DNA of 30,183 bases from a virus: the IMG/VR virus record IMGVR_UViG_3300020051_000064, positions 1-30,183 of that record; one strand, written 5' to 3'. Shown piece by piece: positions 1 through 30,183 of this stretch. Under the pieces are notes generated by a model, which was given only the letters and a program-made list of their open reading frames with translations, was not told the origin of the DNA and made no database searches. The translations under genes and the position numbers were made by a program. Position 1 is the first letter of the stretch. Each line of letters opens with the position of its first letter.

Positions 1-633
1 CGTATTAACTACCTCCTCCTGATACCCTAGCGCTGCCATGACTTTTGGTGTGTGTGGGTTCTGCTTCTGCCAGTAACAGTACTTATTCTGCGCTGCCGTG
101 TAGTCCGTTGCACTTCGACTACCCACATTCTCTAGATAATAATCTAAGTTGCTACTGACTAACTGCACCACTTTATCTAGTTCATCTAAGTCCGTGATAA
201 AACCAGCAGCGACCATGTTGCTACTAAAAATATTCCTTGCCCACTCAGGCAACTCTCTTTCTTTCGACCAGCTGAACGGTGTTACTTGGTCTTCGAACTT
301 CAAGAGCATTTCGTGACTTTCATCTATAGGACTGAAGTCATGGAATGCACCTGTTACTTTCTTAGGCCCCGCGATAAGGTCAAAACCAAAAACCGGTGCA
401 CCGTCGTTTGTGTGCGGGAACACGGTAAGATGCATCATATAGAGCTTCTTAGTATCCCTAGCATCTACAACATCAAGATGCGCCCTTCTAAACTTATCCG
501 ATCGCCATAAGAAGTTTTGCCACGGATACCGATGCCCTTCGTCGTAGGTCTCGAACCCGTCAAACTTCGACACCAGAATATCTTTTGCTTGCTCTAACTT
601 AGTGAATATTGTGCTTGGCTGCGACTTTGTCAT
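1..633 (-). CDS. pcyX: Ferredoxin-dependent bilin reductase, PcyX-like (3' end cut by window edge)
   Basis: This enzyme would reduce biliverdin IXalpha to a phycobilin with electrons from ferredoxin. My translation from ATG 633 is open for 211 codons to the window edge, so roughly 15-25 residues are missing. An in-frame TAA lies four codons upstream, which fixes the start. It aligns from memory with PcyA throughout: FRRAHLD at 48-54, MMHLTVFP at 66-73, PVFGFDLIAGP at 80-90, DFSP at 99-102 and LPEWARNIFS at 128-137. His68 and Asp85 match PcyA His88 and Asp105. Asp54 replaces PcyA Glu76, the substitution described for the phage PcyX clade, whose members make phycoerythrobilin. The gene overlaps the heme oxygenase gene by 35 nt and has no clear ribosome binding site, so translation is probably coupled. 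Family is near certain; the PcyX subclass and its product are inference. Confidence 0.9.
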   Translation of the reverse strand, partial: MTKSQPSTIFTKLEQAKDILVSKFDGFETYDEGHRYPWQNFLWRSDKFRRAHLDVVDARDTKKLYMMHLTVFPHTNDGAPVFGFDLIAGPKKVTGAFHDFSPIDESHEMLLKFEDQVTPFSWSKERELPEWARNIFSSNMVAAGFITDLDELDKVVQLVSSNLDYYLENVGSRSATDYTAAQNKYCYWQKQNPHTPKVMAALGYQEEVVNT

Positions 634-1141
634 ATAGGCTAATTACAAACTCAAATGCGTGAATGGCTTCTTGTTTTGTTTTTTCACTGTCGGTCAGAGA
701 AGCTCTAATTTTTTTAATGAGATCCTCTCTATCAGTAAAATCGTAACGCCTACATTTTCCTGGTAACTTGTTCTTTAGAATCTGACCGCCGAAAAGGTCA
801 CCCATGTGATGAACGTAAAGATGGGCTAAAACCCCTTCATTATCCTGTTTCCATATGTGGTCGCAGTAGTCATCAATAAAAGGCTCGTAAGCACTTGTGC
901 CTAACCCGTTATCACTTATTAACTCAACAAGGTCTTCAAGCATAAGTTGGTAGCGGGACACCCCAGCGAGTTCTGCTAACAACCCCTCTTTTCTCGCTTT
1001 GCTCTCAAGATCCCCATAAACTATGAGTAAGCTTGCCAACAGATCCGCATAGACCTCTGCGGCTATCCCACCCGTTATCATCGCTTGGGCTAACGGGTGA
1101 TGTTCGGCTCTATCGTGTATTGGTTTTATCGCTTCTCGCAT
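599..1141 (-). CDS. ho: Heme oxygenase (biliverdin-forming)
   Basis: The protein has 180 residues and would cleave heme to biliverdin IXalpha, iron and CO in the host cytoplasm, supplying the bilin reductase encoded just downstream. The N-terminal IHDRAE places His9 where the proximal heme ligand of HO-1-type enzymes lies (KEVHTQAE in human HO-1). The distal-helix signature is intact: AHLYVHHMGDLFGGQ at 106-120, with Gly114, Asp115, Gly118 and Gly119 matching the human Gly139/Asp140/Gly143 region. An in-frame TAG four codons upstream makes ATG 1141 the earliest start. At 180 residues it is shorter than typical HO (about 210-240) but lacks no core motif. It begins 18 nt after the Cys-rich gene, with only a weak ribosome binding site. 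PqqC/TenA-type folds share the helical bundle but not the GDLxGGQ motif. Phage heme oxygenases are known from cyanophages and from contigs carrying pcyX. Confidence 0.9.
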   Translation of the reverse strand: MREAIKPIHDRAEHHPLAQAMITGGIAAEVYADLLASLLIVYGDLESKARKEGLLAELAGVSRYQLMLEDLVELISDNGLGTSAYEPFIDDYCDHIWKQDNEGVLAHLYVHHMGDLFGGQILKNKLPGKCRRYDFTDREDLIKKIRASLTDSEKTKQEAIHAFEFVISLYDKVAAKHNIH

Positions 1142-1159
1142 TTGTTCAGCCTACCCGAG

Positions 1160-1396
1160 CTACCATTTACCTAAAGGACAAGACACCGCTCCGCCCATAC
1201 GGATTTTAAATGGCATAAAGCATCCACATTCCCTGCAAACTTTAATCTTCTCGTTTAACGAAGGGCACTCCGAGCAAATTTCTTTTCTTTTTACTACAAG
1301 GGACGTTTGTGTTTCTTCACCGGCTAACTTTATATCTGAACTCTCATCCCAACTTTTACTCACTTCCATATCCTGCCCCGAATTAGCTGACCTCAC
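1160..1396 (-). CDS. Small Cys-rich (zinc-ribbon-like) protein
   Basis: The protein has 78 residues with a polar N-terminal half and a Cys-rich C-terminal half. Cysteines are at 41, 44, 54, 57, 59 and 73, arranged CxxC, then CxxCGC, then CPLGKW at the end. This looks like a zinc ribbon. Similar small proteins ending in a CP.GKW motif occur, from memory, in marine T4-like phages next to fibre genes, with no known function. Its start overlaps the stop of the upstream gene (TAATG), and an internal Met10 is an alternative start. It sits directly before the heme oxygenase gene, so it belongs to the same transcript. A metal-binding role is likely; DNA binding or redox function cannot be decided from sequence. 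Confidence 0.75.
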   Translation of the reverse strand: MRSANSGQDMEVSKSWDESSDIKLAGEETQTSLVVKRKEICSECPSLNEKIKVCRECGCFMPFKIRMGGAVSCPLGKW

Positions 1397-1734
1397 TAGA
1401 TTATTTCCGCAAGCGGCACTTCAGTAACGCCGTCTAAATCTCGTTCTACTATGCGCGTTTTTAAGACCCATCGACCCTCTATTAGTGATGGAGAGTCATC
1501 AAGTAGTATAGTTTGAGTGCCGAAGTCGAAATCATAAGTAATATCATCATAAAACACCTCGACAATAGAGAAGTTAGAACTTTCCCCCTCTTCTGTTAAA
1601 TCATAAAGTAGCGGAAGGTGAGTCTTCTGATCAAACTTAGTTGAAGGATTCTCTTCTTTAAGATTTTCTATACTGTAGGGAAACTGAATTACTACACCTC
1701 CCTTAATTTTCGCAAAACCTAAACTATCAGACAT
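1396..1734 (-). CDS. Hypothetical fibre-associated protein
   Basis: The protein has 112 residues, is acidic, and has no membrane segment. Its N-terminus (GGVVIQFPYSIENLKEENPS, residues 12-31) resembles the VVQYPYS-L--DNP-- start shared by many small proteins encoded after tail-fibre genes in marine phages; this is recognised from memory. The remainder is beta-rich with many Asp and Glu residues and ends in a possible strand pair (GRWVLKTRIVERDL). It lies between the glycine-rich fibre protein and the Cys-rich protein with almost no spacing. A fibre accessory or chaperone role is plausible from position only. Confidence 0.65.
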   Translation of the reverse strand: MSDSLGFAKIKGGVVIQFPYSIENLKEENPSTKFDQKTHLPLLYDLTEEGESSNFSIVEVFYDDITYDFDFGTQTILLDDSPSLIEGRWVLKTRIVERDLDGVTEVPLAEII

Positions 1735-1750
1735 GTTTTCCTCCCGCGCT

Positions 1751-2704
1751 TTAAGGAATCGGAGTGATTATGACGTAGCCAGTTGCTGTTCCTGGTTGTC
1801 CACCCCTCTGAGAGCCATTTGTACCAACGTCAGCCCATGATGATATCCGTACTGGCCCGCTGGAACGGCGATACGAAGTGCCGCCGCCGCCGCCAACCGC
1901 GGGGCCGTTACCGCCAGCTACGCCTCCGTAGTACCCGCCAGCGCCGGCTGGACAACTCCCGCCACCGCTACCAAACCCACCAGGGCTGTTACCGCAGCCC
2001 GTCGTGGTGCCGCCACGCCCACCCTCTACAAAACAATAAGCGCGTTGGGGCTGATTACTAAGACAGTTGTATGAGCGAATAATATGTACACCCGTATAAA
2101 AAGAGGCGCCGCCGTCGTAGACACCATCTAAACCCGTACAGTCAGCGGAACTCCCCCTCTGGGACGTAGCAGGCCAACTGGTGGGGCCACCATCTTGGTT
2201 CGACATTGCAACGCTATAACCACCACCACCGCCACCAGCTACAATAAGCGCATCGACGTTTGTATAGTTGTCTCCGCTGTTACAGATAGCGACGGCCGAC
2301 ATACCCCCACCAGAGTAGTTACCGGTGCCAGGGAGCCCTGCTAAGGCGACTAAACGAGCAGGCTGTTCAACAATTAAAGTACCTGAGATCATTGCGCCAT
2401 AACCGTGGCTTGTTCCTGATCCTTCTGCGCCGCCGATAGCGACCGAATATGATCCTTCAAAAATATCAAAATAGTGATACCCATTAGAGTAAACCCAGTT
2501 GGCCTCCGGCGGCATGCTCCAACTGCCAAGGCCAGTATAAGCCACTACTGGCGGCGGTTCGCTGCGGGTAGAAAGGGGTATAACACTCGTATTCACGTTT
2601 GCTTTTATATTTAAACTACTACTCCAAGCAACACCTCCTCCTGACGAAGAAGAGAACCCATACCCCTTTGCACTACCTACTGCGCGCGTATTCTGTATCG
2701 GCAT
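1751..2704 (-). CDS. Glycine-rich tail-fibre tip / putative receptor-binding protein
   Basis: The protein has 317 residues and is unusually rich in Gly and Ser. Glycine runs such as AGGGGGGYS, GGRGGTTTGCGNSPGGFGSG and AVGGGGGTSY fill residues 150-290, following a beta-rich middle. Glycine-rich segments of this type form polyglycine-helix tips or adhesin domains in several phage fibres and bind host receptors. A ribosome binding site (AAAGGA) precedes the ATG. The gene directly follows the large fibre gene, which is the usual place for a detachable adhesin. The function is inferred from composition and position; no catalytic motif is visible. The DNA is correspondingly GGN-rich and yields spurious plus-strand reading frames. 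Confidence 0.7.
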   Translation of the reverse strand: MPIQNTRAVGSAKGYGFSSSSGGGVAWSSSLNIKANVNTSVIPLSTRSEPPPVVAYTGLGSWSMPPEANWVYSNGYHYFDIFEGSYSVAIGGAEGSGTSHGYGAMISGTLIVEQPARLVALAGLPGTGNYSGGGMSAVAICNSGDNYTNVDALIVAGGGGGGYSVAMSNQDGGPTSWPATSQRGSSADCTGLDGVYDGGASFYTGVHIIRSYNCLSNQPQRAYCFVEGGRGGTTTGCGNSPGGFGSGGGSCPAGAGGYYGGVAGGNGPAVGGGGGTSYRRSSGPVRISSWADVGTNGSQRGGQPGTATGYVIITPIP

Positions 2705-2719
2705 AGAAAAATCCTTTAA

Positions 2720-5476
2720 TTACGCGAATTGCGTTTGGGAAGCTAAAACAGTGTATGTCCCAGACCCAGTTTTAATTACTACATAAGAATAGATATCTAT
2801 CGACGAGGCATTCCCTTCGGTTGGTGCCTCGCCGCCCTGCCATTTAGGAGTCACACCAGCGCCATCTATCTGCACCGAGGTGTTGTAGTAAGCCGTACCA
2901 CCACAAGTATTCACGAAGACAACTGTTATGGTTTCACCAACGTCCATCAAACTGTTTAAAGTAGTTGACGAATCCCCGCGTAAATTAATCGTAAAATTAC
3001 CTGCCGCGTTAGAGGTGTAATAGATTATTTGTTGTGGCAGCGCGTCGAAATTGATAGTGCCGTTTGCAGCAGTCGCTGAAACTAAAACACTTTCCTTTAT
3101 ATCGCCATTAAGTAATGCGGAGCTAAAAGTTTTGTTAGACAACGCTTGTACACTAGCTAATGTGACTAGCTCAATATCGCCCGATCCTAATAAGGAACCG
3201 CTATTGATAGTTTTTATATCGGTGCCCGAGACAAGCGTATCCTGCTTGAGCGCTAAGCCAGTAGATAGGCTAGACGCCGCGGTGGCTTGTCCCGCGTCTA
3301 TGTAGGTCTTAACTGCGTACTCAGTTGGCACTGCGGTATTACTATTGCCATTGAGTAAAGGATCTGAAGAGAATTCATTAATAGTCTCGCCAAGCTGCGC
3401 GCCAATTGACCCCAGCCTCAATGAGGTCAGGCCGGCAAGATCGAACGCGCTCGCATTAAGAGTTGCACGGCCGGTGGCTTGGTCAATACGGAAGTACTCG
3501 CCGACACGGAAATTTCCGTTCTGGTCTGTAGATACGTAATAAACTCGTCCTGGAAATACTTCATCAACCTCGTTCCCTTGTGCAGGGGCTTGAGTTGGTT
3601 CTCCTGGATAATTTGTAGTAGCGATGCCTCCAGTTCCTATGTTCAAGAAGTCATGGCCTGTCAATCTCACTTGCGAATACAAAGATCGCATAGTGATGCC
3701 GGTCCCGTCTGGAGAACCATTTACTTTCTCTTGGGCTAAATAAATGGCAATTTGGCTCGATGTATCTACATAAGTTCCTGCCGAGCTCTGGATAACGTAC
3801 GTAATTGAGTCGCCGGCGATTTGAATACTTTGACCAGGAATCGGTTCTGCGGACAAATTGTCAGCTACAATAATAAAACCTTTTTGATCTTCTAGGGCGG
3901 CAGAACCTACTGTGCCTGCGCCGCCGCTAGTAAATGTCAGCGTATTGCCTGACAAGAAGGTTCCAGTCGCGCCAGAAACATAAACTTTATCTGCTGATAT
4001 CTGAACATTTGTTACAGTCGCTGTACCTCCATCGGAGCTTGTGACTGTGTCCCCAACGTTTATCGCGCCGCCGCCGTAGATAAAATTAAGTTGCTGTCCG
4101 TGTATTTGACCGGTTTGTGATGTTTCGTTGGCATCAAAGCCACGAGATGTTGCACCCCACGTACCGTAGCTATTATTACCGTTGAGGGATCGGATAAAAC
4201 CTCCCCCAGAAGCCGCGTACCCCATATAGCAATAGTATGTAAAACAAGAAACAATCTCTGCTTTACCACCGTCTTTTGTCCAAAAACCTACACCGTTATC
4301 ACTGATAATTGTGTAACCGTGAAACAACATACTTTTTGCGCCGGCGCCATGAACCGACCCATCAACTAAAGCGCCAATTGCACCAGAACAAATAGCGGCG
4401 CATTCCAAGACATAAGGAGATTTCGTAGTAGCGGGCGAATTAACATTAAAACCGACAACAACGCCGGCTGGTGTTGATGTTGTTATATCTTCAGGGGTGC
4501 TACCTGGAACCCAACCGGTCATGCCTTTAAAAGTCATCTTGTTCAAGATTGAGCCATTACTCATCTGGAACATGGTCGAAGTGTTCGTTAAAAGCGTGGG
4601 GTGTACGTTTACCGTTCGCTGGCTATCGCCAACTATGGCGACATCTGGTGGTACAACAATTGGGCATATTTCTGTATACGTACCCGCCGATACATTAATA
4701 GTAGCTGGGTTTCCGGCTGCAGCGGCAGCTGCACAGGCGGCTTTAATTGTGGCAAATGCACCAGAGATTGTTTCGCCATTATTAGTGTCTGAACCTGCGG
4801 GGGTCACATAATAAACATCGGGGGAATAGAGAGAACCACTAAACAAGAATGATTCCCAGAAAACACCGTCAGTGCTCGGCGTATTTCCTGTTGTGTTTTG
4901 TACCGCGATATAAAGACTGCTGTTGTAATTCACCACATCATTAAGTTGGTATGCTACAGCGGCGTCGTAAATACCCTCCCATTGAACACTTTCTGTTAAA
5001 CGAGCCCACGAGTTACCGACAGCGCCAGGATTTGTGTTGGTGTTGTCGACGTTAGCCACATACACAGTGGCGCCGTATGATACTGAGTCACCTACTTTAT
5101 ATGCAGCGGCCGCGTCCCATTCACTTCTAAAATTCCAACCGCCAACAAACAATGTCCAATATTCAGTGTCTGTTGGGATATTCCCTGTTGATTGCACAAG
5201 ATTTGAATACATATACAAGTTGCTGCCGTAACGAACGACGCTACCGTACCCGTATTCAGTTGCCACATCCCAAAGACCGGAGAAAGCAACGCCATTAGTC
5301 ATCCGGCCCCAGAAAGTTGCGGCCGAGGTCAGCGTACCTGTGGTCCTTGCGGTGCTTATGTAGACATAAGAATTGCCTTTGAAAGAAACAACATCATTGA
5401 ACTGATATTCAGTAGAGACACTCCATTCGCCTTTGAATTGGAATCTTATTTTTCCAAGGTCAAGAATCTGAGCCAT
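2720..5476 (-). CDS. Large tail fibre / tailspike with carbohydrate-binding-like repeats and beta-helix
   Basis: The protein has 918 residues. Residues 16-59, 67-110, 117-160 and 166-210 are four divergent repeats of about 50 residues, each with a W-------Y--(N/G)D-V-Y-----Y pattern like chitin-binding (CBM5/12-type) modules. From about residue 220, DVYYVTPAGSDTNNG followed by FATIKAACAAA and INVSAGTYTE is the start of a right-handed parallel beta-helix of the pectate-lyase/tailspike type. Further on, segments such as VYYVSTDQNGNFRVGEYFRI are common in marine phage fibres, and YAVKTYID lies near the start of the C-terminal fifth. It starts at TAATG, overlapping the stop of the 84-residue gene. 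It should bind host-surface glycan; no enzymatic residues can be assigned. The last 130 residues look like a fibre-trimerisation or tip module. Confidence 0.85.
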   Translation of the reverse strand: MAQILDLGKIRFQFKGEWSVSTEYQFNDVVSFKGNSYVYISTARTTGTLTSAATFWGRMTNGVAFSGLWDVATEYGYGSVVRYGSNLYMYSNLVQSTGNIPTDTEYWTLFVGGWNFRSEWDAAAAYKVGDSVSYGATVYVANVDNTNTNPGAVGNSWARLTESVQWEGIYDAAVAYQLNDVVNYNSSLYIAVQNTTGNTPSTDGVFWESFLFSGSLYSPDVYYVTPAGSDTNNGETISGAFATIKAACAAAAAAGNPATINVSAGTYTEICPIVVPPDVAIVGDSQRTVNVHPTLLTNTSTMFQMSNGSILNKMTFKGMTGWVPGSTPEDITTSTPAGVVVGFNVNSPATTKSPYVLECAAICSGAIGALVDGSVHGAGAKSMLFHGYTIISDNGVGFWTKDGGKAEIVSCFTYYCYMGYAASGGGFIRSLNGNNSYGTWGATSRGFDANETSQTGQIHGQQLNFIYGGGAINVGDTVTSSDGGTATVTNVQISADKVYVSGATGTFLSGNTLTFTSGGAGTVGSAALEDQKGFIIVADNLSAEPIPGQSIQIAGDSITYVIQSSAGTYVDTSSQIAIYLAQEKVNGSPDGTGITMRSLYSQVRLTGHDFLNIGTGGIATTNYPGEPTQAPAQGNEVDEVFPGRVYYVSTDQNGNFRVGEYFRIDQATGRATLNASAFDLAGLTSLRLGSIGAQLGETINEFSSDPLLNGNSNTAVPTEYAVKTYIDAGQATAASSLSTGLALKQDTLVSGTDIKTINSGSLLGSGDIELVTLASVQALSNKTFSSALLNGDIKESVLVSATAANGTINFDALPQQIIYYTSNAAGNFTINLRGDSSTTLNSLMDVGETITVVFVNTCGGTAYYNTSVQIDGAGVTPKWQGGEAPTEGNASSIDIYSYVVIKTGSGTYTVLASQTQFA

Positions 5477-5730
5477 TATTTGTACTCCATCAAAAGGCGA
5501 CCTGTGCCGCTAACTGTGTAAGTAATTGTGTCCGACGACCAAAAGTAAATAAGATAGTCGTTTGCATACGTAGCATATTCCGAAGGAATTTCTACTGGAG
5601 TGCCGTCGACACCATTGTTAAAATCAAAAAATAACTGGCCATTAGCAGCGTCTAAGCGAAAACCATAGAACGATTTGTCAGCATATTCGTGGCCTAAAGT
5701 TACATTAACTCCGCTATATATACCGGCCAT
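5476..5730 (-). CDS. Small virion-associated protein (unknown)
   Basis: The protein has 84 residues, is beta-rich and aromatic-rich (many Tyr and Phe), and has no membrane segment or Cys. I do not recognise a family. It is tightly packed between two structural genes with stop-start overlaps at both ends (TAATG at 5730 and 5476), so it is probably translated in register with the fibre genes. A small baseplate or fibre-attachment protein is a reasonable guess from context. Confidence 0.65.
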   Translation of the reverse strand: MAGIYSGVNVTLGHEYADKSFYGFRLDAANGQLFFDFNNGVDGTPVEIPSEYATYANDYLIYFWSSDTITYTVSGTGRLLMEYK

Positions 5731-6053
5731 TATTTAACTCCAGTAAGTAGAGACGCTACTACATCAAACGCATCAATAAGAGTAGAAAAGGCAACCAACT
5801 GGTCACCTGCCACAAGGACAATTCGTCCCTTGATTACCTCTGCGTTTTCTCCGCTGGCGATCCTTAACTGACGAGCTATAAAGGTATCTACGCCTCCGCG
5901 CCTTAAGACTAAGGACAATGGAGCCACGGAACCAAAAACATTTGCTGCGTTGCAGCCTATAAGTAACGCTTTAGAATCTGCCGCCACTGTGTAAATTGTG
6001 ACTTCGCTCGTTCCAATATTTCTTGCTGTCGCATTAAGAAAGCTAGTAGCCAT
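5730..6053 (-). CDS. Small virion-associated protein (unknown)
   Basis: The protein has 107 residues, begins MATSFLNATARNIGTSE and is rich in beta-strand-forming and small residues, without catalytic motifs. Proteins with this opening, often next to fibre genes, are seen in many marine phages and carry no assigned function; this is family resemblance from memory. An AAAGGTGAAG ribosome binding site lies 9 nt or less upstream of the ATG. Its stop overlaps the next start by 1 nt. It is probably a small structural component of the tail tip. Confidence 0.65.
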   Translation of the reverse strand: MATSFLNATARNIGTSEVTIYTVAADSKALLIGCNAANVFGSVAPLSLVLRRGGVDTFIARQLRIASGENAEVIKGRIVLVAGDQLVAFSTLIDAFDVVASLLTGVK

Positions 6054-6062
6054 TCTTCACCT

Positions 6063-6413
6063 TTAACCTAGTGCGATAGCCATCGCCATCGCCTCGTCTG
6101 CCGCATCTTCTTGAATGTCGTCCATTAATACTTTTGTGATTCTCAGTTCGACTTTATCGCCGGCGTTAAATGCACTTGCTGTTGTTTCGTCAACGCCTCT
6201 GATAATCGTCATCGTGTCACCGGTGCGGGCAGTTACTTTTACTATTTCTGCTGCGCCCTCATCTTCACCAATTAAAGTCACGTAGAAATGATCACCCACT
6301 CCTGGATCTGGAAATTCAGCGCCACTAGAGGTCGACACGGTAAGCGACGTAGCCGTATCAGTAATGCCACCGGTTAAAGTCGATGCCGCATTATTTGAAT
6401 AAAGAACAGCCAT
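6063..6413 (-). CDS. Conserved phage structural protein (tail-tip/fibre-associated)
   Basis: The protein has 116 residues. The segment from YSNNAASTLTGGITDTATSL through GDHFYVTL, EIVKVTARTGDTMTIIRG and GDKVELRIT is a pattern found in tail or collar-fibre proteins of many marine phages, predicted as a small beta-barrel. The C-terminal 25 residues are acidic and helical. The ATG overlaps the stop of the upstream repeat protein. The role is likely structural, at the junction of tail and fibres; the precise location in the virion is unknown. Confidence 0.7.
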   Translation of the reverse strand: MAVLYSNNAASTLTGGITDTATSLTVSTSSGAEFPDPGVGDHFYVTLIGEDEGAAEIVKVTARTGDTMTIIRGVDETTASAFNAGDKVELRITKVLMDDIQEDAADEAMAMAIALG

Positions 6414-8731
6414 TACGCAGCCCTTAGATAACTAATTATGTAAGTCTCTGCATACTCAACTTCGGCTGTAGCAATCGCACCCAGCTCTACCGTGGCCACT
6501 GCCGATACGCCACTTACAACTGCAGAGTAAGTGGCGTTCGCGACAATAGGCGTAGCGCCGTAGGAACCGAATGAGGCAGAATACGTTGAGTTGTCCACTT
6601 CATAAGCAGCACTCGCACCACTTACAGTGACTGCGGCAACTACGTTGTCGTAGAACGTGAGGACACGAAGCGCCGCGTCAGGAGTTAGTGTTACCAGCGT
6701 AGTTGCGGGATCAGCGGCTACCGGTATATCGAGATGAACGTCTGCTTCAACTGCTGCAGTTGCAACTGCGCTGGCAGCTGAATTCTTAGTGATGTGAATA
6801 TCGCCAGAAGCGGCGACAGGACCAAGAACCGCTGTGCCAAGTGCCGCTGTGACATGCAGGTCGCCAGCAGTTGCTGTTTGTGCGGCGGCAGAGCCCTGCA
6901 AATTAACAACTATATTAACGTCAGAATCTGCGACTACCGTTGCAAATACATCACCTGCAACAGGTATATCAAGGTGAATGCCGCCTGAAGTAACCGCGCT
7001 AGTAGCCGCTGCACCCGCTACAGGGATGTCTAACTCAATATAACCATCAGTAGCTGCTGCAATATCTGCAAAGCCGCTAATAAATATGTGAAGATCAATA
7101 CCGCCGGTTAGCGTACCTGTAGCAGAGACACCGCCTATATCCGACTGGCCGTCAAGGTTAACAGTCAGTCCGAGCTCAGCCTCAGTCGCAGCAGCGACAG
7201 ATGCCAGTGCAGCCACTGGTATTTCTAGTTCTATACCGCCAGTAGATTGAGTCGTTGTACTGACAGCCGTCGCTAGAGGTACTGCTATAGAAACATCACC
7301 GGCCAGTGAACCGACGGCTTGTGCACCGCCCAGATCAGAAAGACCATCTAGCGGAATCTCTAAAACCACTGCCGCATTAGCGGTGCTTAATGCCTCTGCC
7401 TGTGCGGCTACGGGGATCAGTAGCTCTACGTCACCTTGGGTAGACACGCTGCTAGCAACAGCACCATCAACAGGGATAGATAGATCTATACCGCCTGCAA
7501 TAGCTGCCTGAAGCACCGATGCGCCTTCGACGAATATATGCAGGTCTATGCCGCCGGCTAAAGAGCCAGACGCAAATACGCCGCCGAGTCCAGACTGACC
7601 GTCGAGGTTTACCTGTAACCCGAGTTCTGTTGCTGTGCTCGCCGTGACAGATGACTGACCCGCCACAGGTATAACTAGATCAATCTCGCCTAAAGTCTGT
7701 AGCGACGCATTAGCAGCAGCAGCGAGAGGCACATCGATTGCCACGTTTCCACTGAGAGAGCCAACCGCTTGCGCACCACCGAGATCAGACTGACCATCAA
7801 GCGGTATAGCGAGAGTAATTAGACCGTCGGTAGAGACTGCTACATCGGATGAGCCGGCAACAGGGATACTTAGATCAAAACCGCCACTAACATCAGCAGA
7901 TGCATTTGCATCAACACTAATGTTATCTGTCTTAGAGAGAGGCGCGTCGGCTACAGTCAGAGAAGCATCGATTGATGCCCGAACAACATTAACTATTCTT
8001 GGTGTAGCGTCCAGTACCACTGATACCGATGCCGCACCTTCGAGGTTTGCTGACTTAGCTAACTCAGGTTGCGATACTACTTCGACATCGGACGAACCGG
8101 CGATTGGCTTGGCAAGCACAACATTAGCTGTGGCTTCAGCCGAAGAAACAACAGTGGCTTCTATGTTTACAGTAACGTGAACATCGGCTTGCGCTTCTGA
8201 TGCACCTGCCACTATGCCGCTTAAGTTTGCTGCAAGACCTAAGTCACCAGCAGCATTTGCTGCCGCGTCGACCGCGCCAGTAATTGGCTTAGTTAGATCT
8301 ACATCGGCGGAGGTAAGGACAGCTGCTGCAACCGAGCCTGCCAGAGGTATAGCACTTGTAACGCTACCCTCGAGAGTGCCAGAAACAGATGCGCCGCCAA
8401 GATCTGATTGTCCGTCTACAGGTATAACTAAGTGAACACCACCGTCAACAACCGCGACGCTAGTGATCCCGCCCTGTAAAGGAGATTCCAGGATAATGCT
8501 GCCGGTAATAGCACCATTTGTTTGGATAGAGCCGGCTAAGTTGTCTTTCTTAAACAGCGCACCTTGCGTACTGACTTGCGCCGAGATGGCCGCGTTCAGA
8601 TTCGCGCTGTTAGAAAGTTCTGCAGAATAGCCGCTGCTGACTACTAGTGATCCTGCGAGCGCAACCAGCTTTGCAACGGTGCTAATAGCACCGTTGAACA
8701 ATACCTGATTAAACCGCGCCCTATTCAGCAT
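6413..8731 (-). CDS. Alanine/valine-rich repetitive virion protein (beta-solenoid-like)
   Basis: The protein has 772 residues made almost entirely of degenerate repeats of about 20-25 residues with the theme (D/E)-L-IPVAG------T-G, plus a recurring longer element, DGQSDLGG----GSL-G. Some of the array is arranged as a higher-order unit of exactly 150 residues (450 bp; see the repeat entry). The opening, MLNRARFNQVLFNG, resembles the FN---FNG start of many phage tail proteins. Alternating hydrophobic residues and lack of Cys fit a solenoid or extended beta fibre. It follows two small beta proteins and precedes the fibre set. The sequence is low in aromatics until the last 100 residues, which appear to form a separate Tyr-containing domain. 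The function, a fibre shaft or surface decoration, is inferred. Confidence 0.75.
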   Translation of the reverse strand: MLNRARFNQVLFNGAISTVAKLVALAGSLVVSSGYSAELSNSANLNAAISAQVSTQGALFKKDNLAGSIQTNGAITGSIILESPLQGGITSVAVVDGGVHLVIPVDGQSDLGGASVSGTLEGSVTSAIPLAGSVAAAVLTSADVDLTKPITGAVDAAANAAGDLGLAANLSGIVAGASEAQADVHVTVNIEATVVSSAEATANVVLAKPIAGSSDVEVVSQPELAKSANLEGAASVSVVLDATPRIVNVVRASIDASLTVADAPLSKTDNISVDANASADVSGGFDLSIPVAGSSDVAVSTDGLITLAIPLDGQSDLGGAQAVGSLSGNVAIDVPLAAAANASLQTLGEIDLVIPVAGQSSVTASTATELGLQVNLDGQSGLGGVFASGSLAGGIDLHIFVEGASVLQAAIAGGIDLSIPVDGAVASSVSTQGDVELLIPVAAQAEALSTANAAVVLEIPLDGLSDLGGAQAVGSLAGDVSIAVPLATAVSTTTQSTGGIELEIPVAALASVAAATEAELGLTVNLDGQSDIGGVSATGTLTGGIDLHIFISGFADIAAATDGYIELDIPVAGAAATSAVTSGGIHLDIPVAGDVFATVVADSDVNIVVNLQGSAAAQTATAGDLHVTAALGTAVLGPVAASGDIHITKNSAASAVATAAVEADVHLDIPVAADPATTLVTLTPDAALRVLTFYDNVVAAVTVSGASAAYEVDNSTYSASFGSYGATPIVANATYSAVVSGVSAVATVELGAIATAEVEYAETYIISYLRAA
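6911..7810. repeat. Two tandem copies of a 450-bp coding super-repeat
   Basis: Three separate anchors recur at exactly 450 bp. GATCAGA is at 7333 and 7783. CCGACTGGCC at 7141 matches CAGACTGACC at 7591. AAATATGTG at 7082 matches GAATATATG at 7532. The unit therefore equals 150 codons of the repeat protein (about residues 308-457 and 458-607). Diverged shorter copies of parts of it, such as the DGQSDLGG element, occur nearer the N-terminus around 8400. Third-position differences show the copies are not recent identical duplications. The outer boundaries are approximate. Confidence 0.75.
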
Positions 8732-8750
8732 CGATGTTCAGTCCTTACTA

Positions 8751-9185
8751 TTAGGCGAACGTGACAGCTAAGGAACCAGCAGGGAAAGTAACCGTATCGC
8801 CTTCGTTTATTGTTTTATTAATAGACAAAGACCCGTGGAACAGTAAGTTTCCACCGCTTGAAGCATCATGAACGCCAAATGCAGTTACTTGACCCCACGA
8901 AGCCGAAGGCTCTGGAAAAGTAATCTCAACGTTGTTACTAGTTGCACCGCCCGTACCGGATGATGCTGTAGTGCTGCCACTAGACTGTGTTCCGGCCCAT
9001 GCCGTAAGACTAGAGGTAACAGGTACACGGTCGTAGCCGTCACCTACTAACTCAGTGCCGCCACCAGTATCATCGGGAGCTGCAGTGAAAAGTGACACAT
9101 ACAGTGTTGTAGTAGTTGGAGAAGTCTGACCTCTGAAAATCTGGTCAATTAAAGAATTCTCTAGGTAATCTGACATTGCTGACAT
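8751..9185 (-). CDS. Conserved phage tail-fibre-associated protein
   Basis: The protein has 144 residues. It begins MSAMSDYLENSLIDQIFRG and continues LYVSLFTAAPDDTGGGTE, GYDRVPV, then WGQVTAFGVHDASSGGNLL and a closing GDTVTFPAGSLAVTF. This order of motifs is a widely conserved family of small phage virion proteins encoded near tail fibres, whose function is not established. GGAGG lies 6 nt upstream of the ATG at 9185, supporting that start over the internal Met4. It is beta-rich, Ser/Thr/Gly-rich and without Cys. It is probably a fibre or tail-tip component. Confidence 0.75.
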   Translation of the reverse strand: MSAMSDYLENSLIDQIFRGQTSPTTTTLYVSLFTAAPDDTGGGTELVGDGYDRVPVTSSLTAWAGTQSSGSTTASSGTGGATSNNVEITFPEPSASWGQVTAFGVHDASSGGNLLFHGSLSINKTINEGDTVTFPAGSLAVTFA

Positions 9186-9197
9186 AGTTTGCCTCCG

Positions 9198-9533
9198 CTA
9201 TGCAAAATCTTCACGAACATAGAATTTGAGTTTGTCGTAAACCGTTTGTAGTGCGCCGTCGAAGTTAATCTCTATCTCGCCTTCGTAAGGACCAGCAGGA
9301 ACATTCAATGCACCGCCAGTAAAGTCGAAACGGACTTCGCCATCCACACCCCCGCCTATCTTGGAACAGGCCAAAGTGGAAAGTACTGTGTCGCTACCAA
9401 CGGCACGGAAATACACATTAACCGTTGTGCCAGCATCAGATAGATCAAGTACGACCCCATCAGTGGGATCTGTCAGAGTTAGCTTTATTGAAGGTAAAGT
9501 ATCACCTTGAACGAGCTTAATTTTTTCAGCCAT
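9198..9533 (-). CDS. BppU-N-like small baseplate/fibre protein
   Basis: The protein has 111 residues. The start KIKLVQGDTLPSIKLTLTD, followed by LDLSDAGTTVNVYFRA and later GPYEGEIEINFDG, matches the pattern of the N-terminal immunoglobulin-like domain of upper-baseplate proteins (BppU family) in many phages. It would be a beta-sandwich building block attaching fibres to the tail. It is the first gene after a predicted promoter, with a leader of only about 14 nt and no strong ribosome binding site. It therefore opens the fibre-to-bilin transcription unit. Confidence 0.65.
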   Translation of the reverse strand: MAEKIKLVQGDTLPSIKLTLTDPTDGVVLDLSDAGTTVNVYFRAVGSDTVLSTLACSKIGGGVDGEVRFDFTGGALNVPAGPYEGEIEINFDGALQTVYDKLKFYVREDFA

Positions 9534-9553
9534 AGCAGCACCCAGTATTAATT

Positions 9554-9582
9554 ATATTAGCTATACTAATATAATTCCACAA
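9554..9582 (-). promoter_or_regulatory. Sigma70-like promoter with embedded dyad (fibre/bilin unit)
   Basis: On the minus strand, TTGTGG (9582-9577) and TAATAT (9559-9554) are separated by 17 nt. The spacer and -10 contain the shared element TATTAGTATAGCTAATAT. Here the element is extended to a perfect inverted repeat with 11-bp arms (9550-9560 and 9566-9576) around a 5-nt centre. The predicted start of transcription is near 9547, 14 nt before ATG 9533. A run of seven Ts on the minus strand (9587-9581) lies just upstream. The same element occurs at 23.8 and 29.7 kb. Confidence 0.65.
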
Positions 9583-9587
9583 AAAAA

Positions 9588-10007
9588 TTAACCGGCTATC
9601 AGTAATTCACACACTTTTTTAGCTCGATTTGGCGTCTGTTCTTTTGCCCATTTTGAGTCCATGAAGTTCTCTTTTGCTCCCTCCCAGTCGCCCTCTGCAC
9701 AGCTAGCCAGCGCCATCTTAAATCCGGCCAGACCCGCCAAACCGAGCTGGAACGCCATTGAGATCAACACTGTCTTGCGCCCTTCTGAGAGGGCCGAATA
9801 CCAAGGGTCGTATGCCTTCTTTAGCTCGGCTTCCACCCTGCCAATATCATTCTCTAAGAGGTATTTAGCCTCCTCGAGGCTGATTCCAGGGCCCTTTCCC
9901 TTCTCGATAACCCGCCCGATGCCCAGAGTTAGCACACCTTCCGTACAGTGGTAGGCGAACTGCTCGTATCCTTCCCACTCGATAAGCTTTTCTGCTGCTA
10001 AACTCAT
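9588..10007 (-). CDS. Endolysin, T4-type lysozyme (GH24)
   Basis: The protein has 139 residues and would cleave the MurNAc-GlcNAc bond of peptidoglycan at the end of infection. WEGYEQFAYHCTEGVLTLGIGR (residues 11-32) matches the T4 lysozyme active-site stretch: Glu12 equals T4 Glu11, Thr27 equals T4 Thr26, and Cys21 replaces T4 Asp20. Cys at that place is an accepted variant of the E-8aa-(D/C)-5aa-T triad. There is no signal peptide or N-terminal anchor, so release should need the holin. The ATG overlaps the stop of the holin-like gene by 4 nt. The C-terminal helical lobe (SEGRKTVLISMAFQLGLAGL) is present, and the length is close to the minimal T4-type enzyme. Confidence 0.92.
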   Translation of the reverse strand: MSLAAEKLIEWEGYEQFAYHCTEGVLTLGIGRVIEKGKGPGISLEEAKYLLENDIGRVEAELKKAYDPWYSALSEGRKTVLISMAFQLGLAGLAGFKMALASCAEGDWEGAKENFMDSKWAKEQTPNRAKKVCELLIAG

Positions 10008-10495
10008 TTACCCTCTGCCCCCGTTGATTGGCTCTGGCTAGCGCCGAAGTAGAAGCTTATAACCGCTGACACCGTGCCTCCTAGATAACCGAGCACGAGT
10101 GACACGATAGTGTCTGAGTTAGCATCTGGCGGCATCAGCGTTACCGTGAATATGTAAGCCAAGAACCCAACTATCGCGAGAATCCCGATAACCCTAGCAG
10201 TCCAATCTCCCGCAAAGTATTTACGGGCGTCTTGCTTGTCGGCAGTCTCAAGCTCAAACATATCTACGCCTAGCTCTTCCATCTTGGCAGCGTATTTAAG
10301 TTCAGCTTCCTTGATGGCCACTAGATCTTCAGGCGTAGCTTGCCTAAGTCGATCATCAATTGCCTTTGCAGAAGGGTCACAGCCAAGTACCTCAGCTAAG
10401 ACTCTCCCTGCTGTGGCACCGAGAGGGCCACCGAGTGTAGCGCCAAGCGTTGGTGCCAACCCGCCAACGATCCCTTTAATGGCGCTAAACTTCAT
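10004..10495 (-). CDS. Holin-like membrane protein
   Basis: The protein has 163 residues. A Gly/Ala-rich hydrophobic N-terminus (5-37) is followed by a charged helical region (45-90). Two clear membrane segments come next (about 100-121, VIGILAIVGFLAYIFTVTL, and 129-151, TIVSLVLGYLGGTVSAVISF), then a short hydrophilic tail. The arrangement matches phage holins of the type encoded directly before an endolysin, with which it shares a 4-nt overlap. Its ATG also overlaps the stop of the 40-residue membrane protein upstream. It would form the inner-membrane lesion that lets the lysozyme out. The holin assignment rests on topology and position, not on a diagnostic motif. Confidence 0.75.
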   Translation of the reverse strand: MKFSAIKGIVGGLAPTLGATLGGPLGATAGRVLAEVLGCDPSAKAIDDRLRQATPEDLVAIKEAELKYAAKMEELGVDMFELETADKQDARKYFAGDWTARVIGILAIVGFLAYIFTVTLMPPDANSDTIVSLVLGYLGGTVSAVISFYFGASQSQSTGAEGK

Positions 10496-10614
10496 ACCGC
10501 CACCGCCACCGCTAACGCGGCCAGAATCACAAACGCCGTAAGAGCTGCTTGTGGCTCATTCATTCGCATAAATGAGTTTTTAACTTTTTTACCTAATAGT
10601 TTTATAACGTTCAT
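10492..10614 (-). CDS. Small single-span membrane protein (lysis cassette)
   Basis: This is a 40-residue reading frame starting MNVIKLLGKKVKNSFMRMNE. A hydrophobic segment (about 24-40, LTAFVILAALAVAVAV) runs to the C-terminus, preceded by a basic N-terminal half. A GAGGTG ribosome binding site precedes the ATG, and its stop overlaps the holin-like start as ATGA. These coupling signals support real translation despite the length. It could be a holin partner, antiholin or spanin-like component; the sequence does not decide. No lipobox is visible. Confidence 0.6.
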   Translation of the reverse strand: MNVIKLLGKKVKNSFMRMNEPQAALTAFVILAALAVAVAV

Positions 10615-10622
10615 GGAACACC

Positions 10623-10754
10623 TCATCCATGTATATGTATAAGTAGGAGTCCTACAATTACATAAGTAATTTTCTGCTCAAGCGGCATTGCTGTCGCCCA
10701 GCCCATAACTGCGTCTCGCCCATTGGCGATTTTGACTTTTATTGCGTCAATCAT
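10623..10754 (-). CDS. Small single-span membrane protein (lysis cassette)
   Basis: This is a 43-residue reading frame, MIDAIKVKIANGRDAVMGWA then TAMPLEQKITYVIVGLLLIH, with a hydrophobic stretch at about 29-41. A consensus AGGAG lies 6 nt before the ATG and overlaps the region just after the stop of the giant virion protein. Its TGA lies within the ribosome binding site of the next small gene. The dense coupling with the holin and endolysin genes supports a lysis role. Which one is unknown. Confidence 0.6.
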   Translation of the reverse strand: MIDAIKVKIANGRDAVMGWATAMPLEQKITYVIVGLLLIHIHG

Positions 10755-10763
10755 AGCTAGCTC

Positions 10764-13700
10764 CTAGAACTGGTTATAAATAGGAAGAACTCTTTCGTAG
10801 TCACCTTGGATGAGTACTTGGTACAGCGTGTCAACGGTAGGGCCAAATACACTTACCGGCGGCTTCCCCCACTTGACATCCGTTTGGGCGCTAGTGAGAA
10901 GTGCCAAGGGTCCAAAGACTCCCGCGCTTCCATAAGCCGCTGCGAAATATTCGCCCCACTCCATATCGTCAGTTTTAAATATCGAAGCGTCTGCTTCGCG
11001 GAACGGAAGTATCGCTTTCATTGCGTATTTGGTTTTCTCTTTTAACTCAAGAGAAAGCATCGCAAACGGAAGGACTGCTAAACCGAAAAGCGCCATGTGA
11101 GGAGCGAGATCTTGAGCAATTATCTGCCCGCCTGTTTTACCGGCTGCGCGCCCTTCTTGCTGCCGTGCTTTCATCTCACGCACTACACCACCTATGACAA
11201 CTTGGCCGTAGGAGTAAGGGAAAGATTTTAACTGCCAGAGAAGCGCATAACGCGGGTCGGACGCCCACATGGGTCGCTCTGCTGCATTTGGGCGGAGCAT
11301 GGTGGACTCGACGAACTTCTGAAGCCCCTGCTTAACTGCGAGTCCTGAAGGCGTACTAAACCCTTTGCCCTCAGATACCCACTGCTTAACCACGCCAGCC
11401 TCTAACCCAAGCTCATTTAAGTAACGACCCGAGCGGCTGTTGGGCGTAGTGGCATGCTTTATAATAAAGTTCTGCGCCATCTGCGCGGCGAAGACTCGTG
11501 TAAATTTAGTGAATAGGTTTAGTCCGGTATATTCAAAGAACTTGTTTGCCGCCGCTCTAGCTGTAGGAGTTAGATACTGCATATCCGACTCGCTCATAAA
11601 TGCATTAGCAAGAGAGTCATTGCCTATGACACCTATGTCCCGCGCAAACTCCCACCGCTCTTTGGGATCTAAAATTGTGGCCGCGATTGTTTTGAAGCCT
11701 TCAAATACGCCCGAAAACTCTCGAGTGTTAATTACTGCTGCAGCCAGCTCGGGTATGGATGATATTGTAGCCAAACTAAGAACTGTAAAGATCTGAAGAG
11801 TCTGCGCCGCGCTCGATAACTTCTGCATGTCCTCACTTAACGGGGGATAAAAACCTAGTGCCGCGCCGAGTGCTTTCTTGGCTGTCGCTTGATCTTTTTC
11901 AGATAGCTTAGCCAACTCTGCAGTTAGCGTATTTTCGCCGGACTTAGTGGCTCTGTTCCATTCGACGCGTTTTACAAGACGTCTCACGTAAGAAATTAAT
12001 GCCACTTCCGCCGGCTTGGAATATTTATCGAGTAGCTCGCGACGAACCCCTTTGGTCAACTCAATAGATTCTTCTGCGGTATGTAAAGGGTCTAAGCCAT
12101 CTATCAGCGCCTCGGTTACATTTTCAGACGCAGTTCGTGCATTGTTTATGGTTGCAACAATAATTTCTTTAACTTGTGACGCTGTTATATCGCCGCGTTC
12201 AGTAGCGATAGTCTCAGAAAATCCGTCTAGATCTGCTGAGATAGCGTCGAAGTCTAGTAGCACTGTGTAGAAATCTTCTCGAAAACCAACTGATGTATTC
12301 TCTTCTTGGGATACATACTCGTCATAGAAGCGTTTAAGAAATCCACGAATTTGCTGCGCTTGTTCTGACAGTTCGCTTGTTGGTTTATCGGTCCTCGCCT
12401 CTTGCGCTGAATCCTTAAATTCTTGTGAAGTAAGATCGCCAAAAGTTTTTACTAATTGGCCTTCTATTTCATTTATCTTCAACGTAGATTTTTGAATGAA
12501 GCCAAGCCCTTTCTCACCGGAACGACCATAAATCATATTTGCTATTTTTACGCCTGCGCCGGTCTTAGCGCTGAGTCTCCTTACCACAGATTGCATGGGC
12601 GCAAAAATCTCCCACACTTTGTTAAGAATACTTTGCGTGTTTTTCTGAACCGCGGCGGTAGTGTTTTGATCAGATTTAGTAGGTAGTTTTGCCGCTCGAT
12701 TAACAGCATCGTTAATTGCAGCGAGCTTCATTTCCGACTTCATTGAAGATGGTTTAGCTTTAGTTTTTTGTTTAGGCGCAGGTTTCAAATCTGCATCTGC
12801 AGCAATTAACACTTCTCGGTTACCATTACTGTCCATTGGTGAAATAACACCAGCCGCTTCCATTTGGTCAAACAGCTCAACGGTTTTATTATACCCAATG
12901 CGTAATTCCCTCTGAACGGAGGAAATTGTAGCGTTTCGAGATTTTGCTACAGCAGCAACGGCTTGGTCGTAGATACTAGACCTGCTAATTTCTGATGTTA
13001 TGTCAGTAAAACCAAATATTTTGGCCCGCATGAGTGCAGGGGTAGCAGAAGGATCGATAGCCCTACGTTGCCCCGCTGAAGGATCCTGCTTTCGTATTAT
13101 TGACTCCGCGATGAAGTCATCGACAGCTTGCGAATACTCTTGCCCGAAACGTTTTCTGCTGTTCGTGCTTAATGAGTTCCACAGGGATTTTAAGCGTTCC
13201 GCGACTCTCGCGAAGAATCTATGAACTACTCCTTGGGCTTTGATATTTTTCGTGGTCCACTTCGCTGTTTGGTCAGCCACCCACTCCTCAAAACCGTCCC
13301 TGCCTGGAGCGTCGTCGTAGAGCTCAGGGGACTTCGCCCGTGCCTTTTCAAAGTCCCGATAGAGACGGCCTCTAAGCTCAGGGTCTTGCAAAGCAGTTTG
13401 CATCTCTTCAATGAACAGCGCATGGCCAATTTCATGTCCCGCTGTCAGCGTCAGCTCTAGCTCATTACCGCCGAGCACTTCATCGTTGAGAATAACAACA
13501 TGCACCCCGTTGCCATCATTGCTGCGCAAGCGGTAATGTACACCGCCCGTTTTCCCATCGATGCTGTTTGCAATCTCTTGCAATGCCACACCGACATCTC
13601 TGTCGCTGGTCAAGTCGAAAATGCCATCGCCCAGCGCTTTGAGCCTACTGAGAGGCATTACAACTACCTTGCCTTTCAACCTCAGCTTCTTGAGTGCTTG

Positions 13701-16700
13701 GTTGATAGTGACCGACACCGCTTCAGGGATACCCCCCAAAGGATACTCTGCAAAAGTTCTCTCGGGATCATCAAGAACAGCGGTGGTTTGCTTAGCATCT
13801 AAGACAAACTGCGGGTTTCCTTTCGGGACCCCGCCAACACCTGTTGTCGCCCTCTTCTCACTATATCCCGTCTTTGGGGGCGGCTCTTCGTTGAGCAATC
13901 TAGTGTTGGCACTATCAAGGTTTACTGCCTCGGGACCACCATCAAAAACCCCGTCTTGTTTTTCAGTGAATCCAGTAAAAGCATCAGATAGACCTGTTGT
14001 TGGAATAGTATCTTCCGGCTTAGTATCTTCGTCTTGAATTAACCCAAATACCGCTTTTTCTCTGCGTCTGTCTTTAGCTCCTTCAGACGTAAACCCGCTG
14101 AACGAATCATCTTGTGCTCCTAACATTATTTCTTCTGATCTAATGTTATCTTGTTTCGCCTTTTCTAACTGAGCGGCATAAGCATCACGCCTGGTAGAAG
14201 TTGCGTCGGGTTCTCTCGCATCAAATTCAGCAAGAGCCCTTTTAATGAGTCTGTCGTTGGCTTCTGCCACGTCCTTCAATCTTTTTACATTCTTTTTAGA
14301 CAGTGGTTTTGTGGCTGTGTTTGGATTTCGGTTAAGTAGATCGTAAAGAGTGTCGCCTTTAGCATTAACCGTGACTAAGTTGTAACTCTGAGGTATACCA
14401 CTTCTACCGTCCTCGAAAGCAAGACCAGTTCTCGGCGCTTTGACGTCACCTCGCAGCTCCCTGCCGGCAACTCTGAGTTCATAGCCTTGAACATTTAACT
14501 GACCCATAATTGTACTCAGGCCACTGACGTCCGAATCAATTCCGTCAAAAGAGCCACCGAGTTCTGTCTCGTTGATCCTCTTCCCCGCCGCGATCATGTC
14601 TGCAATGTTAACGGTAAATTCTTCTGTAACTGTCCCGTCTTCGTCGACTGCTACCACTGACACGCCGGCGTCCTTGCTGAATTTACTCCGCCGTGACGCG
14701 CGCGCAATAGACTCCTGGATAAACTGCCCAAGTGGTAGACGACGTTGGTTGCCGCGTTTGTCTTGGATTGTATAAAGGTCACCGCCTAAGCTGGTCATCT
14801 CAATACGGAAACGATTATCGTCCCCGAGCACTAGCTCAACTTGTGATTCAGGATTGACTGACTGGAGCTTGTTTACTTTTCTTAAAGTCGAATCGCTCGC
14901 CAACCCAAGGGGGCTAGTTGACCAATTAACTGTCTTATTAAACGTATTCTCATATTCACGGCGGAGAGATTCCGTTTCGGGGAATATCTGATCCGCGCTT
15001 TGTTTAGGCTGATAGGTCTGCTGCTCTCTGCCATCTTCGGTGAGTTCTATCTGAATAGGCTCAGCTTCCGTAAGGCCCATGTCCTGCGCGGTCGCTTCAG
15101 GCTGCGACTGCTCGTTAGGGTCTACCGCTTCATCTGGATCAATCGTCATGTTGCGGCCTCTTTCAGCCGCGACTCGCTGCGCTCTTTGCTCTTGCGCTTG
15201 TGCTAGCGGAAGTTCCGCAATCTTGCCTTTCGAACCTGCTATATTCTGAGCAGCTACTCTGGCGGCGGGCAAACCTTCCTGCGTAGTAAGCTCTTCAGAA
15301 ATAACCTCGCCCTTCGCGTCGAGCACCTGCACAACAGTGGTCGCGTTCTCTGTCGGTGCTTTTGTCGCGCTGTAACCTAGCGCGGCGCCAACTGAGGAAT
15401 CAGAACCGTTGTCGTTAACAACGCTGTTAACCACGTCGATGTCTTCAGAGAAAATCGTACCGCGCCCTTTTATGTTGGCAAAATAAACTTTCTTACCGTT
15501 TCTAGTGCTAGTGCCGCTTGAATTCTCTTCTATATCACCTAAGCCGTTATCTTTAGGTTCACCGGCAACCCACACCGCCTTCTTGCCGTAGCCTTCGTCC
15601 TGCATCGCGTCATACTGCGCGAAAATGTCGCCTTGAGATTCTTGTGTCGTATAGAAACCGCCAACATTGCCATACTGCTCTTGGTCAACTTCTGAGGAAA
15701 CTTCTTGCGCGCGGCCTTTCCTAGACAGCTCTTTGGCTTTATCAAATACTCGCGATATCGCGTCTGGCGTTGTGGCCACAGCTGCACCGCCACCGCCCAT
15801 AGCAGTACCGGCTATAGTGCCCATGAACCATGCCTGACCGAGTCTTAGATTTGCGTCGTCTTGGGTGTAGCTGTCATCCACAGCCATTCGCTGTGCAACC
15901 AGAAGACCTTCTTGGCCGAGCTCAGTTGCGCCCTCGGTTATAGAACTAAGGCCCGCATTCTTAGCAATGTTGGTGGCATACAGATTTAATATGCTCTTAG
16001 GATCAGAACCTGCTTTGCGTTTCGCAAGCTTAGCGAGGTTGCTAAGGACAAGCGCTTCGCCGGTTACCTCGAGCGCCGTTGATGCACCGCCAAGTAACAA
16101 GGACTGCAGGGCGCGGTCTGCGTTGAGATCTACGCCTGCCTCGTCAAATTCTTTAAAACTCTCGCCGGTGTTAATAGGATAAGTGCCAGCTACAACACCA
16201 GTTTGACCGCCGATCTTCGCCCCACGTTTTGTTTGGCTCCAAAGCCCTTCGACAATGTCGTTCTCGAGCGCATCGAGCGTTTCGCCACGGCCTTTTTTCT
16301 GGACAATGTCAGTGACCAGCTTTTTCGTTATCGCTTCGACGCCTTCTGTCGCTGCTTTCCGAGCCGCGCCGTAAGCAAGGGGAGCTGCACCACCTGTAAT
16401 AAAACCAGTAAGACCCGCAGCAATCGTTTCCGCCGCGAATGGGGTTACTTGCCCAAGGCCCATCTGAACTTGGTTCAAGAACCCAGAGAATGTTGGAGCA
16501 TCAGTGAATTCTTGAAATGTTTCGAGTCCCGCTACAGCTTTCGACGCTTGATCGGATCGAATGCGCGCGGTCTCTATGTTTCTCTGAGCGCCCTCTTCGT
16601 CTCCGATGAGAGTGTTACCAAGCGCTTTAAAATATTCGATATCACCCGCAAACGCGTTAGCGCCTTGACGAATGCCCGCTTTGAACGGACTGTACGCGGT

Positions 16701-16832
16701 GCCAGCGGTATAAGTGGTATCAGGCGCGGGGGAGTCGGCAGTAATTATTTGATCAAGAAGCGCATTATTCTGCTCAACGAGCTTAGCGTCTTGTGCAATT
16801 ATACTGTTTAAATATTCTGTTGCGCTCGGCAT
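10764..16832 (-). CDS. Giant internal virion protein with zincin motif and FtsK-gamma-like domain
   Basis: The protein has 2022 residues and is the largest here, placed last in the internal-virion cluster like the ejected giant proteins of T7-like phages. Hydrophobic Gly/Ala-rich segments lie near 125-165. The middle has low-complexity linkers. HEIGH at 1133-1137, with FEEWVAD around Glu1182/Glu1183, matches an HExxH...E zinc-protease site. Residues about 1283-1343, SSIYDQAVAAV...SVQRELRIGYNKTVELFDQM...GVISP...REVLI, closely match the winged-helix gamma domain that lets FtsK read oriented DNA motifs. The C-terminal 600 residues are mainly helical, with a late hydrophobic segment (LAPHMALFGLAVLPFAML). 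It probably enters the host with the DNA, may cut or remodel a host protein and may bind DNA. The ATG overlaps the upstream stop. Ejection is inferred from context. Confidence 0.8.
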   Translation of the reverse strand: MPSATEYLNSIIAQDAKLVEQNNALLDQIITADSPAPDTTYTAGTAYSPFKAGIRQGANAFAGDIEYFKALGNTLIGDEEGAQRNIETARIRSDQASKAVAGLETFQEFTDAPTFSGFLNQVQMGLGQVTPFAAETIAAGLTGFITGGAAPLAYGAARKAATEGVEAITKKLVTDIVQKKGRGETLDALENDIVEGLWSQTKRGAKIGGQTGVVAGTYPINTGESFKEFDEAGVDLNADRALQSLLLGGASTALEVTGEALVLSNLAKLAKRKAGSDPKSILNLYATNIAKNAGLSSITEGATELGQEGLLVAQRMAVDDSYTQDDANLRLGQAWFMGTIAGTAMGGGGAAVATTPDAISRVFDKAKELSRKGRAQEVSSEVDQEQYGNVGGFYTTQESQGDIFAQYDAMQDEGYGKKAVWVAGEPKDNGLGDIEENSSGTSTRNGKKVYFANIKGRGTIFSEDIDVVNSVVNDNGSDSSVGAALGYSATKAPTENATTVVQVLDAKGEVISEELTTQEGLPAARVAAQNIAGSKGKIAELPLAQAQEQRAQRVAAERGRNMTIDPDEAVDPNEQSQPEATAQDMGLTEAEPIQIELTEDGREQQTYQPKQSADQIFPETESLRREYENTFNKTVNWSTSPLGLASDSTLRKVNKLQSVNPESQVELVLGDDNRFRIEMTSLGGDLYTIQDKRGNQRRLPLGQFIQESIARASRRSKFSKDAGVSVVAVDEDGTVTEEFTVNIADMIAAGKRINETELGGSFDGIDSDVSGLSTIMGQLNVQGYELRVAGRELRGDVKAPRTGLAFEDGRSGIPQSYNLVTVNAKGDTLYDLLNRNPNTATKPLSKKNVKRLKDVAEANDRLIKRALAEFDAREPDATSTRRDAYAAQLEKAKQDNIRSEEIMLGAQDDSFSGFTSEGAKDRRREKAVFGLIQDEDTKPEDTIPTTGLSDAFTGFTEKQDGVFDGGPEAVNLDSANTRLLNEEPPPKTGYSEKRATTGVGGVPKGNPQFVLDAKQTTAVLDDPERTFAEYPLGGIPEAVSVTINQALKKLRLKGKVVVMPLSRLKALGDGIFDLTSDRDVGVALQEIANSIDGKTGGVHYRLRSNDGNGVHVVILNDEVLGGNELELTLTAGHEIGHALFIEEMQTALQDPELRGRLYRDFEKARAKSPELYDDAPGRDGFEEWVADQTAKWTTKNIKAQGVVHRFFARVAERLKSLWNSLSTNSRKRFGQEYSQAVDDFIAESIIRKQDPSAGQRRAIDPSATPALMRAKIFGFTDITSEISRSSIYDQAVAAVAKSRNATISSVQRELRIGYNKTVELFDQMEAAGVISPMDSNGNREVLIAADADLKPAPKQKTKAKPSSMKSEMKLAAINDAVNRAAKLPTKSDQNTTAAVQKNTQSILNKVWEIFAPMQSVVRRLSAKTGAGVKIANMIYGRSGEKGLGFIQKSTLKINEIEGQLVKTFGDLTSQEFKDSAQEARTDKPTSELSEQAQQIRGFLKRFYDEYVSQEENTSVGFREDFYTVLLDFDAISADLDGFSETIATERGDITASQVKEIIVATINNARTASENVTEALIDGLDPLHTAEESIELTKGVRRELLDKYSKPAEVALISYVRRLVKRVEWNRATKSGENTLTAELAKLSEKDQATAKKALGAALGFYPPLSEDMQKLSSAAQTLQIFTVLSLATISSIPELAAAVINTREFSGVFEGFKTIAATILDPKERWEFARDIGVIGNDSLANAFMSESDMQYLTPTARAAANKFFEYTGLNLFTKFTRVFAAQMAQNFIIKHATTPNSRSGRYLNELGLEAGVVKQWVSEGKGFSTPSGLAVKQGLQKFVESTMLRPNAAERPMWASDPRYALLWQLKSFPYSYGQVVIGGVVREMKARQQEGRAAGKTGGQIIAQDLAPHMALFGLAVLPFAMLSLELKEKTKYAMKAILPFREADASIFKTDDMEWGEYFAAAYGSAGVFGPLALLTSAQTDVKWGKPPVSVFGPTVDTLYQVLIQGDYERVLPIYNQF

Positions 16833-19048
16833 TACATTGCCACCGGCGAACGTTCTCGTGCTTTCGGAATTAGGGTTTTGTCTACGTATTCCCTACCAAA
16901 CAAATTGTAGGCCACTATTAATGGAATTTCTCCCCTTGATATGCCGGCCTCGTCTCCGACATCGATAAACCCGAAGGTTTTCCCTTTTGGATCTACAACG
17001 ATGCGATCTAATAGGCTATCAATTGGATAGTCTACAGATGAATCCGACCGCACAAGATTTTGCCAAAACTCCTCGCTGAACATGCCAGGGTCTTTCTGTT
17101 CTGCATATTTCTTGAGTACAACGGCCGCAACCTCAGCAGCACCTCGGCCATAAGCGAATTTTGCAGGACCCTCTGGAAGGTCTTCGAAAGTACTAAATAT
17201 ACGTCGTGCATCCGCTGTAATTGATACGTCGTTCCAGGGAACGGCGTCCTCCCCCTGCGCACCGGCTCTCACTGTTAGTGCATATACCTCGTCGTTCACT
17301 TTCTCAGTGATCTCTCTAAAATCTTTACTTTCAGCCGCTCTAGATTCATTTATTCTCTGGTTTAGAGTTGCCCGATTACCGAAATCGTCGATTTGCTCGC
17401 CCCGCCCATAATCCATGTCGCCGCGCTCTGCAAGATTAAACAGCTTTTGTAAAAGCGCTTGCTGTTGAGCAACGTTAAGAGATGCATCAGAAGTGGCTAT
17501 TATAGCTGCCGCAAGAGTTGCCTCCCGTGACCGTATATTTCCCAGATCTGAGGCCGTTGTAACGCCGGCATTCTTTAGTAATTGAGCCGTTTGATTGCGC
17601 TGATCGTCTGTAAAAACTAAGTCTCCTTCTTTAATCTTCGCAATCATGTTCTCGCGAGTAAGCGTCATATCAGGTGGATCAATAGGGTTTTCTTCGGTGC
17701 CTAACTTGCTATCAGGCGTCACAGCTGATGGATTTAAGATTTCAAAATCCCTACGAGCATTCTTTAGATCACGTATGTCTTGTTGACCAGCGTGGCCACT
17801 TCTTACCGCCCTATTCTCAAGTTTCTCTATCTGAGTTTCTAAGCCGCTCGCGTAATCTTGTACTTTTTTTGCTGACGACATAGCCATTCGTGATCGATAT
17901 TGATCGGCTTCGTCCGTCATCGAATCGGGGTCATTCACATCAACGGCAGACGGAGAACGTCTCTGCTCAAAACCTTTTAGTAAACTCTTTAGCTTAGGGC
18001 TCGCGTTTTCAGGGATATTCATAGCACCAAAAGCGCCATCTTCAGATCGCTCGAAACTAAGACCCATAGCCTCTAGCGACGCTATCGCTTCCTCTCCTGA
18101 TTCCGCAGCAGAAGGCAGGCGCGGGTTTCCAGAAGATTGTGATGTTGGGGATTGCTGAGTTGGTCTTGGGAACTGCGCTGCCACGTCCTCTGCAGACATA
18201 CCGTGCACATCTATTATCATTTGAGCCAGCTCATCGTAGCTCGCATTATTTACATCAAGAAGGGCTCTTCTACCCGCGATAACGCCTCCAGTATCCCCAG
18301 CCTGACCCAACTGGCTTGTTTGGTCGCCGAGCCCCTGAGCGGCGAGTTTTACCATGTCGGCTCTAAGAACTGCGTCATTCATCATGGTGCCATATATCTG
18401 GGCTTGCGGTGATTCCCACCCCCCGTTAGACATCATGCCACCAAGACCATTTGCAAAGATTCGTCTCAACGTCGCGCCATCGAACTCTATGACGGGATCT
18501 GCATCATCAGTTGTGCCCCCTTCTGTTAATGGCCCTTCTGTTTCGGCGTTTCCTACAATAACAGCATAGCGGTCATCACCAAGTTCTTCGATTTTCACTG
18601 TCTCGTATTCACCACCCGAGGGGGACCGTACTGCGGTGAACTGGGGAGACTGCTTCAGAACATTCACTACCGATTCTTTGTCGGTTGCCCACAGTTTTTC
18701 AAAAACGTCGTCGCTGACATTGAAGCCCCCATATTCATCGATGGTCAAACCTGGTCCAATGATCGGGATGATTGACGACGCTATTATCTTGTTTTCATAT
18801 GCAATATTTAGAGCGTCTGCCGCACGGTCTTGATTGGCTTGCTGGGCGGTCTGATTTCTTACTGACTCTTCGGTTGCCAAGAGTTGTCTATTGCGGGCCT
18901 CATTATTTTGTACGTCCTGAGTTTTTTGATAGGCGAGCTCAGCATCACGCTGCGCCAGAACGGAATCTCTGTACTCGTTATTTGCACGATCCTGTTTGCG
19001 TTGCCGCATCATGTTCAACATCGGCGAAAGGTCACCTAATCCAGCCAT
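16832..19048 (-). CDS. Internal virion protein (T7 gp15-like position)
   Basis: The protein has 738 residues. The N-terminal 75 residues form a Gln/Asn/Arg-rich helix (MMRQRKQDRANNEYRDSV, AYQKTQDVQNNEARNRQL) likely to be coiled coil. The remainder is acidic and helical with no recognisable enzyme motif, Cys-poor and without a membrane segment. Its order, after two small Ala/Gln-rich proteins and before the giant, parallels the internal core proteins of T7-like phages. It is probably ejected with DNA. The stop overlaps the start of the giant gene (TAATG), implying coupled synthesis. No similarity strong enough to name it was seen. Confidence 0.65.
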   Translation of the reverse strand: MAGLGDLSPMLNMMRQRKQDRANNEYRDSVLAQRDAELAYQKTQDVQNNEARNRQLLATEESVRNQTAQQANQDRAADALNIAYENKIIASSIIPIIGPGLTIDEYGGFNVSDDVFEKLWATDKESVVNVLKQSPQFTAVRSPSGGEYETVKIEELGDDRYAVIVGNAETEGPLTEGGTTDDADPVIEFDGATLRRIFANGLGGMMSNGGWESPQAQIYGTMMNDAVLRADMVKLAAQGLGDQTSQLGQAGDTGGVIAGRRALLDVNNASYDELAQMIIDVHGMSAEDVAAQFPRPTQQSPTSQSSGNPRLPSAAESGEEAIASLEAMGLSFERSEDGAFGAMNIPENASPKLKSLLKGFEQRRSPSAVDVNDPDSMTDEADQYRSRMAMSSAKKVQDYASGLETQIEKLENRAVRSGHAGQQDIRDLKNARRDFEILNPSAVTPDSKLGTEENPIDPPDMTLTRENMIAKIKEGDLVFTDDQRNQTAQLLKNAGVTTASDLGNIRSREATLAAAIIATSDASLNVAQQQALLQKLFNLAERGDMDYGRGEQIDDFGNRATLNQRINESRAAESKDFREITEKVNDEVYALTVRAGAQGEDAVPWNDVSITADARRIFSTFEDLPEGPAKFAYGRGAAEVAAVVLKKYAEQKDPGMFSEEFWQNLVRSDSSVDYPIDSLLDRIVVDPKGKTFGFIDVGDEAGISRGEIPLIVAYNLFGREYVDKTLIPKARERSPVAM

Positions 19049-19057
19049 TTCTTTCTC

Positions 19058-19651
19058 CTAGAACGACAACGCAAAAATGGCCATTGCGCCTAACTGGCCA
19101 ATGGTGCTGTATGTATTTGCTCTGCTCTGCGCTTTAGCTGCGTCAAATGCCTGCCTGCGCGAGTTAGCATCAGCTGCAGCAGAACCTAGCTGGCTCTGGC
19201 TTGAGCGGTTTACGCCTTGGCCAATGTTTATAAGATCGGCTTTTAAGTTAGTGTTAGCTTCGTTCTGCGCAATGCGAGCATCACCAACCGATTGGATCTG
19301 CCCAAGAATGCTGCCGCGCTGTATTGAACCTCGCATCGCCTGCACCTGAGCAGGAGTCATTTGACCGCCGTAACGCTGCTGGTTTCTTGACGCAATCTGC
19401 TTAGTAAGATCACTTGCCGACGTTGAATCTAGGCGTGCTTGGTCTACCAAAGAGGTGTCAGTCTGGGCGCGCTTGATAAGATCATTTTCCATACCGCGAA
19501 AATTCTTAATGTAATCTTGGAACTCGCCGCGAGTGATTTGGGCATAGGCCGCTTCAGGATCTGCAACCACCGGAAGTGATGAGTTACCCTGCGAAGCGTT
19601 AGTTGGCAAATAGCCAAGGCCTTCCATGTCTTCATAGTTTCTATTGCTCAT
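19058..19651 (-). CDS. Putative internal virion protein (T7 gp14-like position)
   Basis: The protein has 197 residues, mostly helical and rich in Ala, Gln, Ser and Asn. The pattern ASRNQQRYGGQMTPAQVQAM followed by GDARIAQNEANTNLKADLINIGQG, ending in a hydrophobic C-terminus (YSTIGQLGAMAIFALSF), is typical of small ejected virion proteins of short-tailed phages. The final hydrophobic segment could insert in the host envelope on ejection. It begins 4 nt after the related 205-residue gene. Identification rests on composition and context. Confidence 0.6.
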   Translation of the reverse strand: MSNRNYEDMEGLGYLPTNASQGNSSLPVVADPEAAYAQITRGEFQDYIKNFRGMENDLIKRAQTDTSLVDQARLDSTSASDLTKQIASRNQQRYGGQMTPAQVQAMRGSIQRGSILGQIQSVGDARIAQNEANTNLKADLINIGQGVNRSSQSQLGSAAADANSRRQAFDAAKAQSRANTYSTIGQLGAMAIFALSF

Positions 19652-19655
19652 ACGC

Positions 19656-20273
19656 TTACCCGTTTACAAAGTAGTTGAACCGGTCTCTCAGCGAACTTAC
19701 TCGTTGCGGAGGTCCGGCTTGGCCACGCGGCATATTCTTCTGCGGAGTGAAGAACGTGCCTCCAGTCTCCTTATTGTCCAATCCCTGCATCACAAATGCG
19801 CCACCGATAGTAGTCGCAGCATCTATTTTAGATTGAGCGACCATCTGCTTATTCCTGGCGCGGTTCAGTGCTTCACTTGTGCCTAATCGGGAAAGTTGTG
19901 CCATGCCCGTAGAAGCATCCGCCGCCTGCCCGCGAGCAGTGCCAAGGACATTCGTGCCCATCTGGTTCTGAATTTGTTTCGCTGAGGTATTAGCGACGCC
20001 AAGCTGTCCTTGGTACGCTTTTCCGAGGTCAGACCCGTAATCAACCTGCTGAGTATTTCTATAAGAGGGCTGTGTCAGCGCCTGCATAGTGTCGGCGTTT
20101 GCACGCCCACGAAGCGTTGTGCCAACATCCGCTGACTTCGCTTGGTCTCGCATTTCTTGCAAGAGCGGAGAATAGTTCTGTTTAAAGTAGTTGTAGTTCT
20201 GAAGAGCCACAGACGCTGAGGCTTTCTCCGCATCTGAAGCTTGGTAATCAGACTGTTTAGGTTTTGAAGACAT
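19656..20273 (-). CDS. Putative internal virion protein
   Basis: The protein has 205 residues, rich in Ala, Gln, Ser, Asn and Gly and mainly helical. It begins MSSKPKQSDYQASDAEKASA and contains NYFKQNYSPLLQEMRDQAKS, a pattern seen in head or internal proteins of marine podoviruses. It resembles the next gene product in composition (GTARGQAADASTGMAQLS against the RGSILGQIQSVGDARIAQNE type of segment), so the two may be diverged paralogues. Its start lies inside the end of the GNAT-like gene (17-nt overlap). Confidence 0.6.
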   Translation of the reverse strand: MSSKPKQSDYQASDAEKASASVALQNYNYFKQNYSPLLQEMRDQAKSADVGTTLRGRANADTMQALTQPSYRNTQQVDYGSDLGKAYQGQLGVANTSAKQIQNQMGTNVLGTARGQAADASTGMAQLSRLGTSEALNRARNKQMVAQSKIDAATTIGGAFVMQGLDNKETGGTFFTPQKNMPRGQAGPPQRVSSLRDRFNYFVNG

Positions 20274-20706
20274 GACATGATCGCCTATAAACTATGTGAT
20301 CCAGCTCCCAATCCCAGTGTTCCAGTGCTTCGCCTAGACGCTCGTTTTGGGTCCTCGTTTCGATCCACGCATAACCACTGTCCGCAGCAACTCGTGTCAG
20401 TTCTTCAAGGTGCCGAAACAAAACTGATGTTCCGTTTGGTTTACTCCAACACACCCAAACGAGTAGTGTCTTTTCGCCTGAATACTGGTCTGTCTCACTA
20501 GTCGTTACTGCAAACGCTTTGTCTGCAACCCACAATACTGCGTGTCCCGATTTAACCTCTGCATACACATCTTCTGGGATGTACGTTAAGTGTGGATTAG
20601 CCTCGAGAATCTCTTCTATCGCAGGCTTAATCCAATGCCACTCGGTTCGTATCTCACCTATATTGAGTGTATCGCCGGCGGAAAGGGCTACTGTGGTAAC
20701 CTCCAT
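20257..20706 (-). CDS. GNAT-like protein in the internal-virion cluster
   Basis: The protein has 149 residues. WHWIKPAIEEILEANPHL, EDVYAEVKSGHAVLWVA, AFAVTTSE, KTLLVWVCWSK and a closing HLEELTRVAADSGYAWIETRTQNERLGEALEHWDWE follow the pattern of GNAT-like small proteins encoded beside internal-virion genes in many short-tailed phages. No clear acetyl-CoA loop (Q/RxxGxG/A) is visible, so catalysis is doubtful and a structural use of the fold is possible. The ATG is inside the preceding gene (53-nt overlap), a sign of translational coupling. Confidence 0.6.
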   Translation of the reverse strand: MEVTTVALSAGDTLNIGEIRTEWHWIKPAIEEILEANPHLTYIPEDVYAEVKSGHAVLWVADKAFAVTTSETDQYSGEKTLLVWVCWSKPNGTSVLFRHLEELTRVAADSGYAWIETRTQNERLGEALEHWDWELDHIVYRRSCHVFKT

Positions 20707-21331
20707 ATTTCACATTCCTTGCTATTGGTGTATTTCCTGAACGCGCTTTATTCTCAGCATCTTTGACGCCTTCGTTGTAAAGCATTCCGTACATCTGCGC
20801 CGCAGCGTAATCAGTCCAATCTTTCGACGGAGTTCGCAACAATCGAAACAAGGCGCCATTTACAATTGCGTCTTTGTTATCGTTTAGTATCTCGTCGCTA
20901 AGAGTCGTACTGGTTACTGTTGGCTTAAGTACAGCGCGTAAAATCACGCTCTCGACAACCGTAGTATTTGGCACCGGAGCTAACCAAAACGTACTTTGGG
21001 TCTGCTGGACAAAATACTCGGGGATAGAAAACTTAGAAGGGTCGCGCCAATTTGGCTGACGCTTTTCTAAAAGCGCAGTACTGATAGGCTCTAACTTGTC
21101 ACCCTTGTAGACAGCCCAAAGAATCTTCTCAACGACCGTGCCTTTTGGAGGCTCGAGGTCATATTCATAGATTTTTGCAACCGTCGTTACAGGGTCTAGT
21201 TCTTGCTGATAGATTTCAGATTTGACGCACAGGTCTATGGCCGCGGAGCGAAGAGCTGATATAGCCATCGCATCTGAGCAGCCATGAACGCTGGGTAAAA
21301 CGTCTGGTAGTAAAGACTCGAAAGTCGCCAT
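20654..21331 (-). CDS. Head-tail adaptor-like virion protein
   Basis: The protein has 225 residues. The first 60 residues are helical (VLPSVHGCSDAMAISALRSA, AIDLCVKSEIYQQELDPV), followed by a beta-rich middle (KIYEYDLEPPKGTVVEKILW) and a C-terminal helix with KDWTDYAAAQMYGMLYNEGV. This order is common to connector or tail-tubular proteins encoded after the capsid gene in marine podoviruses. It would join the portal to the tail. The last residues are basic and Tyr-rich. Family naming is from pattern only. Confidence 0.6.
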   Translation of the reverse strand: MATFESLLPDVLPSVHGCSDAMAISALRSAAIDLCVKSEIYQQELDPVTTVAKIYEYDLEPPKGTVVEKILWAVYKGDKLEPISTALLEKRQPNWRDPSKFSIPEYFVQQTQSTFWLAPVPNTTVVESVILRAVLKPTVTSTTLSDEILNDNKDAIVNGALFRLLRTPSKDWTDYAAAQMYGMLYNEGVKDAENKARSGNTPIARNVKYGGYHSSPFRRRYTQYR

Positions 21332-21347
21332 TGGCGGTCACCTCAAA

Positions 21348-22046
21348 TTATTGGGTTGCCATCCGAGGTGCCACTGACATGAGATCAGTATTAGGATTCG
21401 TCACGGCATCAATCTGAGACTTTCCAGTAATAGACGACATGAACAACTGATAATGATTCGCAGCGCGCTGGCTATTACCCGCGTACTCTGCATCTTTCAT
21501 ATAAGCTGAATACAAAACATAATTAACTACTGCGTTTCCGTAGATGTCTGGGATATCTAAGTTATCGCTCTGAGTAACGCTGACTGGGTTCGCCGAATAG
21601 ATAATTTCGACGAACGCTGATCCCGTAACCCCTGGATAAACATAAAAGTTGATAGGATTACTATCATCATAAATATAATGCTTAACAGTAGCGCCGTGAG
21701 CAGCATCGCCGGTAACAGTTGGATCGTGCCAAGTAGGGGACTGCGCATCGAGCACCTCGCGATCTACAATTCGTACAGCGCGTGCGCCAGTACCATCAAC
21801 TGCGGCGGACATATTTCTTACGACGCGTAACAGCCGGTTACCATCGTTAGGTATTGACTGCTTAGTGCCGGCGGCAAGTGTCACTGTCGTATTCTTCGCC
21901 GACGCGTCTGGCTTAAAGAGTGCAATTTCTCGCTGTGCGTCGTTGACCCACAGAACAAGCTCACTAGTAACAGGCCATCTAACGCCCGTTGTGTCTTGGA
22001 GCGTTATTTGAACGCGGTCTACAATCGATTGAACAGATACACTCAT
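21348..22046 (-). CDS. Head-tail adaptor-like virion protein
   Basis: The protein has 232 residues. SIVDRVQITLQDTTGVRW, ELVLWVNDAQREIALFKPDA, TKQSIPNDGNRLLRVVRNMS and a late IPDIYGNAVVNYVLYSAYMK with YAGNSQRAANHYQLF match a widespread phage family (DUF6682-type, from memory) found between the capsid and tail genes. It is thought to act as an adaptor or tail-completion protein. It shares its overall order (helix, beta middle, helical YxxA segment) with the following gene, so the two may be functionally paired. Confidence 0.65.
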   Translation of the reverse strand: MSVSVQSIVDRVQITLQDTTGVRWPVTSELVLWVNDAQREIALFKPDASAKNTTVTLAAGTKQSIPNDGNRLLRVVRNMSAAVDGTGARAVRIVDREVLDAQSPTWHDPTVTGDAAHGATVKHYIYDDSNPINFYVYPGVTGSAFVEIIYSANPVSVTQSDNLDIPDIYGNAVVNYVLYSAYMKDAEYAGNSQRAANHYQLFMSSITGKSQIDAVTNPNTDLMSVAPRMATQ

Positions 22047-22062
22047 GATTCTTTAGCTCCCA

Positions 22063-22413
22063 TCAGCCATTTAGCACTTGATCCCAAGCGGCTTCTCTAA
22101 TCTCCGCAGAGACTTGCTTTCCCATCACACGATGGATTGCGGCTGCTTTGGGCTCGCCAGTTGTCTTAAAATCGTCCGGTGATCCAACATTAATCAACTC
22201 TTCGATTGCGTTTACAGCTTCGAATACTGGATCAACATCAGGCTCAACGGGTTCTGGGGCAGACTCAACCGATACACCTATGGCCTCCGCTCCCATGCCA
22301 ATAGCGATAGCAGCTATTGCCTCTGAAACATCTCTTTCCACTCCAGCTTGCAGGCAAACGACACCGCCGCCTAAAGTGGCTACTCTCAAATCAAATTCGG
22401 CCTTAATTCTCAT
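22063..22413 (-). CDS. Small post-capsid protein (unknown)
   Basis: The protein has 116 residues. The N-terminal 45 residues (MRIKAEFDLRVATLGGGVVC, LQAGVERDVSEAIAAIAIGM) look like the short beta-plus-helix domain seen in many small phage proteins encoded right after the capsid gene. A Pro/Glu/Val linker and a helical acidic C-terminus follow. It is the first gene after the capsid terminator, so it depends on readthrough or an unseen promoter. It could be a head-completion or decoration protein; this is not decidable from sequence. Confidence 0.6.
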   Translation of the reverse strand: MRIKAEFDLRVATLGGGVVCLQAGVERDVSEAIAAIAIGMGAEAIGVSVESAPEPVEPDVDPVFEAVNAIEELINVGSPDDFKTTGEPKAAAIHRVMGKQVSAEIREAAWDQVLNG

Positions 22414-22425
22414 TTTCTAGCCTTT

Positions 22426-22462
22426 AAAAAGGCCCCCTCGCAGCGTTAGCTGTAAGGGGGCA
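22426..22462 (-). terminator. Intrinsic terminator after the capsid gene
   Basis: On the minus strand, GCCCCCT pairs with AGGGGGC (22461-22455 with 22438-22432). After two mismatches, CAGC pairs with GCTG around a 4-nt loop. UUUUU (22430-22426) follows after one further base. The hairpin begins 18 nt after the capsid stop. Its strength and position suggest it ends or strongly attenuates the capsid transcript. Confidence 0.8.
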
Positions 22463-22479
22463 ATGCTCTCAAGGGGAGA

Positions 22480-23625
22480 TTACTGAGCAGTATCTAGGCA
22501 GATAACACCGAAGTCTTCGACAGCGCCGTTGTAGTCGCTGTTGAACTTGGGCTTCTTCAGACCGAAGATCTTGCCGATAGAGATGCCTGACTGGTTGCCA
22601 TAGTCGAAAGTATCTTCGACGATTTCTGGCGCGCCAATGTCAGCCATTGCAAGGGCTTGTGCTCCGCAGAACAGTGCGCGTGCGCCTGTAACATCTGCGT
22701 CTGCACCCCACTTGTAACCGGCAGCACCTGCGTTAGCAGAAGTTCCAGTAGTTCCGCCTTCAGTTGAGAAGACGTGACGGAACTCGTGACACATAACACC
22801 ATCAACCATCAGGCTGCTAGAGCCAGAGAACAAGCTGTTGCTTGTGCCACGGACGCCAGCGTTGCGGACGTTCGCAAGGAAGTCGGCATCGAGCTTGAGG
22901 TTAGCCATCTGCTGTGGGGTAACAAAGAGGTGGAATGTCTCTTCGTTGCCAGCACCGCGAATACCACGGATATAGTTATCCTTCGCGTAAGCTTTCAGTT
23001 CAACGATCTGCTTGTAACCCAGCTTGTCAGTCGCTGTAACAGCAGTGGTATCACCAGTAGTAATATCAGAGCCGCTAACGCGAAGGTGACGAGCTGCAGT
23101 AGGCGTAGTTACGTCTGAGGCGTACTCAAGATCAGAAAGATCAAGACCTGCACCTGCGTTGTTTACTCGCAGCGCGCCGTTGGTCTTGTTTGTGTAAGCA
23201 ACACCTGACAGCGTGAGGAATGCCAACTGATCCATACGGTCAGCCATAGCATAAGCCAGCGCGTCGCGTGAAGTTTCACGGAAGTTAACCACCGACTTCT
23301 GATCCGCCATACGACCGGCAATGCGGTTAGCGAAACGAAGCTGATCGAGATTAACAACGATGTCATACGCACGTAGCGCTTCTTCGTTGCCTTCCAGAGT
23401 GTAGTCACCAGTTACACCGTCGCCAGTCATATCAGCAAGCAGTGTAATAACAGCACGGGTGCCTTTCTCAGAACGAGTAAGTTCAGTGATACGCTGAACC
23501 ATTGCATTTGAACCAGATCCTGCGAACTGGTTGATGAAGCTCATGTTACGAGCTTGACGCCAAAAATCCCGACTCCACGCGGTTAGTTGCTCAGAAGTCA
23601 GGCTAGCAAAATTTGTTAAAGCCAT
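22480..23625 (-). CDS. Major capsid protein (N4-gp56 family)
   Basis: The protein has 381 residues from ATG 23625. It matches the N4-gp56/DUF4043 capsid family: LTAWSRDFWRQARNMSF, then VITLLADMTGDGVTGDYTLE, GNEEALRAYDIVVNLDQLRF, DQKSVVNFRETSRDALAYAM and ADRMDQLAFLTLSG. It assembles the head shell on the scaffold encoded upstream. A perfect GGAGG (23635-23631), 5 nt before ATG 23625, selects this start over an in-frame ATG at 23637 that would add MEAI and place the Shine-Dalgarno inside the gene. It has its own promoter, long leader and terminator, which would let it be made in excess over its neighbours. Confidence 0.92.
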   Translation of the reverse strand: MALTNFASLTSEQLTAWSRDFWRQARNMSFINQFAGSGSNAMVQRITELTRSEKGTRAVITLLADMTGDGVTGDYTLEGNEEALRAYDIVVNLDQLRFANRIAGRMADQKSVVNFRETSRDALAYAMADRMDQLAFLTLSGVAYTNKTNGALRVNNAGAGLDLSDLEYASDVTTPTAARHLRVSGSDITTGDTTAVTATDKLGYKQIVELKAYAKDNYIRGIRGAGNEETFHLFVTPQQMANLKLDADFLANVRNAGVRGTSNSLFSGSSSLMVDGVMCHEFRHVFSTEGGTTGTSANAGAAGYKWGADADVTGARALFCGAQALAMADIGAPEIVEDTFDYGNQSGISIGKIFGLKKPKFNSDYNGAVEDFGVICLDTAQ

Positions 23626-23630
23626 GATGG

Positions 23631-23635
23631 CCTCC
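23631..23635 (-). promoter_or_regulatory. Ribosome binding site deciding the capsid start
   Basis: GGAGG on the minus strand is 5 nt from ATG 23625. It overlaps the alternative upstream ATG (23637-23635), which has no comparable site, so the shorter 381-residue product is preferred. Confidence 0.8.
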
Positions 23636-23802
23636 ATTTGTTTGCATTAAATTAAAATAGCCTTGTAAATCGTCCTTTTCGTGCAGACTAACGGTCGCGC
23701 GTTTTAGCGAGAGCGGTCTCGGCGCATTTAACGTCTGTGCAGACGGGAGTACGGTTTTTACGTGAACGACACGATCAGTTTTCGTACTGATACACGAATG
23801 GT
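23636..23802 (-). promoter_or_regulatory. Structured 5' leader of the capsid mRNA
   Basis: About 165 nt of non-coding minus-strand sequence lie between the predicted transcription start (near 23802) and the capsid ribosome binding site. Three short hairpins can form: ATCAGT/ACTGAT around 6 nt (23774-23791), CGTCTG/CAGACG (23732-23745) and CGAGA/TCTCG around 4 nt (23708-23721). GTGCAGAC appears twice on the plus strand, at 23681 and 23737. A 67-codon reading frame across it (23603-23806) shows no family features. The long structured leader may stabilise the mRNA or bind a regulator; this is inference. Confidence 0.5.
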
Positions 23803-23808
23803 ACATTA

Positions 23809-23837
23809 ATATTAGCGTTACTAATAAACTATGTCAA
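23809..23837 (-). promoter_or_regulatory. Sigma70-like promoter with embedded dyad (capsid unit)
   Basis: On the minus strand, a consensus -35 TTGACA (23837-23832) is followed by a 17-nt spacer and TAATAT (23814-23809). The spacer and -10 hold the shared element TATTAGTAACGCTAATAT, with TATTAG/CTAATA arms of 6 bp. The predicted start is near 23802. This is the best -35 of the three copies, which suits the capsid gene. Confidence 0.75.
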
Positions 23838-23849
23838 CAAGATACTGGG

Positions 23850-24137
23850 TCACCATTTAACTTTATGACTCCAATATCGGGCACTTAGGATGTCTGGTTT
23901 TGAGTCTTGGGCGTTGTGTCGTGCGTAGTAAGACTTCCTGCGCGCCTTATCTTTTTCTGACGTAGGGTTCTTGCCCGCGCCAGAGACCCCCTGCTGCCCA
24001 AAGCGAATGGTTTTTGTCTCGCCCGATGAATTCCTAGCTACAACAACATGCGATTTTGTCGCGTGCGAAGGAGTCTTTTTGGGTTTGTTAAAACCAGCCA
24101 CGCCTGCGCGAGCTAATCTGGGGTCTCTGGTTGTCAT
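23850..24137 (-). CDS. Small basic conserved phage protein
   Basis: The protein has 95 residues, strongly basic. The segment from ETKTIRFGQQGVSGAGKNP through DKARRKSYYARHNAQD to ARYWSHKVKW matches a motif common in many phages, KTIRFG...RRKSF-ARH......YWS-K-W. The family has no firmly assigned function. It ends a few nt before the capsid promoter and follows the scaffold-like gene, so a head-assembly or DNA-packaging role is possible. Confidence 0.7.
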   Translation of the reverse strand: MTTRDPRLARAGVAGFNKPKKTPSHATKSHVVVARNSSGETKTIRFGQQGVSGAGKNPTSEKDKARRKSYYARHNAQDSKPDILSARYWSHKVKW

Positions 24138-24147
24138 AGCATTCCCT

Positions 24148-25158
24148 CTAGAAAATATCGCCTCTAAGCCTTCTCAGCGTTGCTTCAGGAAGAGCATTAA
24201 ATTCCTCTTCAGAAAGTGAGCTTATATCGAGTGCTTTCTCACCGTGGCTGCTGCTTCCTTCTCCAGGAAGTTCTGGCGGCTGCTTCTTAGCTGCGTCTAA
24301 CTTCTTAGCAACCTCTGCCCTCTTCTTCGCCACTTCATCTACAGACTTCTTTGGTGCTTGTTTAGCGGTCAGCGCAGAAGAGTCATCCGATTCAGAACCA
24401 ATATCATGGGCTTTTATGACAAAATTAGATGCCTTCGATAGCGCATCTACCGCCCCTAAACCCTGAATCATAAACGCGTCGCGTAGCTCAATTACTTCTT
24501 GCGTAAAGTCTTCGTTATAGTCGGCAGAATTTTGGTCGAATACGGGGTATTCTGTTTCCAACAGGTTTGCAGCCTGCTGGAGAGCTGTTTCTTCGTTGTT
24601 TCTCGTAACAGTCTGCTCAACTTCTCGACGCAATTCATGAGACATAGCCTCCCTTTCCGCATTACGAATCTCACTACGCAGCTTCGCAGCTTTATCAGGC
24701 TCACCATCAAGGATAAAGTCCTGATATTCGCGCTCTTTGGCCTCGAAGTCATACGAAGGTAGCTCAGGCGGAGGGGGCTGATTGGCCTGCTTAAGCTCGT
24801 CGAGCTGCTTTTGCAGCGCCTTCTGTTTTGCTAACACCTCGTCAAGGCGAGATTTAGGCACCATCTGACCTTTTTTCTTGGCCTTTGGTTCCTCTAGTAC
24901 CTCTTCGAGCTCTTCGGTTTCGTCGAGCGCGACGGGCTCGTCGTCGGTTTCGGCTTCGGTTTCATCGACTTCTTCTTCGGCAGTTGGTACATCTTCAGTC
25001 TCCAAAGTTTCTATGTCGGACGTTTCATCCTCTTCTTCTGGTTCAGCTTCATCTACACCGAGCCCGAAATTGAGATCCACATCTACATCTTCAACCTGAT
25101 CGATAGCATCCGATCCTGGCATCCTGTCGAATTCTAAATTTTCATCCTTATCAGCCAT
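24148..25158 (-). CDS. Putative capsid scaffolding protein
   Basis: The protein has 336 residues. The first 95 are extremely acidic (long Glu/Asp runs such as AEPEEEDETSDIETLETEDV). A basic KAKKKGQMVPKSRLDEVLAK and a coiled-coil segment (KQKALQKQLDELKQANQ) come next, and then a helical body with EYQDFILDGEPDKAAKLRSE and REVEQTVTRNNEETALQQAA. An acidic N-terminus plus helical core, encoded between portal and capsid, is the standard picture of a podovirus scaffold. The scaffold directs procapsid assembly and leaves or is degraded on maturation. No protease domain is seen. Confidence 0.8.
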   Translation of the reverse strand: MADKDENLEFDRMPGSDAIDQVEDVDVDLNFGLGVDEAEPEEEDETSDIETLETEDVPTAEEEVDETEAETDDEPVALDETEELEEVLEEPKAKKKGQMVPKSRLDEVLAKQKALQKQLDELKQANQPPPPELPSYDFEAKEREYQDFILDGEPDKAAKLRSEIRNAEREAMSHELRREVEQTVTRNNEETALQQAANLLETEYPVFDQNSADYNEDFTQEVIELRDAFMIQGLGAVDALSKASNFVIKAHDIGSESDDSSALTAKQAPKKSVDEVAKKRAEVAKKLDAAKKQPPELPGEGSSSHGEKALDISSLSEEEFNALPEATLRRLRGDIF

Positions 25159-25161
25159 AAC

Positions 25162-27279
25162 TTATCCTTTGGGGGTTAGAGATTTGTTGGTTTGTTGCAT
25201 CGCCGTTGTGGCAATTCTTGTAGCCGCCGAAGTTTCTTGGTTAGTTCGGCGTGTAGTATTAGTTAGATCCGCAAGCTCTCTTCTGAGATTGAGCTCCATT
25301 TCCTTCATGCGCATCTGACTCTCAAGCTCCATGACCTTAAGCTGCGGCGTAACGTCTGCCACATCTTGAGTTTTCGCCATGTTGATCGCAGCTTCTGACT
25401 GCAGCTTCTGCACTTCTGCTCGTAACTTCTCGATAGTGAGCTGAATCTGCTCCATCTCCATTTCGTGATGGATCTGCTGCATCTGCGCTTGTTCTTCACT
25501 AGGCGGTTCAACACCAGTAACAGTGCGAATTCGTTTAGCCAGTTCACCCTTACGCGCGAGGTGGCTGTACTCTACGATAGCGTCATCTGGAATCATCACG
25601 CCTGCGCTGCGCAAACTCAGAGCCTCAGCGAACTGAATCTCGTCGAAGCTGTCGCGGGCGGGGGCTGTAGCAATAACTACATCGTATTCACCGATAGTTA
25701 GGTCATTAACAATTCGCCCCTCGGGAGTCATTTCGTTAATAACTATCGGCTCACGCGGCTTAAGGGGATCATCTTCATTTGTAATCTGAACTATTCGCTG
25801 CTCGGTGTAGAACCGCTGTATCAGATTCAGAATCTTCTCTGCCAAGTGCTGACGAGTCTTGTTCAAGTTATCCAGTGGCACCTGAATCATTATCGCGCCA
25901 CGATTCTGCTTAGCTTGTATCGCAATACCTGACACTTCAGCTGAGTCAGTACCCAGCATAGAGTCATTAATACCCGATATGGCTTTTATGTTTGCCGCCG
26001 CTTTCTGACCGATACGATCTAGACCAGTAGGGATAGTGTTAGGCTGAATCTTTTGGGGTGCCGTGGTGCCACGGGCGTACTCAAGCACGAGGCCAGTTTC
26101 GGCGCCATGCTCCTCGAGATCATCTGGTGTCATACCTACCAGTGAGCCGCTCTCTACCATCCACCCGCTATTAGCAGTGGTGTTAACAATATGCAGCTCT
26201 TGCGAAGCGATCTTGTTAAGCTGTTCTTGTGGGGATAACAGGTTACGTACCATGCCGAACGGACGACCGCGACGGAAGTAAGCGAAGAATGGTACTAACG
26301 TGAAGTCATCGTATGGCGACCAGTCATCGTGCAGCACAACTTTGTCACAGGTCACTGTCCAACGTACCTGCTTTACCATCTTAGTAATTACAGACAACCC
26401 GTGCTCTTTCGCGAACGCTTTCACCTTCCGCTCGTTCCAATTTTCTGGCACGCGCCTCTGGTCGCCGGTTGTGGGGTCGACATAGAAGTCTGACCTAGTC
26501 AGCTTTCGGTGCTGTCGCTCAATTACCCGAAGCGCCCTGACGTTTCGGTACTCTTCCTCTCCAGGAATCTGTGCACCTAAAAAATCTTCTCGGGTATCTA
26601 TGTCGCCGTAGCGAGTCTCTTCGTACTCTACCGAGTCGCGGCCAAAACTGTTGCCGTTTTCTGCGATGAACTGCAGCTTGTCAGCTTTGTCTTTACCGTA
26701 GACCTCTTCAATCTCGTCAAGGGTCATCCATTTCGTTTCGAATATCTCGTTCCAAGTGCGCGCGTCATACTCTTTTGCGTCTGGATCTATCAGTATATCC
26801 AGAGGATCTTTCGCCGTTATCCGCACCTCACCTTCAGTGCTGTCACTGAAATCTATGCGAACGTCAAAATAACCACGGCCATCAAGGATCAATCCGTCAC
26901 TAAACACCTGCTGCTCTATCCAATCCATTTTGTTGTTGTCAGAGATCTGCATGAACAACTTAGTCAGTGTGTTCGCTATATCACCGTCGCCGCCTTTGCG
27001 GGGTTTAAACTTCACGTCTGCCCGCCGTGAGCTCTGCTCACCTAGCACCGTATTAACCGTAGGCAGGATCGTGTTAATTGTCAGAGCAGGACGTCCGGCC
27101 TGATCGAGAGCTGCAATGTCTTCAGCCGCCCACTGATCACCTCGGTAATATGAGTCGCACTTCTTAGCCATTTCAATGTAATCAAGGTGGCCATTATCAC
27201 GAGCACGTACATATCTGTCCCACTGGCCAGACGCAATCATGTGCTCTTTGTCTGCGGTCAATCGCTTTGTATTCTTCAT
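25162..27279 (-). CDS. Portal protein (P22-like)
   Basis: The protein has 705 residues. It forms the dodecameric ring at the unique head vertex through which DNA is packaged and ejected. The N-terminal ARDNGHLDYIEMAKKCDSYY, RGDQW, GRPALTINTILPTVNTVLGE and DGLILDGRGYFDVRIDF follow the P22-type portal family. A long coiled coil occupies about 595-675 (EMEMEQIQLTIEKLRAEVQK, MELESQMRMKEMELNLRREL), which would extend into the head like the P22 barrel. Its ATG comes 2 nt after the large terminase stop and it is followed 3 nt later by the scaffold gene, so packaging and head genes share one transcript. Confidence 0.9.
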   Translation of the reverse strand: MKNTKRLTADKEHMIASGQWDRYVRARDNGHLDYIEMAKKCDSYYRGDQWAAEDIAALDQAGRPALTINTILPTVNTVLGEQSSRRADVKFKPRKGGDGDIANTLTKLFMQISDNNKMDWIEQQVFSDGLILDGRGYFDVRIDFSDSTEGEVRITAKDPLDILIDPDAKEYDARTWNEIFETKWMTLDEIEEVYGKDKADKLQFIAENGNSFGRDSVEYEETRYGDIDTREDFLGAQIPGEEEYRNVRALRVIERQHRKLTRSDFYVDPTTGDQRRVPENWNERKVKAFAKEHGLSVITKMVKQVRWTVTCDKVVLHDDWSPYDDFTLVPFFAYFRRGRPFGMVRNLLSPQEQLNKIASQELHIVNTTANSGWMVESGSLVGMTPDDLEEHGAETGLVLEYARGTTAPQKIQPNTIPTGLDRIGQKAAANIKAISGINDSMLGTDSAEVSGIAIQAKQNRGAIMIQVPLDNLNKTRQHLAEKILNLIQRFYTEQRIVQITNEDDPLKPREPIVINEMTPEGRIVNDLTIGEYDVVIATAPARDSFDEIQFAEALSLRSAGVMIPDDAIVEYSHLARKGELAKRIRTVTGVEPPSEEQAQMQQIHHEMEMEQIQLTIEKLRAEVQKLQSEAAINMAKTQDVADVTPQLKVMELESQMRMKEMELNLRRELADLTNTTRRTNQETSAATRIATTAMQQTNKSLTPKG

Positions 27280-27281
27280 GG

Positions 27282-28928
27282 CTATGCACTCATCGCCGAT
27301 TTGTTTTTAGGACCACCCTTAACAATATGGGCGAGCTTGTCCCTCCAAGAGGGAGTGTGAACAGTAGGCGCGTGATAACTTGAAAATTCAGCCATCATCA
27401 ATCCAAGCCACGCGAGCGCGTCGACCTGATCGTCATGGACGCCGTTTGGGAATCTCAATAGTTCTGCCACCAGCGGGCCTGTAAACACAGCATCACGAGG
27501 CAGGAATACCATCCCCTGCTGCATACGGCCTTGGATGGCGCGGGCGCGGGCTTCTTTGTCTCTTCTACCCGTGCGTAGGTCTTTGATGTACATTTCATAC
27601 AACCCCCTTTCACGCACACGTTTCTCAAGGAACGGGCCAAGGGCCATCTCGATGTGACCCTTCTCGATACCGACAATTGACGGTTTCCACTCGACGTATA
27701 AATCCAAAATCTTCTCTACAATCTCGAACCCGTCAAACCGCCCACGGACAATGTCCATGACGTACAACTTGTCAGCCTCGTCGACGCCAATGACCATCCC
27801 AACCGAGTAGTCGTTCCTGTCGTTTTTACCGATGGCTAAATCCCATGCGGCGTAGTACTTCATGCGGTCTTCGTCGATATCCTCAGGGTCGTAGTACTTA
27901 ATCATGCTGCGAGTAAAGTAATCACCCTCGTCTGCCACAGGATTCTGTTGATACAACGCGGACCAATCTCGAGGGCCAACTGCTTTTCGTATACGGTTAA
28001 GTGACGCGGCGTCATACCGATCAAGGTGTAACGGCTCGCCCATCTTCCGGTACTTCTCGTCTTCCTCAGCGATGGCGGGATAGCGAACTACTTCCCAATC
28101 GTCGCCGCCTTCGGTCGCCATTTTTAGTAGGCGCCCCGCAAGATCGTCGTCATGCCAACGAGTGAGAATAACCAGTACCCCGCCGCCAGGAGCCAGACGG
28201 GTGTACGCCGTTGACGTATACCAATCCCAGTTAGCCTCTCTATTATTCTGAGACTCAGCGTCTTCTCGGTTTTTTACGGGGTCATCGATAACTAATATGT
28301 GTGCCCCTTTACCCGTGATACCGCCACCAACACCTGCAGCAACAAAGCCGCCGCCACCAGTGGTGAGCCACGCTTCAGCACTTTGAGAGTCAGGATCTAG
28401 ACGTGTTTTGAAGGCACTCTTGTAGGACGGCTCTCGCAGCAGGTTACGCACCTTTCTCGAGAAACCCATCGCCAGTGAGCCTGAGTATGAGCAGCTAATG
28501 AACTCGTGCTCAGGGTTACGTCCCAAGTGCCAAGCGGGGAACGCTACCGAGGCAAGTGTCGATTTCCCATGCCGAGGGGGCATGAACAACATTAACCGTG
28601 GCGACTTCTTATCAACCACGTCTTGTGAGAACTTCTCTAACCTTTGGCAAATGTCCTTGTGCACCCAGCCTGCTTGGTAATCTGGATTGAACCGCTCAAC
28701 GAAGGGCAGCATCCGTTTACGCGTGAGGATACGCATGGCCAACTCTTCGCGAGCCATTTCTTCAGAAGTTTTTGGTAGAGGGACATCAGTACTGGGGTCT
28801 TTCGGCGAAGGCAGGGAGTCCTGCCGGTCTGCTTGGCAGTACACACACCAGTTGTCCGCGCCCATAAGAGTAGACGGAACCGACTTCTTACACCGTTCGC
28901 ATGTGCTCTTGGGCGCTTCATCCGTCAT
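27282..28928 (-). CDS. terL: Terminase large subunit
   Basis: The protein has 548 residues and acts as the ATPase-nuclease that packages DNA. The Walker A motif is MPPRHGKS (116-123), Walker B is ILVIDD (211-216), and the coupling motif is LTRWH (255-259). The nuclease half holds Asp363 (AAWDLAIG), Glu422 (GIEKGH) and Asp499/Asp500 (HDDQVDALAWL). An unusual N-terminal extension carries four cysteines, C10-x2-C13 and C28-x2-C31, that look like a zinc ribbon ahead of the ATPase. The start overlaps the small terminase gene by 11 nt. The family is certain; the zinc ribbon is inferred from Cys spacing. Confidence 0.95.
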   Translation of the reverse strand: MTDEAPKSTCERCKKSVPSTLMGADNWCVYCQADRQDSLPSPKDPSTDVPLPKTSEEMAREELAMRILTRKRMLPFVERFNPDYQAGWVHKDICQRLEKFSQDVVDKKSPRLMLFMPPRHGKSTLASVAFPAWHLGRNPEHEFISCSYSGSLAMGFSRKVRNLLREPSYKSAFKTRLDPDSQSAEAWLTTGGGGFVAAGVGGGITGKGAHILVIDDPVKNREDAESQNNREANWDWYTSTAYTRLAPGGGVLVILTRWHDDDLAGRLLKMATEGGDDWEVVRYPAIAEEDEKYRKMGEPLHLDRYDAASLNRIRKAVGPRDWSALYQQNPVADEGDYFTRSMIKYYDPEDIDEDRMKYYAAWDLAIGKNDRNDYSVGMVIGVDEADKLYVMDIVRGRFDGFEIVEKILDLYVEWKPSIVGIEKGHIEMALGPFLEKRVRERGLYEMYIKDLRTGRRDKEARARAIQGRMQQGMVFLPRDAVFTGPLVAELLRFPNGVHDDQVDALAWLGLMMAEFSSYHAPTVHTPSWRDKLAHIVKGGPKNKSAMSA

Positions 28929-29394
28929 GTGTCTGAGGCTCTAGGTACTGCGTCCCTTTGCCAGCAAGCTTCAACAACTCGTCGTCACTCAGTCGTTCGA
29001 GCTGCTTGGCACCATTAATCTGTATGTTGACCTGCTGATTCTGAGATTCTTTCGCCAGACCATGCAGACGCACCATACTGTCTACCGTATTCTTCATCTC
29101 TGTCGCGTTGGCAGAGGACACGTAGGCATTCATATACATTGAGTGTGCTTGTTGAATGCCAAATTTCACTTCCTCATGCATCTGCTCGCGGAAATACTGA
29201 ATGGCACGTGCCACGGCCTCTACTTTAGCGGCGGAGTAGGCATTGGCAGGTGACGCGTAACCAGCAGCACGCCCTGCAGCGGCAATAGTCATCCCACTGC
29301 AGATGAACTGGACTAGTTTCTCCTGTTGAACGCTAAGCACACCAATTTGAAGCCCCATATAAGGCATGTGGGAGTCAAACTCGGTCTTTGACAT
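28918..29394 (-). CDS. terS: Terminase small subunit
   Basis: The protein has 158 residues from ATG 29394, or 177 from a GTG at 29451 that would overlap the preceding gene by 53 nt. SVQQEKLVQFICSGMTIAAA followed by GRAAGYASPANAYSAAKVEA and VARAIQYFREQM is the helix-turn-helix pattern of small terminases, which recognise the packaging site. The middle is helical for oligomerisation (MYMNAYVSSANATEMKNTVD) and the C-terminus (LSDDELLKLAGKGTQYLEP) likely contacts the large subunit encoded next. Neither start has a clear ribosome binding site. ATG is preferred because it begins 4 nt after the preceding stop. Confidence 0.8.
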   Translation of the reverse strand: MSKTEFDSHMPYMGLQIGVLSVQQEKLVQFICSGMTIAAAGRAAGYASPANAYSAAKVEAVARAIQYFREQMHEEVKFGIQQAHSMYMNAYVSSANATEMKNTVDSMVRLHGLAKESQNQQVNIQINGAKQLERLSDDELLKLAGKGTQYLEPQTHDG

Positions 29395-29398
29395 TTGT

Positions 29399-29698
29399 TC
29401 AGTGGAGGGTGTGATTGTTGGAGTCGTCGTTATCGAAGTAATATCTATCACCCCCCGCGATGTAATTGCTCATTTCATTACTAAAATTAACGAAAATTGG
29501 AGGGTTGATGTAATCAACCTGAGTTACTTCTTCCACAAACTCTTGTATTTCGTCGTCTGCGTAGCCACTGGCACGTAAAACTTCGATTGTTTTGGCGTAG
29601 TCGTACACCAAAACAGGCGCGCTGCCCCTTAGAACGACTTGATACCCTATACAGGCGTCTTCTAGCCCTTCTAGGCACAGCACTTCTATATTATTCAT
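29399..29698 (-). CDS. Small acidic protein at the head of the packaging unit
   Basis: The protein has 99 residues, is acidic and has no recognised family. It has a beta-alpha opening (NNIEVLCLEGLEDACIGYQV), then GSAPVLVYDYAKTIEVLRAS and an acidic C-terminus with DRYYFDNDDSNNHTL. A Cys pair lies at 8 and 16. The ATG lacks a ribosome binding site and coincides with the predicted start of transcription of the promoter just upstream, so the mRNA may be leaderless. As the first gene before the terminase pair it may be a packaging or early-late regulator; this is guesswork from position. Confidence 0.6.
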   Translation of the reverse strand: MNNIEVLCLEGLEDACIGYQVVLRGSAPVLVYDYAKTIEVLRASGYADDEIQEFVEEVTQVDYINPPIFVNFSNEMSNYIAGGDRYYFDNDDSNNHTLH

Positions 29699-29704
29699 AG
29701 CAAT

Positions 29705-29733
29705 ATATTAGCTTTACTAATATTATTTTGCAA
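29705..29733 (-). promoter_or_regulatory. Sigma70-like promoter with embedded dyad (packaging unit)
   Basis: On the minus strand, TTGCAA (29733-29728), a 17-nt spacer and TAATAT (29710-29705) are found. The shared element TATTAGTAAAGCTAATAT covers most of the spacer and the -10, with 7-bp arms (ATATTAG/CTAATAT). The predicted start near 29698 falls on the ATG of the following gene. The -35 overlaps the 3' end of the HNH gene. Confidence 0.65.
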
Positions 29734-30183
29734 GCAACTGCCCAGCGATATTTTTAATCCACCACATAAACATATTCTCATCCAAGGTGTGCTTCATCAG
29801 GTTTATGCGGTTACAGACCAAGTGTACATTGTCAAGTGAGTAGCCGCGTGCTGGGTCTCGACGGTCAATTGACGCGTTTAGATCGACTCTACTAATGCCA
29901 TCTCTGTAACTGGTCATTAAAATGCCGCTATAGGCGCACTTACCGTCCTGCCGCTCCCAAATTTGCATCAAATCTTCAGGAGTTAGCGAAAAACCGTCAG
30001 GTTCTTTGCCTCGTAGCTTTTTTCTGTGCGAATAGCGTTGGTTTGCGCAGATCCTGGAGAAGTAACTCTCGGTACTCTGGTTGGTATTGATCCTTTTGCT
30101 ATGCCAACTGCATTCTTTACACTTAGTCGACCTACTATTGTTGCCGCGCTTATTCAATTTCATTTCGAAAGCGCTTTTAGGCA
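29723..30183 (-). CDS. HNH-type endonuclease (5' end cut by window edge)
   Basis: The frame stays open to the right edge: six codons (PKSAFE) precede the apparent ATG 30163. PKSAFEMKLNKRG...STKCKECS looks like the second half of a zinc ribbon (C--C...KPKS-F...R...CKEC), so the true start is probably outside the window. The nuclease part is DGKCAYSGILMT, then ASIDRRDPARGYSLDNVHLVC and NRINLMK. The usual HNH His is replaced by Arg in SIDRRDP, as in many phage relatives of the SIDRIDS...GY..N..LVC..iN.MK type. HNH proteins beside terminases can help packaging nicking; homing is the alternative. Confidence 0.75.
   Translation of the reverse strand, partial: PKSAFEMKLNKRGNNSRSTKCKECSWHSKRINTNQSTESYFSRICANQRYSHRKKLRGKEPDGFSLTPEDLMQIWERQDGKCAYSGILMTSYRDGISRVDLNASIDRRDPARGYSLDNVHLVCNRINLMKHTLDENMFMWWIKNIAGQLLAK

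Follow-up and report, generated by a model that had tools for sequence, protein, structure and literature searches.

A heme oxygenase and PcyX-like bilin reductase cassette among the virion genes of a podovirus-type, probably temperate phage

The gene pair at one end of the window (the whole stretch of DNA analyzed, a 30,183-base virus record in IMG/VR) is, with a probability of about 0.7 in our estimate, a late-block cargo cassette of a temperate, podovirus-type marine phage, in which a heme oxygenase (HO) would produce biliverdin and a PcyX-type ferredoxin-dependent bilin reductase (FDBR) would reduce it to phycoerythrobilin (PEB), a pink pigment, with host ferredoxin. The first explanations offered for pigment genes in phages turned on photosynthesis in cyanobacteria. 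HO yields biliverdin, Fe2+, and CO, and PcyX yields PEB using electrons from ferredoxin. The same products and electron source are described in PMC11480375. In the proposed route, HO would open host heme to give biliverdin IXa, Fe2+, and CO, and the reductase would draw four electrons from host ferredoxin to turn biliverdin into PEB. Both enzymes would be made together, late in infection, with biliverdin handed straight to the reductase; this joint late production is suggested by the overlap of the genes and by the gene order. From sequence we infer the product, late expression, host ferredoxin as the donor, and lysogeny.

A longer contig, G001 (IMGVR_UViG_3300022928_000025; 61,823 bases), holds the entire window at 100% identity and carries the complete FDBR gene. 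The features are as follows (window coordinates unless stated):

1–633, minus strand: PcyX-like FDBR, truncated at its 3′ end by the window boundary, with 211 of 221 aa present
L053:5566–6231, minus strand: full FDBR, 221 aa, in contig G001
599–1141, minus strand: HO, 180 aa, PF01126
599–633, minus strand: 35-nt overlap of the HO 3′ end and the FDBR 5′ end
1160–1396, minus strand: 78-aa protein with a Cys-rich C terminus, directly upstream of HO; phrog_13558, DUF6171-like under the Pfam cut-off
1396–1734, minus strand: 112-aa protein in the same gene run as the cassette, no assigned family
1751–2704, minus strand: 317-aa Gly-rich protein adjoining the fiber gene
2720–5476, minus strand: 918-aa tail fiber, phrog_9851 (3.7e-194), with weaker baseplate-wedge PHROG matches
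25162–27279, minus strand: P22-like portal of a podovirus-type head-tail module, PF16510 (1.1e-120)
27282–28928, minus strand: terminase large subunit, PF03237, phrog_38

Downstream of the cassette in G001, on the same strand, lie genes for proteins of 67, 155, 83, 573, and 933 aa. The 573-aa product matches an internal virion protein (phrog_511, 5.9e-132) and the 933-aa product a tail tip (PF09327, Phage_Tail_Tip). The cassette is inside the virion gene block, between fiber and internal-virion genes. The sequence-only reading had set the pair at the end of a structural operon, directly after the fiber genes, and neither point held. The operon appeared to end there because the window edge cuts it, with the internal-virion and tail-tip genes coming after in G001, and the two small genes at 1160–1396 and 1396–1734 intervene between fiber genes and pair. 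The tail fiber itself (2720–5476) has a match to a carbohydrate-binding module, CBM_5_12 (PF02839), at its N terminus, which suggests a polysaccharide receptor. Similar, variable copies of the tail-tip gene stand at both ends of G001 (98–2899 and 59167–61821). A second assembly, G002, joins these two end copies as a 904-aa version, which would make the map circular or permuted.

Across the first 16 kb of G001, promoter-like sites were fewer than chance would give (12, against 19.0 in shuffles), and the minus strand immediately ahead of HO had none, in keeping with the earlier impression that no promoter is visible. One 9-of-12 promoter match was seen at the FDBR start. The same scan gave 23 terminator-like sites against 13.5 expected, none of them between FDBR and the next same-strand gene; neither kind of site offered a signal that could be used. 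Judged by gene order, late co-expression with the virion genes is likely. One contig running from the fiber gene through FDBR (L020) comes from dataset 3300016749, which may be a metatranscriptome; it plays no part in this expectation.

The HO matched PF01126 at 51.8 bits against a cut-off of 23 (E 1.2e-13). Residues H9, D115, G118, and G119 were invariant among 21 phage and metagenome-assembled genome (MAG) HOs and could be aligned with HO-2; the last three lie in the motif GDLFGGQ. We take H9 to be the proximal heme-ligand His and GD-x-x-GG to be the distal-helix motif. An AlphaFold2 model had a pLDDT of 95.5, and the best 50 Foldseek matches listed were heme oxygenases (E 1.2e-6 to 1.5e-5; TM over the model 0.72–0.82). 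By family, active-site residues, and predicted fold, the product of 599–1141 belongs to the heme oxygenases.

The FDBR matched PF05996 at 73.8 bits against a cut-off of 31 (E 2.1e-20), and also phrog_7278. The families named for the two proteins by the sequence-only reading were thus borne out by profile search, both scores being above the curated cut-offs, and the anticipated route from heme through biliverdin to a phycobilin is supported by profiles, active-site residues, and AlphaFold models that agree with one another. Among PDB proteins, the window FDBR matched PcyX 5owg best (1.8e-51) and then PcyA (5.6e-14), and a profile of 23 phage FDBRs scored PcyX 5owg at 295 bits and PcyA at 86 at best. 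In the alignment, D54, H68, and D85 correspond to PcyA E76, H88, and D105, so that Asp54 takes the place of the Glu76 of PcyA. D54 and D85 align with 5owg chain residues 63 and 94; we take chain residue 94 to be PcyX Asp86, and an offset of 8 gives PcyX numbering 55 and 86. An Asp at the D55 place was present in 20 of the 23 aligned phage FDBRs, with Asn in L026 and Glu in L046 and in the second copy of L032. Asp55 is described in PMC11480375 as specific to PcyX, and its absence is given there as the reason why the phage FDBR CB_2 yields phycocyanobilin (PCB). With 5owg as the nearest solved protein and Asp where PcyA has Glu76, the kinship with marine-phage PcyX that had been suggested stands. 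A separate arrangement was seen in L032 (6004–7349), where one HO gene is followed by two tandem FDBR genes, the first with Asp and the second with a PcyA-like Glu at the Asp55 place; these could yield two bilins from one cassette.

To place the enzyme among its relatives, an FDBR tree of 75 rows was built from five references and the 70 FDBRs that remained of 130 after thinning at 92% identity; it held no PebA, PebB, HY2, or alphaproteobacterial PcyA of the ORS278 kind, and the program flagged the reference branches as long. The window FDBR fell in a podovirus-type subclade (an inner group of 5 at 100/99 and a group of 8 at 97/88), itself inside a 51-row viral clade (100/94) without a characterized enzyme. 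PcyX 5owg and the FDBR of phage Mosig were outside this clade and inside a larger 71-row clade (99/89), while three PcyA rows (cyanobacterial or cyanophage) and PebS were outside both. PebS was the most distant row, a close kinship with it was not found, and none of the 25 phage records that matched at E 1e-5 carried a PebS annotation. The sequence-only reading had looked to such a tree for the subtype; it did set the enzyme on the side of 5owg and Mosig, apart from PcyA and PebS, but support for the deep split was only 83 in a quick tree without PebS. Alphaproteobacterial PcyA and PcyX are described as one lineage in PMC10151467. An FDBR family search of 385 Alphaproteobacteria gave two genomes above the cut-off and a third below it. 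One of the two was a Rhodobacteraceae bin already in the tree; the other had a very distant FDBR, which remained a very distant row when added to the quick tree, with no gain in resolution.

The FDBR model (AlphaFold2, pLDDT 91.0) matched PcyA, PcyX, PebA, PebB, PebS, phytochromobilin synthase, and related red chlorophyll catabolite reductases by Foldseek at E ≤ 0.001. PcyA chains ranked above PcyX by E-value, so the fold does not choose between these two. A PcyA-like FDBR that yields phycocyanobilin for a host phytochrome would suit this fold, which fits PcyA at least as well as PcyX, and there is a precedent in the FDBR of the freshwater CB_2 phage, shown to be PcyA in PMC11480375; the lack of alphaproteobacterial PcyA in our tree also leaves it some room. 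We nonetheless consider it unlikely, given that the sequence scores favor PcyX and that D54 stands at the Glu76 place, the activity of CB_2 being ascribed in the same source to the absence of Asp55. The FDBR looks PcyX-type, a call that we base on Asp54 and the sequence scores and not on the tree.

We next considered how firmly the two genes are joined. The 35-nt overlap that had been read from the sequence was exact, at 599–633. The same 35-nt overlap occurred at 21 of 128 FDBR loci (16 of L002–L046 and five that repeat contigs already counted), each belonging to the window's own lineage with FDBRs 76–100% identical, seven of which were compared base by base. Because the same 35 nt recur across the loci of this lineage, the overlap is not a matter of chance, and translational coupling is probable. 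Farther relatives had different overlaps, such as 26 nt in L019 and 14 nt in Mosig. Against L008, L010, L013, L016, and L017, the FDBR gave dN of 0.13–0.18 with synonymous sites saturated; saturation made dS impossible to compute for most pairs, and hence no dN/dS ratio is given for those.

A scan of viral contigs gave at least 600 candidate stretches, at least 559 of them encoding an FDBR relative, and 80 were kept. An HO gene was present at 128 of 133 FDBR loci, many of which are the same contig twice. Four of the five loci lacking HO begin at the FDBR gene or within 67 bases of it; the fifth, L163, shows 1.5 kb upstream, and the longer L080 does have HO there. By spacing, 111 of 128 loci had overlapping genes, 13 had 257–1487 bases between the genes, and four had no HO. 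Starting from HO instead, FDBR lay downstream in 76 of 80 loci, overlapping in 67; one of the four exceptions stops at HO, and the remaining three were long enough to show an FDBR (L240, L261, and L271), though both pairing sets were seeded from paired loci and singletons may be under-counted in them. Across the viral contigs that we examined, the two genes nearly always accompany each other. The three contigs with HO and no downstream FDBR are rare phage contigs that would be useful for a test of an iron-only function. Beyond viral contigs, a genome scan with the FDBR alignment gave three relatives among 41 candidate stretches, and a plasmid search for FDBR gave nothing. MAG contigs with HO and FDBR, which may be bacterial or phage, were assigned to Neomarinimicrobiota, Rhodobacteraceae, and Rickettsiales (L078, L079, L080, and G006). 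G006 has three FDBR copies, and in those Rhodobacteraceae-bin FDBRs that were read, Lys stands at the PcyX Asp55 place.

This pairing bears on what the cassette is for. PMC11480375 calls the co-occurrence of HO and FDBR enigmatic and discusses pigment, phytochrome, and iron. In Pfam scans at E 0.001 of 65 of the 81 ORFs of at least 60 aa in the 61.8-kb contig G001, we found no photosystem, phytochrome, phycobiliprotein, or bilin lyase family, in line with the sequence-only reading that no photosynthesis gene is in view, and no ferredoxin, ferrochelatase, aminotransferase (AlaS), or ALA synthase (valaS). With no pigment acceptor in the ORFs scanned and the cassette among virion genes, HO might instead serve to free Fe2+ from host heme in the late phase of infection, supplying host enzymes, Fe(II)/2-oxoglutarate (2OG) dioxygenases, or virion metal sites, while FDBR would only pull biliverdin off HO and clear it. 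Fe(II)/2OG oxygenase genes do lie upstream of HO or between HO and FDBR in relatives such as L007, L008, L010, and Mosig, and a role in iron supply is among those discussed in PMC11480375. Such genes are common in any case, being present in 76 of 153 cyanophages (PMC10452541), one occupies the same slot in L192, a relative that lacks the cassette, and none was matched at the cassette of the window's own phage. Moreover, HO without FDBR is rare, at three of 80 loci with room in a set seeded with pairs. Iron supply is therefore a possible reading that we regard as doubtful. The near-constant FDBR beside HO favors either a bilin or an FDBR that acts as a product sink, and argues somewhat against iron alone. 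Because HO so rarely occurs without FDBR in the loci examined, the selected output is most likely the reduced bilin and not iron alone.

The likely late placement, together with the absence of a dedicated pigment user in the phage ORFs scanned, would also suit heme detoxification or CO/bilin signaling in the dying cell, with the pair clearing heme released from host cytochromes. For this, HO alone should be enough and a four-electron reductase would be a costly addition, which makes such a role improbable next to PEB synthesis by an HO and PcyX-type pair.

To ask whether the position of the cassette carries meaning, relatives were collected through the 573-aa protein, giving 17 loci. Fifteen of these divided into three with the pair and 12 without it, eight of the 12 showing at least 2.9 kb upstream; in the remaining two, L007 and L009, the pair was present. 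In L183, L189, and L191, the slot was filled by a protein of 174–176 aa, flanked by fiber accessory genes and a gene like that for the 155-aa protein; the slot protein had no Pfam match where this was tested (L183). In L192, a 2OG oxygenase stood at the slot. These comparisons show the cassette to occupy an optional cargo slot. In L007, a 3.4-kb stretch that starts 85 bases into FDBR shares 99.3% identity with the window's phage, yet its HO is only 42–44% identical and a 2OG-Fe(II) oxygenase gene stands between HO and FDBR; the stretch L007:3428–5176 thus shows recombination within the cassette.

Other genes were also seen at or within cassettes of relatives. By Pfam, 2OG-Fe(II) oxygenase genes immediately precede HO or separate it from FDBR in L007, L008, and L010, and similar assignments were made by profile, weak match, or inspection of the sequence for L088, L106, and L080. 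Between HO and FDBR, L046 has an alpha/beta hydrolase (5340–5918), and nitrilase-like carbon-nitrogen hydrolases occur in L078 (3916–4971, by Pfam) and L080 (3991–4854, by inspection only). No 2OG oxygenase was matched at the cassette of the window's own phage.

The sequence-only reading had proposed host phytochrome signaling as one use of the pigment, and had also raised the idea that the bilin binds a part of the virion. The cassette is indeed among tail genes here, and near neck and fiber genes in myovirus-type loci and in Mosig. Since the slot holds other genes in relatives, position alone means little, and no bilin-binding family was found in the ORFs scanned; we give this idea very little credence. 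Only slightly less improbable is a broader version, in which a temperate podophage ties heme breakdown to virion making, with late iron or bilin entering or maturing tail proteins. If that were true, function, beyond the mere convenience of a cargo slot, would explain why the cassette recurs beside fiber and neck genes in different phage types, often in the company of Fe(II)/2OG oxygenases.

The phage itself was typed from its other genes. Podovirus-type families were found for a P22_portal, terminase, capsid, SU10-type adaptor, podophage GP4 fiber, and internal virion protein. No sheath or tape-measure family was present in the Pfam matches or among the best 25 of 33 PHROG families across 45 proteins. 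Pointing the other way, the fiber genes have further matches to ‘central tail fiber J’ and baseplate-wedge PHROGs. From this gene set we infer a podovirus-type virion. G001 further encodes a DNA polymerase, a primase-like protein, a helicase, and a C5 methylase. It also has a CsrA-like gene at 47784–47981 (L055:15784–15981); PF02599 matched one of 45 proteins, likely this one.

A tyrosine integrase lies on the minus strand of G001 at 57144–58190 (PF00589, 5.4e-31), near a small HTH regulator whose HTH_3 match was weak and just under the cut-off (E 1.8e-4). Comparison of integrase flanks among relatives gave a conserved stretch of 20 bases upstream of the integrase (G001 58319–58338), which on the minus strand equals the 3′ end of a tRNA-Ser and is a candidate attP. 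A variant of this stretch occurs upstream of the integrase in four contigs from two lineages (L064/L066 and L067/L068). The exact 20-mer was found in two of 398 Pseudomonadota genomes and its reversed control in none. In one of the two, G086, a complete tRNA-Ser(CGA) gene ends with it; the other, G173, was set aside as host evidence, since the site there retains no more than a tRNA remnant. G001 itself gave no tRNA with ARAGORN, nor did Rfam detect a piece of one near the integrase. In G002, the HO, FDBR, and integrase genes share one 29.9-kb contig (L178), so the link between cassette and integrase does not rest on G001 alone. The contigs of L013/L066 and of L017/L068 represent two further lineages with both cassette and integrase; the integrase of L012 is partial. 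No close prophage was found in the 398 Pseudomonadota genomes, where the portal matched in four, with 42% identity at best. Taken together, the phage is probably temperate. Among cultured phages, those infecting Aeromonas, Pseudomonas, and Acidovorax are among the top matches for terminase and portal, as are those of Pseudanabaena for terminase; as to the host, these offer no more than a hint.

While the hemO-pcyX pair is known from marine phages, its placement in a podovirus-type, probably temperate phage is unusual, and in the open-access literature searched, mostly as titles and excerpts, we recognized no paper with the cassette in a podovirus or a temperate phage. A PcyX-like pair with a fixed overlap in such a lineage would widen the phage range of the cassette and add urgency to the question of what it does apart from photosynthesis. 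For finding the host and testing that purpose, the cassette-free relatives and the tRNA-Ser attachment site provide handles.

Several known systems provide context. Ledermann et al. (2016) reportedly described marine-myophage contigs with a hemO-pcyX cassette. Cassettes of the hemO-pcyA/X-valaS kind have been reported on contigs grouped with myovirus pelagiphages by a neck-protein tree (Wegner et al. 2024, Nat Commun, PMC11480375); unlike these, the window's phage has no valaS or ferrochelatase family in the ORFs scanned. In Mosig (Pelagibacter phage EXVC030M), a myovirus (PMC7892664), HO likewise lies directly upstream of and overlaps a PcyX-like FDBR near fiber and neck genes, with 2OG oxygenases as neighbors of the cassette. 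Mosig differs in its 14-nt overlap and in its proteins, the FDBR being 47% and the HO 27% identical to those of the window, whereas the window's phage is podovirus-type and apparently temperate, with the cassette between fiber and internal-virion genes. PcyX_EBK42635 (PDB 5owg), the best PDB sequence match, is an FDBR with Asp at both places, though it does not fall in the 51-row viral clade that holds the window enzyme. The Bradyrhizobium ORS278 hemO-pcyA-alaS island and the CB_2 phage genes (PMC11480375) also combine HO and FDBR outside cyanobacteria; their FDBRs are PcyA (PCB) and are set apart by that description, and the window's phage has no alaS or phytochrome in the ORFs scanned. The cyanophage P-SSM2 carries ho1 and pebS, which take heme to PEB with one reductase (PMC13197396). 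This is likewise a phage-borne route from heme to PEB, but PebS is a distant FDBR and cyanophages infect photosynthetic hosts.
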